64,000 nt of DNA from Sulfuracidifex tepidarius (GTDB lineage Archaea > Thermoproteota > Thermoprotei_A > Sulfolobales > Sulfolobaceae). Location of the stretch: positions 1,998,875-2,062,874 of the forward strand of contig NZ_AP018929.1 in NCBI RefSeq assembly GCF_008326425.1, read 5' to 3'. The stretch's first letter is position 1, and the number at the start of each line of letters is the position of its first letter. The translations under genes and the position numbers were made by a program. This document shows, piece by piece, positions 1-64,000 of this stretch. A model generated the notes under the pieces. The model was not told the origin of the DNA, searched no databases, and worked only from the letters and a program-made list of their open reading frames with translations.

Positions 1-133
1 TCTCCCTTCCTTTCAAAGATATCATGTTTATCTGAAGAAAGAAAAGAATGTTTTTTTATTTAAGCTTTACGTAATAAAGTAAATAAGGTAAACTTTTTTT
101 AAATAGAGTAAACTCTCCTCTTTCAGAAAAACT

Positions 134-1690
134 ATGGATAAAAAAGTGGTCGTAGCTCTCGTGATTGTTTTGATTGTGGGAGCGAGCTTAGGTTTCTTTT
201 TAGGTCATGTTTCAACGTCAACATCTCCTTCAACAACTTCATCGTCGACCTCATCGTCTACGTCATCAGCGTCCACAGTTTCTATGTCTTCTACAACCTC
301 TAATGTAAGCTTCAACGTATATATGGACGGAATCCTCTTCACCGATTTCTATTACCCTTCAAATTCTCCATCAGCGGATCCCTCAAATTTCGTCATGTAC
401 GGAATGACATCTAATAGAGACCCAGTGATCGCTGGTCATCTTAACGTTTCTTGGATAACTCCACTAATGGGAAACTTCGAGCAAAACATGACCCTATGGA
501 ACCAACTGAACAAGGAATACGGGAAATCCTTCGGTGCAGCGTACAGACAGGCTACGGGAATAGCCGTAGGTCCCACTGAAGCAAACGGGATGGTATATGT
601 AGCAAGTGACGCTGGTTGGGTGTACGGAATAAACGAGATGAACGGAAAGATTGTCTTCATGCTTTATACTCCGGGAACTCTGAGCATGTGGGAGCCTCTG
701 ATCTATCACGGTGTAGGGTTAGTAGGTTTAGGTGGAGCTATGTTTGACTATCAACAGGGAGCTCTGAACGGATTCGGAGGAGGTCATAGGGGACAATACA
801 CTGGTATAAATGGGTTACTTGCTTTCAACGCTACTGATGGGAAACCCCTGTGGCTCGATTTAACCAGATCTCAAGCAATGCCTACCGGAGTTATAAATGA
901 CGGAATAGTCTACTGGGATGATGGAGACGGTGTAATTCACGCTACTAACATAACTGACGGAAAGACGTTGTGGACTTTCCAATATGACGGAAGCGGAAAC
1001 ATGGCATCTCTTGACTTCTATCACGGGATAGTTATAGCTGGCTTCTCACAAGCTTATCCTACTAACACGTCTGCAATAGTAGGAGTTTACGCATCTAACG
1101 GAAGTGAGGCATGGATGATCAAGTTGCCCTACGCTACTACGTCCGCAGTGGGAGACGCAGTAATGAGCGTGTATGACGGATATGTAGTGGACGGGTTCTT
1201 AGGTTATGGGAACGGAAGCCTTCCTTTATTGAATCACATTTATTCAATGCAAGTCCTGTTAGTAGCTAATGCAACTACAGGCAACGTGATATGGACTGCC
1301 AATGTCACTGACGGATTCGTGCACCCAGGCGACACTAACAACGGTTATAATCCTGAGATCATAGGAGAGGTCATTTACGAACCTACGATAGAAGGTAATG
1401 TAATAGCATATAACATCACTGACGGAAAGATCATCTGGTCTTCACCGAAACTCTCCAACGGAGTGCTCCAAGCTGCTCCTACATATTACGACGGATATCT
1501 ATTTGTTCCAGCAGGATCTACCATAGCAGTACTCAACTCTACCAACGGAGACTTGGTGAACGTCTTCCACACTCAGTTTATAATGAGACAGCAGATGATC
1601 ATAGTCGGTAACACTCTAATTGAAGCTAGCGGTACTAATTACGTCTTCGCTGTTCCAGTATACAATGTGATTCATGAGAGCTCTATTTAA
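134..1690 (+). CDS. Membrane-anchored PQQ-type beta-propeller protein
   Basis: The 518-residue protein starts with one membrane segment (about residues 5-24), then a Ser/Thr-rich linker (about 27-57) of the kind used to hold a domain off the cell surface. The rest consists of blade repeats of the form N-A/I-T-D/N-G-K-x-x-W, which is the PQQ-dehydrogenase/quinoprotein-like propeller signature (for example NATDGKPLW, NITDGKTLW, NITDGKIIW). The propeller should face outside and carries many N-x-S/T sequons. I see no clear PQQ-ligand residues, so enzyme activity is not established; it could be a redox or binding scaffold. A paralogue lies at 50189-51823. A TATA-like stretch (about 93-104) precedes a short leader. 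Confidence is high for the fold and low for function. Confidence 0.8.
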   Translation: MDKKVVVALVIVLIVGASLGFFLGHVSTSTSPSTTSSSTSSSTSSASTVSMSSTTSNVSFNVYMDGILFTDFYYPSNSPSADPSNFVMYGMTSNRDPVIAGHLNVSWITPLMGNFEQNMTLWNQLNKEYGKSFGAAYRQATGIAVGPTEANGMVYVASDAGWVYGINEMNGKIVFMLYTPGTLSMWEPLIYHGVGLVGLGGAMFDYQQGALNGFGGGHRGQYTGINGLLAFNATDGKPLWLDLTRSQAMPTGVINDGIVYWDDGDGVIHATNITDGKTLWTFQYDGSGNMASLDFYHGIVIAGFSQAYPTNTSAIVGVYASNGSEAWMIKLPYATTSAVGDAVMSVYDGYVVDGFLGYGNGSLPLLNHIYSMQVLLVANATTGNVIWTANVTDGFVHPGDTNNGYNPEIIGEVIYEPTIEGNVIAYNITDGKIIWSSPKLSNGVLQAAPTYYDGYLFVPAGSTIAVLNSTNGDLVNVFHTQFIMRQQMIIVGNTLIEASGTNYVFAVPVYNVIHESSI

Positions 1691-2252
1691 AAGGAAAATT
1701 ATTACCATTTTTAGAAATCTTTTATTTACTAAGTGATATATTTTTCTTAAATCATTGTGACTGCAATATATCAAGTCTAAAGCGTTTGTCCTTTCCATTC
1801 TTAAAACAAGAAGATTCGTATTAGTGTCGCTTTGTAGAACACTTCAATCTCTTTAGATTTTAGTAGTTAGCAATTAATTCTAAGTTTTATATTTAGTTGA
1901 AAGAAAATTAAAGGTAAATCCTAATAAGATTTGAAGAGATCTAAAAGGATATTAGACTGGAATATTCTTAAATCATCTATAGTCTGTGAGCTAGCTTATT
2001 AATTCCTTTCCCTTATTTATAATAAATTATGGATCATTATTAGAATAATAACAACAATGTTTTCCTATTTATATGGATTACTTGACTGTAATGAAAGCGT
2101 AATCCATTGAGGTAATTTCGTGCTTCAAGTCCTAAACTTGCTCAATTACCAATATATACTCGAGACTTATCCTAAAAGGAAAGAGTTCGCTAAGATCTAC
2201 TATTATGCGATTATTCCTTTGAGAATATATATTAGAGAATCACAATATCTTT
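1691..2252. other. Gene-free AT-rich spacer with one inverted repeat
   Basis: No convincing gene is seen here. The stretch is AT-rich, contains the inverted repeat at 2073-2107 and ends in the promoter of the 191-residue gene (TATA-like GAATATATATTA at about 2223-2234, close to 25 nt before its ATG). Confidence 0.5.
2073..2107. repeat. Perfect 9-bp inverted repeat upstream of small Gly-rich gene
   Basis: ATGGATTAC at 2073-2081 and GTAATCCAT at 2099-2107 are exact reverse complements separated by 17 nt. It sits about 150 nt before the next gene's start. It may be an operator for a dimeric regulator or an RNA hairpin; the sequence does not decide. Confidence 0.4.
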
Positions 2253-2828
2253 ATGGGATTTCCATTCTTCGGACAACAACCTACGTTCGGGTCAGCTCTT
2301 TGTGGAGGCTCCATAGGACTAGGAGGGAAGACAATGAACGTACCACTCCAATATCCTATAAATATGCAGTACGTGGGACAACAAGTAGCCTCTTACTTGA
2401 GTGGAAGGGGATTTGAAGTTAACCCAATGATAAGCCAGAACATGGCGGTAATCCAAGCGAGACATTCCAGTCTGTTAGGCTATTTCACCGATTCAAATAA
2501 GTCTTATACTATAAGGATTTGCCAAGGACAAGGTTCTGCGACCATTGAAACGGGAGTAGCTAATTGGATCCAGGACTTAGTACCGTTGGCAATGGGCGGA
2601 GGTTTCTCTTTCTTTAGCGATGACATGTTACACAACAAGTTACTGAGCATCCTGGGGTTAGGAGGGACTGCTTTCGACGCCTACCATGTATATCAACAGT
2701 ACACCGGAGAAGACCAGTTACTCAACTATATAGCACAAATAGTATCAAGCGCACCTCCAGCTCAGGGAGGTAACATGGGAGGTAACATGGGAGGGTTCCC
2801 TCCGCAGGGCGGTTTTCCTCCTTACTAA
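2253..2828 (+). CDS. Hypothetical protein with Gly/Pro/Gln-rich tail
   Basis: The 191-residue product has a Gly-rich N-terminus, a mixed middle domain (about 30-165) and a low-complexity tail built on GGNMGG and FPPQGGFPPY. There is no signal peptide; one moderately hydrophobic Gly-rich stretch (about 112-125) might associate with membrane. I do not recognise a family with certainty, although small proteins of this style occur in Sulfolobales. The TATA box about 25 nt upstream implies a near-leaderless mRNA and supports this start. An overlapping frame from 2120 is rejected as a shadow. Confidence 0.65.
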   Translation: MGFPFFGQQPTFGSALCGGSIGLGGKTMNVPLQYPINMQYVGQQVASYLSGRGFEVNPMISQNMAVIQARHSSLLGYFTDSNKSYTIRICQGQGSATIETGVANWIQDLVPLAMGGGFSFFSDDMLHNKLLSILGLGGTAFDAYHVYQQYTGEDQLLNYIAQIVSSAPPAQGGNMGGNMGGFPPQGGFPPY

Positions 2829-3290
2829 ATATTTAAATTAGACATGTAGATTGAAACTTTTTACGTGTTTCAACATATATGAGATCTGATTAAATAGTAC
2901 TATAGAAAGAGATTTTTTGAAACTTATGGGCATCACTTTTGCTGATTTCTTTTAATAAGTGTTATCTTAATAGGGGTTTGAGGGAGTGGAAGATCCCATC
3001 GGTGGTATTTGCCTGAATAGCACTTCCCTTACAACGTTATTGAGGAAGGCCTATTCAAACAAAAATTTGTTATCATCATTTTTATCTTTTTGTTCCTTAA
3101 TAACATATTTTTCTTGCACTGTTAGAATCAAAGCAGTATTACTTTTTGATTAAAATGGAAGTAACTATCCCTTTCTATTCTTAAAAAGTAAGGAGGCTAA
3201 ACAGAGATACATTATCCATATATTTAAAACATTTACAGTTGATCGATAGTAAAACTTAAATGGCGTAAGAAAAAACACTCCTGAACTTTA
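2829..3290. other. Gene-free spacer with a GC-richer possible gene scrap
   Basis: The stretch is mostly AT-rich. About 2970-3060 is richer in GC and on the minus strand reads as a short open stretch ending ...RQIPPMGSSTPSNPY-stop, which could be the last residues of a decayed gene; it has no start and no long frame. TATA-like motifs near 3216-3229 and 3253-3261 probably serve the permease downstream. Confidence 0.35.
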
Positions 3291-4802
3291 ATGGGAGAAA
3301 AGTCAGTTTTCACTCGTGAGTCCTCTGGTCTGATAAAGGACGTAAATGGTTTGGACGCTGTAATGTTGAACTTGGGTAACATGTCAGCCGGTGTCGCGCT
3401 ATTCACTAGCATAAGCCCTTACATACCTCAGGGCGGTGTGATATGGATCGCTGCCATCATCGGTCTTTTCCTTACCCTTCCACAAGCTTATATTTACAGC
3501 TACTTGAGCAGGAAGATTGCAAGGACAGGAGGTGACTACATATGGATTTCCAGAACCTTCAATGGGTTACTTGGTACGACCATGGCATTTGCGCTGATGA
3601 TAGAGTCTACAGCGTATTTCGCTCTGATCGCCTTTTTCTTCTCACAGACTGTAGGTTCATTCCTGAGTACAGTGGGACTCATGGACGGTATACCTTCCCT
3701 TGTGTCACTGTCGAACACTTTATCGTCTCCTTTAATCTCGTACTTGCTTGGTGCGCTCATCTTCGGTATTGCCATAGGCTTCAACATAGCAAAGGCAAAG
3801 TGGGGTTACACTCTAGTGACGATCAGCGGAATAATAGCAATGATAGCCACTGTAATAGCTATGGCGATTCTAGCTTCTAACATCGGTGATTTCCACACTG
3901 CAATATCTAAGTTCATCTCCGTGGAGGGGATAACTCCTCCTTCAAATTACAAGGCTACGGTTTCACCGTTCAGCTTGGTCGCAACGATAGGAATACTTCC
4001 GATAATAGCTATCTTCACTTACCCCTGGATGCAAGCTACTCCTGCTGTTGCAGCTGAAGTGAAGAAAGAGAAGTTTCTGAAGTACGGAGTTTATGTCCCT
4101 CTTCTCGTCACTGGACTCCTTGTAACTTTGGGTTTCCTACTGATGTACGAAGCCGGTGGGTATTACTTCACCAATTACGAGTTCATAAACAACGGGTTTA
4201 CATACACCTTCTGGACAGTGGCTATGGGTCTAACTAATAACCTTCCTCTTCAGGCTGTGTTAGGTATAGGACTAATAATGTGGGAGTTCTCAATCCTGGC
4301 TTACGGTGTGATAGTGTTCGCCAGATACATATTCGCGATGGCGTTTGATAGGGTGTTTCCTGAGATATTTACAAGGCTCAACAGGGGAGGCTCTCCTGTT
4401 TATACTCATGTTTTCGACCTCGCTTTGACTCTGGGGTTACTGGTCTTCCCTGTGGTGTCTATAAGTGGTGCAACATCTCTCTATGGTGCTATAGTTATAG
4501 GAATGATATATTTCATGGTAGTGAGCATCGCAGCGTTTCTAATTTCTATGAGAGAGAAAATATACACACTTCTACTCGCTTCTGTCATGGAGGTCGCCTA
4601 CTTTGCATTCCTTACATATGAGGCTGTAACGAATCCTACATTTTCGTTCATAAACGCTAACGGGAGTCCGAACCCAGTAACGTTGACTTTCGTGGTTCTA
4701 GCCTTCGTTATCGGTGCTGTCATATATCTTGCTTCCAAGTTCTACAATAAGAAGAAGGGAGTCGATATAGACATGGCATACAAGGAAATACCGCCCGAAT
4801 GA
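3291..4802 (+). CDS. APC-superfamily amino acid permease
   Basis: The 503-residue polytopic membrane protein has about 12 hydrophobic segments. Its first helix region (VMLNLGNMSAGVALF) and the RTGGDYIWISR motif near residue 80 are typical of the amino acid-polyamine-cation (APC) family, in which this Gly-Asp-Tyr loop follows helix 2. It should import amino acids or amines by ion coupling; the substrate cannot be read from sequence. It stands alone between AT-rich spacers, so it is probably monocistronic. The length is normal for the family. Confidence 0.85.
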   Translation: MGEKSVFTRESSGLIKDVNGLDAVMLNLGNMSAGVALFTSISPYIPQGGVIWIAAIIGLFLTLPQAYIYSYLSRKIARTGGDYIWISRTFNGLLGTTMAFALMIESTAYFALIAFFFSQTVGSFLSTVGLMDGIPSLVSLSNTLSSPLISYLLGALIFGIAIGFNIAKAKWGYTLVTISGIIAMIATVIAMAILASNIGDFHTAISKFISVEGITPPSNYKATVSPFSLVATIGILPIIAIFTYPWMQATPAVAAEVKKEKFLKYGVYVPLLVTGLLVTLGFLLMYEAGGYYFTNYEFINNGFTYTFWTVAMGLTNNLPLQAVLGIGLIMWEFSILAYGVIVFARYIFAMAFDRVFPEIFTRLNRGGSPVYTHVFDLALTLGLLVFPVVSISGATSLYGAIVIGMIYFMVVSIAAFLISMREKIYTLLLASVMEVAYFAFLTYEAVTNPTFSFINANGSPNPVTLTFVVLAFVIGAVIYLASKFYNKKKGVDIDMAYKEIPPE

Positions 4803-4909
4803 CCTTTTTTATTTTTATAATTTCTTTATAAATATATTTTGGAATATATGTATTTTTATTTATCTCTTATAAGATTTTCTCTAATTCTACAAGATCTTAA
4901 TATAGCGAA

Positions 4910-5071
4910 TCATTCGGCCCTAACGAAGGCTTCATGTGCTGCATCTATTGGGCAGTCCTCAGTATTTGCAAAGTCATATCTAGGAACACTCTCAGCTTGT
5001 ATCTCTGCGGTTGTTAGCAAGGTGAAGAGATGAAGCAAACCTCCTTTTGAGTCATCTATGTGATACTTATT
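4910..5071 (-). pseudogene. Possible C-terminal gene remnant
   Basis: A minus-strand frame of about 53 codons between two stops reads like real protein, with peptides such as DDSKGGLLHLFTLLTTAE and CPIDAAHEAFVRAE just before the stop. It has no start, no ribosome-binding site and no open sequence upstream. I cannot name the family. It most likely is the tail of a deleted gene. Confidence 0.3.
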
Positions 5072-5269
5072 CTGTCAGTGACTGTCTGGGCATGTCATCC
5101 TCAAAAGGCTACATTTAAACTAGGAGAACACCGTCATGAGAGTACGGACTTTCACTTCTATCAGGATAAATGAGACTTATATCTACCTTTTCACCTAATG
5201 ATAAAAAAAAGAGGATATAGAAAAAATGCTAAAAAATTAGCTTATTTAAGAACTATAGCTTTAAACTAG

Positions 5270-5335
5270 TTATTGTTTTTTCTGTCCTTGAGCTGGCTGA
5301 TCTTTCTTCTGGCCCTTTTCCTTCTTGCCTGCCAT
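5270..5335 (-). CDS. Possible tiny Lys/Gln-rich protein
   Basis: An ATG at 5335 (or at 5362, in frame) opens a frame of 21 (or 30) residues, beginning MAGKKEKGQKKDQ and ending GQKKQ before a TAA. The composition is strongly basic and looks non-random for this AT-rich context, like short basic tails of archaeal nucleic-acid-binding proteins. Length alone makes this weak; conservation in relatives would decide. Confidence 0.3.
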   Translation of the reverse strand: MAGKKEKGQKKDQPAQGQKKQ

Positions 5336-5601
5336 TTTAACCCTGATTCTAATCTCCTTCATATGTTTAAAAGACTTCTTGACTATATTAGAGTAAACAG
5401 TAACATAAAACTCTAAGGTAAATTAGAGAATTCTAGTTAGTTTTATACGTAATAGTTTCATAAATTTTCTATAGTTTAAGGGGTAAATTATAAATAATTT
5501 TTATTATTCTATACATAGAGTACGTTAGAAAACAACGTGAAAGTCCTCTATTCACGTTGATTCTTATAAAGAGAAAAAATGTTCTATACTGAAACAAAAA
5601 A

Positions 5602-7011
5602 TTACTTCTTTAAGGAGTTTAGTACCTTCTCCCCGACTATCATGGACGAGATAGTCACCATCGGTACTCCTATCCCGGGTTGAGTGTATTGGCCTACGTA
5701 GAAAAGGTTAGGTATCTTTCTGTTCCTCATGGGTAAACGGAACGGACCGGTCTGGTCTAACGTATGGGATATACCGAAAGCTGTCCCTTTGTAAGAGTTG
5801 TAGTCTTCCTCGAAGTTTATAGACCGGTAGACTCTCTGGAACTTAACTTGGAACTTGCTCCCCGTCTTGACCATGAAGTCCTTGACCACCAGGTCAACGA
5901 AGTTCTGGTATTGAGGAAACAGGAGCCCAGGAGAGACCGGGATCAAGAATACTAGGTCGTCTCCTTTAAGTGAATCGTCAGTTGCCTTCCTATAGCTCAC
6001 GTAGTACGACATGTTCTGTGGGTCTGGTTCTTTACCTTGTGATATGGAGTCGAAATGTACCTTCCAGTTTCCGTTTATCACTATCGTGTGATGAGGAGCC
6101 TTCACTTCGCCCTCCACACCTAGGTAAGCCAAGATTGCTGAGGGTGAGAGTTTCTTACGCTCCCAGAAGGACTCCCCCCTCATTGTGTACTCGAAAGGTA
6201 AGAGGGTATCGGCGTAGTGGTAGTCCATGTTGAATATGAAGACGTCCCCTTCCTCTCTCTCGTCCCCTGACCTGACCGCAACTACACTCTCGTCGACGTC
6301 AACTTTGCTCACCTCGTGGTTGAACTTGAACTCAACTCCCGCCCTCTTGCATAAGTCGTATAACCTCTGTACCATGCCTGCGAAACCGCCTTCAGGGTAA
6401 TATACTCCTTTCCCGAAGATTGCGTAGTTCACCATGGCGTAAACTGCAGGGGTATTGAAAGGGGAACCTCCAAGGAAGACCGAGGAGAACCCCATGGACT
6501 TCAGTGAAAAATCATCAGTGAAGTATTTCCTATTGAAAGAGTCCAAACTTGAAAAGATCGGGAACCTACCCAAGTTCCTCAGGATCATGGGGTCCAGGAA
6601 GTCTGAGAACTTCATTTCCTTGAAGAGGAACCTCTCCATGGCTAAGTCGTACATGAACCTGGTGTCATCCATGTACTTCTTGACTTCCCCGGAGAGGGGG
6701 AAGGAGTCCTTCCTGAAGTCCCCGTGCTTTTCGTCCAAGTTTAACTTTCCGGTGTAGAGGGAAAAAAGGGGGTCTACTTCCTTAACTCTTGGAAGTTCCT
6801 CTCCAACCTCTCGGTAAAACCTCTCGAACACTTCCGGCATGAGGTACCACGAAGGCCCCATGTCGAAGGAGAACTCCCCGTGAGAGAACCCCCTAGCCCT
6901 CCCTCCGGGCCGGTCCAGTTTCTCTAGTACGGTTACTTGTAAACCTTTCTTCTGGAGGTACAGAGCTGTAGATAGCCCGCCTATTCCGGCTCCCACTACT
7001 ACAGCCTTCAT
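5602..7011 (-). CDS. crtI: Phytoene desaturase-type carotenoid oxidoreductase
   Basis: The 469-residue protein begins with a Rossmann FAD motif ([16 protein letters not shown], residues about 5-20) followed by an acidic residue and PGGRA. It ends with the CrtI-type C-terminal FAD region ([14 protein letters not shown], about residues 440-453). This is the phytoene desaturase/isomerase family, which makes lycopene from phytoene. Its start overlaps the stop of crtZ by 4 nt, so the two are translationally coupled in a leftward operon, back to back with crtB-crtY-glycosyltransferase. Context makes the desaturase role likely; the family also includes ketolases and saturases. Confidence 0.88.
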
Positions 7012-7478
7012 GCCTTCTGCCTCGCCTCCTCAGGTATCTTATCTATCCCCTTTATCACTAAGAGGAAGCCCCAGTTCCCCTTACCTTCCTTGTGATGTAC
7101 ATCGTGAACCAGTATGAGCTCCCTGAACGGTTGGTGTCTGAGCCCCCAAGAACGTAAGTGGAGGTGACGGTCGTGGATTATCATGTCGTGGACGAACGCG
7201 TACGCAACCCCGTAACCTGTCATCCCTAAAGCGATGGAGAGGAAGAACGGGTTACCCGTGGTTATCCACTTCAATATGAGGAAAATGGAGATCCCTGCAA
7301 ATAATATCCCGAAGGCGTCGTTCTTCTCTAGTTCCCTCTGAACCCTCTTGTGATGGTCCTCGTGGACGAACCATAGAATCCCGTGCATTAGGTACTTGTG
7401 CATAAGCCTAGCTATCAACTCCATGCCGAAGAAAGTAGCAACTCCAAGCGAGATCAATTCTAAAGTTTCAATGAACAT
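7008..7478 (-). CDS. crtZ: Beta-carotene hydroxylase
   Basis: The 156-residue membrane protein has the fatty-acid-hydroxylase histidine clusters in order: [24 protein letters not shown] and HDVHHKEG. These bind the di-iron centre of CrtZ-type carotene 3-hydroxylases. It would hydroxylate the beta rings to give zeaxanthin. A TATA-like motif on the minus strand at about 7496-7506 lies about 25 nt before the ATG, so the mRNA is nearly leaderless. It is the first gene of the crtZ-crtI operon. Confidence 0.9.
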
Positions 7479-7495
7479 GAGATGTAGTTAATCTG

Positions 7496-7540
7496 TTAAT
7501 ATAAAAGAATCTGTTAGATCAATTTTAACCTTCTTATAAA
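7496..7540. promoter_or_regulatory. Divergent carotenoid promoters
   Basis: The spacer between crtZ and crtB (7479-7602) holds a minus-strand TATA at 7496-7506 for crtZ-crtI and a plus-strand TTCTTATAAA at 7531-7540 that fits crtB, leaving a leader of about 40 nt there. The shared spacer suggests joint control of both operons. Confidence 0.5.
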
Positions 7541-7602
7541 ACTAGAAAGAAGAAAATTTTTTACACAATTACTTTTGCTACTCTTTTGATAAACAGTTAA
7601 TT

Positions 7603-8442
7603 ATGAAAGACCAACTTAACGCCATTTTCAGGAGAGGTAGTGTAACTTACTATAACAGCACTTTCCTTTTCCCTAAGCAGATAAGGAGGGACGTGACCAA
7701 GCTTTACGCGTTTGTGAGGGTCTTCGACGACTTAGTGGACAGTGTACCTCAGAAGGCAGAGGAGTTCTACGAGATGAGGAGGAAGTTCGAGCTAGCCCTG
7801 AAAGGAGAGGACGTGGAAGACGTAGTCCTCTCCAATTTCGTTGAGCTAATGGGAAGGAAGAAGCTCGAGAAGGGATGGGTAGACTCCTTCCTGAACTCCA
7901 TGGAGAGCGACCTCCACAAGAAGGTCTACTATACCCTTGACGAAACTTTAGGGTACATGTGGGGGTCTGCTGAAGTGGTGGGGCTGATGATGATGAAGAT
8001 ACTTAACTTAAAGGAGGAGGCGACCTACAACGCCAGGATGCTTGGGAGGGCCATGCAGTACCTTAACTTCATCAGGGATGTTAAGGAAGATATTGAAATG
8101 GGTAGACAGTACTTACCGGTCAAGGAAATGCAGGAGTTCGGGGTCAAGTCGTTAAGCGAATGTACAGATAACTTCAAGGATTTCCTGAGGTACCAGTTGA
8201 AGAGGTACATGTACTTCCAGAGGGAGGCGGAGAAAGGGTATAGGATGATACCTGCGAAGTATTTAATAGCGATCAAGACCGCAGGTGATATGTACAAGTG
8301 GACTGCAATGAAAATATGGATGGATCCATGCATCGTGAACAGGGAGAAGGTCAAGCCGAGAAAGAGGAGAGTCCTAGCTAGAGGCCTCTACAACTTCCTG
8401 GGTGTACCGATTTGGAATTTAGTTTCTTCCTACCGCATTTAG
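7603..8442 (+). CDS. crtB: Phytoene synthase
   Basis: The 279-residue protein has both Asp-rich motifs of squalene/phytoene synthases: FDDLVDS (D42, D43, D46) and RDVKEDIEMGRQYLP (D159, D163). These bind the Mg-diphosphates of two geranylgeranyl diphosphates during head-to-head condensation to phytoene. Length and motif spacing are normal. It is the first gene of the rightward carotenoid operon, and its 3' end overlaps the start of crtY by 31 nt. Confidence 0.93.
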   Translation: MKDQLNAIFRRGSVTYYNSTFLFPKQIRRDVTKLYAFVRVFDDLVDSVPQKAEEFYEMRRKFELALKGEDVEDVVLSNFVELMGRKKLEKGWVDSFLNSMESDLHKKVYYTLDETLGYMWGSAEVVGLMMMKILNLKEEATYNARMLGRAMQYLNFIRDVKEDIEMGRQYLPVKEMQEFGVKSLSECTDNFKDFLRYQLKRYMYFQREAEKGYRMIPAKYLIAIKTAGDMYKWTAMKIWMDPCIVNREKVKPRKRRVLARGLYNFLGVPIWNLVSSYRI

Positions 8443-9113
8443 CCTACATTGAAATAGACTCAATGATATTCTTCCCCACCTTGGCGATATCACTCCTCTT
8501 TCACGTAAGGAGGATGTATAAGTCCTTAGTATTCTCAATGGTGATGGTAGCTCCCCTATACTTGGTGTGGGACTTCTTGGCTACGTGGAAGGACTCTTGG
8601 AGCTTCAACCCACACTGGGTGTTAGGGGTCTACGTCGTAGACCTACCGGTGGAAGAGGTACTCTTCTTCTTTGTCACACCTTTCGCGACCCTCCTCATCT
8701 ACGACTTCGTGATGTGTAAGTTCAAGGAAAGGGAAATCAATTTCATCACCAGGAGGAAAGTGACTATCTCTGCACTTGTGTTGCTGTTCTTAGACGTCCT
8801 ATTCACGGGGTACTCTTACACCTTCGTAGACCTAATATACGTCTCGGCGTCGTTGCTCCTGTCCAACGTTTTAGACCCGGACATGTTAAGGTCGACGAAC
8901 TACTGGCTATTCGTAGCGTTAACGTATATACCGTTCCTCGTTTTCGACTACTTTCTAACGTCACTCCCTGTGGTCATTTACGGCCCTCACTCTATACTTG
9001 GTATAAGGATAGTCACGATCCCCATTGAGGACGCTTTATACTCCTTTTCGATGATGAACTTTTACACTCTATTCTATAGACAAGGTAGGAAAGTATGGAG
9101 CTTGATAGGTTAG
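8412..9113 (+). CDS. crtY: Lycopene beta-cyclase, fused CrtYc-CrtYd type
   Basis: The 233-residue protein has about six or seven membrane segments and two copies of the lycopene cyclase domain, as in archaeal fused CrtYcd enzymes. The copies carry the conserved acidic motifs LPVEEVLFFFVTPF (about residue 76) and IPIEDALYSFSM (about residue 203). It would close both ends of lycopene to give beta-carotene. The start is TTG, chosen because the residues before the first ATG (8463) match the usual N-terminus of the first domain. Confidence 0.88.
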   Translation: MEFSFFLPHLAYIEIDSMIFFPTLAISLLFHVRRMYKSLVFSMVMVAPLYLVWDFLATWKDSWSFNPHWVLGVYVVDLPVEEVLFFFVTPFATLLIYDFVMCKFKEREINFITRRKVTISALVLLFLDVLFTGYSYTFVDLIYVSASLLLSNVLDPDMLRSTNYWLFVALTYIPFLVFDYFLTSLPVVIYGPHSILGIRIVTIPIEDALYSFSMMNFYTLFYRQGRKVWSLIG

Positions 9114-9982
9114 AGAGGCTTTTCTCCAGCGAAGACCCCAGGGAGGTGGAAAAGGTATACTCCTTCGACAGAGATACGATAGTAAAGTGGATGAAGGAAA
9201 GACCTTCCCCGGAGTTCAGGGTAAAGGAGGTGGAAGGGGATGAAGAGGTAGTAGTTGTGATCCCTACTGCAGACCTCAAGGGTGACAAGGCCAGGGAAGC
9301 CTCTTCCGTTTTCTCACCTCTACACGTGGTCCTGGTAGAGAGCAAAGGACCTCTCTTCAACTACTCTAAGAGCGTTAACCTCGGTATCATGAAGGCTATG
9401 GAGAGGTCCCCGAAGTGGGTAGTGGTCTCAAACGACGACGTGCACGGCAGAGACAACGTCTCCAAGCTCTTGGACGGGTTATCGACTTCCACCAAGGGGA
9501 TGGTAATGGCTTCCCCTTCTTTTTATCATACTTACAAGGTTTCCCTGATCGAGATGAAGCCCTACTTCCTGAAGGGGATGAACCTCATAGGTAAGATAGG
9601 TAGGCTTCCTCCTGCAGAGGTCTACAGCTATCTGGCAATGCGTTATGGGGGAAGACTGGGAGTGAAGACGTTGACTGTGATAGATTCGATGTTGGGTCCT
9701 ATGAAGAGGATAGCGGGAGAGGTTAAGGACTCCTTAGTTAACGCGGGTAGCTTCATGGTTCTCAACAGGAGGGTAATAAACGGAAATGTTCTAGACGAGA
9801 CTTTCGTGAACGGTTATGAGGACGTGTACCTCTCCATGAAGATGAGGGACGACTGTGAAGTCATAGACTTCAAGATCGACGAGGAAAGAGGAGCCAGCTT
9901 GGGGTTCGGGAAGTTGAGGTTCTTCAAATCCTTCGTGAACGAGGTCTACCTCAATTCACTTTTGTGGACGAAGACTTCGTGA
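9095..9982 (+). CDS. GT2-like glycosyltransferase of the carotenoid operon
   Basis: The 295-residue soluble protein shows a GT-A fold pattern: a strand VVVVIPTAD near residue 50, FNYSKSVNLGI as in GT2 enzymes, VVSNDDVHG (about residue 111, a DxD-like metal site) and a late acidic motif NGYEDVYLSMK (about residue 249). It overlaps crtY by 19 nt. Sulfolobales carry zeaxanthin glucosides, and from position I infer that this enzyme adds sugar to zeaxanthin. It is unlike the bacterial CrtX family (GT1), so the assignment rests on context. Confidence 0.72.
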   Translation: MELDRLERLFSSEDPREVEKVYSFDRDTIVKWMKERPSPEFRVKEVEGDEEVVVVIPTADLKGDKAREASSVFSPLHVVLVESKGPLFNYSKSVNLGIMKAMERSPKWVVVSNDDVHGRDNVSKLLDGLSTSTKGMVMASPSFYHTYKVSLIEMKPYFLKGMNLIGKIGRLPPAEVYSYLAMRYGGRLGVKTLTVIDSMLGPMKRIAGEVKDSLVNAGSFMVLNRRVINGNVLDETFVNGYEDVYLSMKMRDDCEVIDFKIDEERGASLGFGKLRFFKSFVNEVYLNSLLWTKTS

Positions 9983-10071
9983 GCTGCATGCTATTAGGAG
10001 TCTTTGCAAGTCCAGAATTTTAACATCTTGGATCAAGAAAAATAGTTCAGCAGTTTAGATATACGGTTTTT

Positions 10072-10281
10072 TCAACAAATTGTCGAGTTGACCCCCCTTA
10101 TCATGTTTAATACTTCTCTAGCCGTGGGCCTCTTGCTAGGGTCTACTGAGACTATTTGCTTAATTACGTAGTCTAAAGAGGGGTCTACACTGAAGTTCCA
10201 GCCCATTAATTTAACTCTAGCCGTCTCGACACTGTCCCTCACACAAAGACTGTCACCCTTTATTCTAAATCTGCTACGCAA
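10072..10281 (-). pseudogene. Tail of a eukaryotic-type protein kinase domain
   Basis: The 69-residue frame ends with YVIKQIVSVDPSKRPTAREV followed by a short helix, which matches subdomain XI of Ser/Thr protein kinases (the D-P-x-x-R-P-T motif). The ATP-binding and catalytic lobes are missing, and the frame is closed by a stop just before the TTG. It is therefore a remnant rather than a working gene. It lies beside another broken gene, so this is a decay zone. Confidence 0.65.
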
Positions 10282-10352
10282 CCCTTAGACAATACCAGTG
10301 GAACCCTTCTATGAGCTACTCTGAACTTATAACTTAGGAGGGGGTAAGTAAA

Positions 10353-11454
10353 ATGCTATTCGATCCTAGACCTAAGGAGAAATTGAAAGATATATTTGAC
10401 AGGGAAAAGGAGGTAGAGCTACTCTAGAGATCCCTGGACTCTCCACTTATAATAGTATCGGGTTTGAGGAGGACTGGTAAGACATCTCTAGTTAAATCAG
10501 TCCTCAACGAAGTCAAGGCCCCACATCTTCCTGGACATGAGAAGGTTTGAAAATAGGGAATACATAGTATACAAGGACTTTCTAGGCGTGTTAGAAAGGG
10601 AAGTAAACTCCATAACTAAAAAATCGAAAGGAGTTTTAGATTATTTCAAAGCTGTAAAGGGAGTGAGCGTAGCGGGAATGTCATTAAGCTTCAGCCGGGG
10701 AAAGGAAAGGACAGAGTTCTCAGACGTGCTTTCCTCGTTAAACGACTGGGCTAATGAAAACGGTAGGAATGTGACTGTGGTCATAGATGAGGCGCAAGAG
10801 TTGATGAAACTAAAAGGGTACGATATCCTCCCGTCCATAGCTTACGCTTTCGATAACCTGAGGAAAGTGAACTTCATTATAACGGGATCCTAGGTGAGGG
10901 TGAAGACTAAATTCCTGAAGGTAGAAAAAGAGAATTCTCCTCTTTATGGTAGGGCACATGTAGAGATCAACGTTAATACTTTCGATAAGGAAACGTCAAT
11001 CAAGTTCCTTGAAAAGGGATTCGAGGAACACGGAATAAATTTCAGGAAAGGCGAGGAGGTTTATGAAGGGCTGGGAGGCAGTCCTGGCTGGCTAACTTAC
11101 TACGGATACTTATACATCAAGAAAGGGGACGGACAAGCAATGGAGAACACTAGGATGTATGCTAGTAAATTGTTATCTAAAGAGCTATGCGACTTTCTGG
11201 TTGAGGGAGGAAGGTTGGGATCCAAGGAAAGGTATCTCAGAGTATTGGAGACTTGTAAGTCAGGATGTTCATGGAAGGACATCAAGAACGCTCTTGAGGC
11301 ACTTGAGGGTAGGAAAGTAAACGACGGTACAGTTCACATTATACTTCAGAATCTGCTGGATTACTCTTTCCTCGTTTTGGAGGGAAAAGGTAAGTACTTC
11401 CTCGCAGACCCCCTTATCAAAGAGGTGAATGATGTGAAGTGCTCAGGTCTGTAA
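10353..11454 (+). pseudogene. Archaeal P-loop ATPase, interrupted twice by TAG plus a frameshift
   Basis: An ATG at 10353 behind a strong purine-rich site (AGGAGGGGG at about 10337) opens a frame of about 366 codons when repaired. It shows REKEVELL, then Walker A (GLRRTGKTS), Walker B (VTVVIDEAQE) and the sensor-like FIITGS. This is the archaeal ATPase family (Pfam Arch_ATPase). The frame is broken by TAG at 10425-10427, a one-base loss in a C run at about 10519-10522, and TAG at 10891-10893. Both TAGs sit where relatives usually have Glu (LL-E-RSL and GS-E-V). The C-terminal winged-helix-like part (10894-11454) is intact. It is probably a young pseudogene; sequencing error is the alternative. 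Confidence 0.75.
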
Positions 11455-11577
11455 CTATTCCTTAAGTCGTTTTTTGTAAGAACCAGGGAAGAAATGTGAA
11501 CATTTGCAACGATTTTACTTTAAATATGTAGGAGGTTGCACTCTAATTCACATTGGGTTTATCATGTGAATATAAAA

Positions 11578-11605
11578 CCCTTCTATAAGGGGAACATTCA
11601 TCCCC
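11578..11605. promoter_or_regulatory. Overlapping palindromes upstream of MFS gene
   Basis: CCCTT-4 nt-AAGGG (11578-11591) overlaps GGGGA-7 nt-TCCCC (11589-11605). They lie about 50 nt before the TATA box of the MFS gene, where a dimeric repressor or activator could bind. Short palindromes can arise by chance, so support is limited. Confidence 0.35.
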
Positions 11606-11645
11606 ATCTCACTTAGGTCTTGCTCTACCTTGAACCCCGTTAAGA

Positions 11646-11658
11646 TAAATATAAAAAA
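11646..11658 (+). promoter_or_regulatory. TATA box of MFS gene
   Basis: TAAATATAAAAAA is centred about 29 nt before the ATG at 11681. This fits a leaderless transcript and is the reason for preferring 11681 over the in-frame TTG at 11630. Confidence 0.6.
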
Positions 11659-11680
11659 GTTCGGAGATAAACGATTTCTC

Positions 11681-13117
11681 ATGAATAGAGGTATAGTTCT
11701 TGCCATTCTTTCAATAGGTACTTTGATGGCAGCAGTGGACACCACAATAGTTCTCTTGGCTTTGCCCTCAATGACGATTTCCCTGCATACGGATCTGTAC
11801 CACACTATCTGGGTCTTACTGGTATACCTCCTAGTTCTGTCAGTACTCTCTACTCAGTCAGGTAGGATAGGTGACATAGTGGGGAGGTCAAAGGTGTACA
11901 ACTTGGGATTCGTGATCTTCACGTTATCGTCGCTGATGTGTGGTCTCTCAAGTGACGTTTATGAGCTGATAGCCTTCAGGTTCACACAAGCTATAGGAGG
12001 TGCTTTCCTCACGGCGAACAGCTATGCAATCATAGCCGATTATTTCCCGCCTAACGAGAGGGGAAGGGCTTACGGTATAACCTCAGTAGGTTGGAACGTC
12101 GGTGCGCTCGTAGGGATAGTCCTAGGAGGTGTCCTCACCACTTTCCTAGGTTGGCAGTACATATTCTTCATAAACGTCCCTATAGGAGCTGTGGCTGTGG
12201 TCTTAGGGGTCAAGAACCTCAAGGACGTTAATACGCATAAGTCTTCACTCGACATTTCAGGGACTGTCCTCCTGGGAACCTCACTCACTCTCATCTCTGT
12301 TGGCTCTATACTGATAGCCAGCAACGGCGTTACCATGCCTGAAGTCGCTGCTATCCTTCTTGGAATAGCTTTTCTACCGGCGTTCATCTATAACGAAATG
12401 AAGGTTAAGAACCCCGTGATAAACGTCAGCTTGTTCAAAGAGAAGTTGTTGTCCTTCTCTTTGGCAGCGAGCTTTTTGCAGGGGATAGGGGGTCTGTCAA
12501 TTACTTTCCTCCTCATAATGTACCTTCAAGGCGTCAGGGGACTGTCTCCTCTCGATTCGTCGCTTCTCCTCACTCCCGGCTACGTCGTAGCGAGCGTCCT
12601 AGCTCCCTTCATGGGCAGGTTCGCAGATAAGGGCAAGCCAGGGGCTGTGGCAGGAGTTGGGCTACTCTTCATCTTCGCGTCCCTCATGATATACTACTTT
12701 GCCCTCACTCCTACGACTCCCTTCCCAGAGATTTTAGGCATTACAGTGATCACTGGGATAGGTTCTTCCATGTTTTGGCCTTCGAATGCAGCTGCGGTCA
12801 TGTTCAATGCACCCAAGCAATACTACGGGTCAGTATCAGGAGTTTCCAGGACTCTAGGGAGCATAGGTACCGCCTTGAGCTACGTGTTGAGCATAACAGT
12901 AGCTACTCTGGCTATCCCGAGATACGTTGCCTTCGAGATATTTCTGGGTACTAACGTTCTAGACGGTAGTGTGGACTCCACATTCGTCAACGGACTCCAT
13001 TTCGCTTTCCTGGTTTCCGCTGTGATAATCCTGGCAGCTTCCATCTTCTCTGTCATGGGAGGTGGGACAAAGAAGGAGACCAGGAAAAATGAGATCACAG
13101 TTAAGGACAGGGAATGA
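11681..13117 (+). CDS. MFS drug-type exporter (DHA2 family)
   Basis: The 478-residue membrane protein has about 14 hydrophobic segments. It begins with the family motif LMAAVDTTIVLLALPSM and has SGRIGDIVGRSKVY, the loop 2-3 motif A of the major facilitator superfamily. The DHA2 (EmrB/QacA) branch exports drugs and organic ions using the proton gradient. The substrate is unknown. It stands alone, with possible operator palindromes upstream, which would suit an inducible exporter. Length is normal. Confidence 0.87.
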   Translation: MNRGIVLAILSIGTLMAAVDTTIVLLALPSMTISLHTDLYHTIWVLLVYLLVLSVLSTQSGRIGDIVGRSKVYNLGFVIFTLSSLMCGLSSDVYELIAFRFTQAIGGAFLTANSYAIIADYFPPNERGRAYGITSVGWNVGALVGIVLGGVLTTFLGWQYIFFINVPIGAVAVVLGVKNLKDVNTHKSSLDISGTVLLGTSLTLISVGSILIASNGVTMPEVAAILLGIAFLPAFIYNEMKVKNPVINVSLFKEKLLSFSLAASFLQGIGGLSITFLLIMYLQGVRGLSPLDSSLLLTPGYVVASVLAPFMGRFADKGKPGAVAGVGLLFIFASLMIYYFALTPTTPFPEILGITVITGIGSSMFWPSNAAAVMFNAPKQYYGSVSGVSRTLGSIGTALSYVLSITVATLAIPRYVAFEIFLGTNVLDGSVDSTFVNGLHFAFLVSAVIILAASIFSVMGGGTKKETRKNEITVKDRE

Positions 13118-13546
13118 GCGAGGGAGAGGGTCCCAGAGACTGGTAACTCAATATATTTTTTATTTCTTTATAAAGTAAAGAATATAAATTAAAGAAATAT
13201 TATTATTTAAAAAGGAACTGAAATCTTTGTCTTAGGAAAAGGCAAAATCTTGAGTCCCCCATAAAATAGTTGGTCTAAAGTAAAAACATCAGTTCTGTTC
13301 TAACACGATAAGCCATTTAAACTACGGTACCGATACTCTCTCGGTATCTAGGTGAAATTCATATTTGACAGGGAGTTAACTGATGAAGACGAGTTCTTTA
13401 GTAGAGAATTAAGTTACTAGCTTATCTGTAGCAGTTGTTATAGTTTCCTAACTTAGCTTTTTCGACGTGTCTGATACAAATAACAAAATATACATGTATG
13501 TATACATTGTGCATATATTGATACTTTTTTGGACACTATAATAGCG
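13118..13546. other. Gene-free AT-rich spacer between convergent genes
   Basis: The MFS gene and the 167-residue minus-strand gene converge here. No gene is seen. A small hairpin TACCGA-7 nt-TCGGTA lies near 13328-13346; I see nothing else to report. Confidence 0.45.
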
Positions 13547-14050
13547 TCAGTGCTTAAATAGCCTTGTAATGTCGAACACTTCCCTCTCAAGTTTAGTCTT
13601 CTCCACGTCCACATAATTAAACACTTCCAATATAGCATTGAATATCTTCCCGTCTTGATCTGATATTCTAACTGCCCTGTTTATTTCAGTATAATATATA
13701 AATTTAGAAAGTTTATAGATAATGAGTGAACCAACGAGAATGAATAGGAAAAATATGAGGACACTGCTAGTAGTAGACTTAGTCATATCGTAGACACTGT
13801 TCGCTATATAATAACCACATACTAATATCAGAAATAAAACTACTGCGACTATCACGTTATTATCACTATCTGGAATCTTAATCCTTCTCAAAGTATCCGG
13901 TACGACGCTTATGACGTTGTTTTCCCCAACAATTATTACCCTTTTATTTGTAATGCCTATAAGGTCAAGCTCTGTATCGAACCTCTCTATTAAGTTCTCT
14001 TCATTATAAAGCTGAACTCCCGCAAATTGTCTGTTGTTGGGAGAGTCCAT
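13547..14050 (-). CDS. Hypothetical two-helix membrane protein
   Basis: The 167-residue product has an N-terminal soluble part with alternating strands (DLIGITNKRVIIVGENN, similar in style to bacterial PH-like membrane proteins), then two adjacent hydrophobic segments (about 69-86 and 95-114) and a soluble tail. This order (soluble strand domain, helix pair, helical tail) is all that can be said with certainty. It may be a small membrane-bound regulator. There are no operon partners. Confidence 0.55.
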   Translation of the reverse strand: MDSPNNRQFAGVQLYNEENLIERFDTELDLIGITNKRVIIVGENNVISVVPDTLRRIKIPDSDNNVIVAVVLFLILVCGYYIANSVYDMTKSTTSSVLIFFLFILVGSLIIYKLSKFIYYTEINRAVRISDQDGKIFNAILEVFNYVDVEKTKLEREVFDITRLFKH

Positions 14051-14572
14051 TTCTTATGTGTGCCTTCTTTATCCAATTTATTAAACTTTTCTGTCAATAA
14101 GCTCTTTAGGACATAACTCGATTTATTCAGGTTTCCATCTAGAATTCACTTTGTTTCTATTAATAGAGAATGAAATTTCAAACGAAATATTTCATCGTGA
14201 TGTAGACCTAAATTGTTCAATATAAGATAATAGATCTAATTTTATCTTTTTATCTAAAACATAACTAGTATTGCGGAATGAAAGCAGTCTCCGTATTTCA
14301 AGAGAAGTGTATAGATTTGAACTGGTTGAATAGTGTGACCGGACATATTGCCTTGTGTTTGGTTAAAATGACGAAAACAAAAAAGAAACTTGTTCATTAA
14401 TGTGATTAGAATATCTCGTTAGGAAAGTTAATAAAATTAGATTCTGGACGCAAGTAAATCCAAGGAAGTGTTATCTCATACGTAATGTATTAAACAGTGT
14501 TCATTCCTTTGGTTTCATTGTTGTGAATTTTGTTACATAAATCTAGATATCACTTCTTATGTACTATATAAT
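14051..14572. other. Gene-free AT-rich spacer between divergent genes
   Basis: About 520 nt without a convincing frame on either strand, between the 167-residue gene (leftward) and the ECF operon (rightward). I looked for a thiamine-type riboswitch because of the ECF genes and did not see one. Confidence 0.45.
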
Positions 14573-14580
14573 TTATATAA
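14573..14580 (+). promoter_or_regulatory. TATA box of ECF transporter operon
   Basis: The AT-rich block ending TTATATAA is about 45-50 nt before the ATG at 14625, leaving a leader of roughly 20 nt. Confidence 0.45.
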
Positions 14581-14624
14581 TGAATATAGAGAATCTTTAT
14601 TAGCAGATTTTGGTAAAGACAACC

Positions 14625-15431
14625 ATGGCAGGTTTTAATGGTATAGAAGGAGATTTGAACGTACCTGGCGAAATACCGATATGGATAGCAGTACTCTACT
14701 TCGTGATAGTTGGAGCAATATATGCAGCAGCTATAGCAATGAAGAGGGTTAATTTCAACACTTTAGATCTAGTCTACATAGGAATTGGAGGAGCCTTATC
14801 TGTAGTCCTTGAGTTCTATGTGGGACCGATATTCTCTAGAGTCGTTCCTAAAGTCCCCGGTCTTGACATCAGTTTTGCCTTGCGTCTTTTCATGGTCACG
14901 ATATTCGCAGCCATAATAAGGAAGCCGGGATCAGCAGCTGCAATGCTAGCGATATTCGACCTCTTAGGTGACCAGTTTCACTATGGATACTCTGGAGAGC
15001 CGGTTTACCTGATCTACGAGTCTTTAACTTACGGGTTCTTCATAGACTTCGTCACGTTCATCTCAGGGAATCACCTATTTGGTATAGGAATGAAGAAGAT
15101 GAGTGCTGCCAGGATGCTCTTCGCAGGGTTCTTCCCGGCCTCTAGGGCCAGCACGCAGACTCAAACTCAAATTGTAAACGAGGAAGAGGAAGAGGCTAAG
15201 AAGGACGTCTCATGGGTCCCATTGGTAATAGCTCAGTCGGTTTTAATAGGAGTGCTAGTGTCTACCGCAGATCCGATATTCTATGACGGGTTCTTCGGTC
15301 CCTTAGTATCCGGAGCTGTAGTGAACTGGGCTTCAATCACTTTCAAGTTCTTGACTTACATACCTTGGAACATTATCGCCGTTTTCCTTGCAGGTATAGT
15401 AGCTAGAAGGATAGCGAAGGTACTAGGATGA
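14625..15431 (+). CDS. ECF transporter substrate-binding membrane component
   Basis: The 268-residue membrane protein has about six hydrophobic segments and a charged loop (NEEEEEAKKD, about residues 186-195). Together with the following fused ATPase and the T component it forms a complete energy-coupling-factor importer. Its style resembles the YkoE-type S components linked to thiamine precursors, but the substrate is inferred only loosely. The ATG at 14625 is preferred to the TTG at 14610 from its spacing to the TATA box. Confidence 0.75.
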   Translation: MAGFNGIEGDLNVPGEIPIWIAVLYFVIVGAIYAAAIAMKRVNFNTLDLVYIGIGGALSVVLEFYVGPIFSRVVPKVPGLDISFALRLFMVTIFAAIIRKPGSAAAMLAIFDLLGDQFHYGYSGEPVYLIYESLTYGFFIDFVTFISGNHLFGIGMKKMSAARMLFAGFFPASRASTQTQTQIVNEEEEEAKKDVSWVPLVIAQSVLIGVLVSTADPIFYDGFFGPLVSGAVVNWASITFKFLTYIPWNIIAVFLAGIVARRIAKVLG

Positions 15432-15446
15432 CGTGGTGATGTCACT

Positions 15447-17030
15447 TTGAAAGCAATAGAAGTCAAGAACCTATCTTTTTCTTACTTGAACACATCTCAT
15501 CCTGCAATAACTGTAGATGACTTCTCCGTAGACGAAGGGGAGACTGTCCTGATAACAGGGAAGTCGGGTGAAGGAAAGTCTACGTTCATAAGCTGTATTA
15601 ACGGTGTAATACCTCACATGACTAACGGTGAACTGAAAGGAGAGGTGACGGTGATGGGGATGGAAGTTAAGAAGACCCCCATCCACAAACTCTCTTCAGT
15701 GGTAGGTACTGTGCTTCAAGACCCAGAGTCTCAGACCATAAACTATACGGTGGAAGAGGAAGTAGCATTCGGTCCTGAGAACCTGAAGTTACCCCCTGAG
15801 GAAATAAGGGAGAGGGTAGAGGAATCCCTTGAGATCACAGGGATATCTCACCTGAGAAGTGAGGTAATTTACAACCTTTCAGGAGGAGAGCTCCAGAGGA
15901 CAGTAATAGCAGGTGCATTGGCTATGAGACCACAGGTGATGATATTTGATGAGCCCACTTCAAACATAGACCCAGAAGGGACAAACAGGATATTCAGTTT
16001 AATTGAGCAGATGAGAGGGAAAAAGACAATCCTCATAGTCGAGCACAAGGTGGAGCGAGTACTCAGGTTCGTTGACCGTGTGATCATGATAGAGAAGGGT
16101 AAAATAAAGTTCGACGTGAGGAAGGACGAGCTAATAGACCACGTTGATGAGATGGTCTCTAACGGGATAGATATTCCCGACCACTTCGTTTATTCCAAGA
16201 AGCTCGGCATCAAGTCTCTAGACGTGTTCGAGGTTAAACAGAAAATGGTTGAGAGAGGAGTGAAATTGGAACCTTACCTCAGGTTCAAGAGGAACCTTGA
16301 CCCCGTGTTGGACGCTTGGGTCAAGGTGAGTTCGAAGGAGGGAAAGGAGTTAGTTAACGCTTCCTTGAGGTTAAACAGAGGTGAGGTCTACTCCCTCATG
16401 GGTATGAACGGCGCGGGGAAGTCGACTTTCCTTAAGGCAATAGTGGGCTTCTTAGACAAAGACGTCGTGGTCGAGTCTAAGATTTCAGCGAACGGGGTCG
16501 ACATATCGAAAGCCCCTATATACAAGAGAGGAGAGCTAGTAGGTTACCTCCCACAGAACTTCGATCTGTCGCTGATCACCAGTACCGTATTCAAGGAAGT
16601 AGCTTTCCCCCTGAAGGCGAAGAAAGTAAAGGACTGGGAGGAGAAGGCGAAGAAGATACTGGAAGACTTCGACATGATCAAGTATAGGAACAGAGACCCT
16701 CTAGCTTTGAGCATGGGACAGAGGAGGAGGGTAGCGATGGCTTCAGCAGTAGCGTCCGGTGCAAAGATACTCCTGATGGACGAACCTACCTCTGGACAGG
16801 ACTTCTATCACAAGGAGTTGTTAGGCAAGGAGATAAACCAATTGAGAGAAAAAGGATATTCATTCCTGATCGTGACCCACGACGCTAGGTTCGCCTATCG
16901 CTACTCAGACAGGATAGGGTTACTCCATAAGGGTAAGATGGTGTTGGAGGGAACTCCTGAAGACGTGTTCCTCAAGTCTGCAGACTACGGTGTAGAGCCA
17001 CCTTCAGACTACTTGTTGAGGTGTAGATAA
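15447..17030 (+). CDS. ECF transporter ATPase, two ABC domains fused
   Basis: The 527-residue protein has two ABC ATPase modules. The first shows GKSGEGKST (residue about 39), signature LSGGELQR (about 145) and Walker B MIFDEPTS. The second shows GMNGAGKST (about 318), LSMGQRRR (about 426) and LLMDEPTSG. The fused A-A' arrangement matches YkoD-like ECF ATPases. It powers import through the S and T components. The start is TTG with GGTGATG just upstream; no better in-frame start exists. It shares one base with the next gene (TAATG). Confidence 0.9.
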   Translation: MKAIEVKNLSFSYLNTSHPAITVDDFSVDEGETVLITGKSGEGKSTFISCINGVIPHMTNGELKGEVTVMGMEVKKTPIHKLSSVVGTVLQDPESQTINYTVEEEVAFGPENLKLPPEEIRERVEESLEITGISHLRSEVIYNLSGGELQRTVIAGALAMRPQVMIFDEPTSNIDPEGTNRIFSLIEQMRGKKTILIVEHKVERVLRFVDRVIMIEKGKIKFDVRKDELIDHVDEMVSNGIDIPDHFVYSKKLGIKSLDVFEVKQKMVERGVKLEPYLRFKRNLDPVLDAWVKVSSKEGKELVNASLRLNRGEVYSLMGMNGAGKSTFLKAIVGFLDKDVVVESKISANGVDISKAPIYKRGELVGYLPQNFDLSLITSTVFKEVAFPLKAKKVKDWEEKAKKILEDFDMIKYRNRDPLALSMGQRRRVAMASAVASGAKILLMDEPTSGQDFYHKELLGKEINQLREKGYSFLIVTHDARFAYRYSDRIGLLHKGKMVLEGTPEDVFLKSADYGVEPPSDYLLRCR

Positions 17031-18004
17031 TGGATCCTCTACTTTACAACATTTATGATAATGTAATGAGCTGGTTCTTCTACTTCTTCGGAATAACTTT
17101 CCCTATATATGCTCTCATAGGAGTCATAGGGATAAAGGGTTTCCTGACCATCACCAGATACGAGAAAGGGGACTCCTTCCTGTATAGGCTAAACCCAGTC
17201 ACTAAGATAGCTATGGGGTTGGTTGTGATGACCATCGCAGCTATCACGATATGGTGGGTGGGAGCTATACTGACGGTGATAGGGCTAGGGATATATCTGA
17301 CCCTTAAGGACGGAAAGAGGAAGTTCTTCCTAGGCTTGTTCCTCACTATCTCATCCATCATAGGTAGCGCTTGGGGTATCGCTACTTACACTCCTTATAG
17401 CATACTTCACTATGCGTTTGGAAACTTTAACCCTGTGGTCGTCTGGGTATGGCCCTCGTATTTCTCTGTAATGGGTTACCAGCACTTCCTGACTCTACAA
17501 GGAATGGAGTACGGCTTTCAGGTCGCCATGAGGACAACTCCCATATTCCTCTACTCTCTGATTTTGGTCATGACTACTACTCCCTCCCAAATAGTGAGGG
17601 CTTTAACCAAGATAAAGCTCCCAATAGAAGTAATCTTCTCAATGGTCGTAGCAATGAGGAGCCTTCCCAGGATATTTGAAGCTATTGACACGTCGGTCAA
17701 GATGCAGTTCCTGAAGGGAAGGGGATACGGAGCATCGAAATGGAAAATGCCCATATACATGCTCGTGGGAGTGTTTTACGCCATAGTGCCAACTCTTATC
17801 TACCTCCTGAGGGGAGCTAAGTACACACAGATGTCCGCTGACACGAGGGCTTTCAGAGCTTACAAAGACAGAAGTTACCTCTACGACATTAAGTTCTCCA
17901 GGGAGGACTACATAATGCTTGCACTCTTCGCAATAGGTATAGTGCTCGCTATCGTAGCTACTACCATGGGTTACGGGAGAGCCGTACCTTATGTAGGATA
18001 CTGA
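17030..18004 (+). CDS. ECF transporter T component
   Basis: The 324-residue membrane protein has about six to eight hydrophobic segments and the coupling-helix region of the EcfT/CbiQ family (MVVAMRSLPRIFEAIDTS, about residues 205-222), in which Arg and Ala of A-R-G/S motifs contact the ATPases. It overlaps the ATPase gene by one base and completes the S-A/A'-T importer operon. Confidence 0.87.
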   Translation: MDPLLYNIYDNVMSWFFYFFGITFPIYALIGVIGIKGFLTITRYEKGDSFLYRLNPVTKIAMGLVVMTIAAITIWWVGAILTVIGLGIYLTLKDGKRKFFLGLFLTISSIIGSAWGIATYTPYSILHYAFGNFNPVVVWVWPSYFSVMGYQHFLTLQGMEYGFQVAMRTTPIFLYSLILVMTTTPSQIVRALTKIKLPIEVIFSMVVAMRSLPRIFEAIDTSVKMQFLKGRGYGASKWKMPIYMLVGVFYAIVPTLIYLLRGAKYTQMSADTRAFRAYKDRSYLYDIKFSREDYIMLALFAIGIVLAIVATTMGYGRAVPYVGY

Positions 18005-18310
18005 AAATGGGAGAACAATGAAGCAAAGAGAGAGGGAAATAAGAAAAAGATAAAAAAGAAAAAAGGAAAGAAGAAGAATAAAAAAAGAAAATCATAATAT
18101 GTCTCTTTTTTCCTATATACTCGTCTTCTCTTTCCCTTTCACTTTCGAAGAAATGTTGCAATCATAGAGGGAAAACAAGAAACGGGTTCATAGCTTCTCG
18201 TTACGTTATTGCTCTACCTGAGACTGATACCATTCAAGGGTTTGTCTTTCTCGGAGTTATCTATTTACTTTTTAAATTCCTAAGAACTCTTTACACTCTA
18301 GGTAAGACCA
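18005..18310. other. Spacer with an 88-nt purine tract
   Basis: Bases 18004-18091 are almost all A or G on the plus strand, with about seven pyrimidines. After this come a pyrimidine-rich stretch and the promoter region of the M20 peptidase (TTACTTTTTAAATTC near 18267). The U-poor plus-strand transcript would not make a normal U-tract terminator. No gene is seen. Confidence 0.5.
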
Positions 18311-19579
18311 ATGGAGAAGGGAGACCTTTACGAGTTTCTTAAGATAGACACTACCTCAGCTAAAGGGAAGGGAGAGGAGGGAGCTAAATTCCTCGTCGAT
18401 TACATGACTGATCACGGGATTGAGGCCAGACTGATCAGGCACAAGGCAGTTAACCCTTACGTAGTCGGAGAGCTGAATGTTGGAGCGGAGAGGACTCTTT
18501 TGGTTTACAATCACTACGACGTTCAGCCCGTGGAACCGCTTGATAAATGGAATACCGACCCTTTCAATCCCACGGAAAAGGAAGGGAAAATATACGCTAG
18601 GGGAGTTGCAGACGATAAGGGGTCTCTCATTGCCAGACTCCAGAGCATCTTCGAGCTAAAGAAGGAAGGTAAGCTCAAGGTTAACCTGAAGTTCATCTAC
18701 GAGGGGGTCGAGGAGATAGGAAGCCCGAACATAGAGGACTTCCTTGAGGACTACAAGGATCAGCTTAGGTCAGACTATGTTCTATGGGAGGGAGCCGGAA
18801 GGGGTCCAGACAACTCACCGGAGATAGTTCTGGGCGTCAAAGGTCTTCTTTATGTAGAGGTGAGGGACAAGACTCCAAAGGACCTCCATTCCATGTATGC
18901 ACCCATCGTGAGGAACCCGGCCTGGGAGCTAGTGAATTTCCTCAACTCGTTGAGGAGTGACGGAAAGGTTAACTTGAAGGGATTTTACGATAGAGTGAGA
19001 TGGCTCACTGAGGAGGAGGCTAGACTCATGAAAGGGGTTAAACAGGAGATGGAGAGTTCCCTGTCTCAGTCAGTCCCCGAGAACTTCATGAGGAAATTGG
19101 TGGAAGAGCCTACGTGCAACATAGCTGGTCTCTACGCGGGGTACATAGGGGAGGGGTCTAAGACAGTCATCCCGTCATACGCTTTCGCGAAGATAGATTT
19201 CAGGCTAGTCCCTGATCAGGACCCTGAAGAGGTGTTGAAGTCACTCTTGAGCGTGATCCCTCAACAATTTGAGGTAAAAGTATGGGGAAAAGTGAAGCCT
19301 TACAGGACGTCGTTGAAGAGCGAGATAGCTTCAGCCTTAATTTCCTCAGCTAGGAGGACTTACAACGTTGATCCGAGCGTTCTGCCTAACAGCCCCGGTA
19401 CGGGCCCTATGGAGGCTTTCGCAAGAATTTTGAATAATAACCAGATAGCGGACGGAGTGGGCGTAGATAACTCAAGCTCTAACATTCACTCTTTCAACGA
19501 GTGGATACACGTTGAAGATTACCTCCTGGCACAGAGATGGATGAGAGAGCTCTTGTTGGAATTGGGGAATATGCCTTGA
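18311..19579 (+). CDS. M20-family metallopeptidase (dipeptidase type)
   Basis: The 422-residue cytosolic enzyme has the M20 metal-site order: NHYDVQP (His and Asp, about residue 74), the bridging Asp in GVADDKG (about 103), the Glu pair in EGVEEIG (about 138) and a C-terminal His in NIHSFNEW (about 397). The middle dimerisation domain is present. The family includes carboxypeptidases, dipeptidases and deacylases that use two zinc ions. It is monocistronic and near a TATA-like box. The exact substrate is not readable. Confidence 0.87.
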   Translation: MEKGDLYEFLKIDTTSAKGKGEEGAKFLVDYMTDHGIEARLIRHKAVNPYVVGELNVGAERTLLVYNHYDVQPVEPLDKWNTDPFNPTEKEGKIYARGVADDKGSLIARLQSIFELKKEGKLKVNLKFIYEGVEEIGSPNIEDFLEDYKDQLRSDYVLWEGAGRGPDNSPEIVLGVKGLLYVEVRDKTPKDLHSMYAPIVRNPAWELVNFLNSLRSDGKVNLKGFYDRVRWLTEEEARLMKGVKQEMESSLSQSVPENFMRKLVEEPTCNIAGLYAGYIGEGSKTVIPSYAFAKIDFRLVPDQDPEEVLKSLLSVIPQQFEVKVWGKVKPYRTSLKSEIASALISSARRTYNVDPSVLPNSPGTGPMEAFARILNNNQIADGVGVDNSSSNIHSFNEWIHVEDYLLAQRWMRELLLELGNMP

Positions 19580-19798
19580 CCCTTTTTATAAACTTTATCT
19601 AATTGAGAGGTAAGAGACTATCGCGGGAGGCCTATGACTATATGAAGGTATAGGACTTAATCTGGAAGTCTCTTAGCTCGAGCGTTCAACCTTTCAATTT
19701 GGGGAATTAAATATAGAGACACAAGTAGTGGTTCCTTATCTCGCTTTAACTTTTTCCCTTTTCATTTCATGTAGCACAAAAGAGACAGACACTATGAG

Positions 19799-19818
19799 AG
19801 GAGGACTCAAATCCTCCT
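19799..19818. terminator. Hairpin between convergent genes
   Basis: AGGAGGA (19799-19805), a 6-nt loop and TCCTCCT (19812-19818) form a perfect 7-bp stem followed on the plus strand by a pyrimidine-rich run. It lies between the M20 gene and the end of the coiled-coil gene and could terminate either. Confidence 0.4.
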
Positions 19819-19846
19819 ACCTATTTCTCCTCCCTTTCTCTCCTCT

Positions 19847-20140
19847 CTATTTTTTCTTCAACTTTTCGAAGAGCTTCTCTGTCTTCTCACTGATTTCCTT
19901 GAGTTCCTTCTTCATTTCGGTCAAGTTTGACTTTCTCTTCAAGTCGTCTAACTTCTGCGTGAGGTCATGATATTCTTTCTCTTCGTCGTCGGTCTTCTTT
20001 CCTTCTTTCTTTACTCTTTCCAAGTTTTTCGGGAAGGTATCACGCATGGTAGTTATCAACTTGTTTATGTCTTCCTCCACCTCTTCCTTGGTTGCGTAAC
20101 TCTTCTCCTTTATTTCTTTTAGAAGTTTTGAAAGATCCAT
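19847..20140 (-). CDS. Small charged coiled-coil protein
   Basis: The 97-residue product is almost wholly Lys/Glu-rich alpha helix with heptad-like spacing of Leu and Ile (for example LTQKLDDLKRKSNLTEMKKE). It has no membrane segment or Cys. It follows the malate dehydrogenase gene on the same strand after 37 nt, so it may be cotranscribed. The function is unknown; a structural or chromatin-associated role is possible. Confidence 0.6.
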   Translation of the reverse strand: MDLSKLLKEIKEKSYATKEEVEEDINKLITTMRDTFPKNLERVKKEGKKTDDEEKEYHDLTQKLDDLKRKSNLTEMKKELKEISEKTEKLFEKLKKK

Positions 20141-20177
20141 ATGTGAATTAGTGATAATCAGTTAAAAAATTTTTGAT

Positions 20178-21086
20178 TTAAGCAAGAATCTGTATCCTAT
20201 TTAAGCTTTCCTTGTAGAAGCTGTAGAAGTCCTTAGTTGCGGATATGAGGTGCCATCTGTCCTTCTCGTCCAGGAGGGACTCCAGGGATGGACCTATCTT
20301 CCTTCCTACCACGACGGGCTCGCTGATGTGAACTATCTCGTCCTCGAAGTAGTGAGGGAAAGCGATGGACATGACCTTGTTCTCATTCAACACTATACTG
20401 CGTATTATTTCCTCTATTATCGTGCCCGGACCCCAAGTGGTACCTCCCATAGCCTTTATTATGTCTCCAGGGATAGACTTAACGTATCTCTCTACTTCCT
20501 CCTTGTCGACCTTGTCACCTACGAGTTGGTCTTTCACAGTCACCGTGCTCCACAGGATCACCGCGTCGTCACCATGTTCACCTCCTACGTAACCGTTCAC
20601 GTAGTTGACTGGAACCTTCAGCTTCTTAGCTATGAACGACCTCATCCTCATAGTCTCCACTTGGTCTCCTGTGCTTATCGTGTATTTTCCGGACACTTTC
20701 ATGAATATGGAAGCCATCATGTCCACTGGGTTGCTGACCATCACGTATATGGCGTCGTTTCTCTTCGGCAGCTCCTTGGCTAGACTCGCTATGATTTTCG
20801 CGTTCTCGACGAAGAGATCCCTCCTGTCCATTCCAGGCTTCCTCGGTTTACCTGCGGTGACCACTACGACGTCGCAGGAGGTCACGTCGTCTAAGGAGTT
20901 AGTTCCCAAGACTTCGGTCTTTAGTCTCCTCGAGGCTAAGGCGTGTCTGAGCTCATGCTCGAACTTCTCGGGGAGGTCTGGAATTATGTCGTAAAGTACT
21001 GCCTCGTCTACGTAACCTCCCATCAATGTATTGAACGCAATTGTCTGACCTATCTTTCCCGTACCTATGAATCCTATCTTGGTCAT
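20178..21086 (-). CDS. mdh: Malate dehydrogenase (LDH/MDH family)
   Basis: The 302-residue enzyme has the NAD motif [11 protein letters not shown] at its N-terminus, an acidic residue ending strand 2 (VLYDI), the mobile-loop region [13 protein letters not shown] with two Arg for substrate, VSNPVD, and the catalytic His in GGEHGDD (about residue 176). This set is typical of archaeal malate dehydrogenases interconverting malate and oxaloacetate. It is divergent from prpD across a 73-nt spacer. Malate is produced downstream of the succinate made by the methylcitrate cycle, so the placement is meaningful. Confidence 0.88.
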
Positions 21087-21159
21087 TTTGAATCACAGTT
21101 ACAATTCTCAGTTTACTTTTTTAAGTTTTACGTATTATTTTTATAATGGTAAAAAAGAA

Positions 21160-22410
21160 ATGAAAGATCAGCTACTTAATATGATAGTCGGGCATTACTC
21201 CTCCTATTCTCTTGCGGGGGAGGATGAGCTGAAAATGAGGCTGCTGGACGCGCTCGCCGTTGCATACGCCGCCAGGAGGGAAAGGATTCCCTTCTCTCTA
21301 ACGCTCATTCAGGGAGACGTCCCGTCTTTGATGGGGATGACCTCAGTGGACTCAGCAGCTTTCGTGAACACTTTCCTGATCAGGTACCTCGACTTCAACG
21401 ATACTTTCCTTGGACTGGAACCGCTGCACCCTAGCGACATGATAGGGGGACTCTTGGCCTTGGGATACGTTCAGGACTCATCAGGGGAAGATCTGCTCCA
21501 CGCTATGGGGTTGGGATATGACGTGGGGGTGTCTCTCTGTAAGACCACTTCCTTGAGGAAGAAGGGCTTCGACCACGTCAACTTCCTCGGAATAGGAGCC
21601 GCAGTAGCGTCAGGGTACCTCCTCTCCCTCAGCGAGGAACAGTTGAGGAACGCGGTCTCCCTCACCGTAGTCCCACATGTGGCATTACGTGAGACTAGGT
21701 CGGGGAAGCTGACTAGCTGGAAGGCAGGAGCTGCGGCAGAGGCGGTTAGGAACGCGGTATTCAGCTCCCTCTTAGCTAAGTCAGGGATGGAAGGACCGCC
21801 TCTTCCGTTTCAGGGGAAATACGGTTTCACTAGTTTGGTAGCTAGAGACATGGACTTGTCAAGATTCAAACCTAACGTAGAGGTCAGGAATACCGCGATA
21901 AAGGAGTTTCCCGTAGAATATCACGCCCAAGCTGCGGTGGAGGCGTCGCTCAAGGCCGAGTGGAGCGGGAAAATCGAGAGCGTCCTTGTGGAAACCTATG
22001 AGGCAGCGGTCTCCATACTTGCTGATGAAGATAAATGGAACCCCGAGAACAGGGAGACCGCTGACCACAGCTTACCTTTCACAGTCTCGTACTCCCTCCT
22101 CAGGAGGGACTTCTGGCTCGACAGCTATTCTCACATACATGACAGGGACGTCAGGGACCTCATGAAGTTAGTTCAGGTTAGAGAAGTGAAGGAGTTCTCC
22201 CAGGAATACCCGGAGAAGCTTCCCGTGAGGCTCACTGTGAACTCTTCCTCAGTAGAGGTCGATGTCCCTAAGGGGTACCCGACTAACCCCATGACAATGG
22301 AGGAGGTAGAGGCGAAAGCCAGGAGGCTGGGGTTACCAGAAAAGGTTATCAGCTTAGTAAGAGAACTGGAAGAAGTGAAGGTGAAGGATCTTGTCAGAGA
22401 AATTACCTGA
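21160..22410 (+). CDS. prpD: MmgE/PrpD-family 2-methylcitrate dehydratase
   Basis: The 416-residue protein matches the MmgE/PrpD family: LLDALAVAYAARRE near the N-terminus, a long helical domain, and FKPNVEVRNTAIKEFPVEYH with the conserved C-terminal lid. It would dehydrate 2-methylcitrate. The ATG at 21160 is preferred to the in-frame 21067 because the earlier start would overlap the divergent mdh gene and a TATA-like TTTTTATAAT lies just upstream. The following prpB overlaps its end by 20 nt. Confidence 0.83.
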   Translation: MKDQLLNMIVGHYSSYSLAGEDELKMRLLDALAVAYAARRERIPFSLTLIQGDVPSLMGMTSVDSAAFVNTFLIRYLDFNDTFLGLEPLHPSDMIGGLLALGYVQDSSGEDLLHAMGLGYDVGVSLCKTTSLRKKGFDHVNFLGIGAAVASGYLLSLSEEQLRNAVSLTVVPHVALRETRSGKLTSWKAGAAAEAVRNAVFSSLLAKSGMEGPPLPFQGKYGFTSLVARDMDLSRFKPNVEVRNTAIKEFPVEYHAQAAVEASLKAEWSGKIESVLVETYEAAVSILADEDKWNPENRETADHSLPFTVSYSLLRRDFWLDSYSHIHDRDVRDLMKLVQVREVKEFSQEYPEKLPVRLTVNSSSVEVDVPKGYPTNPMTMEEVEAKARRLGLPEKVISLVRELEEVKVKDLVREIT

Positions 22411-23230
22411 TTTCATGGTAATACCCGGGGTCTTCAACCCGTTCTCAGCCATGTTAGCTAAGAGGTCTGGGTTCTCAGCCGTTTACTTATCTGGCGGAGG
22501 GCTCACCTCCTCCCTGGGTTTGCCTGACCTAGGGACCATAACTCTGGACGAGGTAGAGTGGGTGCTCCAGAGGATCACGGAGACAGTAGACGTCAAGGTC
22601 GTGGTGGATGCAGACACGGGGTTTGGTGAAGTGCTCAACGTGTTCAGGGCGGTGAAGAGGCTGGAGAGGGCCGGGGCGTGGGCGATCCAGATAGAGGACC
22701 AAGTCATGCCCAAGAAGTGTGGTCACCTCAAGGGGAAGGAGGTAGTACGCCCTGAAGCGATGGTAGAGAAGATAAGGACAGCACTTAAAGCCAGGGAGAA
22801 GTCCATCATCATCGCTAGGGTTGACTCCAGGTCAGTCCTCGGTATGAGGGACGCGATAGAGAGGGCTAAGAGGTACCTTGATGCTGGTGCAGACGTTATC
22901 TTTCCAGAGGCGTTAGAGACCAAGGAAGAGTTCTCAGAGTTCAAGAAAGAGTTAGGTAATGTGAGGCTTCTAGCTAATATGACGGAGTTCGGCAGGACTC
23001 CCCTCATCACTGCAGACGAGTTCAGGGAAATGGGCTACTCTATGGTCATCTTCCCTGTCACAGCCTTCAGGGTCGCGGCGAAGGCTATGAAGGAAGCTTA
23101 CGACGTCCTGGCTAAGGAAGGGACTCAGTCCTCCCTTATGGACAAGATGATGACCAGGGAAGAACAGTACGACGTTGTAAACTACTACTTCTATGAGGAC
23201 CTAGATAGTTCTATGTCGAAAGGTTTATAG
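22391..23230 (+). CDS. prpB: 2-methylisocitrate lyase
   Basis: The 279-residue protein is a PEP-mutase/isocitrate lyase superfamily TIM barrel. It has the signature KKCGHLKGKEVV (about residues 107-118) with the catalytic Cys, VDADTGFG for Mg binding, and PGVFNPFSAMLAKRSGF at the N-terminus. It cleaves 2-methylisocitrate to pyruvate and succinate. The start is taken as TTG 22391, which keeps the N-terminal strand; ATG 22415 is the alternative. Family members also include phosphonopyruvate-type enzymes, but the prpD and citrate synthase neighbours favour PrpB. Confidence 0.87.
   Translation: MSEKLPDFMVIPGVFNPFSAMLAKRSGFSAVYLSGGGLTSSLGLPDLGTITLDEVEWVLQRITETVDVKVVVDADTGFGEVLNVFRAVKRLERAGAWAIQIEDQVMPKKCGHLKGKEVVRPEAMVEKIRTALKAREKSIIIARVDSRSVLGMRDAIERAKRYLDAGADVIFPEALETKEEFSEFKKELGNVRLLANMTEFGRTPLITADEFREMGYSMVIFPVTAFRVAAKAMKEAYDVLAKEGTQSSLMDKMMTREEQYDVVNYYFYEDLDSSMSKGL
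23224..23230 (+). promoter_or_regulatory. Possible internal TATA before CBS gene
   Basis: TTTATAG overlaps the prpB stop and is about 28 nt before the ATG at 23255, so the CBS and citrate synthase genes may have a leaderless promoter of their own besides readthrough from prpB. Confidence 0.4.
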
Positions 23231-23254
23231 TCTTGTTTGCTGACAATATTAATT

Positions 23255-23686
23255 ATGATTCAAGAAAAAATTAAAAAAATAATCACACGCCCCATGGTTA
23301 CAGTCACTCAAGGTACGTCGCTCCTGAACGCGGTGAAACTGATGGCATCTCAAGGGATAGGGTCGGTAATCATAGTGGACAACCAAGGGAAACCTATAGG
23401 CATATTCACTGAGAGGGACCTTCTCATGGCTATCGCGAGGGGAGAGTCAACTAACACTTCAATAGAGAAGATAGCTACGATTGGGAAGTTAATAACAGTG
23501 AACGAGGAAGACAGTGTGGGCAAGGCAGCGAAGCTGATGCATGAACACAACATAAGGCACTTGGTGGTCGTGAACCAGGAAGGAGCAGCTGTAGGTGTAA
23601 TATCTATCAGGGACATAATAAGCGAGAAGCACCTCTTGTCGGCGATATCATCAGAGCCGGGGGATGAGTGGGTGGGTGGTGATTGA
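23255..23686 (+). CDS. Two-CBS-domain protein
   Basis: The 143-residue protein consists of two CBS domains, each ending in the GxxTERDLL / GVISIRDII pattern (about residues 54 and 119). Such Bateman modules bind adenine nucleotides and control partner enzymes. It overlaps the citrate synthase start by one base (TGATG), so it is translationally coupled to that gene. I infer that it regulates methylcitrate or citrate synthase by energy state; direct evidence is absent. The ATG at 23255 is preferred to TTG 23237 because of the TATA spacing. Confidence 0.83.
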   Translation: MIQEKIKKIITRPMVTVTQGTSLLNAVKLMASQGIGSVIIVDNQGKPIGIFTERDLLMAIARGESTNTSIEKIATIGKLITVNEEDSVGKAAKLMHEHNIRHLVVVNQEGAAVGVISIRDIISEKHLLSAISSEPGDEWVGGD

Positions 23687-24813
23687 TGCAGGTCAGTAGA
23701 GGGCTAGAGGACGTCATAATTAAGACGACTTCCCTCACCTTTATAGACGGAGAGAAAGGCATACTCAGGTATAGGGGATACGACATAAACGATCTGATGA
23801 ACGCCTCATACGAGGAAGTGATCTACCTCATGCTTTACGGTGACCTACCTTCTAGAGGAGAGCTGGAAGAGGTGAAGTCAATCATAAACGAATCATATGA
23901 CGTACCTGAGAGCGTGATTAACGTGATTTTCTCCTTGGGGAGGAGCTGTGACCCTATAGGCATGATGGAGACTGCGTTCGGGGCTCTAGCTTCGGTTTAC
24001 AACCCAGCGTGGGATAAAGAGAGGGACAAGGAGACTGCGTTGAAGATCATAGCAAAGGCTTCTACTGTAACGTGTAACGTGATGAGGGCTAAGGAAGGCC
24101 TGAAGCCGAAAGTACCAGAGCCTTCAGAGAGCTACGCCAAGAGCTTCCTTAGGTCATCCCTTGACAAGGAACCGGACGAGCTAGAGGTGAAGGCGATGGA
24201 CAACAGCTTGGTCCTTTACACGGACCATGAGGTCCCCGCTTCCACTACCGCGGGTCTGGTCACAGCTTCAACTCTTTCAGACATGTACTCCTGCGTAACT
24301 GCAGCTTTAGCAGCGTTGAAGGGACCTCTCCACGGCGGTGCAGCTGAGGGTGCGTTCAACCAATTCGTGGACATAGGGTCTCCTGAAAAGGTAGAGGAAT
24401 GGTTCTCAAGGAAAATGGAGGAAAAGAAAAGGATAATGGGGTTCGGGCACAGAGTTTACAAGACTTACGATCCGAGGGCTAAGATATTTAAACGACTAGC
24501 AGAGAGCTTATCCTCGAGAAAACCAGAGGCTAAGACGTATTTTAAGATCGCATCTAAGCTAGATGAGGTAGGAGAAAAACACCTTTCAGAGAAGAAGTTG
24601 TTCCCGAACACTGACTTCTACTCAGGGATATTGTTCTACTCCATGGGCTTCCCCGTCTACATGTTCACACCTATATTCGCGCTTTCGAGGACGCTCGGGT
24701 GGACTTCCCACTTCATAGAGTACGTCGAGGAACAGCACAGGCTCATAAGGCCTAGGGCAGCATATGTCGGAGCCGAGAAGAGGGAGTTCGTTCCTCTTGA
24801 GAAAAGAAGCTAA
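23686..24813 (+). CDS. Citrate synthase / 2-methylcitrate synthase
   Basis: The 375-residue enzyme has the citrate synthase catalytic residues: His in GPLHGGAAEG (about residue 219), His in MGFGHRVYKTYDPRA (about residue 258) and Asp in NTDFYSGILFYSMGFP (about residue 309). The N-terminal LRYRGYDINDL motif is also present. It condenses oxaloacetate with acetyl-CoA or propionyl-CoA. With prpD and prpB next to it, 2-methylcitrate synthase activity is likely, though archaeal enzymes often take both. Confidence 0.88.
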   Translation: MQVSRGLEDVIIKTTSLTFIDGEKGILRYRGYDINDLMNASYEEVIYLMLYGDLPSRGELEEVKSIINESYDVPESVINVIFSLGRSCDPIGMMETAFGALASVYNPAWDKERDKETALKIIAKASTVTCNVMRAKEGLKPKVPEPSESYAKSFLRSSLDKEPDELEVKAMDNSLVLYTDHEVPASTTAGLVTASTLSDMYSCVTAALAALKGPLHGGAAEGAFNQFVDIGSPEKVEEWFSRKMEEKKRIMGFGHRVYKTYDPRAKIFKRLAESLSSRKPEAKTYFKIASKLDEVGEKHLSEKKLFPNTDFYSGILFYSMGFPVYMFTPIFALSRTLGWTSHFIEYVEEQHRLIRPRAAYVGAEKREFVPLEKRS

Positions 24814-25219
24814 AGTCTTCTAGAAGCTGATGTAGAAGCTCAAGAGGTTCGTAATGAGACAAATTAGCCTACATTTTATATATTTTATTCTCTTTTGCTT
24901 CATCTCAATAAGGCTGAATCCCTAAAATGTTTTCAAATCTCTCATATTTTTTAATCATAAGTTTAGTTTAGAATTTCAGGATTAATACTTGTATTTCTCC
25001 CATCTATGACAAAGTCTTGGCAAATGGTAGCATTGAGAGAATCATTATTGGTTTCTGTAAGTCTACTAAGCAGCTAAAAAAGATTCATCCGCGTTATTAG
25101 AAATGGAGTTAGCTTATCCAGTTTTTAGATCAGATGTAAAATTTCCCTTTTGTAACATATATCTTTTTTAAAATATCTTAAAATTTCATGTGAGTTGTAA
25201 ATTATCTGTCAAAACAATA
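24814..25219. other. Gene-free AT-rich spacer
   Basis: About 400 nt with no coherent frame on either strand. It ends in the sedolisin promoter. Confidence 0.45.
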
Positions 25220-25235
25220 CTTAAATATTATAAAC
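25220..25235 (+). promoter_or_regulatory. TATA box of sedolisin gene
   Basis: CTTAAATATTATAAAC is centred about 24 nt before ATG 25251, fitting a leaderless transcript and deciding the start over the adjacent TTG at 25248. Confidence 0.6.
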
Positions 25236-25250
25236 AAAGTATAGCATTTG

Positions 25251-28200
25251 ATGTATAAATATATCGGAATTTTGGCGATATCTCTCTTTTCCCTCAGTAT
25301 AATCCCGATAGCCGGAGCTTTCTCGTCTGCAGGTACTGCATATGTTGGACCTAATCTACAAGGAAATGAGATGGATCAACTTCCTTCAAACCAGGAAATA
25401 TGCGTGTTCGTGATGATTCCTCCTAAAAACATGAACGAATTGATGTTAATAGCTCAAGAGGTTGCAAACCATCAGATCCCTCCGCTGTCAAAACAAGAGA
25501 TGAACTACATGTTCGGGGATGTGAAGAAGGAAAGTGAGGTCGTCTCTTATCTGAAGCAAAGCGGGTTCAACGTGACTTTCTCCTCTCCTTTCTCAGTGAT
25601 AGCAGTGGGAAATGCGTCTCTTGTAGACAAGATATTTCATACTTCCCTTTCCATGTTCAGGGACGCCTCAGTGAGCTATTATAAACCCACCGTCTCTCCC
25701 ACTATTCCATCTCCTCTTAGAGGAACCTTTGTAGGCGGGCTGACAAACTTCACCGAGTTTCAGCCTCAATACGTTACGCTTGGAAGCCCTACAACGTCTC
25801 AATTTCCCGCTCAGGTTCCCGGGAGTCAGTTCTCAGCCTTGATGTATACACCCCAAGAGCTCCAGGGTGCGTATAACGTGACAGGACCAGAGGGGAAGAA
25901 CGTGACTGTGGTGGTACTGGACGCCTACGGGGACCCCGAAATCGAGCAAGACGTGAAAGCCTTCGATTCCATCTATCATCTCCCTAACCTGAACCTCACC
26001 ATAACTCCTGTCGGTCCTTACCATCCTCTGTTGGGCGTCCTGACTGGATGGGACGAGGAGGTAGCTCTAGACGTGGAGGCTGTACACTCCATGGCACCTT
26101 ACGCTAAGATAGACTTGGTGGTAGCTTCAAATGCAGGTTCTGCTCTCTACGAGGCTATAGACTTGATAGTCAGCGAGGATCTCGGACAAGTGGTAGACAT
26201 GAGCTTCGGCATCCCTGAGAATGAGGTAACGGCTACGGGATTCTACTACTACGAGAACGGGCAGCCTCAAATCAACTACCCTTGGGTGGACTACTACTTC
26301 GCCCTTGGATCAGCTGAGGGAATATCTTTCTTTGCCGCCTCTGGAGATGACGGTGCATACGGAGGGACTCCCACTTATTACGGAGGTGTTTCATTCCCTT
26401 CATCTTCTCCGTTCGTGACCTCTGTGGGAGGCACTTCGCTCTTCGTTAACACAACGTCGGGTGAGATAGGAATGCCTAACTCCACAGCGTCCTACGGTTA
26501 CGAGACTGCATGGAGCGTCGAACCACAATACGAGAACCCTGAGACCAGTACTGTCTCCTCAGATGGAGGCTTCAGCACCTTGTTCCCAGTTCCTTGGTAT
26601 CAGATTCCAGTCACCCATTCAGACTCTAGGACGACTCCTGACGTCTCGGCAGACGCAAATCCTTACACCGGAATGGAAATAATAGTAAACGGGCAGAGGA
26701 CTGTAATAGGAGGGACCAGCTTATCGACACAGTTGTGGGGAGGAGTGGCGGCAGACGTGATCTCGTTCGTGAAACACCCTATCGGTCTGTTCAACCCTTA
26801 CTTGTACGAAATATACCAGAACAGTACAGAGTATAATGAGGCGTTTCACCCCGTCACCCTTGGTTTCAACGGGGAGTATCTAGCCAACTCTTCCTACAAC
26901 TTGGTCACTGGCATGGGGTCTCCGAACGTTGGGGAGCTGGAACAAGTGATGGAGACCTTGGTTAAGGAACCCAGGCTGAGTATATCAGTCTCTACCTTCG
27001 CAAAGAACATTACATATCCTTGGTATCCTTACTCCTCCAACTTCACAATTGTAGCTTCAATTTCAACGCCAAACTCCACAACTGTCATGAGCGGCAACTT
27101 CGTTGCATATATCTTCACGTTGAGGGGATTCCTCCTCAGCGTTCCACTTAGCTTCAATGGGTCTTACTGGGTCGCCACTGTATACGTAAACAAGGGATAT
27201 CCTCCGAACGTGTGGAGCGTTGTAGTGAACGGAACTTACGGTGGCATCACAGGTACTGGGTTCGTGGACATTGACGTGGGAGACGGAATAAACGTGCTCT
27301 CTCAGGAAGGCTACATAGGTATAAGCTCTCCTTTCACTTATGAGGTCTGCATTTACCAACCCAACGGTTCCCCTGTTGAGTTAAATTCAGTGAAAGCTTA
27401 CTTTACACTGAACTCTCGCGACATCTTCAACGTGACCATGTTCCAGACCTCCACTCCAGGGTTATATGAAGGACAGGGAGAGGTGATCCCTCCGACTCCT
27501 CAAGGCGCTTACGTGATATACGTCAATACCTCGGGGGCATCGGTCTACTCGTGGGACGTAATTGGAGGCTTCATATACGGAGCAGTGCTTACCCCTGTCA
27601 ACGACGGAGGAGGTTCGATAAATGTGGGAGAAACTTTCGCTGTGATAGCTTCAGCTTACGACAGAGAAGGGCTAGGTCTTTTCACGGGGAACGATATGGT
27701 TTACATTTACAACGACCAAGGTAAGTTAGTTTACTCTACAACCATGGTCCCGGCGCCTGACGTGGATCAATACTATATTTACAACTTGTTCGGATACCAA
27801 GAGGCCAACATAACTTTGCCGTCCAACTTCACCACGGGTTTCTATAAACTCATCATATCTTCTGAGATAAACACTTCAGTGGGCATGTGCATGGAGAACT
27901 TCACCACGGGTTTCTACGTGTCTCCTCAACAGCTCACCGGAAAGGTCTACACGCAGTCCATTTTGTACCAAGGTGAGAACGTGACAGTTTACGCAAACGT
28001 TACCTACCCTAACGGGACGGAAGTAACTCAGGGAGAGTTTACCGTTACCATGATACCTCAACAGTCCTTGTATAATTCCATAAATGAAGAGTTCGACTAC
28101 GGAGTTCCCATGCAGTACAACTTCACGATACATGAGTGGGAGGCTAGGGTAACTGTTCCTTCAGTGATGTCTAGGGAAGGTCTTTTCTCCGTTGCCGGGC

Positions 28201-29060
28201 CTTTCTCCGTGGTGCTAAGCGGTACATCGTCCTTAGGAAACAACGTAGTTTCGAACTCTACCGTATTCGTTGAGCCTTACACTTACGAAGTGATGAACAT
28301 AACTTCTCCCACTAGCGTGACGTCTGTGTACTCTCCCGAGATCACAGTGTATCATACCACAGGGAACATTACAGACTCTACACTGGAGAACCTTATAGCA
28401 GACCACGCTTCCGTAGTCATTTCATCTTCGAAGTTGATTCACGTGAAAGCTGTGGACTCAAACGTGACATTGGAGGGAAGCGACATAGGAGGAGGTGAAG
28501 TCGCCTTCACATTGATAAACTCGAGTCTCACGTTAATCGACGTCAATGTGCATGACGTGAAGTTTATCTTCAACTTGACCAACTCTAACGTGAGTGAAGT
28601 CGGAGCGCTGTTCTATAACTACACCAACTTGTCTACAGTACCCGCTCCGAGGGTGGTTTCTGTATCTCCTATAAACGTGACTACAAACTCAACCTTCCTG
28701 AAAGTGGAGCTGAAGGGGTATGACTTGAGGGTAACTTCGCTCACCCTGAACGGAGAGGGAGTTAAGTACCACGTCGGCTATACGTCGTCTGGAGCGTATC
28801 TTGCGATACCGTTCTCTAACCTCCCCGGAGGCCTCTATCATTACGATCTACAAGTGACAGAGAACGGGTTACCTTACAACCTCTCTTTCGATGTGTACAA
28901 CTCCTATCCTCAGGTTAAAGAAGCACAACTGGATCACTCAATCTCTTCAGTGAACAGTTCGGTGAGCACACTTGATCACTCAATTTACATAGCTTACGCT
29001 ATAGGGGTGATAGGAATAATCTTGGCTCTAGTCTCCTTATTCTTGAGGGTGAGAAAATGA
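25251..29060 (+). CDS. Secreted sedolisin-type (S53) acid protease, membrane-anchored
   Basis: The 1269-residue protein has a signal peptide (about 1-24) and a pro-kumamolisin activation domain (about 48-160). The S53 catalytic domain follows, with Glu270 and Asp274 in GWDEEVALDVE, the VVDMSFG strand that bears the oxyanion Asp, and Ser490 in GGTSLSTQLWGG. About 700 residues of beta-rich, N-glycosylation-rich stalk come next, and a C-terminal membrane helix with a basic tail (VSLFLRVRK). Sedolisins work at low pH, as expected outside an acidophile. It overlaps the next gene by 4 nt, implying coupled translation. Confidence 0.88.
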   Translation: MYKYIGILAISLFSLSIIPIAGAFSSAGTAYVGPNLQGNEMDQLPSNQEICVFVMIPPKNMNELMLIAQEVANHQIPPLSKQEMNYMFGDVKKESEVVSYLKQSGFNVTFSSPFSVIAVGNASLVDKIFHTSLSMFRDASVSYYKPTVSPTIPSPLRGTFVGGLTNFTEFQPQYVTLGSPTTSQFPAQVPGSQFSALMYTPQELQGAYNVTGPEGKNVTVVVLDAYGDPEIEQDVKAFDSIYHLPNLNLTITPVGPYHPLLGVLTGWDEEVALDVEAVHSMAPYAKIDLVVASNAGSALYEAIDLIVSEDLGQVVDMSFGIPENEVTATGFYYYENGQPQINYPWVDYYFALGSAEGISFFAASGDDGAYGGTPTYYGGVSFPSSSPFVTSVGGTSLFVNTTSGEIGMPNSTASYGYETAWSVEPQYENPETSTVSSDGGFSTLFPVPWYQIPVTHSDSRTTPDVSADANPYTGMEIIVNGQRTVIGGTSLSTQLWGGVAADVISFVKHPIGLFNPYLYEIYQNSTEYNEAFHPVTLGFNGEYLANSSYNLVTGMGSPNVGELEQVMETLVKEPRLSISVSTFAKNITYPWYPYSSNFTIVASISTPNSTTVMSGNFVAYIFTLRGFLLSVPLSFNGSYWVATVYVNKGYPPNVWSVVVNGTYGGITGTGFVDIDVGDGINVLSQEGYIGISSPFTYEVCIYQPNGSPVELNSVKAYFTLNSRDIFNVTMFQTSTPGLYEGQGEVIPPTPQGAYVIYVNTSGASVYSWDVIGGFIYGAVLTPVNDGGGSINVGETFAVIASAYDREGLGLFTGNDMVYIYNDQGKLVYSTTMVPAPDVDQYYIYNLFGYQEANITLPSNFTTGFYKLIISSEINTSVGMCMENFTTGFYVSPQQLTGKVYTQSILYQGENVTVYANVTYPNGTEVTQGEFTVTMIPQQSLYNSINEEFDYGVPMQYNFTIHEWEARVTVPSVMSREGLFSVAGPFSVVLSGTSSLGNNVVSNSTVFVEPYTYEVMNITSPTSVTSVYSPEITVYHTTGNITDSTLENLIADHASVVISSSKLIHVKAVDSNVTLEGSDIGGGEVAFTLINSSLTLIDVNVHDVKFIFNLTNSNVSEVGALFYNYTNLSTVPAPRVVSVSPINVTTNSTFLKVELKGYDLRVTSLTLNGEGVKYHVGYTSSGAYLAIPFSNLPGGLYHYDLQVTENGLPYNLSFDVYNSYPQVKEAQLDHSISSVNSSVSTLDHSIYIAYAIGVIGIILALVSLFLRVRK

Positions 29061-30931
29061 AGACTGTCATAGTTAAACTTTTCATGATAGGAGTAATCCT
29101 GCTCATGTTATTGCCCTACATGCCGGGACAAGCAGCGACTTACAGCGAAGGCAGTTACATACATGGTAATAGCCTTTACTTGCCCAGGCTCTTCAACATG
29201 ACTTCTTCACCGTCACTCTTCAACCAGGATCCGTCGTACTACTCCTTTGAGGCTTATCACCTTAACATCACCGGTAAACCTGTGAAGGTGATCATAGGTA
29301 GGGACTTGCTCTTCAATGACACCGGCCTTAAGCCCATAATTGAAGACGTTGAAATACCTTCTGGAAACTACTCTCAGGAGATACTTAACGTGTCGATAAG
29401 TGAATTCAACGGGACTCAGTACGATAGGCAAGTGTACATCTTTGCTGACGGAGTCCCAATATTCTGGGGTTCAACTCAAGAGATTCACAACTCTACAGCG
29501 GAGTCAAGAGTAACGGAATTCGAGAACCTCCTCAAAGGAAACGTAACGTTCGAAATGGTGATAGAGAACTTCTACGACGCTAAGGTCAATATCACGGGAC
29601 TCTACGAGATGAATGTGACGCTATACCTCTATCCCGGTCCAACCCCTGTAGGCCTTCCTAACATGTTCGTACCGCTCTTCAACAGCTCCTACAACTATTC
29701 GTACGTGGTGTTGAACCCACTAGACGACGTGACTACCTCAAACGTGAGCATACCAATGGGTACTTACAAGGTACAGATGCTCTTGTACGAAGAGGGAGGA
29801 GGACTGGACGAGTTCTGGTATACTAACGAACCCGCTACCAGGGAAATCTTGATCTATTACAATAATTACCTTGCAGGAGATCTAAATCCCTTCGAGACCA
29901 TATATACGGGTGGAATAGATTTGTTCTATTGGAAACCACTGACCTCCATAGATACCCTTTCATTCCATTCTCCCTACCTGATAGACCTGACTCCGATGTT
30001 GGCATTGTCCCATAACGCTACCATAAGGGTCACAGTCACTAACTTAAAGACGGCGTATCATCTCACGGGTTCAACGGCTTTCGACTGGGACCTCTCAGGT
30101 GTTTTAATGCTGTGGGTGAACGAGAGCAACCCTATGATTGGAGGAACCGTCGTGACTGAGACACAGCACTTCATAGACTCATCTCCTATCTTCATACCAG
30201 GGTATACGCCTTCCACTTGTTACTACGACGAGGGAGGAAATTACTTGTTGAATTATACATCTGTCTTGGACTTCCTCCACGGCAGAGAAGTAGCAACGAC
30301 AACGCAAGAGGGCAAGTTCGTAGCAAGGCAGTCCTTTAACTCCGTGTACGAAAGCGTCTACTTAGACGAGACCTTCAGCGAGTCCGTGAAGGACATCGGA
30401 ATGTATAACTACACCATGGTGGAACAAGGTAACTATCCGGTGAACATGTATTTCGACGCAATAGAGATTCCTCTCTCATCGTCTCCCAAGATACCTTTCA
30501 ATTTGTCATATGAACAGAACGGGTCCCTCGTACTGTCCTTGAACTTCATGAAGAACACTTCATTTGATGACTTCATCACGTCAAGCAGTGTGAACGAGGT
30601 GGTGAGAAGCGAAGGAGGCTTCTCCGGAGTAATAGAGGTGATAAACAACTACGGAGGAAGTGAGCTCGTCTCACTAACATCAAACTACGGTGTAACATCG
30701 AAGGAACTTAACTTAACGTTTGTACAGAACGGCGTTGGACTCAGAGAGAACTTCTACGCTCAAGGCATACAGAACAGTACCGTTAACACCAGCGGGTATT
30801 ACTCTCATTTACATGTAAAGTTCTCGAAAGTAGGTGATCCAATCCGTGACGAACAAGTCCAGCTTTTAATCTCAGAAATAATCAAGTTAATCTACGTTCC
30901 AGTACTCAAATCCCTTTTTCTCTTTATCTAG
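29057..30931 (+). CDS. PNGase A-like peptide:N-glycanase, secreted
   Basis: The 624-residue protein has a signal peptide (about 1-28). Its body, with the pattern DRQVYIFADGVPIFWGSTQE (about residues 123-142) and a following jelly-roll-like region, matches the peptide-N-glycosidase A family (plant PNGase A type), which removes whole N-glycans from Asn. There are many N-x-S/T sites and a hydrophobic C-terminus (IKLIYVPVLKSLFLFI) that may anchor it. The 4-nt overlap with the sedolisin gene suggests that protease and glycanase act together on surface or scavenged glycoproteins. Confidence 0.75.
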   Translation: MKTVIVKLFMIGVILLMLLPYMPGQAATYSEGSYIHGNSLYLPRLFNMTSSPSLFNQDPSYYSFEAYHLNITGKPVKVIIGRDLLFNDTGLKPIIEDVEIPSGNYSQEILNVSISEFNGTQYDRQVYIFADGVPIFWGSTQEIHNSTAESRVTEFENLLKGNVTFEMVIENFYDAKVNITGLYEMNVTLYLYPGPTPVGLPNMFVPLFNSSYNYSYVVLNPLDDVTTSNVSIPMGTYKVQMLLYEEGGGLDEFWYTNEPATREILIYYNNYLAGDLNPFETIYTGGIDLFYWKPLTSIDTLSFHSPYLIDLTPMLALSHNATIRVTVTNLKTAYHLTGSTAFDWDLSGVLMLWVNESNPMIGGTVVTETQHFIDSSPIFIPGYTPSTCYYDEGGNYLLNYTSVLDFLHGREVATTTQEGKFVARQSFNSVYESVYLDETFSESVKDIGMYNYTMVEQGNYPVNMYFDAIEIPLSSSPKIPFNLSYEQNGSLVLSLNFMKNTSFDDFITSSSVNEVVRSEGGFSGVIEVINNYGGSELVSLTSNYGVTSKELNLTFVQNGVGLRENFYAQGIQNSTVNTSGYYSHLHVKFSKVGDPIRDEQVQLLISEIIKLIYVPVLKSLFLFI

Positions 30932-31103
30932 GACGATGCGAAGTCCGGGTAAAGCGAAATATTTTTTCTTTATATTATTTTATCGAATGGCTTTTCTATT
31001 CTTATTTTCTTCTGATTACTTAAAATATCTTGATTAACGAAAAACTTCTCCATGTTTCCCCATTAGATTTAAAAAATAGCTATCTAATTGACTTGATTGA
31101 TTG

Positions 31104-32081
31104 TTAAATTGAAAGTAGTCTGCTGTGAATGTATGCCATTTTTTTCATCAATTTAGCTTCATCACCTTCCACGTAAGAGTCGCCGAAGTCTCCGAAGTAG
31201 TTTTCACCTATCCTCAGGATTGTGGCTAGTCTGCTTGGCCTGAACGACAGACCCTCACCCATGGCGTTCCTCATGGCAGTCCTTCCTGAACTCATCGCGA
31301 CTTCAGCAGACATGGGAATTTGCTGGTCTTGAAAAGTGGCGCAGTCCCCCGCTCCGTACACGTCCTTGTAATCCACAGAGGATAGGTCTTTCTCTACTAT
31401 CATCCTGTGGTTCACGTTCTTCAAACCTAGCTCGTCTACCGTGTAAGACCCCTTAAGACCGCCTGCAAATATGGTGAGATCCGATTTAATTTCACCCTTG
31501 TCAGTGACAACGGAGTCCCTCTTAACTTCCGTAGCCTCGGTCTTCAGCATCACGTTGACGCCTCTTTCCTCCAATAGAGATTTAGCCTTCTCTGAGGAAG
31601 CCGTGGTCATCGTGGGAAGCAATCTCCCCCTTCTCTGGATGATGGTCACGTTTCCTTTTATGTTTCCTGCTAACTCTACTCCGGTTGCACCTCCTCCGAC
31701 TATCACTATCGACTTAGAGGTAGGTATCATGTCTCTGATGACTCTTGCGTCATCCAATGTCTCTATCTTCTTAGCGTACTCCTTAGCTCCCTTGAGCCTG
31801 GGGAGGTTCTGATGATGGCCTACTGACAGGATTAACTTGTCATACTTTATTTTACTGTCTTTAGTTATGATCTCCTTGTCCTTGAAGTTGACCTTTATCT
31901 CCGATGTCTTGACATGTATTAGGTACTTTGTGGCAACGTAGCTCTGGTCTATAGATCCACACGCGTAATCTATTATCCAAGGTATCATCACGAACTGGTC
32001 CTTCCTGTCTATTAGGACGGCGTTGTGGTTCTCCTTCAGCGCTGATAGACCCGCGAAGCCCGCACCTATGATAGCTATCAT
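31104..32081 (-). CDS. Small NDH-2/SQR-like flavoprotein oxidoreductase
   Basis: The 325-residue protein has two dinucleotide motifs, FAD-binding IIGAGFAGLSAL at the N-terminus and NAD-type IVGGGATGVELAG (about residue 147), plus the late FAD motif DVYGAGDCA (about residue 243). This is the NDH-2/sulfide-quinone reductase-like family, but about 80-100 residues shorter than typical NDH-2, lacking most of the C-terminal membrane-binding part. It overlaps the stop of the pyruvate oxidase-like gene by 4 nt. I infer that it passes electrons from or beside that enzyme to quinone; the true donor is unknown. Confidence 0.78.
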   Translation of the reverse strand: MIAIIGAGFAGLSALKENHNAVLIDRKDQFVMIPWIIDYACGSIDQSYVATKYLIHVKTSEIKVNFKDKEIITKDSKIKYDKLILSVGHHQNLPRLKGAKEYAKKIETLDDARVIRDMIPTSKSIVIVGGGATGVELAGNIKGNVTIIQRRGRLLPTMTTASSEKAKSLLEERGVNVMLKTEATEVKRDSVVTDKGEIKSDLTIFAGGLKGSYTVDELGLKNVNHRMIVEKDLSSVDYKDVYGAGDCATFQDQQIPMSAEVAMSSGRTAMRNAMGEGLSFRPSRLATILRIGENYFGDFGDSYVEGDEAKLMKKMAYIHSRLLSI

Positions 32082-33745
32082 ATTCTCTCCAGTTTCTCTC
32101 TGAAAATTGAGAGCACGTACTTCTCGGCCTGAGCGAACGTTAGCTTCGGGGGCATCGGCCTCTCATTAGGGTTCACCACCGCCTCCAGGAGAGCAGGGCC
32201 TTCAACGCTGAGGAACTTCTCCATCACGCTTTCACCTTCGTCGTGGCTCTCTAACCTGAAACCTGTGAAGCCCATAGCTTCAGCCAGCTTCACGAAGTCG
32301 GGGTTAACTAGGTCTACTCCCCATTCTGGATACCCCATGACTTCCTGCTCGAACTTTATCATGCCAAGCTTAGTGTTGTTGTATACTACCACCTTGATGG
32401 GTAACCCGTATTTCTTCGCGGTTATCATTTCCATCATGGTCATCGCGAATCCTCCGTCACCTACGAACGAGATCACCTGCTTTCCGGTCGCTAGGGAGGC
32501 ACCTACGCCGGCAGGTATACCGAACCCCATCGATCCAAGCCAGGACGAGAACAGGAAAGTTTGTTGTCCGGAAGCCCTGAAATGTCTTGCCGTCCACATA
32601 GTCACGTTCCCGACGTCGGTTACTATGACGGCGTCTTTCCTGCATTTCTGTGACGTGAGGTAAGCTACGTACTGGGGTTTCAAGGGAGTTGAGTCCTCCT
32701 TCTCCTGCTTCTCTAAGTCGCTGATCCATTCCTTCTTGCTCTTCTGCAGTTTTGCGTAGTGCTTCTCTCCTTTTTCTTTCACTTCGGCTCTTATCTTTAA
32801 GAAGTCCTTAACGGGGATAGGGTACTCCACGTCCACTCCTATCCTCTTCCCTATGTTCGACGGATTTAAGTCAACTTGGATTACCTTGGTGTTTTTGGGG
32901 AGGAAATTAACGTATGGAAATGACGTCCCAAGCATGATCAGGAGGTCTGCCTCATCTATTGCCTCAATTGAGGGTTTAGATCCTAAGAGACCTATCCCTC
33001 CCATTACCTTAGGGTCGTCGTCCGGAAGGATACCTTTTCCGTTAAGTGCATAGATCACGGGTGCTCCCAGCTTCTCTGCAAATTCGTTGAGTTCAGTAGA
33101 GCTTCCTTTGGCTCCTCCTCCTATCATGATGACTGGTTTCTGGGACTCATTAATCATCTTCAACGCGTCCGAGAAGTCCACGGTATACTCTACCTTGGGA
33201 ACCACAGACGTCTTTGGCTCATGGTAGTCCGCACTCTCCCTCAATATGTCAACTGGTAGGTTTATGTGAGCTACTCCCCTCTTAGTTACAGCTTCCCTTA
33301 TTGCCCTCCTCATTAAGTACTCTGCGTTTTCGGGATTCACTATCATCCGGTTGAAGACCGCAACATCGTCCATGAGCTTGACTAGGTTGACCTCTTGGAA
33401 GTAATCGTGACCTAACATGTCGCTCTCTACCTGACCTGACAGAGCTATGACGGGAGCATGATCCATCTTAGCGTCGTAAAGCCCGTTCACTAGGTGTATC
33501 GACCCGGGTCCCGACGTCCCCATACAAGCTGTAGGTCCACCAGTGATTTTCGACTCTGCAGACGCAGCGAAGGCCGCTCCCTCCTCATGCCTTACTTGGA
33601 TATACTTGATCTTCTCGGATTTCCTCACCGCATCAACTAACGGGTCTATCGAGTCTCCGGGAAGTCCGTAGATCCTCTCAACATGATTCTCCTCAAGGAC
33701 TTTTACTATAACTTCCGCAACCGATGTCATATTATCTAATGTCAT
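32078..33745 (-). CDS. Pyruvate oxidase-like TPP enzyme
   Basis: The 555-residue protein has the three-domain TPP enzyme layout: the catalytic Glu in VRHEEGAAFAA (about residue 54), a central nucleotide/FAD-like domain, and the C-terminal TPP motif VGDGGFAMTMMEM with NN 30 residues later (about 425-455). It is closest in style to pyruvate oxidase/pyruvate:quinone dehydrogenase (PoxB), with acetolactate synthase as the related alternative. No small regulatory ALS subunit is nearby. It is the first gene of a two-gene operon with the flavoprotein, which favours an oxidase role. Confidence 0.82.
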   Translation of the reverse strand: MTLDNMTSVAEVIVKVLEENHVERIYGLPGDSIDPLVDAVRKSEKIKYIQVRHEEGAAFAASAESKITGGPTACMGTSGPGSIHLVNGLYDAKMDHAPVIALSGQVESDMLGHDYFQEVNLVKLMDDVAVFNRMIVNPENAEYLMRRAIREAVTKRGVAHINLPVDILRESADYHEPKTSVVPKVEYTVDFSDALKMINESQKPVIMIGGGAKGSSTELNEFAEKLGAPVIYALNGKGILPDDDPKVMGGIGLLGSKPSIEAIDEADLLIMLGTSFPYVNFLPKNTKVIQVDLNPSNIGKRIGVDVEYPIPVKDFLKIRAEVKEKGEKHYAKLQKSKKEWISDLEKQEKEDSTPLKPQYVAYLTSQKCRKDAVIVTDVGNVTMWTARHFRASGQQTFLFSSWLGSMGFGIPAGVGASLATGKQVISFVGDGGFAMTMMEMITAKKYGLPIKVVVYNNTKLGMIKFEQEVMGYPEWGVDLVNPDFVKLAEAMGFTGFRLESHDEGESVMEKFLSVEGPALLEAVVNPNERPMPPKLTFAQAEKYVLSIFREKLERI

Positions 33746-33881
33746 TCAAAACTTTTATTCGTGGTTTATTAACATTATAAACCTAGAAAACTCTACTATC
33801 CTGGTAAAATGTTCTAATCCAGGAAATTAAACTAATTCATGACAACAAAATGTTTAAATTATTGAAATCGCTATTTAATCT

Positions 33882-34790
33882 ATGAATGGGGAACTTAGGA
33901 ACGGATTTAGTAACGTAGGTATTGGTTCACTCCTGTCGGCTATCGGTCTAACATTGATGGAGGTATTGAGTAGTATTATTCCATTTTCCTCTCTTTTAGG
34001 TCTGGTTTTAGGAATTATAGGCCTCTATTTCCTGATAAAGGGATTCGGAAGTCTGAAAAGGGGAGGAATATCGGTTTCTAATACGGGATTTTACTTAATA
34101 TCGATTGGAGTAATACTCGACATTGTCCTAGTGGTTCTCTTGTATTTATTTTTAGGATCTCTTGGGTTAAGTCCTACATCTCTTGTGGGTCTAAGTCGTC
34201 ATACGGTGCTCAGTTTACTGCCGTATATCGCAGGAATTGGAATCGTAAGCTTGGTTTCCCTTCTTCTCTTTCTAGTAGGAGGAATTCTTGCAGGCATTTC
34301 CTTCTATAACTTAGGTAAGAGTTACGGAAACTCTCCCATGCAAGTTGGCGGAATCCTAGTGGCGATACCATTCCTTGAATTCATTGGGTACTTCCTCACA
34401 TGGGTGGGAACTATGGAAGTAGGGAAATCCCCAATAGGATTATACCCTTACCAACAACAGACCTATGTCCAGACTCCGACTCCTTCCTATCCTACACCTT
34501 CCTATCCTGTACCTTACCAAATAGGAGCAGGTACAATTGACTCCACAGGCAGAGCTTTTCTCACTCTGTTCTCTCAAGTTCAAGTTCAGATAACCGATGC
34601 TCAGTTGTTGGACTCCAATATCGTAATATCTCAAACTAGGTCGTTCACTCCCACTCTCCTGGTTCCGGGTAATAATAACGTTAATGTTAATTTCACTTCA
34701 TTTCAAGGAAATCCTGGCAGGGCATACATAGTGAGGCTCTTCCTGTCAGGAGGGACTTACGTAGATGCTCTGGTGAAGTATTTAGGTTAA
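33882..34790 (+). CDS. DUF973-family membrane protein
   Basis: The 302-residue protein has about five membrane segments in residues 10-190, a Pro/Tyr/Thr-rich linker (about 191-215, YPTPSYPVPY) and a C-terminal beta domain. This layout matches the DUF973 proteins expanded in Sulfolobales. The function is unknown. It is probably monocistronic; a TTTAAATTATT box lies about 30 nt upstream of its ATG. Confidence 0.75.
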   Translation: MNGELRNGFSNVGIGSLLSAIGLTLMEVLSSIIPFSSLLGLVLGIIGLYFLIKGFGSLKRGGISVSNTGFYLISIGVILDIVLVVLLYLFLGSLGLSPTSLVGLSRHTVLSLLPYIAGIGIVSLVSLLLFLVGGILAGISFYNLGKSYGNSPMQVGGILVAIPFLEFIGYFLTWVGTMEVGKSPIGLYPYQQQTYVQTPTPSYPTPSYPVPYQIGAGTIDSTGRAFLTLFSQVQVQITDAQLLDSNIVISQTRSFTPTLLVPGNNNVNVNFTSFQGNPGRAYIVRLFLSGGTYVDALVKYLG

Positions 34791-34881
34791 TAAAACTTTT
34801 TAAGAAAAAAGGTTAAAAAATTGTATTTAAGAGAAAAAAACATTCTGATAGAGTTTATTAGCAATTAAAAAATACCACTTA

Positions 34882-37578
34882 ATGGTTATGCAGTCCAATA
34901 CCATATCGCCGAACCTCAGAAAAATACTCCTAATGATTATTGGTGTAGATCTAATCGGACTCAGCGTTTTTTATTACAGTAATTCAGGTTCGTATACTTT
35001 CGCTGGTTACATTACATTGAACTCTTCTAAATACCCTATATACTGGTACCTCGTACACGGCCCAATAGTTTTGATGTCAATCTTCATGTTCACTTTGGGA
35101 ATAGCAACCTTGATAGTTGGATATCTAAACCAACCCAAGTCGACTAAACCCATAATAGTCCTTACTGTGTTTACCATAGTCTCGGCTGTGCTTGTGACGA
35201 GGGTGTTCTACTTAGGGAATTCCCCTTCAGTTGTAATGCTACCTTTGCCCGCTAAAACTGACGAATATGTAATTCAAATGGCATCAGCTTTCAATCTAGT
35301 GCATGGTATAAACCCTTACGAAGTTAACCTCGAAAAGGTAATGTTGTCTTCTATCCCTCCTCAGCAGTTTACCTTGATTTACAGTAACAGCGCACCACCT
35401 TATGTTCCGGGGAAGGTGATAGGTTTCGTCGACTACTTTGACTACCTTCCGCAAGCAGCCTTGTATTACGTTCCCGCGATCCTTTTAGGTATCCCTGGTG
35501 TCATCTGGAACGCGTTGGTTTATTCTAGCGGTCTCTTCCTTTCCTTTAAGAAGATGGAAGGCAGCGTGAAGTATCTCTTCCCTGCCGTGATAGCAGGTTC
35601 CATGTTCATCTTCCTGGAGCCTGCAGTCATGCCCGTCCCGTCGGCGGGATGGATAGTCCCCCTTTTGATAGCTGTATCATATCCTGAGTATCCCATCTTA
35701 TCAGGGATCATGTTAGGATGGGCTTCTGCTTACAAGATTTACGTCCTACCGTTCGCGCTCTTCTACCTCGTTGAGGCTAAGAGGATGGGTTATAACGTGA
35801 AGAAAATGATCTATGGCGCCCTTGCCTCTTTTCTGGGACCAACGCTTCCTTTCCTGGTCGAGGACCCATCCGCCATGCTTAAGGACGTGTTGGCTCCTTT
35901 GACACTTAACCTTAGGCCTCTGGACGGAGGTCCAGGGATCACGGACTTGCAGTTTTTAGGTATATTCATTCCAAAAGACCTGCAAATAGCTATCCTTGCT
36001 GGAATATTGGTATCTGGTTTGTTTATATCCTTGTTGCGCAGACTAGGTTATCTGTCTTTCGTTATACCCTCTATAGCGTTCTTCTGGTGGTATAGGCCAG
36101 AGCCTCAGTACTTCATGTACTTCCCCTTCATAGCTCTGATAGCAGTGATGACGGGCTTCTTCGGAAAGATCGAGTTAACTGAGTCGCGTCAAGAGACCTG
36201 GCTGTTCTCCAGTTTCTCCATTGGGATCTCAGCGTTCTCCGTGATGTACCTAGCCCAATATGCGTTCATAATTCCAGCTGCAGTATCAATTTACCTGTTA
36301 GTCATGATGTCCCTTACCGTAATGTTCGTCCCCATCTCTATCATGATTGAGAGGGCTAAGTCTCTCATTACCAGGCTAAGTGAAAAGACAGTCTCATGTC
36401 TAACTTTCCTTTTCATGACTGTTGCGATGGTCGGAATAGCTTTAGGAGTATCAGATCTCCTCTTGAACGGCCTGTGGTTCGTAGTAATGGGACACAACTA
36501 CGAGAGCGACGCTTTTCTCCTTTCAGTCCTTGCGGCTAAAGAGATGGTGGACTTACATAACCCTTACTCTTTCGTCTTCTTGCATGATATGCTTGAGAGC
36601 CCTCAGTTCGGGAAAGTATTTTCGATGTTCCGATATTCTAACTCACCTATTGACCTGAACGACTTGAAACCTTCCCCTGTTTTCACTCCCTACTTGGATC
36701 CATCTGGTCAATTCATCAAGTACGGAGCTAGGGTGAACTACGTAGACTTTTATGATTATCCTCCGGGAATGGCACTCTCTATGATACCAGCCCTTCTATT
36801 GAGAATTCCAGTATCTCTATGGGAGTCTTTATTATACGTGTTCTCTATTGTTACGCTATTCCTATCTATTAGGAATGAGAAAAACTTACTATATGTCCTT
36901 GTGTTCATCCTTTCAGGAGTCTTCGTTACATTTTATGGGGAGGCATTCGAGAGCGACCTCTCACCATGGATATCCCTGATACTCATTGCAATTTCCTTTA
37001 GAAAATACCCTTTGATATCCGGTGCATTGACAGGTTTTGCAGCTACGACCATGCCGGAGGCCACTGTGTTGGTTCCTTTCATATTGATATTGATTTACAA
37101 CGAGATGGGTAAGCAGTTCTTCTTGAGGTTTCTAATCTCCGGGATCTTGTTAAGTGCTTTACTCGTGTTGCCCCCGATCTTGATTGACCCAAGTTCGTTG
37201 ACAATGATGTTCTTCCCCATATTAGCGAAACTGCCGGTGAATGGGGTGAGCTTGACTACCCTGATCTCTTTGTATATCTTTCATAGTTACTGGCCAGTCT
37301 CTTTCCTAAGTATATTTCCTTATGTCGCTTTAATTGGTTCTATTGCTATTTCTGTTATTTTTTATAATAAAATTAGAGAAGGAATATTAATGTTTCCTAT
37401 GTTTATAGTGTTAAACTTCACGAGGGCAGAGATAGAGTACTTCGCCTTCTACCCGTTGGTAGCTTTCTTGGCTTGGTTGTTGATCACTAGGGAGAAAGAA
37501 ATAACTCGCAGTGAGGGATTAAAGGTCCTACATGGATCTCACTTTCGAGTCCTCGAAAGGCGAAAAAGAGAATCTTAA
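34882..37578 (+). CDS. Polytopic GT-C-like membrane protein with internal duplication
   Basis: The 898-residue protein has roughly 20 membrane segments and is built from two related halves. HGINPYEVN (about 141) and VDYFDYLPQAALYYVPAILL (183-202) in the first half correspond to DLHNPYSFV (about 557) and VDFYDYPPGMALSMIPALLL (about 620) in the second. The N-P-Y and D-Y-x-P motifs in extracytoplasmic loops resemble GT-C glycosyltransferases using lipid-linked sugars. I infer a sugar-transfer role in surface glycosylation. The second ATG (34888) is a possible start. Confidence 0.65.
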   Translation: MVMQSNTISPNLRKILLMIIGVDLIGLSVFYYSNSGSYTFAGYITLNSSKYPIYWYLVHGPIVLMSIFMFTLGIATLIVGYLNQPKSTKPIIVLTVFTIVSAVLVTRVFYLGNSPSVVMLPLPAKTDEYVIQMASAFNLVHGINPYEVNLEKVMLSSIPPQQFTLIYSNSAPPYVPGKVIGFVDYFDYLPQAALYYVPAILLGIPGVIWNALVYSSGLFLSFKKMEGSVKYLFPAVIAGSMFIFLEPAVMPVPSAGWIVPLLIAVSYPEYPILSGIMLGWASAYKIYVLPFALFYLVEAKRMGYNVKKMIYGALASFLGPTLPFLVEDPSAMLKDVLAPLTLNLRPLDGGPGITDLQFLGIFIPKDLQIAILAGILVSGLFISLLRRLGYLSFVIPSIAFFWWYRPEPQYFMYFPFIALIAVMTGFFGKIELTESRQETWLFSSFSIGISAFSVMYLAQYAFIIPAAVSIYLLVMMSLTVMFVPISIMIERAKSLITRLSEKTVSCLTFLFMTVAMVGIALGVSDLLLNGLWFVVMGHNYESDAFLLSVLAAKEMVDLHNPYSFVFLHDMLESPQFGKVFSMFRYSNSPIDLNDLKPSPVFTPYLDPSGQFIKYGARVNYVDFYDYPPGMALSMIPALLLRIPVSLWESLLYVFSIVTLFLSIRNEKNLLYVLVFILSGVFVTFYGEAFESDLSPWISLILIAISFRKYPLISGALTGFAATTMPEATVLVPFILILIYNEMGKQFFLRFLISGILLSALLVLPPILIDPSSLTMMFFPILAKLPVNGVSLTTLISLYIFHSYWPVSFLSIFPYVALIGSIAISVIFYNKIREGILMFPMFIVLNFTRAEIEYFAFYPLVAFLAWLLITREKEITRSEGLKVLHGSHFRVLERRKRES

Positions 37579-37944
37579 AAAGTAATTATTTTATTAAGTG
37601 CGATCTTTTTATATATAATGAGATTTTATTATAAATTTATTACTATTATATAACACCATTTGAGATAAGTTCAGATAGCTTAGTCTACTAGCCTGTTGTA
37701 AAATTCTTCTATTTTATCTTATGATTTTAAATGATTTCTAAAATATGTGTGAGCTAATTTAAAACTATGTCAACACACCTGATATGTATTTTCATAAATT
37801 CTTAAAATATTCTTATATGATGTAAGTAAGATTTATATAGAATTACTTATTAAAAACAGTATTAAAGAAACTTTATAGATTAACTTATTAGAATAGATTA
37901 ACTATTTTATTAGTCTAGACTTAAAGATTAAGTAAATACATAAC
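37579..37944. other. Gene-free, very AT-rich spacer
   Basis: About 370 nt of low GC with no open frame of note; it ends in the promoter of the GT2 gene. Confidence 0.45.
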
Positions 37945-37960
37945 TTTTAAATATAAAAAT
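37945..37960 (+). promoter_or_regulatory. TATA box of GT2 gene
   Basis: TTTTAAATATAAAAAT is about 30 nt before the ATG at 37984, fitting a leaderless mRNA. Confidence 0.6.
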
Positions 37961-37983
37961 AGCCTAGTTAGTTCGATAAGTTA

Positions 37984-39243
37984 ATGATATTTGAGATCCT
38001 GGAGTTAATTTATATGATATTAACTGGTACTTTCCTCTATTGGCCTATCCATTTCCTGATATTTCTCGTTGCAGCAGTATTAATAAGACGTTTTCTAGCC
38101 AGAAAATACAAGCCTTACACTGAAGGTTTAAAGAGATCTGACGTAAAGGTAACGGTAGTCATACCAGAGTACAACGAGGAACTTGATATACTTGAGAGGT
38201 GCGTGAAGAGCGCGGTAGAGAACAATCCAGACGAGATAATAATTGTTTCTGACGATAACAGAAAGGAGGTTGAGGACATAGGGAAGAAATACGGTGCTAA
38301 GACGTTAAACATACTGTCTCTTGGATCGAAGGTGAGGCTGGGGAAAAGGGCATCACTAGCTTTAGCGTGGCTCGTGGCTAAGGGGGACATAATAGTACAA
38401 CTTGACAGCGACACGATCATGAAGCCCAACACGATAGAGGAGATAATAAAACCCTTTGCTGATCCCAAGGTTGCTGGAGTACAAGGACATCCCACCTTGT
38501 TTAAAACAGGGGAGAGAATACCTTACCTTTGGGGACAGTTAATAGAGGTCTCTAGGGATGTAGTGTGCAGAATGTTGAACGGTCAGCTAATAGTTATTGA
38601 TGGTAAGATAGCAGCCTATCGGAGGGACTACCTTTTGAAGTACGTATATCCGTTCCTGACTGATTCATACAGAGGGAGAAAGGTAGTTACTGCAGATGAT
38701 AGATCGCTAACTTACCTTGCAAATTATAACGGATTTAAGACAGTATATCAGTCTACAGCGGAAGCAGAGAGCGCTGCACAGCCCACATTGGTGAAGTTCA
38801 TTTATCAACAACTGAGGTGGGCAAGGAGTGGTTACATGTACCTGATTAAGGACTTCGCCTCAGGTATGTTCTTTAAGGCTACGAAGAGTTATAGGTTTCA
38901 AAGCTTGACTTATTTACTAGCCCCGATTTCTTTCACTTTTGCGTGGATTCAAACGTTGATCGTCAATGTACAAGTAGTTGACATCATAGGACTTTACGTG
39001 AACTCAAAGTTAGGCGTACCGGATACAACTTTGTTTCTTTACTCCCTACTGGTGTTCTTAGCTGGTTTAATCCTGACCGTGAATTTCGGAACGAGGGGAA
39101 TGGGAGTGGACATGAGCAAGGTCGGTAGAATTAAGTTGTTGGACTACATCGCACTTGGTTTGCTAGGTTTGCTGGTGTTTTACCCCATGTTTCTCTATGC
39201 CTTTATTACGCATAGGGACGCTTCAGTTTGGTTGACAAGATAG
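37984..39243 (+). CDS. Membrane-bound processive-type GT2 glycosyltransferase
   Basis: The 419-residue protein has two N-terminal membrane segments, a GT-A domain and three or four C-terminal membrane segments. The GT-A domain contains VTVVIPEYNEE (about 53), the QLDSDT metal site (about 139), TADDRSL (about 238) and QQLRWARSG (about 275). The last is the Q-x-x-R-W motif of cellulose/hyaluronan synthase-like enzymes. It would polymerise or export a polysaccharide. It lies next to a GT-C-like gene, so both may build the cell surface. Confidence 0.83.
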   Translation: MIFEILELIYMILTGTFLYWPIHFLIFLVAAVLIRRFLARKYKPYTEGLKRSDVKVTVVIPEYNEELDILERCVKSAVENNPDEIIIVSDDNRKEVEDIGKKYGAKTLNILSLGSKVRLGKRASLALAWLVAKGDIIVQLDSDTIMKPNTIEEIIKPFADPKVAGVQGHPTLFKTGERIPYLWGQLIEVSRDVVCRMLNGQLIVIDGKIAAYRRDYLLKYVYPFLTDSYRGRKVVTADDRSLTYLANYNGFKTVYQSTAEAESAAQPTLVKFIYQQLRWARSGYMYLIKDFASGMFFKATKSYRFQSLTYLLAPISFTFAWIQTLIVNVQVVDIIGLYVNSKLGVPDTTLFLYSLLVFLAGLILTVNFGTRGMGVDMSKVGRIKLLDYIALGLLGLLVFYPMFLYAFITHRDASVWLTR

Positions 39244-39336
39244 AGAAGATGACAGAATTTTCTAAAAACTAATTTTTTGAACTAAATCTTACTAAAAAAT
39301 AATCCATATAGATTTTATAGTTCTTCAAAAAGAAGA

Positions 39337-39350
39337 TTTTTATATTTAAA
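39337..39350 (+). promoter_or_regulatory. TATA box of zinc-ribbon gene
   Basis: TTTTTATATTTAAA is about 24 nt before ATG 39367, consistent with leaderless transcription. Confidence 0.55.
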
Positions 39351-39366
39351 TCTAGACACTAAAGTT

Positions 39367-39588
39367 ATGACAGAGGAATCCAAACCTAAACTCGTTATGA
39401 GCAATGATGCATCCGAGATATCCTTAGAGAAGTTGGCAAAACTGTATTCTGCTATGCTCAGGCAGGGTTTTGTCGAGTGTCCAAACTGCAGGGAAATAAA
39501 CCCTAAGGAAGCAACATACTGTTCCAACTGTGGTGCAAGGCTCAAACATCCAGAACATTTCTACGTTCTATCCTCATGGCTGATATAA
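39367..39588 (+). CDS. Small zinc-ribbon protein
   Basis: The 73-residue protein has a helical N-terminus and a C-terminal zinc ribbon with CPNC (about 38-41) and CSNC (about 53-56) as the metal ligands. Small archaeal zinc ribbons of this type act as adaptors or nucleic-acid-binding factors; no specific role can be read. The promoter is strong and close. Confidence 0.72.
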   Translation: MTEESKPKLVMSNDASEISLEKLAKLYSAMLRQGFVECPNCREINPKEATYCSNCGARLKHPEHFYVLSSWLI

Positions 39589-39645
39589 ATAGTAACTAAC
39601 CCAGAATTCCTTAGAGGCGTAATATATGCAGAGAGAGACACTAAG

Positions 39646-39894
39646 GTGAATAAAATAGCCGTGGATTACCTCATCGAGAAAGAGGGAGAATACATATTAT
39701 TGTTTAGTTACGGTTCCTCTGCGTTCAAGAGTCTCCTCGCAGATGCACCAGAGGATGAATTGAAGAATATCAACGGGAAACCCGTGCGCATAATCATTCT
39801 AGTTGCTGAGGAAGCTGAAGAGAAGGTAAGGTTAATGTTTAGAGACTGGAAAAATGTAGAAATTAAGTCTCAGAAGTTCCTTGTCCTAAAGTAG
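39646..39894 (+). CDS. Hypothetical 82-residue protein
   Basis: This small soluble alpha/beta protein (VRIIILVAEEAEEKVRLMF in its second half) starts at GTG behind the purines AAGG. It has no recognisable motif. It precedes a surface protein gene by 12 nt and may be coupled with it. Coding style looks real, but support is moderate. Confidence 0.5.
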   Translation: MNKIAVDYLIEKEGEYILLFSYGSSAFKSLLADAPEDELKNINGKPVRIIILVAEEAEEKVRLMFRDWKNVEIKSQKFLVLK

Positions 39895-39906
39895 GGGTAG
39901 TGGAAT

Positions 39907-41562
39907 TTGCGAAAGAGTTTGTCCTTATTATTCATTTTCCTTTTATCAGCTTTACTATTGCCCTTATTTAACGCTGGAGCTTCCGTTACTCATACCTCAT
40001 CTACTCCAATAATTCAAATTTCAAAGGTATCCTGGTATTCACCTCCTTTCAATAAGACAGCTGCAATCCTCCTTTCAATTATATATGCTGAGAACATCAG
40101 GGCTTACGCGATAAGAGTGGAATTGTCCCTACCTGAAGGTATTTATAACTCTACGGGAGGAAGAGAAGTAATCAGGTGCGTTCCTGTAACCACAACTCAA
40201 GGAAACGTGGAGGTTAACTTCACCTTAAATATAGGAAATGTGACGTCGAAGGTTCTTAACTTCGAGGAGAATCAATCCTGGTTCCTGGATTACAACAACG
40301 TTTCCATGATCTATAACGTCTCAGAGAACTTAACTTTGAGCTACTTGGGAGATCCAGTTCCATTTGTTACGTTCAGGAACCAGTCCTTGATCCTTGAGAA
40401 CTTGGGCACTGCTCCCTTATATAACTTTACAGTTGTCTCTCAAGATATAGATCGTACTATTCACTACTTGGGATCAGGTGAGAATTACTCTATAGAAGTT
40501 CCTCAATCTCTGCCAGAGTATAATGTAATGTTCTCTGTAGATACTCCATATAATCAATTGAAAGAATGGAATGTGTCGTACATTGTACCTTTGAACTTGG
40601 GCGTAAGAGTGACAGCATCACCCGTTAGTTCTGTCTACAGCTTACTCCCTGGTTACAATCTTGTAAGACTGAATGTAACCTCGAGCTCCCCTGCTAATAT
40701 GACGGTGATAATTTCCTCAAGCAATGCGTATGTGACACCCAATTACATACAAGTGAGAGGAAGTTCTGTCATTCCTCTGACTGTTCTAGCTACGGGATCA
40801 ATTTCAATTATTCATGTGAGTGTGAAAACATTAGGACGTCAGGTTTATTCAAGCAATTTCTCATGGATCGTCTCTCAACCTTCACAGTTTGATATTCCAT
40901 TCAAGGTCTACTCTGAAGTCGTAGGAAACGAGGTAGTAACTTCGGTTAGTGGTTCTTTCAAAACTAACGTCAGTTTGTACTACCAAGGCATGCTAGTACA
41001 CGAGGGGGTTCCTCCATACAACGTGTCCATCCCATTTAACGGAAATGGGAACGTAACAGTTACCTATCAGGTTAACGGTTCGGTGTATAGTGTAAGCTTT
41101 CCAATTCACAATCTCCCTAAGGTTGTTTCGTTCCCGTTCCTCAAGGTTATTTCAATAGAGAAACAAGTAGTCACAAGCGACGAGGTTGTACTGTTGGTCG
41201 GGATCTATAATTACGGCAATTCGTCTGCTTATGACGTCGATGTAGTGGGGAATTCTCCGGAACAAAGCTCACCGTCAGCTGTAGAGGTCGAGTCTCAGAT
41301 TCAGCCAAACGAGACCGTCTTCGTTCCAGTATACATATACGGAAACTCATATTTCTATAATATAACGATAAAAATATTCTATAGTTCTCAAGCGAAACCA
41401 CAAGTCATAACTAAAGACGTTATAGTGGACGTTCCGTCAAAGCCAACTCCAGTGGGAGAAGTAATATCAGTGTTGAGTGTAAGTTACCACGGCATACCCA
41501 TACTATTCGTGGTTCCAGTAGCGATCTTCATCGCCATAATATTGTTCCCACGTAAGAAGTAA
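39907..41562 (+). CDS. Membrane-anchored surface glycoprotein, beta-rich
   Basis: The 551-residue protein has a signal peptide (about 1-24), several Ig/CARDB-like beta domains rich in Asn-x-Ser/Thr sites, and a C-terminal membrane helix with a basic end (FPRKK). Start codon TTG follows GGGGTAGTGG. It is a cell-surface protein with no visible catalytic motif. It is probably part of the S-layer or envelope. Confidence 0.7.
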   Translation: MRKSLSLLFIFLLSALLLPLFNAGASVTHTSSTPIIQISKVSWYSPPFNKTAAILLSIIYAENIRAYAIRVELSLPEGIYNSTGGREVIRCVPVTTTQGNVEVNFTLNIGNVTSKVLNFEENQSWFLDYNNVSMIYNVSENLTLSYLGDPVPFVTFRNQSLILENLGTAPLYNFTVVSQDIDRTIHYLGSGENYSIEVPQSLPEYNVMFSVDTPYNQLKEWNVSYIVPLNLGVRVTASPVSSVYSLLPGYNLVRLNVTSSSPANMTVIISSSNAYVTPNYIQVRGSSVIPLTVLATGSISIIHVSVKTLGRQVYSSNFSWIVSQPSQFDIPFKVYSEVVGNEVVTSVSGSFKTNVSLYYQGMLVHEGVPPYNVSIPFNGNGNVTVTYQVNGSVYSVSFPIHNLPKVVSFPFLKVISIEKQVVTSDEVVLLVGIYNYGNSSAYDVDVVGNSPEQSSPSAVEVESQIQPNETVFVPVYIYGNSYFYNITIKIFYSSQAKPQVITKDVIVDVPSKPTPVGEVISVLSVSYHGIPILFVVPVAIFIAIILFPRKK

Positions 41563-41750
41563 AGGGTTTTGCCCGTACAACACATGTCAATATACGTAGG
41601 CATGGGAGGGCGATAGTTTTTCTTGAGACTACCTACCTCATTTAAGATTTTATACTATTTTTATATTATATTTATTTATCAAGACTAAATAAATATTTCT
41701 TTAGTTCCATTTGATTAACTTTATTACTTACTTTCAACTATTGACTATTA

Positions 41751-42149
41751 ATGAGCGATATAGTGTTCGGTGGCATAGTGGGAGCTATAATCACGTTTTT
41801 GATAGCTTGGATAGTAGACTCGATACCGGTATGGATCGCCGCTAAGTTCTTCTCTGACGAAGACAGCTTTCCTAGAGCTATGGTAGCGACGTTGGGAGGG
41901 ATAATTGTCTTTGCAATAGTCTTTGCAATATTTACTATAGGCCTAGCGGTCTTCATAGGTCCTCTAGCTTCGCTTGTGGGTGTAGTCATAGCTTTCATTG
42001 CCCTGCTGTTAGTGTTCAAGGCAGTATTCGATGTGGGGTGGCTAGGTGCTCTTGGTATAGCCATAATGTCAGTAATTATATTTCTGATAATAGCTTTTAT
42101 TCTGTCAATAATAGGAATAGGGATACCCAATCTGATACATCACGTATAA
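41751..42149 (+). CDS. Small membrane protein, four helices
   Basis: The 132-residue product is almost entirely hydrophobic, with about four segments. It lacks conserved charged motifs. The antisense frame at 41738-42130 is a shadow. Function unknown. Confidence 0.55.
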   Translation: MSDIVFGGIVGAIITFLIAWIVDSIPVWIAAKFFSDEDSFPRAMVATLGGIIVFAIVFAIFTIGLAVFIGPLASLVGVVIAFIALLLVFKAVFDVGWLGALGIAIMSVIIFLIIAFILSIIGIGIPNLIHHV

Positions 42150-42229
42150 AGCAAGGAAGTTAAGGACTAGAAAAACTAAATCACTTTTTAAAAATACATT
42201 TTTCTTTCCTTCTTTCTTTTAAAACCTAC

Positions 42230-42592
42230 TTAAAAAACTAAGATTGACTTGGACTCGGCACTCTTGAAGGCGAACTCTGAGACACCGCTCACCTTGACCT
42301 TAGGTATTAGGTCTTTTTCCTGTATTCCCTTGACTCTCATCCCGAACTCGCAGGCTGCCAACTCCACGCTGTCCTCACCTAGTTCCATTAAATTGTCAAC
42401 GTAGTAAGAGAGGGGCTTGGCGTTGTTCAGTAGTACTTTCTCGTTTTCTCTACTAACTCCCTTGAGAGCATCCATCGTGAAGAACATGTACACTTCACTT
42501 CCGCCTGACACGTAACCTATAGCAGTGATTATTCCCATGTATAGCTTCTCGGGATCTCCTGACACCATGAAGAATGAAAACTTTTCACCCAT
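42230..42592 (-). CDS. DsrE-family sulfur relay protein
   Basis: The 120-residue protein has the DsrE fold pattern (FSFFMVSGDPEKLYMGI, SEVYMFFTMDALKGV) and a single Cys in ELAACEFGM (about residue 83), the usual persulfide-carrying position. It is the last gene of the TusA-YeeE-membrane protein operon and overlaps the preceding gene by 8 nt. It is inferred to take sulfane sulfur from TusA or the membrane protein. Confidence 0.8.
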   Translation of the reverse strand: MGEKFSFFMVSGDPEKLYMGIITAIGYVSGGSEVYMFFTMDALKGVSRENEKVLLNNAKPLSYYVDNLMELGEDSVELAACEFGMRVKGIQEKDLIPKVKVSGVSEFAFKSAESKSILVF

Positions 42593-43052
42593 TTGTTCTC
42601 ACCTTTACATATTTCACTAAAGCATACCAAAACCACATGAGGCACGCGATTACGACTCCGTAACCGATCAGCCTCAAATCCACGGGTGCTATCCCGCGGA
42701 AGAGATAGAAAAACGTGTCTAATTCCACCGCTATGACCACGGGGGAGACTACGTCGACACCTCCGAAAGACCACGTACCTCCGTCCAGTCCTTGGACTAT
42801 CTTTACCATGTTGTACCAGAACACTGAGAGGCCTGCGAAGACTAGAAAGTAACATATCCAGAGTGTAGCAGTCAAGTAACCTTCCATCTGAGTGGGAACT
42901 ACGTATACTGCGTAATTCCCGTTAGAGAGAGCAAGCTTGTTAGACCCTACTAGGTACACCTCGCTGAACCTGTACCACCCTACAGCGAACATGGATAGAA
43001 CGAGAGGGGCGAGCAATCTCCTAACGTAAACCGGGTTTATCTTGACAGACAT
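42585..43052 (-). CDS. Membrane protein of the YeeE operon
   Basis: The 155-residue protein has four hydrophobic segments (about 12-28, 58-80, 99-117, 127-148). It has no Cys likely to carry sulfur apart from one or two in membrane segments. It lies 3 nt downstream of YeeE and overlaps DsrE, so it is part of the same unit. I do not recognise a family; it may be a transporter subunit. Confidence 0.6.
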   Translation of the reverse strand: MSVKINPVYVRRLLAPLVLSMFAVGWYRFSEVYLVGSNKLALSNGNYAVYVVPTQMEGYLTATLWICYFLVFAGLSVFWYNMVKIVQGLDGGTWSFGGVDVVSPVVIAVELDTFFYLFRGIAPVDLRLIGYGVVIACLMWFWYALVKYVKVRTNG

Positions 43053-43055
43053 TTC

Positions 43056-44303
43056 TCATAACCTCTCCTGAACTTTCACGGCTAAGTATACTCCTCCTAA
43101 CATTCCGAAGATGAATATGATCCCGTCGTAGCCTATCTGGGCGAAGTTGGTCCACATTAATCCCACGTTGCAACCTAACGCCATCCTCACTCCTATTCCC
43201 ACAAGTATTCCCCCGATGAAGCCTATTGCAAGTCTCTTCTTCTCCCTCGGAATCCTTATCTTGAAGTCGCCGCTTAAGTAAGAAGAGAAGAAAGCCCCTA
43301 CGCAGAGCATAACTACCATCAGGGTACTCGTGTCCACTATGGGTAGAGAATCATTGAACCAAGGAGTGGTAAGGAAGAGGTGTTGTCCGAAAATGAATAA
43401 GATGTACTCGAAGAACCTTCCTCCGTCAGAGGATGTAATCACCAAGTAGTTGAAAGTGTACCCAGCCCCTATGATGAAGACCAGGAGCATATCTAGAGCT
43501 AGGATCACCGTGGTTAAGTTAGTCCCATATGGTTTCTTGAGCAGTAAAAGGTCCTTTGCTTCCTTCTTCAAGTCCATCCTCTTTATCGATTCAGGGGAAG
43601 GGATTGCGGACTTCCCGAACGCTTTGAACTTGGGAGATGACGCCATCATTCCCTTACTTACGTTGCCCATGGACATAGCGTTCCATTTCTTCTTGGTTCT
43701 AGCCTGCAGGTATATCCCAAGACCGATTAAGGGAACAGAGTAGAACACTGTTGTGACCAAAACTCCAGCGTCAGAGACGTCATGAAAGATCAGGTACGGA
43801 AGGTACTCTACGTAACCTCCAGAGGTAGTTGAGAGTATGCCCTTCTCCATAGTGTAAAGCTGGAAGGGCCATATCCCCACTGCGAATATGTAAGTCCCTA
43901 TCATCATTCCGAAGAGCTCTATCCAGTTCTGAACGTATCCTGAGGCCGCTCTGTATAACATGGAGAGATTACATCCGCCTGCTAGGGCAGCACCGAAGCC
44001 GAAAATTATTGACCCTACTAAGATGTACCACCCTCCGAAGTAATTGAAGTAATACTGATCGCTAGCAGGTATTACTCCCAGTCCCACCAGGAGGCCGGCT
44101 CCCAGAGCCGAAAGCCCAAAGAGGAGGAGAAGTGCTCCGAACCTCTCGTAACTCCTCACGGTGAACACAGAGGTCATCGCGTTAACGAAACAGTAGTTTC
44201 CCCTCTGTGCTGACCAACCTAAAATGAAGCCTGAAAGAGCGAAGACACCAAAAACAATGGGCCAGCCGTAAGAAAAAACCGGCTGTAGCACCATAGGTGG
44301 CAA
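43056..44303 (-). CDS. YeeE/YedE-family sulfur transporter
   Basis: The 415-residue protein has about ten membrane segments and the two Cys-containing core repeats typical of YeeE (TsuA) thiosulfate transporters, around ALAGGCNLSMLYRAASG (about residue 105) and MALGCNVGLMWTNFAQIG (about 377). These Cys residues handle thiosulfate or sulfane sulfur in characterised family members. It follows a TusA gene and precedes a DsrE gene, the usual partners. It probably imports thiosulfate or a related sulfur compound. Confidence 0.88.
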   Translation of the reverse strand: MPPMVLQPVFSYGWPIVFGVFALSGFILGWSAQRGNYCFVNAMTSVFTVRSYERFGALLLLFGLSALGAGLLVGLGVIPASDQYYFNYFGGWYILVGSIIFGFGAALAGGCNLSMLYRAASGYVQNWIELFGMMIGTYIFAVGIWPFQLYTMEKGILSTTSGGYVEYLPYLIFHDVSDAGVLVTTVFYSVPLIGLGIYLQARTKKKWNAMSMGNVSKGMMASSPKFKAFGKSAIPSPESIKRMDLKKEAKDLLLLKKPYGTNLTTVILALDMLLVFIIGAGYTFNYLVITSSDGGRFFEYILFIFGQHLFLTTPWFNDSLPIVDTSTLMVVMLCVGAFFSSYLSGDFKIRIPREKKRLAIGFIGGILVGIGVRMALGCNVGLMWTNFAQIGYDGIIFIFGMLGGVYLAVKVQERL

Positions 44304-44305
44304 AC

Positions 44306-44557
44306 TTAACTCACCTTTTGAATCCTAAACCTGTAGACTTCACCATCTTTTATGATAGTAAAGGGGTAGCCGTTTGATTTAGCTAGAGACGGAAGGGTTA
44401 CGTCTACAGCAGGTTGATGATCAGTTAGGACTTCCAGTATCTGTCCTTGCTTCATCTTCTTCAACTTCTTCCCAGCTGTCATCTCGGGAATTGGACATGA
44501 CTCTCCTCTTACATCTACTACCTCGTCCGGTTTCCTGGTTTTGAGGTCTTCACTCAT
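44306..44557 (-). CDS. tusA: TusA-family sulfur carrier
   Basis: The 83-residue protein has the TusA signature [13 protein letters not shown], with the sulfur-carrying Cys in C-P-x-P (about residue 21). It passes persulfide to other proteins. It is the first gene of the operon with YeeE. ATG 44557 is preferred; GTG 44569, in frame, would match a leaderless start from the TATA-like motif near 44597 and is the alternative. Confidence 0.88.
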
Positions 44558-44845
44558 TTTTATTTGCACCTAAACTAAACAACTTTAATTAAGTTATTTA
44601 AGTATTAAGTCTTTTTAAATTCTTTGTTAAGCTTTTCTCATCAAAAGTAAACACTCAAGTAAGGAATGAGGTCAAGGAAGGACAGAAAGAGAAAAAATGA
44701 AAAGCATGCTATGTTCACGGTTTTCATCGGATTGATATCAGTATTTAAAGAACTATATAGAGGAATTTTTGGAATTAAAGTGTTCAAAAGAGGAGAAATA
44801 GAGCTAACGTTTTGTTTTCTCGTGCTGTTACAGAAAAAGGGGGTT

Positions 44846-44895
44846 AAGGGGGCGGAAAGCCTCGCCTCTCTGAGGCGGGGATGGATAGCCCCCTT
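44846..44895 (+). repeat. Nested GC-rich hairpin, IS605-end-like
   Basis: An outer stem AAGGGGGC/GCCCCCTT encloses an inner 9-bp stem CCTCGCCTC/GAGGCGGGG with a TCT loop. The inner stem and its GAAAG lead-in match the end hairpins at 45150, 53345 and 55800. It may be an IS200/IS605 end or act as a terminator. Confidence 0.5.
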
Positions 44896-45023
44896 TGTTT
44901 AAATACTTCTTTGTGAAATATCTTTCAGTGATGCTAATGACGCTCCTCCCCAGCTTGACCGAGGGCTTAGGACTGTGGGAGGAGCAATTAATATCTCTCC
45001 TTTCCTTTAAGGGACTAGAGCTC

Positions 45024-45167
45024 GGCGATGAAAGTCCCCTCTTTTCAAGTGGGGGGCTCTCTGGCTACCCCGACTGCCCACCAAATGAGAGATGTAATCC
45101 CGAATAGATGGTGGGAACGATGAGCCACTCTGGAAGGGGACCCTCGCCGTGGCGGGGAGGAAGTCAG
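45024..45167 (+). mobile_element. Solitary 3' end of an IS605-type TnpB element (copy A)
   Basis: One frame reads GGSLATPTAHQMRDVIPNR, which parallels GSLTLSTAPQMRDVNSNR in the copy at 55736-55825, and matches the C-terminal tail of archaeal TnpB (OrfB). It is followed by the hairpin CCTCGCCGTGGCGGGG and GAGGAAGTCAG, the right end of these elements. The TnpB body (RuvC domain, zinc finger) is absent. In TnpB systems this end encodes the omega RNA, and the flanking bases act as its guide. Confidence 0.6.
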
Positions 45168-45293
45168 TTAGAGAAACGAATCCGTCGTTTTTTCACTTGA
45201 TTTTTGAACACTACCAACTTAAGAAATACAGAGCCTTCCATTTTCAAGTTCATGAAAATAGACTCAGCTAGGACAAGGCCGCCCGAGAAGGAT

Positions 45294-45539
45294 TTAAGGT
45301 AGACCTCTAGGTCTAGCCTTAGGTAGCTCTATTACGTATCTCCTCAAGTCTCCCTCATCGCTGTAGACCAGGTCGATCCCGAACTTCTTTATCACCATGA
45401 CCACGTCTTGTTCTTGCGAAGACCCTCTCTCTACGACGACTTCCAAGACGTCATTGTCCTTCATTTTCTTTACTTTAGAATAAACTATTAGCTGGGGAAC
45501 CGAACAGCAAAGCCCTACTAAGTTGACTTCGCTCCTCAA
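45294..45539 (-). CDS. Degenerate TusA-like protein
   Basis: The 81-residue protein aligns with TusA: VNLVGLCCSVPQLIVYSKVK has Cys at the carrier position, but the usual C-P-x-P reads C-S-V-P with an extra Cys before it. It overlaps the 311-residue TusA-domain gene by 4 nt. It may take sulfur in a dedicated relay with that protein. Confidence 0.65.
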   Translation of the reverse strand: MRSEVNLVGLCCSVPQLIVYSKVKKMKDNDVLEVVVERGSSQEQDVVMVIKKFGIDLVYSDEGDLRRYVIELPKARPRGLP

Positions 45540-46471
45540 CTCTCAGACCTCATGTAAAACACGTGGATTATCCCGACGCTCCCAGTTACCATATTTATTG
45601 CGTCTTCGTCAAACAGCTTGGTATCTCCGTAGTCGAGCCTTGCAGCTACCATCTTCTTGTCCTTAACTACCGCAGTCAACAACCATCCCCTGCCTTCGGG
45701 AGAAGCCACTATCATAGCATCTCCTTCAACTTCAAGGAGAGTCGGAGAGAAAGTCTCCACTCTTTTCTCCTCGACTACCTTATCGTAATGCAAGTAAAGT
45801 TTCCCTATGGCCATCTCATCCCTTATTACGTCCCTTACCTCATAGAAGCTCAGCGGTGTTTCGTTTCTCCCGCACATGAACGTGAACGTGGCGTAATCAC
45901 CGTTATCCTCTATCTCGTACCTGCAATTGAAACTCCTAGCTACCTCAGGGAGGGTGTACCTGATTGCGGGAGGGTTATCGACCAGTACCTCTATGACCTC
46001 AAAAGGTTTGGCTGAAAGTATGGCCTTCTTCGTCTCTATTTCAGGAACGGGACAAGTAACCCCCCTCAAGTCCAACCTCTTAGCCTTAGTCGGGTTAAAT
46101 ATGGATTTCCCCTTGTTATTTTCCTTCCTCACTATGCTGACGTTGTTTAGAAAAGACGAGTATTTCTCCAAGTTCCTCGCTATCCTCCATTCCATCGGTT
46201 TGAACAAGACAGAAGAGATCGAGGCACACTCCACCTTAACCTCCGCCTCCTCACTCAAGTCAATTATCACCATGAACTTCCCGTTCTCCTCTGTGATCCT
46301 CACCTGATTTCCCTTCACTGAGGCGAAGACGTTCATTTCTACGTTCATCCACCTTACCTTCCCTGAATACCCGTAGTCCATCTTCTTCAGGTCCTTCAAC
46401 CCGTATACCATGGCGCTCTTCTTCAGGTCCTTGAACACGTCTATATGCTTAGGGTTAAGTGTAGCCTTCAC
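45536..46471 (-). CDS. Multidomain protein with a central TusA domain
   Basis: The 311-residue protein has an unrecognised N-terminal domain (about 1-125), a canonical TusA domain in the middle (about 130-200, LDLRGVTCPVPEIETKKAIL with the C-P-x-P motif) and an unrecognised C-terminal alpha/beta domain (about 205-311). TusA normally stands alone or fuses to rhodanese or DsrE domains, so this arrangement is unusual. It is divergent from the Cys-rich/DsrE/DoxD gene run and coupled to a TusA-like gene. I infer a sulfur relay or sensing role. Confidence 0.7.
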   Translation of the reverse strand: MKATLNPKHIDVFKDLKKSAMVYGLKDLKKMDYGYSGKVRWMNVEMNVFASVKGNQVRITEENGKFMVIIDLSEEAEVKVECASISSVLFKPMEWRIARNLEKYSSFLNNVSIVRKENNKGKSIFNPTKAKRLDLRGVTCPVPEIETKKAILSAKPFEVIEVLVDNPPAIRYTLPEVARSFNCRYEIEDNGDYATFTFMCGRNETPLSFYEVRDVIRDEMAIGKLYLHYDKVVEEKRVETFSPTLLEVEGDAMIVASPEGRGWLLTAVVKDKKMVAARLDYGDTKLFDEDAINMVTGSVGIIHVFYMRSES

Positions 46472-46640
46472 ACTTCATCAAGAAGAGTAGTATCTTCCCT
46501 ACCTTTAAAAATTTATCATAATTATCGATATTTTATAATAATAGACGATTCTATTAACTATTATTTTTATTTTATCTATAAAATTATAGTATGATGATTT
46601 TCAAAAGAAGGTTTATTAAGTTTTGAGAATAAAACCACAT

Positions 46641-46976
46641 ATGGATTCTTGTGGTTGCCAGACCGAGAGGAAGTTCGCTTCAGATTTCCTAGCTAGGCAG
46701 GTGTTCAGACTGGGCAAGAGGAAAGGTAAGGAAATGGGAAGCTTTGAGGTCAACGGTCGTAAATTCTCTATCTACGAAACTAAGGAGGGTTACAAGTACC
46801 TTTGCGACCAGTGCCCTCTCCTCATCATTACGTTGGAAGCGGTCATGGAGGAGGTCAACAAGGGAAACAAGGACGAGAGTCAGGTGATGGAGAGGATTTC
46901 CTCAATAAAGGGACTCACAGTGAACCAAATGATAAGGGAAGTGGTTGTGAAGGTGATGGAATGTCTAAGAGAATAG
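46641..46976 (+). CDS. Small Cys-rich protein with CGC and CDQC motifs
   Basis: The 111-residue soluble helical protein begins MDSCGCQTERKF and has YLCDQCPLL (about residue 55). Two Cys pairs suggest a metal site or a persulfide/disulfide function. It overlaps the DsrE-like gene by 16 nt, which itself has a CDQC motif. ATG 46641 is preferred to the in-frame TTG at 46623. I do not recognise a family. Confidence 0.6.
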   Translation: MDSCGCQTERKFASDFLARQVFRLGKRKGKEMGSFEVNGRKFSIYETKEGYKYLCDQCPLLIITLEAVMEEVNKGNKDESQVMERISSIKGLTVNQMIREVVVKVMECLRE

Positions 46977-47296
46977 CTTACTTGGTTGAATCCCCCCTGG
47001 GAAACTACGTTCTAGGACAGATGATAGTCCCCCAGCTCGAGGAGGGAAGGCATGTAGCTACGGTAAAGGGCATGTTTTTCCTGGATAACAACGTTTATTT
47101 GTTGATGAAAGGTAATCCTCTAGCTGATAGGCTAGCTTCCTTGAGCAGGTCACAGGGGATCTATCTTCAGGCATGCGATCAATGCGTCTTCATGAGAAAC
47201 TTAGCGGACAAGTTGATAGGTGAGGCAAAGATAGGTTGTTTTCCTGACTTCTATAATAAGTTATTGGACGAAGTGGACATGATAATCACGGTTTAA
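46961..47296 (+). CDS. DsrE-like protein with CDQC motif
   Basis: The 111-residue protein has a DsrE/DsrF-like alpha/beta pattern with VATVKGMFFLDNNVYLLMKG, YLQACDQCVFMRN (about residue 62) and the typical C-terminal strand VDMIITV. The Cys pair is where DsrE-like proteins carry sulfur. The ATG at 46961 lies within the end of the previous gene, so translation is coupled. It is probably a partner of the TusA proteins across the divergent promoter. Confidence 0.7.
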   Translation: MSKRIAYLVESPLGNYVLGQMIVPQLEEGRHVATVKGMFFLDNNVYLLMKGNPLADRLASLSRSQGIYLQACDQCVFMRNLADKLIGEAKIGCFPDFYNKLLDEVDMIITV

Positions 47297-47387
47297 TTTT
47301 TTTAGTCGTAACCTTTTTTTAAGAAAAAATGAAATAAGAGTTTAAAAACTGACTAAGCTTTTATACGTTTCTTAATTTAGTTAACTT

Positions 47388-48581
47388 ATGAACTATAAGT
47401 TAATTCTGCTAGCTGGGTTCGTGGTTATACTTGCTGTAGGGTTCGGCTCGGCTTACTTGATGCTAAACGTACCCGGGGTTAGCTCATCGCACGGAGTTTC
47501 TTCCACTCCATCATCTCCGACTTCACCGTCATCTTCATCATCGTCTCTCTACTTCCTTACACTTACTCAGAAGGGAATTGCAATGGTGATAAATCCGTTC
47601 TCTGCGTCTAGTTTCCTGGGTTTTCAACACGTAGTTAACATATCGCTGAACGTCCCAGACCAAGTGTTTTACTGGGAGGAAGTACCTTACGGTGACACGA
47701 TATCGCTCAACCAGTACGTGTTCGTTCCCCTAAATAACGGAACGGTGGAAGTTTTCAATTCCACTAACATGAAGGTTGTAGACACCCTCTCCGTGGGAGA
47801 TTCTATAGGCTTCATAGGTGTAGCGTACTCTCCACACATGAACAGAGTAGCTATAGCTGATGGACCTTCCGGAGTAGTTGAGGTCGTAAACGCTCATACC
47901 CTTCAAGTCGAGTGGAAGGATACTTTCGCCTCAAACGGAAAGACTATGTATCCTTGTGACGTGAGATGGACTCCTGATGGAAGTTACTTGTTAGTTCCAA
48001 TGAAACTCAACGACTCCATAGTCCTCATCAACTCCGGTAACGGAAACGTAAACACGGTGAAGGTCACATCCCCTAAGTCTGAACCTTACATGCTGTCGCC
48101 TAACGTTCAGGGAACGATGGTTGCTGTAGAGTTCTCGGGGAACAACAGCGTTGGGTTTTACTCACTTCCCGACTTATCTTACATGGGTATGGTGAGGATG
48201 CCAAGTACTGTAGTAGCTCAGAGAGGAGTTTTCACGCCTAACGGGTCATATTACCTTGAGGCGTCCGCTGACTCAAACGAGGTTGCCGTGATATCCACTT
48301 CCTCGTTTTCAGTAGTGAATACCATCAACTTACCTTCTACTTCAACTCCTGGACTGTCGGGAATAGCTATCGCTCCTGGCGGACAATATGCGTTCACTGT
48401 GATACACGGCAACGTTAATACCGGAGGGATGATAGTGTTGATCTCCCTTTCATCTATGAGCGTAGCATATCAAGTACCTCTGAGTACAGCTCCGTCCTTT
48501 GTGGTTCCGATGACAGGATCAGCGGAGAACTACTTGGTCAACAACGTCCTCTTACCTCCGGTGACTGGGCTTCACTGCTAG
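47388..48581 (+). CDS. Membrane-anchored YncE-like beta-propeller
   Basis: The 397-residue protein has an N-terminal membrane segment (about 6-26), a Ser/Pro-rich linker (about 32-53) and a seven-bladed propeller of the YVTN/YncE style ([26 protein letters not shown]). The propeller is outside. It starts about 90 nt after the DsrE-like gene and is followed at 10 nt by a membrane protein and DoxD. I infer a role in extracellular sulfur handling; the ligand is unknown. Confidence 0.75.
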
Positions 48582-48591
48582 GTGAACTAAG

Positions 48592-49512
48592 GTGAGACCT
48601 TTAAACCCCCTTTTTTATTTTTTCCTTTTCTTGGAAGCAACAGTTCTATTTCCTGTGATAATAAACGGATTCAGGGTGGTAAACGTATGGTACTGTCCGA
48701 TGTCTGACACTGGACAGATAACGTTCATCACCCCGTTTCTGGAGTACGTCTTCTCCTTCCTGTTGATCTCTGTCACAGTGGGCGTGGTTCTGTTCAGGAA
48801 GAAGGGGAACAGGTTCATCCTGGTGAGAGGCCCTATGAGAATAAAGAACGTGATAAGGGCAGTTTTGAAGGACAAGGTCGGGTTCGCTTTGGTCTCAACT
48901 TATTTTGTTCTGTATTACATCTCTTACCTTATTACCTCAGGAGTCCTTCTAGTGCCGGGGCTGAACGTGGACAAGTATTTCGTTCAACTTACGTTGACTA
49001 CCTACGAAGGTGCAGGTCTTTCAGTGTTAAAGCTCGGAGGACTTTACCTGGTAGCTGAGCCTTCAATAATGTTGATGGGTTTAGCTGTCGATCTGTTGCT
49101 GACGGTTTCCCTGATCCTTTCCTACTACGTGATTTCCTTAATTTATGTTTCTGCAAACCTTTACTCGTTCCCCGTTCCAAAGTCTTTCAGGCTTTCCGCG
49201 ACCTCAACTGCAGGGGGATTCTTGACCGCCTCAGTTCCTTCAATAGGCACTATAGCTGGCATATGTTGTTTAACGCCCACGGCAATGAACTCTTTGCTCT
49301 ACATGGCGTCAGGCGCATTGCCCCTCACCAAGGGAGTAGCCTGGAAGTACGGTACGTTCGTCCTAGGCGCTTGGACTGGAGGGATAATGCAGGCCCTAGC
49401 TTTAGGCTCCACTGTCCTAGCTGGAGCCCTTATTTTAGGGATCTCTGCTTACTACGTTGTGAGGATATCGAGGAGACTGGCTGATAGATATGAGGTGATG
49501 ATAAGTGGTTGA
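48592..49512 (+). CDS. Polytopic membrane protein with paired Cys
   Basis: The 306-residue protein has about seven membrane segments. A conserved-looking motif [16 protein letters not shown] (about residue 223) places two adjacent Cys in or near a membrane helix. GTG start. It overlaps the DoxD gene by 8 nt. I cannot name the family; it may move sulfur or electrons. Confidence 0.6.
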
Positions 49513-50041
49513 GGCTAGACAGGGGTCTTATTGGGACGTAATGTTCAGGCTAATTGCGGGGTCTATATGGATAGTCGCAGGAGTCCTAGACAAGCTTCTA
49601 AACCCTGGGTTCCTTAACCCTGACTCGACCAAGTATGTGGGTTTCACAATACAGTACTTCGCTGAGGGATCTCCGATTAAGGGATTCCTTTATTCAGTAG
49701 CGTTTCCTAATCCTGTTCTAACTGGTGAGCTGGTGATAATAGGGGAGATATCCTTCGGAGTTCTTTTCATGAGCGGAATGCTGACTAAACTTGCGTCGAC
49801 TTGTGCTCTTTACACTAACTTGATATATTTCCTTTCTGCTGCGTGGACGGGAGCTACTGAATATGGTATAAATCTGCTCTTAATGGGAGTAGATTTATAC
49901 TTCCTGGTAAACGGAGCTAAACGTCTTTCCATTGATTCTATGGCTCCCGAATCCCCGTTGTGGTCGACGAAGCTTTGGTTCACGGCAGGATCTGTCTTGT
50001 ACCTACTTGTCGTAATATTCCTTTATTTGAAAGGTCTTTAA
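49505..50041 (+). CDS. doxD: DoxD-like subunit of thiosulfate:quinone oxidoreductase
   Basis: The 178-residue membrane protein has about four hydrophobic segments and the DoxD/DoxX pattern ([20 protein letters not shown] near the N-terminus, [13 protein letters not shown] about residue 80). In Acidianus, DoxD with DoxA forms thiosulfate:quinone oxidoreductase. No DoxA is obvious here, but the propeller upstream may replace it. It ends the rightward sulfur operon and starts with GTG, overlapping the previous gene. Confidence 0.8.
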
Positions 50042-50188
50042 GATTTTTCAGTTATCTGTTTTTTTTTAAAAATCTTAGATAACGTTGGGTCTATTTTCGA
50101 TTCTTTTCTAAATCGTGATTGAATCTCAGTCTTAATGTAAAGATATTCCTCTAAATGAGCTAACAGAAGATCTTTTTTAAAAAAAGAT

Positions 50189-51823
50189 TTAGAGCGAAGG
50201 TAGAGGAGTCCCAGACTCTATACCAAACGAACTTAGAGGTAACGCCATTATCCATCCATAGTTGTTCACTAGGTAAATTGTACCTCCAGCTATAGCTGGG
50301 TTAGATATGCCGAAGAATCCTCCGAGAACATACCTACCCAAGAGATGTCCGTCGCTGGCATTCATTACGTATAGAGAGTTTGCACCTAGTTGCAGAAGAT
50401 AACCGTCGAAATATATAGGGGATCCTCTAGGAGCTCCTGCGAACTTCGGTGCTAAAGGTATTCCGGGCAAGACGGTCTCCCATAACACCTTCCCGTTAGA
50501 TGCGTTTATGGCGAACTCCTCTCCCGTTGAAGGATCTGGTAAGTAAGCTACACCGTTCACCACAAGCGGTACTCCTCCTTTAAATGCAGCAGGAACACCT
50601 CCGTACGAGAGGTTGTCTTCCCATAACAGTTTACCGTCGGTTGCGTTCACACCGTATGCCACGAAAGACACGAACTTACCAGTTTGATTAGCAACTGTAT
50701 CAGAGATTACTATACCTTGTTCTTGGTCTACAGCTACCGGCACATCTCCTACTCCAGTGTTCGAGGATACATATGGTGGATTGATAGATGATTCCCAGAC
50801 TAGATTGCCGTTAATTCCGTTTACAGCTACTATCTTTCCATAAGGGTACTGTAACTCGCTGAACCCAGCCATGAATATAGGAGTACCATTAGGTAACACG
50901 TAATAGTTGACACTACTCATGCTTGCGAACAACCCAGGCAAATGGGTCTGCCACATCACTTTCCCCGTAGTAGCGTTAGCTCCTGTGAAGAACCCAGCTC
51001 CATCTACATACGCTACAATTCCGTTATAGACTGCGGGAGAAGGCATTGCCTCTCCATCGGTGAAGTGCATCCACATTAATCTCCCGTTAGTGGCGTTAAA
51101 AGCGTAGATCGCGCCGTATGCCATTCCTCTTACGATTAAACTATCGTTCCCCGCAATGTAATGATTGAAGTTGGCGAAGTTGAAGCCGACATCGCCCACG
51201 GAGACATAGACCATCCCTTCGCTCACAACGGGGTCTCCCATCGCATAGCTGGCCAGCCCAGTTGCGTACCATATTACGTTCCCCGTAATTGGGTTGATGG
51301 CGAAGACTGATCCGGGGCCTGAATCTGCTTCCACGAAAAGCATGTTATCTGCAAGGGTAGCTCCCAGAGGTTCTCCCACAAATTGGCTTAATGCAGTTTG
51401 AGCGCTTCTGACTCCCTTGACTTGTGCTGCAGGTATGTGCTGAATTGAAACATTTAGGGGTAAGGGATTGCCTCCCGCAAGTTGAATATAAGGTTCAGTG
51501 AAATTCACGAAGTAGAACAGCGGATCTGATGTGTTCACTAACGCTTCGTGCTCTTGATTTCCGTTTATCACATTCCAAGAGTTAGGCAAGCTAAGGTTGA
51601 ATGGATAGGAATTCAAAGGACAGTATACCACCTTAACGATGTAGGGGAAATAGCATCCATCTAGTTCTGAGTAATACGTAACATTCTGAAAAAATCTATG
51701 GAGATGTGGAAATTGTGGTGTTTCAGCCTTGGTATTATGATTGCTCATATTGAAAACGACCAAAGTAGAAGCTATAAAAAACAATAATATTCCAACCGCA
51801 ATATATTTGTTTTTTGGATTCAT
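50189..51823 (-). CDS. Membrane-anchored PQQ-type beta-propeller protein (paralogue)
   Basis: The 544-residue protein has an N-terminal membrane helix (about 8-26) and propeller blades with NPITGNVIW, NATNGRLMW, NATTGKVMW and NATDGKLLW. The motif F/LTDGEAMPSPAVYNGIV parallels the protein at 134-1690, so the two are paralogues with a shared insertion. It is transcribed toward the sulfur operon. Quinoprotein-like function is possible but cannot be shown. Confidence 0.8.
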   Translation of the reverse strand: MNPKNKYIAVGILLFFIASTLVVFNMSNHNTKAETPQFPHLHRFFQNVTYYSELDGCYFPYIVKVVYCPLNSYPFNLSLPNSWNVINGNQEHEALVNTSDPLFYFVNFTEPYIQLAGGNPLPLNVSIQHIPAAQVKGVRSAQTALSQFVGEPLGATLADNMLFVEADSGPGSVFAINPITGNVIWYATGLASYAMGDPVVSEGMVYVSVGDVGFNFANFNHYIAGNDSLIVRGMAYGAIYAFNATNGRLMWMHFTDGEAMPSPAVYNGIVAYVDGAGFFTGANATTGKVMWQTHLPGLFASMSSVNYYVLPNGTPIFMAGFSELQYPYGKIVAVNGINGNLVWESSINPPYVSSNTGVGDVPVAVDQEQGIVISDTVANQTGKFVSFVAYGVNATDGKLLWEDNLSYGGVPAAFKGGVPLVVNGVAYLPDPSTGEEFAINASNGKVLWETVLPGIPLAPKFAGAPRGSPIYFDGYLLQLGANSLYVMNASDGHLLGRYVLGGFFGISNPAIAGGTIYLVNNYGWIMALPLSSFGIESGTPLPSL

Positions 51824-52135
51824 ATGAAACGATCTTTCTTATGATAATAAAGATTTACATTTGTTTTAGCGTGAGGTAGGATCTGTAATACTGAAAACTT
51901 TCTTTCTGGGAACTATCTCATTGTTTTATCATCGCATCTCCTCTTGTTCTCATCTTTTTCTATGTATCTCTAACGTCATTTAATTCATATTAGTATTGGA
52001 GCAAAATCTTTCAGCGAATAATGGATCGGGTTAAAAAGTGATTAAAAAGAGCCGTAGAAATTCTTATAAGATAGTAAATGTGTTCGCAAACATTTAATAG
52101 TATCCAGAATATCAAGAATATGTTAGGAGACCAGA
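51824..52135. other. Divergent promoter spacer
   Basis: AT-rich spacer between the propeller (leftward) and the helical protein (rightward); no gene is seen. Confidence 0.4.
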
Positions 52136-52459
52136 ATGGTTTGGAAAGAATTGAAGGACGAGGCAAAGAAGTCTGTAAAAGACTTAATGGATACGGGTAA
52201 AGAAGTGGGAAAGAGCACAATAGAAGCGGCATCAGGAATAGCGAAGGACGGGATAGATCTGGGGAAAGAGACTGTTAAATCCTCTATGGAAATAGGGAAG
52301 TCTGCTGAGAGAGGGATAAAGGATGTAACTAAGGAAGCAGTCAATGCTAGCAAAGAGCTAATCGGTGACGTAACCTCTGGAGTCAAGAGTTCCATGGAAG
52401 GTCCAGTGAGGGAGATGAAGAAGCTGGGAGAAAAGGACGATAAGAAAGACAGCAAATAG
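52136..52459 (+). CDS. LEA-like amphipathic helical repeat protein
   Basis: The 107-residue protein is a run of 11-residue-like amphipathic segments (for example AKKSVKDLMDTGKEVGKST, AASGIAKDGIDLGKETVKSS), rich in Lys, Glu, Ser and Ala with no Cys or Trp after Trp3. This matches group 3 LEA proteins and apolipoprotein-like sequences, which coat membranes or stabilise proteins in stress. It stands alone with its own start. Function inferred from composition only. Confidence 0.6.
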   Translation: MVWKELKDEAKKSVKDLMDTGKEVGKSTIEAASGIAKDGIDLGKETVKSSMEIGKSAERGIKDVTKEAVNASKELIGDVTSGVKSSMEGPVREMKKLGEKDDKKDSK

Positions 52460-52525
52460 GAAAGGATCAGAAAAGATGAAAATCTATATAATTTTTTGGT
52501 TATATGTCTACAAGAAAGGGAAATC

Positions 52526-52538
52526 CTTTTAAATATAC
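52526..52538 (+). promoter_or_regulatory. TATA box of GT2 synthase gene
   Basis: CTTTTAAATATAC is about 24 nt before ATG 52555, fitting a leaderless transcript and selecting that start over TTG 52552. Confidence 0.5.
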
Positions 52539-52554
52539 TTCATTTTAAATCTTG

Positions 52555-53280
52555 ATGATATCAATAGTGATTCCTGCTTATAATGAAGAGAACAGAATTG
52601 GCAAGACATTGAAACTTTTATCAGCATGGATGAAAACTGAAGTTGTAGTAGTCTTCGATGGGGACGACAACACCCCGGAGGTGGTCAAGAAATTCCCGGT
52701 GAAGCTCTTCGTCTCAAAGGATCGCCTCGGAAAGGGAGGGGCATTGAAGGTAGGAATTATAAACGCGTCGTCGCAAAGGGTTCTCGTCCTAGACGCTGAT
52801 TTGCCTATCTCGAGGGAAGACTTAATTAAGATAATTTCGGAGGACGCTGACTTAGTTATCGTGAAAAGGAGAATGGTAGGAATGCCTCTGAAAAGGAAGG
52901 TCCTTCACGACAGCTTCGTAGCGTTGGTTAAGGTTTTCTTTCCCTGTTTAAGAGATTTAAGCGACTTTCAGGGTGGAGTTAAACTGATGGACAGAGAGAA
53001 GGCTTTATCAGTGAAGGATGAGTTGATAATTCAAGACTTCCTCTTTGACGTGAACTTGATTTATGCATTTAAGAGGAAAGGGTATAAAATAAAGGAAGTG
53101 GAAGTAGACTACATTCACGACGAAACTGACAGCAAGATATCTAAGAAGCTGGTAAAGGTTATACTTCTCATGTTCCTGTCCTTAGTGAAGTTGAGAGTTT
53201 ATTATTCTCCATTCCGTGGAGTCCTTAAAACTAGGTTGTTCATGAAAGCACAGACTTCCATTTTGAGGATTCTAAGGTGA
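52555..53280 (+). CDS. Dolichyl-phosphate sugar synthase-like GT2
   Basis: The 241-residue protein has SIVIPAYNEENRIGKTL at the N-terminus, GKGGALKVGI (about 62) and the DADLP metal motif (about 81). These are typical of dolichyl-phosphate mannose/glucose synthases. It would load a sugar on a dolichol carrier for N-glycosylation or lipid glycans. A basic C-terminus and one hydrophobic stretch (VILLMFLSLVKLRVYY) may touch the membrane. It is followed by an IS-like hairpin at 53341. Confidence 0.82.
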   Translation: MISIVIPAYNEENRIGKTLKLLSAWMKTEVVVVFDGDDNTPEVVKKFPVKLFVSKDRLGKGGALKVGIINASSQRVLVLDADLPISREDLIKIISEDADLVIVKRRMVGMPLKRKVLHDSFVALVKVFFPCLRDLSDFQGGVKLMDREKALSVKDELIIQDFLFDVNLIYAFKRKGYKIKEVEVDYIHDETDSKISKKLVKVILLMFLSLVKLRVYYSPFRGVLKTRLFMKAQTSILRILR

Positions 53281-53337
53281 GTTTTCCTCTTCTCTCTTTC
53301 TCATGACTACATGCGAGATCTATACGTTACACAAAAG

Positions 53338-53376
<39 letters not shown>

Positions 53377-53393
53377 TGTAACATACATGTGTC

Positions 53394-55583
53394 TCATTTC
53401 TCCAGATTTTCAAGCTTTTTGCTCTTACTATCAATTACTTTCTTGATTCTTCCCCAAGGTAGGAGGATTGACAAGTAAGACAGTAGGGAGATCGCTAAAC
53501 CCACGTAGAGGTATACTTGCCCTGGGAAAATGCCCTTCAGTGTCACCTTACCGCTCATGGTATATGCTTTTTTGGATGACAACTCATGCTCATTCAAGTA
53601 GAAGGATAAACCGGACGCATTGCTCAGCTTCAGTGTGAAAGGATACGACGAGTGTATCTCTATCTTAACTCCTGAGAGCTCAGGCTTGACTGAGTAGTTC
53701 AATTCCTGCACCAAGTGTCCTACCTCCAAGAGATTAGTTCCATTCCAAACATCAACTGATATATTGATGGTCGACTTCCCTTCATGAGTGATCTCGAGGA
53801 ACGATATATGCGAGGTCAGGTTGAGAACTTGTGAGGTGAACGACTCGAAAGTTCCGTTCTGATATTGTACGTCCACGTTTACGCTCTCGTTAGAGTGCAC
53901 TACAGTCCATTTAGCTGAGGGAAAATCAGCGTAGCTTACGACTAAAACAGAGGAGTTATCCGTGTACCAAATCGCGTATCCCAAGTATTCCTTCAAGGAC
54001 GATTCCTCAGGAAGGAGAGATATAGGAGAGGAGTAGTTGACTTCAAGTTCCTGAAAGTAAGGGCTCTCCCCCTTGATTCTGGTCACATTTAAGTGGTCAG
54101 AACTCACGTTAATCACGTAGTTTGCGTATTTCTCGTTTGTCAACGGCAGGGGGGATAGGAGGCTGTAATTCCCTATCCAGTAAACGTATCCGTGAGTGAG
54201 TTCAGGAACGTGAAGCGAGGGAGCTTGTCCCGCTGAGTATATATAATCTGCTTGAGATAATAACAATAGGATGAAAGTAAATCCCAAAAGCACTTTCTCG
54301 AAAGGATGGTCTAAGGTCATAACGATGTAAAGTGAAGTCAAGACTATCACAGGGTAAAGCCCTGAAGAGTACGGGACGTGAAGCATCATGACTGCGGTAG
54401 ACGCCAGGAGGACGAAAGGCGCTATCTTCCTCCCTCCAAGATAGATGGAGATAACTGCCACGCCTGCGAGCAAGAACAGGTATCCCCATTGAGACGAAGA
54501 GGAGTTGGGGAACCCCAGGAACATGTAGGGTATTATCCAGAACGCCGATACCCCCAAGTAAGGAAGAATTGAATACTTGCTAGCGTTATCGTCCCTTCCT
54601 AGAAGAGACATCGCATATGCGGCGAAAGGGAACAACGGGCTCGTGGAAGATATTGCAACTAAAGGCATCGAAGAAGCCAGGAATCCCCTCTGCGATCTGA
54701 TCCTGCTCAGGAGTAAAATTGCAGGCAACACAACGTAAGGTATCACCACATGGGGTGAGTCTATGGGAAACATAATTGTATATAACAAAGATCCTATCAT
54801 TGGGTATTTCATATTCATTGACTTCAAGGCATGATAGGAGAGCACTCCCGAGATGTAAACCATGGAGAAGACGACCAAGTAGAAAGGCTTGTCGAAAAGA
54901 AAGAACAAGAGGAAATCGTTCACCCTTGGGTAATAAAACGACCCAGGCAACCACAGAGAGAAGGGGCTGTACTTGAAGAGGAATGAGCCTGAATCAGCCC
55001 AATAGAACTTCCCCGGTATACCGTAAGCAGCGAAAAGCAGCGCTGGTATTATAGGTATCAGATAAGGAGACCTCTTCGGAAGTTTCACGTTTTCTGATGC
55101 AACTCCTATTACACCTGTGAGTAAATCGAAGTACGACACGTCAGCTATAGATGGAGTCTTGAAGACGCTCACTATCAAGAGCAGTATACCGGATAACGCG
55201 AACCCCCTGACTTCAAGCTTGAAGTACCTCATGGCTATGAGGAGGGATATCAAAGCCAGTAGCTGAAAGAGAGAAGGTATTCCTAACAGCAAAGCTGAGT
55301 AACCCAGAGTCAACCAGAGCGAGTACGACACCTCCCAAACGAGAGAGACTGAGGTGGACAAAGCTACTAAGACGAAATCTAAAGGAGTTATGGCGTCGAA
55401 GCTCAAGAAAGTCAAAGAGGACAGCACAACCGCTACTGAAATCCACTTCCTCCTCAGTATCCCTATCAACGACGTGACGATTAAGAGGGCGGGAAACTCC
55501 TCCCCCACTTTGTAAGAGAGAATTAGAGACGCTATGATAACCAACAAGACCATGGCATTAGAGGAATCCTTGTCGATTTCCAT
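53394..55583 (-). CDS. Large polytopic membrane protein, surface domain at C-terminus
   Basis: The 729-residue protein has about 13 membrane segments in the first 430 residues, an outside beta-rich domain with many N-x-S/T sites (about 440-670), one more helix near the C-terminus (about 690-710) and a basic Lys-rich tail. The layout resembles GT-C/oligosaccharyl-type or DUF membrane proteins, but I see no diagnostic motif. It may work with the neighbouring dolichyl-phosphate sugar synthase. Start ATG 55583. Confidence 0.65.
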   Translation of the reverse strand: MEIDKDSSNAMVLLVIIASLILSYKVGEEFPALLIVTSLIGILRRKWISVAVVLSSLTFLSFDAITPLDFVLVALSTSVSLVWEVSYSLWLTLGYSALLLGIPSLFQLLALISLLIAMRYFKLEVRGFALSGILLLIVSVFKTPSIADVSYFDLLTGVIGVASENVKLPKRSPYLIPIIPALLFAAYGIPGKFYWADSGSFLFKYSPFSLWLPGSFYYPRVNDFLLFFLFDKPFYLVVFSMVYISGVLSYHALKSMNMKYPMIGSLLYTIMFPIDSPHVVIPYVVLPAILLLSRIRSQRGFLASSMPLVAISSTSPLFPFAAYAMSLLGRDDNASKYSILPYLGVSAFWIIPYMFLGFPNSSSSQWGYLFLLAGVAVISIYLGGRKIAPFVLLASTAVMMLHVPYSSGLYPVIVLTSLYIVMTLDHPFEKVLLGFTFILLLLSQADYIYSAGQAPSLHVPELTHGYVYWIGNYSLLSPLPLTNEKYANYVINVSSDHLNVTRIKGESPYFQELEVNYSSPISLLPEESSLKEYLGYAIWYTDNSSVLVVSYADFPSAKWTVVHSNESVNVDVQYQNGTFESFTSQVLNLTSHISFLEITHEGKSTINISVDVWNGTNLLEVGHLVQELNYSVKPELSGVKIEIHSSYPFTLKLSNASGLSFYLNEHELSSKKAYTMSGKVTLKGIFPGQVYLYVGLAISLLSYLSILLPWGRIKKVIDSKSKKLENLEK

Positions 55584-55673
55584 CAAATTAAATAGTGTGA
55601 AGTGCTAATAAGTTTCACTAATTTTCATATTTTAAAAATTAGGCATCGAGTCAAACTCTAAAAACTTTCTCGG

Positions 55674-55825
55674 TAGTACCCACAATCTAGTACTACCAAG
55701 GGAAAGTAGCACAACTGCTAAACCTTAACAGGAGGGGTTCTCTGACCCTCTCGACTGCCCCTCAAATGAGGGATGTAAACTCGAATCGATGAGGGGAACC
55801 CTCGCCGTGGCGGGGAGGAAGTCAG
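55674..55825 (+). mobile_element. Short IS605-derived element with TnpB tail and right end (copy B)
   Basis: A left hairpin GGTAGTA-12 nt-TACTACC lies at about 55672-55697. Next comes a frame reading GSLTLSTAPQMRDVNSNR then stop (TnpB tail), and the hairpin CCTCGCCGTGGCGGGG ending in GAGGAAGTCAG. The element is about 150 nt, a non-autonomous palindrome-associated derivative without TnpB. It abuts a truncated amino-acid permease. Confidence 0.6.
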
Positions 55826-56050
55826 ATCATATCAGCTGTATCTACTGTGGCCATAGAGGCTGTATCGACCACCATGTATATTTCGCACTATTTCCCCTCC
55901 TTATATAAGAACGGCCTTACGTCATTGGGCGTAGTAGTGACTTACGTCCTGCTAGCTTTCTTCTTCGTGAATTACGTCGGGGTGAAGTTCCTAGGATTTC
56001 ATATCTCTTTAATATCAACAAATAAATATATTATTACTATTATTGTATAA
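55826..56050 (+). pseudogene. Fragment of an amino acid permease (APC-type)
   Basis: The frame reads on from the IS right end (ISAVSTVAIEAVSTTMYIS) through a second helix (LGVVVTYVLLAFFFVNYVGV) and stops at 56050. This is the helix 3-4 style of APC permeases, with both ends missing. It seems that the element landed in or beside the gene and the rest was lost. Confidence 0.5.
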
Positions 56051-56625
56051 TTTTAACTTACCTTCCCCTCTGTCTATTATGAAAATCTTGAGTATAGTTT
56101 CCGTTCTTCTTTTCCTTTTTTTACGTTTTCGCTTACCCTCTAATTAAATGTAGCTCCGCATAGCGCTACACCACATATGTTCATTGCTTATTCTCTAGTA
56201 AAAAGATAAGTGCATAAAGTTTACTCTACAATTTTCTCTGCCTCTAAATTATTTAATAAAGTGATATATATTTTAGCAATGTCTTGAGCGTCATGTCCAT
56301 TAAGCCATCTCATCGGTTTTAGGCTACTATTATCTATTGACAACTTTTACGCAGATTAACGCAAATCATATCGAACATCATTACGCAGATGAACTCCTAA
56401 TCGCGAAGAACGCGGAAATATTCTACACTTTGTGTAAGGCTTAATTTAATCTATGTTTAATATTTTGAAATATTTTTAGTTGAAATATTAAGAAAGTACT
56501 TCATTCTAAGCATATACACTTAGTTTATGTGTGTACAAACGTCATCTAGGTCTTTGATAGCTCTTTCTTTCAATTATCTCACTAAGCCCTTTCAATCATT
56601 AACGTCAAGTTCTTCCTCCTCTTGT
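56051..56625. other. Gene-free spacer before cas1
   Basis: AT-rich, no convincing gene. TTACGCAGAT occurs twice (about 56347 and 56380), 33 nt apart, in a slightly GC-richer block; meaning unclear. Confidence 0.4.
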
Positions 56626-57573
56626 TCACTTCATCAGAAAAGGAGAGTACTCCTCCCCTTCGAATGAACGGGCTAACCTCCTAGCTTGGGTGAACACTTC
56701 GTCCTCCCCAACGTTACTAAGCCCTCTATAAACTTCTTTTAAGGATATGCCTTCCTCACCTTTCTCCCTAGCCTTACCTATGAGGAACCTATCCACTAAA
56801 GGACGGAACTCCTCCATCAAGTCGAAGACTAGTGACTCCCTTCCAGACCTAATAGAGTGGAGGAAACCTACATATGGATTGAGGCCTGCTGAAATCACTG
56901 CAGACCATACCCTCCTCCTGAGCATGGCATAGCCCACGTTTAACGCCACGTTAAACGGATCCTCGGACTTCCTCTTCCTGCCGGGAAACTTCAGGGGAAT
57001 AAGGGACTTAACCGAAGACCAGTATATTCTGGCGCCCTCGGCTTCCTTCCCCATGACTTGTTTCACAGTTGAACAGGAAATTACTTCTTCCTCAAGTTTC
57101 TGTAGTTTCTCAGTGGATAGGTCGAGGGAGTACTTCCTCTCGTAATACCTGAGCACCACCCTTTGGTTCCTCAACTTCCCTCTGACGAAGACGGAGGCAT
57201 ACTTTACCCGAGAACTCTTCCACGCCTTAAGTTGAGATAGCCAAACCTTCATGGAACCGCCGTATCTTGCGGGTATCACCTTAGCTACGGGCTCTCCTTT
57301 CCTGAAGAAGACTAGGTCTATCCCGTACTCGTTAGCTAGTGCAATTACCTCAGAAGAAACCGAACCAGTGACGAGAAAAACGATGGAAGATAGCTCAACT
57401 GGAGAGACGCTCCACATATCCTTCCCTTTTAAGGAGCAAACTATCATGTTGTCTTTAACGTGTAAGAAAGCTCCCCAATCTTTTACGAAGGCTATAGTGC
57501 CTCCTCCCATAATTATGTCTTGATGAAGGGGATTATAAATTGGTAATACCATTTCATTGAGACCTTCAAACAT
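56626..57573 (-). CDS. cas1: CRISPR integrase Cas1
   Basis: The 315-residue protein has the Cas1 active-site residues: Glu177 in MGKEAEGARIYW, His239 in VGFLHSIRSG and Asp251 in FDLMEEFRP. It should integrate spacers with Cas2. It is in the same direction as the array and 76 nt beyond its trailer end, so the array transcript could run into it. AT-rich sequence with TATA-like motifs in the gap may give it its own promoter. No other cas gene is on this side. Confidence 0.93.
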   Translation of the reverse strand: MFEGLNEMVLPIYNPLHQDIIMGGGTIAFVKDWGAFLHVKDNMIVCSLKGKDMWSVSPVELSSIVFLVTGSVSSEVIALANEYGIDLVFFRKGEPVAKVIPARYGGSMKVWLSQLKAWKSSRVKYASVFVRGKLRNQRVVLRYYERKYSLDLSTEKLQKLEEEVISCSTVKQVMGKEAEGARIYWSSVKSLIPLKFPGRKRKSEDPFNVALNVGYAMLRRRVWSAVISAGLNPYVGFLHSIRSGRESLVFDLMEEFRPLVDRFLIGKAREKGEEGISLKEVYRGLSNVGEDEVFTQARRLARSFEGEEYSPFLMK

Positions 57574-57649
57574 GATAATCTTTTATGATTTTTATTATAA
57601 TTTTAAATTAAACTTAATTAGGTAAAAATTAACTAGAAATTGGTACTAA

Positions 57650-59588
57650 TTTTCAATCCCGTTATGGGTTCAACTGAATTCCGTGTTCAGGATGATACGC
57701 TATCAATTTATCATCTTTCAATCCCGTTATGGGTTCAACACGCCGTCAGATTCGTGATAAAGAGAATAGAGAAGTGGACTTTCAATCCCGTTATGGGTTC
57801 AACATGTATATGGGTTCAATGGAAAAAAAATTAGGGCTGTCACTTTCAATCCCGTTATGGGTTCAACCTACTTCAACAAGAAGTTGATATAAAAACTATA
57901 TGCTTTCAATCCCGTTATGGGTTCAACTATGCAAAAACTTTGATGAATGTTATTTATTCCACAGCTTTCAATCCCGTTATGGGTTCAACATTTAATACGG
58001 AAATGAAAAAGATATCTCTTGATGTTATACTTTCAATCCCGTTATGGGTTCAACCTGAACAACCTGAATAAAGCGACAACATACTTCTATTATTTCTTTC
58101 AATCCCGTTATGGGTTCAACACCGGTAGGCATGCCCTGAAAATAGTGCCTGATATCGTTTACCACTTTCAATCCCGTTATGGGTTCAACATTATGTAAAA
58201 CAATTATCTACCGATACATACATTAAAATCTTTCAATCCCGTTATGGGTTCAACTTATATGAAGGCTATAAATTCCTGAAAAAATACATAAAGACTTTCA
58301 ATCCCGTTATGGGTTCAACAAAGGATATACAATTGTACGAATAGGTGATTGGGTAATCCTTTCAATCCCGTTATGGGTTCAACTTCAGCATGAAAAAAAG
58401 ACGACTTAAATTATTATCATACCTTTCAATCCCGTTATGGGTTCAACAAGAAATAGATGAACTGAGTATCTACAACCACTTCTTAACTTTCAATCCCGTT
58501 ATGGGTTCAACTCTCTGTCTTCCTGCTCTTCCCGATATTTGCTTATACTCTTTCAATCCCGTTATGGGTTCAACTAGCTTGACCGTAGACAGCACCTAAG
58601 AGGAGACCTACTTTCAATCCCGTTATGGGTTCAACTCAGTTTTCCCGTTAGAGCTGATGAACTACAACAACAAATCTTTCAATCCCGTTATGGGTTCAAC
58701 CGAGACTGAAATAAGCTATATTGCTGACGACGTTGCCTTTCAATCCCGTTATGGGTTCAACCCTAGGCGTGAGCGTTCCGCTCAACAGAGTCGCAATAAA
58801 CTTTCAATCCCGTTATGGGTTCAACTAGACATGTCATATACTTTTCATGTGTCACACTGTCACTTTCAATCCCGTTATGGGTTCAACTGAATACTCTTAT
58901 GTCTTTGGATGGGACAGGGAAACTGCTTTCAATCCCGTTATGGGTTCAACCGAAAGGACGGCATCAATGTGGTGCCGTCCGCTATGACCGCTTTCAATCC
59001 CGTTATGGGTTCAACTTATTGATTTCGTGACCTCTGTAGTTTTTATGTCATTTATCTTTCAATCCCGTTATGGGTTCAACAAACCCTCCCTCAAACTTGA
59101 GGGGACTTTTCATATCACCCCCTTTCAATCCCGTTATGGGTTCAACTACGTCCATGGTTATATATAATCATCAAATACTAATACTTTCAATCCCGTTATG
59201 GGTTCAACTCGTCTCATATAAGGAATTGGTAGGGAAAATTTTACAGGGCTTTCAATCCCGTTATGGGTTCAACGATTCCTCTAGACAGGAACGAGCAAGG
59301 GTATTGTGTTAGCTTTCAATCCCGTTATGGGTTCAACCGCTATTATCGCAGTATTGCCATTGCCATTACAGATACGCTTTCAATCCCGTTATGGGTTCAA
59401 CAGTAGTAGGAGTAGGAGTAGGAGGAGTAGTAGGAGGAGTCTTTCAATCCCGTTATGGGTTCAACGAATTTTTTCACCTCCGCGGGGGAAATCCCGCAAT
59501 TCTTTCAATCCCGTTATGGGTTCAACGTATCTGAGAAGCCACACTCCTCTATGGCAAGTTCTCCTTTCAATCCCGTTATGGGTTCAAC
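57650..59588 (-). CRISPR. CRISPR array, 31 repeats and 30 spacers
   Basis: A 25-nt repeat occurs 31 times with spacers of 35-44 nt. On the plus strand it starts CTTTCAATCCC and ends GGGTTCAAC, so the crRNA-sense strand is minus and its 5' handle is ATTGAAAG, as in crenarchaeal type I and III systems. Thirty repeats look identical; the repeat at 57650 differs at its first plus-strand base, which marks the trailer end. The newest spacer is therefore at 59527-59563. Several spacers are odd and are listed as findings. No interference genes lie in the window. Confidence 0.97.
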
Positions 59589-59760
59589 TGAAGGTTTTAT
59601 TTATCTCTATCTTCATCTTCTCCTTTCTCCCCTATAAATTTTACGTCTCCTCCATTACCTCACAATTCGACCCTTTTCCCCTTCCTTTCCTTACCGTAAC
59701 CCGGTCGCATGGTGTTTTACACTAACTGAAAGAAACTACCCTATTTATAAATGTAAAACT
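59589..59760 (-). promoter_or_regulatory. CRISPR leader and promoter
   Basis: On the minus strand GTAAAATTTATAGG (59631-59644) is a BRE/TATA-like box; transcription would begin near 59611, about 23 nt before the first repeat. The leader is pyrimidine-rich on the plus strand. Orientation agrees with the degenerate repeat at the other end. Confidence 0.65.
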
Positions 59761-60684
59761 AATCTAAGGATTTCGTTTCGGTCGCAAGGAGACTCGAACT
59801 TCATCGTTTATTATCTCCATGGAAAGATCGAACTATTAGATATAACTTAATTAAAAAATAGGTACATACTAATAAGACCTTTACAAAATCATAGATCCTT
59901 AAAAGTTTTGTATATGTAAAATTAGAAAAAGAATAATCTACATATATAAGAAATATAAAATTAGATAAATAATTAAAAAATTTACTAAAAACTAAATATC
60001 TAATACAAAATCTAATATTAATGATTTTACATTTAATACTGTAAGATTTACAATTTTAATAGATTGAAAAATAGTTGAAATTTTCGCTCTAGAAAAGCTA
60101 AGGACTAAACTTCAAATTTCATCAAAAAAGAACTTCCTAAACCAAGAACGTGCCTGTTATGACCACGTAGTGAAGGTTTTATCTTGATGGATTTAGGATT
60201 AATACTCATCATCAATAGCCTTATTTAGATGTTACACGGTTCAAGAACGACATAGATCGCTGAGACGAGATTAAGGTTAAGAACCCTTTAAATAATCATG
60301 TAGATACATATCTACGCTCTATACGATTCAAATGCCGATGTAGAAGTACAAAAAGAAGACAAGGAACTTTGATAACATCTTCGTTCTATACTATTCAGCA
60401 TAAATTACTATTTACATAAGACGAAAGCCCCTTCGGCGGATGTCTACCGAGTCATGTAATTGACTAAACCCTGAACTGTGAATTTCTCTGTCATACACCA
60501 TAAAATAGTCGTACATGTACCTCACTCGGGCTTCAGACTTCTCTCAACAATACCTTCTGTTCTCTCCTCCAAACGTACATCAAGCTAAGTTTAAAACAGA
60601 AGAGAATCCAAGAAAAGGTCCCACCCATAGATATCATGAAAAGCCCGAATCAAAACTTATTTCTTATAAATTACACTAAACTGC
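59761..60684. other. Gene-free 0.9-kb gap between leader and cas2
   Basis: AT-rich with no convincing gene. A weak IS605-end-like block (GAAAGCCCCTTCGGCGGATGTC near 60423-60444) and an 8-bp inverted repeat TCGGGCTT/AAGCCCGA (about 60526 and 60632) are present. TATA-like CTTATAAATT at 60663-60672 should serve cas2. Confidence 0.45.
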
Positions 60685-60969
60685 ATGTTTTACGTAGTCT
60701 TCTACGATATAACCGATTCCAATCTCAGGCAAAAAGTCGCTTCCTTCCTTAAATCTAGGGGTTTAAGAAGGGTACAGTTGAGCGTCTTCGTTGGGGAGAT
60801 GAACTCTTCAACCTTGAAGGACGTGAAATCGGGACTGTCCAGGCTTCATAGAACGTCTCAAGAAGGGGAAAGGTTCTCCGTCATGATAGTACCAACTACT
60901 GAGTCTCTCTTCTCCAAGAGAGTTTCAATCCCCAGTGAAGGCGTGGAAGACGATAAGGTAATTTGGTGA
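60685..60969 (+). CDS. cas2: CRISPR adaptation protein Cas2
   Basis: The 94-residue protein begins MFYVVFYDITDSNLRQKV, with the conserved Asp8 at the end of strand 1 and the R-x-Q-x-S-V-F strand pattern (RRVQLSVFVG). It dimerises and holds two Cas1 dimers. Near-leaderless from a TATA-like box. It precedes cas4 by about 190 nt. Confidence 0.92.
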   Translation: MFYVVFYDITDSNLRQKVASFLKSRGLRRVQLSVFVGEMNSSTLKDVKSGLSRLHRTSQEGERFSVMIVPTTESLFSKRVSIPSEGVEDDKVIW

Positions 60970-61158
60970 GTTCTGGGATAAAATACGATGAAATAGCCCA
61001 AACGGCTAAAGACTTACATGGGATTATTTTATCATTCATTACCACAATTACTAGTGAAGCTTTCATATCACCCGAGGTTAACTGGTCATTTCATTCATTT
61101 TCTCTTTTAAGTGAATCTAATATATTAACTAGTGAAAATACTCATGCAGTGATAGGTC

Positions 61159-61695
61159 TTGATAACCGGAACCACGGTGAAGCACTACGTTTACTGTCCA
61201 AGGATAGTACACTTGGAAGCTTTAGGTTTCAGGGAGAGGGTAACCCAGTACATGGTTGAAGGTAAGGAAAAGGAGGAGGAAGCATACGAAGACCTTAGCC
61301 CTAAACTTCCCTTAGAGAAGGGAAAGTTCTACTCAACCGAAGGTTTATCAGGGTTTCCCGACTTCATAGTGAGGGGACAATGGGTCTCACCTTTAGACGT
61401 AAAGGTGAGCAATAAGGTTAGGTTAGATCACAAGGCCGAGGTTCTTTTCTACTGCTACCTCATGGAACTTTCAGGGGAGAGGGTAAAGGAAGGCATGCTT
61501 TACTATTTACCCGTCAAAAAACTGGTAAGGCTAAACTACTCTTCTCAAGAAAGAGAATACGTTAAGAGGATAATTAAGGAAATAATTATAAGTAAAATTA
61601 CGGATCCCAAGGTAAGACAGCCGGTTAGGAAGTGCCTCAATTGCGGGTTCAGGAGGTGGTGCAATCCTCGTTTGAAGTCCTTCGGAGAAGCGTAG
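61159..61695 (+). CDS. cas4: CRISPR-associated exonuclease Cas4
   Basis: The 178-residue protein has YCPRIVHLEALGF at the N-terminus (first Fe-S Cys), PLDVKVS (about residue 76, the Asp and Lys of the RecB-type nuclease) and a C-terminal CLNCGFRRWC cluster completing the 4Fe-4S site. Cas4 trims prespacers and selects PAM. TTG start. It is the last cas gene here; the overlapping frame 60963-61259 is rejected. Confidence 0.9.
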   Translation: MITGTTVKHYVYCPRIVHLEALGFRERVTQYMVEGKEKEEEAYEDLSPKLPLEKGKFYSTEGLSGFPDFIVRGQWVSPLDVKVSNKVRLDHKAEVLFYCYLMELSGERVKEGMLYYLPVKKLVRLNYSSQEREYVKRIIKEIIISKITDPKVRQPVRKCLNCGFRRWCNPRLKSFGEA

Positions 61696-61763
61696 ACCGA
61701 AGCCTCAAGAAACGTTACTCATCCCCCGTCTAGAGAAATGACCTCGCCCCTGGGCAAGTTCGC

Positions 61764-61845
61764 AGTAATGTAACAAAACCGAAAGATGAAGCCCGATAGA
61801 AGTTTTGCAGTCCTCTTCATGTAATGACAAGACCGAAAGATGAAG
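61764..61845 (+). repeat. Pair of CRISPR-like direct repeats after cas4
   Basis: Two copies of about 25 nt (61764-61790 and 61821-61845) share GTAATG, then ACAA, then ACCGAAAGATGAAG, with a 2-nt gap and one mismatch. They are 57 nt apart start to start. The part ending GAAAG resembles the 3' end of crenarchaeal CRISPR repeats. The second copy overlaps a hairpin CCTCTTCAT-19 nt-ATGAAGAGG (about 61811-61847). It could be a decayed mini-array or an RNA gene. Confidence 0.4.
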
Positions 61846-61925
61846 AGGGACGTGTTCGGCGTCCATCTCCATGACACACAAGGTCATACTTGATAGAACT
61901 ACTTGTGTGTCGTTTTTTACAAAGG

Positions 61926-62303
61926 GATGAAAGCCTCGACCCCTCTCGGTAGACCCAAAATCATTTAACTGAATATAATAACGGTTAATTAATAAATCAA
62001 AATTTCCTTATATATGGTAAAATACAACGGAAAAACTGATTTTATCTAAAATTTTTATAAGTTAGACACATTATTTTACTGTTTTATCTAAAAATTTTTA
62101 AGAAAATATCACAAGGATTCCTAGAATTATAATAGCTTTCTTAAGTAATACATATATATATTTGATCATTTGATAATGATTTTACTTTAAATTTTTACTT
62201 ATTATAATAAAATTATATACTTCGACTGTTAAAATGATACGATATCTAGATATGAATTATTTCTGAGAATAGGTTTCGGGTCTACCTTTTACCCGGGGAA
62301 GTC
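61926..62303. mobile_element. Interrupted IS605-end-like hairpin with AT-rich insert
   Basis: GAAAGCCTCGACCCC (left arm) and CCCGGGGAAGTCAG (right arm) resemble the two arms of the solitary IS605 ends elsewhere. Between them an AT-rich segment is bounded by GGTAGACCC (61948-61956) and its perfect complement GGGTCTACC (62278-62286), extending to 12 of 13 with RAAA. This looks like a MITE or other insert of about 340 bp in an old IS end. No clear target duplication was found. Confidence 0.4.
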
Positions 62304-62379
62304 AGTAATGAGCATTCAGCACTAACTACATTTTTAATATCAATTTTAGTAAAATTATACAAAAATACGGATAAGGGAG

Positions 62380-62569
62380 TAATAGATTTGCACTTATAGA
62401 CGTGGGGATTCTAATAGAGAATTTTTATTCGTTTTCACCGTGTTATATTTAGGGATCATGGCTGTCATTGAGCGTAACGTTATTGTGGAGAAAGTACTTA
62501 AACGTAGAGAAAGGCCTAGAAGCCCCGGTGTTAGGTCTGCTAATTGGAGGTGGGGAAATAGATGATTGA
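62380..62569 (+). pseudogene. Decayed membrane gene tail upstream of ABC ATPase
   Basis: Helix-like peptides in different frames follow one another: FLFVFTVLYLGIM, then SLSVTLLWRKYLNVEKG and PVLGLLIGGGEIDD ending at a TGA that overlaps the ATPase ATG at 62562. They look like one membrane protein's end broken by small indels. Decay or sequence errors both fit. Confidence 0.35.
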
Positions 62570-62641
62570 AATCAAGACGCTTCACTAGTCATTAATGGTA
62601 GAACAATCCTGGATATCAGTGCTATAATTGACAACAACTCA

Positions 62642-63340
62642 GTGATTTTAGGGTCAAACGGTGCGGGAAAAACTTCACTTCTCAAGGCTATAGTCGGGCT
62701 GTACAAGGTAAATAAGGGGAGTATCCTTGTGAACAATTTTGACGTAACAAGAGGAAAAAAGCTTAACCTATTATCCACGAATTTGGAATCGGTTTATCAT
62801 TTAGGTTCACTCAATATAGGTCAAACATATTCCGTATATTCTGAGGCATTTAATTGTGTAAAAGATGCGGGCAACCTTTACAACTTAGTTAGACCTAAGG
62901 GCGACACTCTATCCAGGCTTTCCACGGGGGAAAAGAAGTGGTTTACTACCGTGTTAGCCTTGTTCGCGGGCACTGAAGTGACTCTGCTGGACGAACCTTT
63001 TGAAGATCTAGACCCGGCTTTGGTTAAGTCCTTAGTAAACGCCGTGCTCTCCGTCAAGGGAAAACAGCTAATCATAACACTCCACAGCATTCACTTGCTT
63101 AAATACTTCAAAGACTGGGATTTGTTCTTCATGTTTAACGGGAAACTTTACGGGAAAGCCAAAGTGGAAGACGTGTTAGACTCATGCATAGTTTCAGGAG
63201 ATAAGGAGAACTCGGTCTTAAAAGTCAGTGTGGGAGGAATGACTTACTCTATAGTTAAAGGCGACTGCGAGGGAGGAATTTCACTAAAAGAAATTAATAA
63301 CCTAGATATACTTTATGACAGACTAAGGGAAGAAATATGA
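62642..63340 (+). CDS. ABC transporter ATPase, N-terminus out of frame
   Basis: The 232-residue frame has Walker A GSNGAGKTS at its very start (residue 4), signature-like LSTGEKK (about 93) and Walker B TLLDEPFEDLDP. The usual first strands are missing from this frame, but an ATG at 62562 reads MIEIKTLH then TAG; shifting one base back gives SLVINGRTILDIS joining the Walker A frame. So the real gene likely starts at 62562 and a base is missing near 62580, or a -1 shift occurs. It overlaps the permease gene by 4 nt. Confidence 0.6.
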   Translation: MILGSNGAGKTSLLKAIVGLYKVNKGSILVNNFDVTRGKKLNLLSTNLESVYHLGSLNIGQTYSVYSEAFNCVKDAGNLYNLVRPKGDTLSRLSTGEKKWFTTVLALFAGTEVTLLDEPFEDLDPALVKSLVNAVLSVKGKQLIITLHSIHLLKYFKDWDLFFMFNGKLYGKAKVEDVLDSCIVSGDKENSVLKVSVGGMTYSIVKGDCEGGISLKEINNLDILYDRLREEI

Positions 63341-63846
63341 GAGGAGTGGAGAAGCTTGTCTTTATCTACGAACTTGGTAACCTAGTTAAATCTAAGTACA
63401 TAATTCTCTTCCCGGTCTTGTACCTTGGTTTGTTCCTCGGGTTTATAGGTATTTTCGGTGCGCACGAACCTTTCAGTTTTTGGTTTCCTTTGCTCTTACT
63501 TCTACTTTCTGCTTTTCTTGCGTCTTTGTTCGTAAACACTCTGGGAATAGCTATAGGGTTGGCGACGGCTAGGTTTAATTCACCCAGCATAATCAATGCC
63601 TTACCTTCCATACCACTCATACTGTACATGATATCCCTGCTCCTACCAGAAAAGTTGCAACAATATAACCCGTTGACTGCCACCTTCGTCATGATGGGTT
63701 CCTCTCTCACAACAGAGGTCATTCCACGGGATCAAATCTTTTTATCTGCATTAGTAATAGTATCTACTGTGCTCGTTTTAATGATGGTCAACACTCTACT
63801 GGCGAGGAAATTAAGGGACATCAACCTATACGACTTGTTCAAATGA
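63337..63846 (+). CDS. ABC transporter membrane subunit
   Basis: The 169-residue membrane protein has about five hydrophobic segments (ILFPVLYLGLFLGFIGIFG, LASLFVNTLGIAIGLA, ALPSIPLILYMISLLLP and two near the C-terminus). It is short for an ABC-2 permease, and ends in a basic tail. It overlaps the ATPase gene by 4 nt. The substrate is unknown; a CcmA/CcmB-type heme role is a loose possibility. Confidence 0.6.
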   Translation: MRGVEKLVFIYELGNLVKSKYIILFPVLYLGLFLGFIGIFGAHEPFSFWFPLLLLLLSAFLASLFVNTLGIAIGLATARFNSPSIINALPSIPLILYMISLLLPEKLQQYNPLTATFVMMGSSLTTEVIPRDQIFLSALVIVSTVLVLMMVNTLLARKLRDINLYDLFK

Positions 63847-64000
63847 AGATATATACACAATATATATATGTAACAACTGGCTATCTTGATTTGTTTTCCC
63901 GTGAGTTCGGTTCAAATTTCTATCATAGACTACAGTTGAGATAATGATTATACGAAATGGCGTCCAGTTACGTCCAGTTTCAAATTAAGTGGGATTATTA

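Follow-up and report, generated by a model that had tools for sequence, protein, structure and literature searches.

A family-restricted gene cluster of Sulfolobaceae with a surface propeller and a DoxA-free DoxD, tentatively assigned to sulfur capture and relay

The window analysed here is a stretch of 64,000 nucleotides of Sulfuracidifex tepidarius (NZ_AP018929.1, 1,998,875 to 2,062,874, forward strand), whose genome is a single contig of 2,560,765 bases; positions of window genes are given within this stretch. Five open reading frames run in the same direction on the + strand, from 46641 (46623) to 50041, and face two TusA-domain genes, as the preliminary description had seen. Gene 1 (46641-46976) encodes a CGC/CDQC protein of 111-117 residues with nothing above cut-off in Pfam and no substantial match in NCBIfam, and gene 2 (46952-47296) a SaoD/DsrE-like protein of 110-114 residues that carries an invariant CDQC and the Cys of GCFPDFY. 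Gene 3 (47388-48581) codes for a membrane-anchored surface propeller of 397 residues with invariant C190, H340, H396 and C-terminal C397, and gene 4 (48592-49512) for a multi-TM protein of 306 residues whose motif GICCLTPT holds two adjacent, invariant Cys (C225-C226). The surface propeller, with its N-terminal membrane anchor, and the membrane protein with paired Cys that had been described are therefore both present. Gene 5 (49505-50041) encodes a DoxD of 178 residues (PF04173, 149 bits, 1.1e-43) with an extra C-terminal TM segment.

On the - strand, gene 1 is faced by a long TusA-domain protein (45536-46471; TusA domain at residues 131-196, PF01206 1.6e-15; C140 in 23/23), followed by a short divergent TusA with a CCSVP motif (45294-45539; PF01206 3.7e-9), which is patchy and was found in 11 of 22 relatives. 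Farther along lie a TusA with a CPIP motif (44306-44569; PF01206 1.8e-20; Cys in 23/23), the adjoining YeeE/TsuA-family (Sulf_transp) importer with four invariant Cys (43056-44303; PF04143 3e-50), memb155, a small multi-TM protein with an invariant C67 inside a TM segment (42585-43052), and a DsrE-family protein (42230-42592; PF02635/PF13686), which by position corresponds to the DsrE5 group of M. cuprina Mcup_1706. TetH, a tetrathionate hydrolase, is encoded next door, at 50189-51823.

The five co-directional genes had been described as a single operon. The common direction holds, but the locus probably comprises two units, genes 1 and 2 on the one hand and a three-gene core, genes 3 to 5, with its own promoter-like element on the other. 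The core is tightly packed, with gene 4 overlapping gene 5, and the gap between genes 2 and 3, where the two adjoin, is 71-108 bp. Comparison of the upstream regions of 22 relatives revealed a conserved TATA-like element 5' of gene 3 (+ strand, approximately 47325-47385 in the window), present also in two genomes in which genes 1 and 2 are absent beside the core; no intact SaoD-like gene was found anywhere in either of these genomes. In two further genomes, genes 1 and 2 lie on the opposite strand from gene 3, and at locus L043 about 2 kb separate genes 1 and 2. The gap, the conserved TATA-like element and the loss or inversion of genes 1 and 2 elsewhere thus point to two units rather than a five-gene operon.

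The distribution of the cluster was assessed with gene 4 as a query against 197 genomes of the order. Gene 4 is present in 23 of them (S. tepidarius itself and 22 others), all from one archaeal family, the Sulfolobaceae; a gene 4 profile run against 398 genomes of the phylum gave elsewhere just one short marginal match (E 5e-4, 46 columns). The neighbourhoods were read at all 22 relatives. In each of them (23/23 genomes when S. tepidarius is counted) the propeller, gene 4 and DoxD follow one another directly in the same orientation, and canonical TusA, YeeE, memb155 and DsrE lie nearby in all or almost all 22, the misses falling at contig ends. As a control, seven flanking genes of the window were found near the cluster in just 0-2 of the 22 relative loci. 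We conclude that the cluster does not reflect chance, because the core stays together in 22/22 loci against 0-2/22 for the flanking controls. The gene-neighbourhood check across Sulfolobales that had been proposed earlier therefore returned genes that are strongly kept together, the core above all.

The importer follows the core. The cluster-type YeeE (166-190 bits) is encoded in 23/23 genomes with the core and in 0/8 family members without it, a co-occurrence with a probability of 1/C(31,8) = 1.3e-7, a figure that ignores kinship among the genomes. The Sulf_transp domain, the conserved Cys and the adjacent TusA of YeeE/TsuA-TusA importers are all found in the cluster, and the cluster YeeE scores 61-71 bits against TsuA models with cut-offs of 400-645. 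Judged by sequence, this protein is a member of the YeeE/TsuA family, not an orthologue of the named TsuA. A second YeeE paralogue, unlinked to the cluster, also exists. We take genome G078 to be that of S. tokodaii. A sulfur-induced YeeE has been reported absent from S. tokodaii (PMC11323534) and, because of this absence, resembles the second, unlinked paralogue; its transcript data were considered as support for the cluster YeeE and rejected on paralogue distribution. Genome G042, presumably that of S. acidocaldarius, appears to have no such cluster; strain MW001 of this species drew little benefit from SOR, TQO and SQR (PMC11323534).

We then turn to the individual proteins. The CDQC of gene 2 is invariant (21/21). 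In gene 1, the CGC and the last Cys are invariant (21/21), but the first Cys of CDQC occurs in 2/21 sequences, and the full CDQC likewise in just 2/21. The same CDQC that had been seen in both proteins is thus an invariant feature of gene 2 and a local coincidence in gene 1, and its role as a relay motif shared by the two was rejected. The gene 2 protein of the window has no Pfam match, and two of its relatives pass the Pfam DsrE model PF02635. Against the NCBIfam SaoD model NF040732 it yields 5e-35 and 119.9 bits, under the curated cut-off of 169 bits. Gene 2 is thus a CxxC-bearing relative of the SaoD/SAO and ELSE families that stays below the curated cut-offs of both models, NF040732 and NF040913; the SaoD cut-off was passed in 0/31 genomes.

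Gene 4 has no match in Pfam or NCBIfam, and Pfam gave none across its 23 members. Comparisons with PDB sequences, PDB folds, YeeE and DoxD returned nothing convincing, the fold search being built on a weak model whose confidence near the CC pair falls to pLDDT<50. The C225-C226 pair is invariant and the other Cys, in WYCP, is not conserved. By these comparisons gene 4 and its relatives, with their invariant Cys pair, would make up a new family of membrane proteins that is restricted to one archaeal family. Using hhalign, gene 4 was aligned with MerF at CCxTP (CCLTP versus CCFTP) with a probability of 27% and a P of 7e-4. Beyond the CC motif, no MerT/MerF homology was found in this alignment or by Pfam across the 23 members, and gene 4 was rejected as a MerF relative, the likeness being at motif level only; we treat it as convergence or as a lead. 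The SaoD family is named after an organometal system, and the SaoD profile match of gene 2 and the MerF-like motif of gene 4 would together fit a system that handles soft metals (Hg, As, Cu) with relatives of sulfur carriers. We regard this as highly improbable: both SaoD models remain below cut-off, the MerF likeness is a short motif of low probability, and the cluster genes were seen to include TusA, DsrE and YeeE but no reductase, lyase or pump for metals.

For gene 3, Pfam and NCBIfam gave a weak WD/YVTN-like propeller match. The structural model (mean pLDDT 79) comprises a TM anchor (residues 3-26), a low-confidence Ser/Thr-rich linker and a confident propeller, with the archaeal surface-layer YVTN propeller 1l0q as its best fold match (E 1.2e-16), so that a YVTN/WD-type beta-propeller fold is predicted. 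Outside the family, searches for relatives returned just partial, weak propeller or TM matches, and no TetH match was obtained against PDB sequences. Two Cys only are conserved, C190 (in YPCD) and the last residue, C397, each in 23/23 propellers, and H340 and H396 are the only invariant His. The motif P[VI][TS]GLHC stands at the exact C-terminus of all 23 proteins, in a tail (391-397) that is predicted to be disordered (pLDDT<50). Going by the model, such a disordered yet invariant tail with a reactive end residue would be expected of a carrier or an active-site arm. C190 and C397 could instead form a structural disulfide, or the Cys and His could set a metal site. Were the Cys pair an ordinary structural disulfide, the propeller might serve as a sulfur-surface adhesin or scaffold of these hot-acid cells, which would agree with the number of invariant Cys, exactly two in a protein predicted to be extracellular, and with the fold match to a surface-layer propeller. 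We find this very doubtful, as the invariance extends to the whole disordered tail, including its exact terminal position and His396, which is more than a disulfide clip needs.

Three DoxD genes are present in the genome: that of the cluster, a second copy at 501354, beside a shortened gene 4 and with no propeller, and that of an ordinary doxDA at 2523101-2524057 of the genome. The DoxD of the doxDA locus passes the TQO-DoxD NCBIfam cut-off with 305.6 bits, and the cluster DoxD reaches 31.8 bits against a cut-off of 300. DoxA is not found in the cluster, and no PF07680 match adjoins any of the 23 cluster DoxDs; the PF07680 search recovered DoxA beside all four DoxA-linked DoxDs where BLAST had seen none. 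The earlier statement that DoxA is absent is thus correct for the locus but not for the genome, where it exists beside another doxD. Such a DoxA, together with a lack of joint conservation of the five genes, had been named as what would speak against the proposal: the first was found, but the five genes are conserved together. In two near-complete genomes, G032 and G146, the cluster DoxD is the sole DoxD, and no DoxA was found anywhere in either.

In a maximum-likelihood tree, the 24 cluster DoxDs split from the 33 DoxA-linked DoxDs with a support of 100/100. The single Cys of the DoxA-linked proteins (Cys129, in GSTC-x-DEWQI) is present in 33/33 of them versus 0/24 of the cluster DoxDs, from which the whole segment is missing; His63 (of FLPH), likewise in 33/33, is replaced in the cluster proteins by another residue, mostly Gln; and the cluster DoxDs carry an additional C-terminal hydrophobic helix. 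A long-branched group, whose assignment to DoxD2 we infer, sits among the DoxA-linked proteins in this tree. The DoxD2/DoxA2 of Sulfolobales are unexplained and treated as a DoxDA-type pair (PMC8551704). The DoxA-less cluster clade is distinct from the DoxD2/DoxA2 pair and forms a third DoxD clade.

These data bear on the earlier proposal that the propeller replaces DoxA in a new thiosulfate:quinone oxidoreductase (TQO). DoxD and propeller would then oxidise thiosulfate to tetrathionate and reduce quinone, the propeller and/or gene 4 giving the catalytic Cys. Gene 5 does match the DoxD family, the two invariant propeller Cys and the CC of gene 4 could stand in for the lost DoxD Cys, and there are genomes with the cluster DoxD but no DoxA. 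Most genomes with the cluster DoxD, however, also have an ordinary doxDA, the profile score is far below the TQO cut-off, and TQO is described as facing the cytoplasm (PMC4175335), whereas the propeller is predicted to lie outside. Since the clade is separate, no DoxA is associated with it and the Cys and His are lost, this is not a TQO with merely its second subunit exchanged, and the sequence features of the cluster DoxD argue against TQO chemistry by this protein itself. We consider the proposal decidedly unlikely.

All cluster proteins but DoxD possess invariant or near-invariant Cys, with few other conserved Cys: two in the propeller, the pair in gene 4, one in memb155, four in YeeE, one in TusA, two in the long TusA, one in the short TusA, one in DsrE (21/22), three in the SaoD-like gene 2 and three in gene 1. 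This pattern, which includes YeeE and TusA, fits covalent hand-over of sulfur. The core might also be a thiol:quinone redox or maturation module for extracellular or envelope Cys, of the DsbB/VKOR-like kind, with YeeE-TusA alone moving sulfur. That a DoxD/DoxX-type protein stands beside the protein with the vicinal CC pair and an extracellular one that holds two invariant Cys is consistent with this, as is the partial second gene 4-DoxD copy that has no propeller; we nevertheless hold it to be unlikely, given that no DsbB/VKOR-type family match was obtained and that the core is strictly linked to a sulfur importer.

Building on the observed gene content, linkage, co-occurrence, Cys invariance, DoxD clade split and absence of DoxA, we tentatively favour, at a little short of an even call, a Sulfolobaceae system for extracytoplasmic sulfur capture and relay that feeds YeeE-TusA-DsrE. 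For its substrate, complex formation, direction and quinone coupling, we infer the following course. The propeller, anchored outside, would bind reduced sulfur in soluble form, as thiosulfate, polythionate or polysulfide. Its C397 would take up a sulfane sulfur or thiosulfonate, possibly with help from C190, H340 and H396. The CC protein encoded by gene 4, with DoxD, would accept the sulfur or reset the thiol/disulfide state, and DoxD might pass electrons on to quinone. YeeE would then move the sulfur unit across the membrane, and TusA, the DsrE-type proteins and the SaoD-like gene 2 would carry it to cytoplasmic oxidation (Hdr) or assimilation. The propeller as outside carrier and gene 4-DoxD as membrane step are assigned by analogy with YeeE-TusA and with the TusA and DsrE3A carriers of M. 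cuprina. E. coli and Spirochaeta use YeeE with a TusA partner to import thiosulfate (PMC11073785), the YeeE-like SoxT imports sulfur, with the periplasmic Cys carrier SoxYZ as its proposed source (PMC11582611), and TusA and DsrE3A of M. cuprina serve as cytoplasmic thiosulfonate carriers (PMC4175335). The more specific version, a new uptake machine in which the C-terminal Cys arm of the propeller loads sulfur and delivers it through gene 4 and the DoxA-free DoxD to YeeE-TusA, is possible, though we lean against it.

A review of the field (PMC8551704) lists two questions as open, the route of sulfur into the cytoplasm in Sulfolobales and the function of their extra DoxD paralogues; the uptake machine, if true, would answer part of the first. 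Three things are singled out here: the third, DoxA-independent DoxD clade, the CC membrane family, and the propeller with its invariant terminal Cys. If the cluster DoxD were labelled as TQO, the TQO count would be too high in at least 23 genomes. Taken together, the data are best read as a conserved sulfur-capture/relay cluster restricted to one family, whose DoxD has no DoxA, and not as a TQO in which the second subunit is new. Of the two alternatives put forward in the preliminary description, the sulfur-uptake machine persists, in the form of a conserved sulfur cluster that combines a surface protein and a DoxA-free DoxD and plausibly serves uptake or relay; the TQO with a swapped subunit does not. 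The cluster looks like an undescribed route by which sulfur is captured outside and handed inward.

Several known systems resemble parts of the cluster. With the DoxDA TQO of the Acidianus ambivalens type it shares a DoxD-family membrane subunit, a sulfur gene context and the organisms; it differs in having no DoxA, in the separate clade, lost Cys/His and extra C-terminal TM of its DoxD, and in that DoxD's partners, the surface propeller and the CC protein. The tetrathionate hydrolase propeller (PDB 6l8a) is likewise a surface beta-propeller of sulfur-oxidising acidophiles, but gene 3 is YVTN/WD-like and TetH is a separate neighbour gene. Locus L040 presumably belongs to the M. cuprina genome. 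In the 'sulfur island' that Liu et al. described there, Mcup_1706 (DsrE5), a sulfate-transporter-domain gene and the TQO Mcup_1712/1713 are listed (PMC4175335); the gene distances at L040 agree with that description, the cluster dsrE lying about 4 kb from doxA, and the propeller, the CC protein, a second DoxD and genes 1 and 2 do not figure in the text consulted. In the SoxYZ-SoxT1A-TusA system of Hyphomicrobium denitrificans (PMC11582611), a Cys carrier outside is proposed to deliver to a YeeE-family importer and on to TusA/DsrE, and the cluster may work in a like manner. The modelled propeller fold, however, appears unrelated (SoxY and SoxZ folds were not found), the cluster adds a CC membrane protein and a DoxD, and delivery by the propeller is a conjecture; its terminal Cys, present in 23/23 on a low-confidence tail, would resemble the SoxYZ Cys arm in its working at most. 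Finally, the cluster shares with YeeE-YeeD (TsuA-TsuB, PMC11073785) a YeeE and an adjacent TusA (CPxP), with Cys that are invariant across the cluster loci, but its YeeE is accompanied by memb155, DsrE, the long TusA and the propeller core.

The tetrathionate hydrolase-like PQQ propeller encoded next to gene 5 (window 50189-51823, minus strand) matches PDB 6l8a with an E value of 3e-67. Since part of this gene lies beside the cluster in only one relative, of the same genus, among the 22 relatives' neighbourhoods compared, it is outside the conserved unit. In the interval 56626-57834 of the window, a putative Cas1 ORF of 315 aa can be read on the minus strand, and the translation of an ORF beside it repeats 'FNPVMGST', as expected of a read-through CRISPR repeat.

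Several cluster components have additional copies in the same genome. A second DoxD, intact, 178 aa long and 84% identical to that of the cluster, is encoded together with a partial copy of gene 4, the membrane protein with paired cysteines, at genome positions 501354-502362 (8268-9351 of locus L005). This gene 4 copy lacks the N-terminal third, and the propeller is absent from the locus. A YVTN-type repeat protein, apparently split across two frames, is found near the second DoxD (L005 4348-5620). A SaoD-like copy lies beyond the cluster at genome positions 220059-220379, with others in G078 and G090, two genomes of the same archaeal family. Within the window, a short TusA gene (45294-45539, minus strand) carries CCSVP in place of the usual CPxP; roughly every second relative has this gene, and its second cysteine is invariant.

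Finally, a weaker second YeeE paralogue, unlinked to the cluster, was detected in this genome (346708-347769) and in relatives. In G078, which we take to be S. tokodaii, it is represented by no more than a fragment; judged by this distribution, the second paralogue is a better match than the cluster YeeE for the sulfur-induced YeeE described in PMC11323534.
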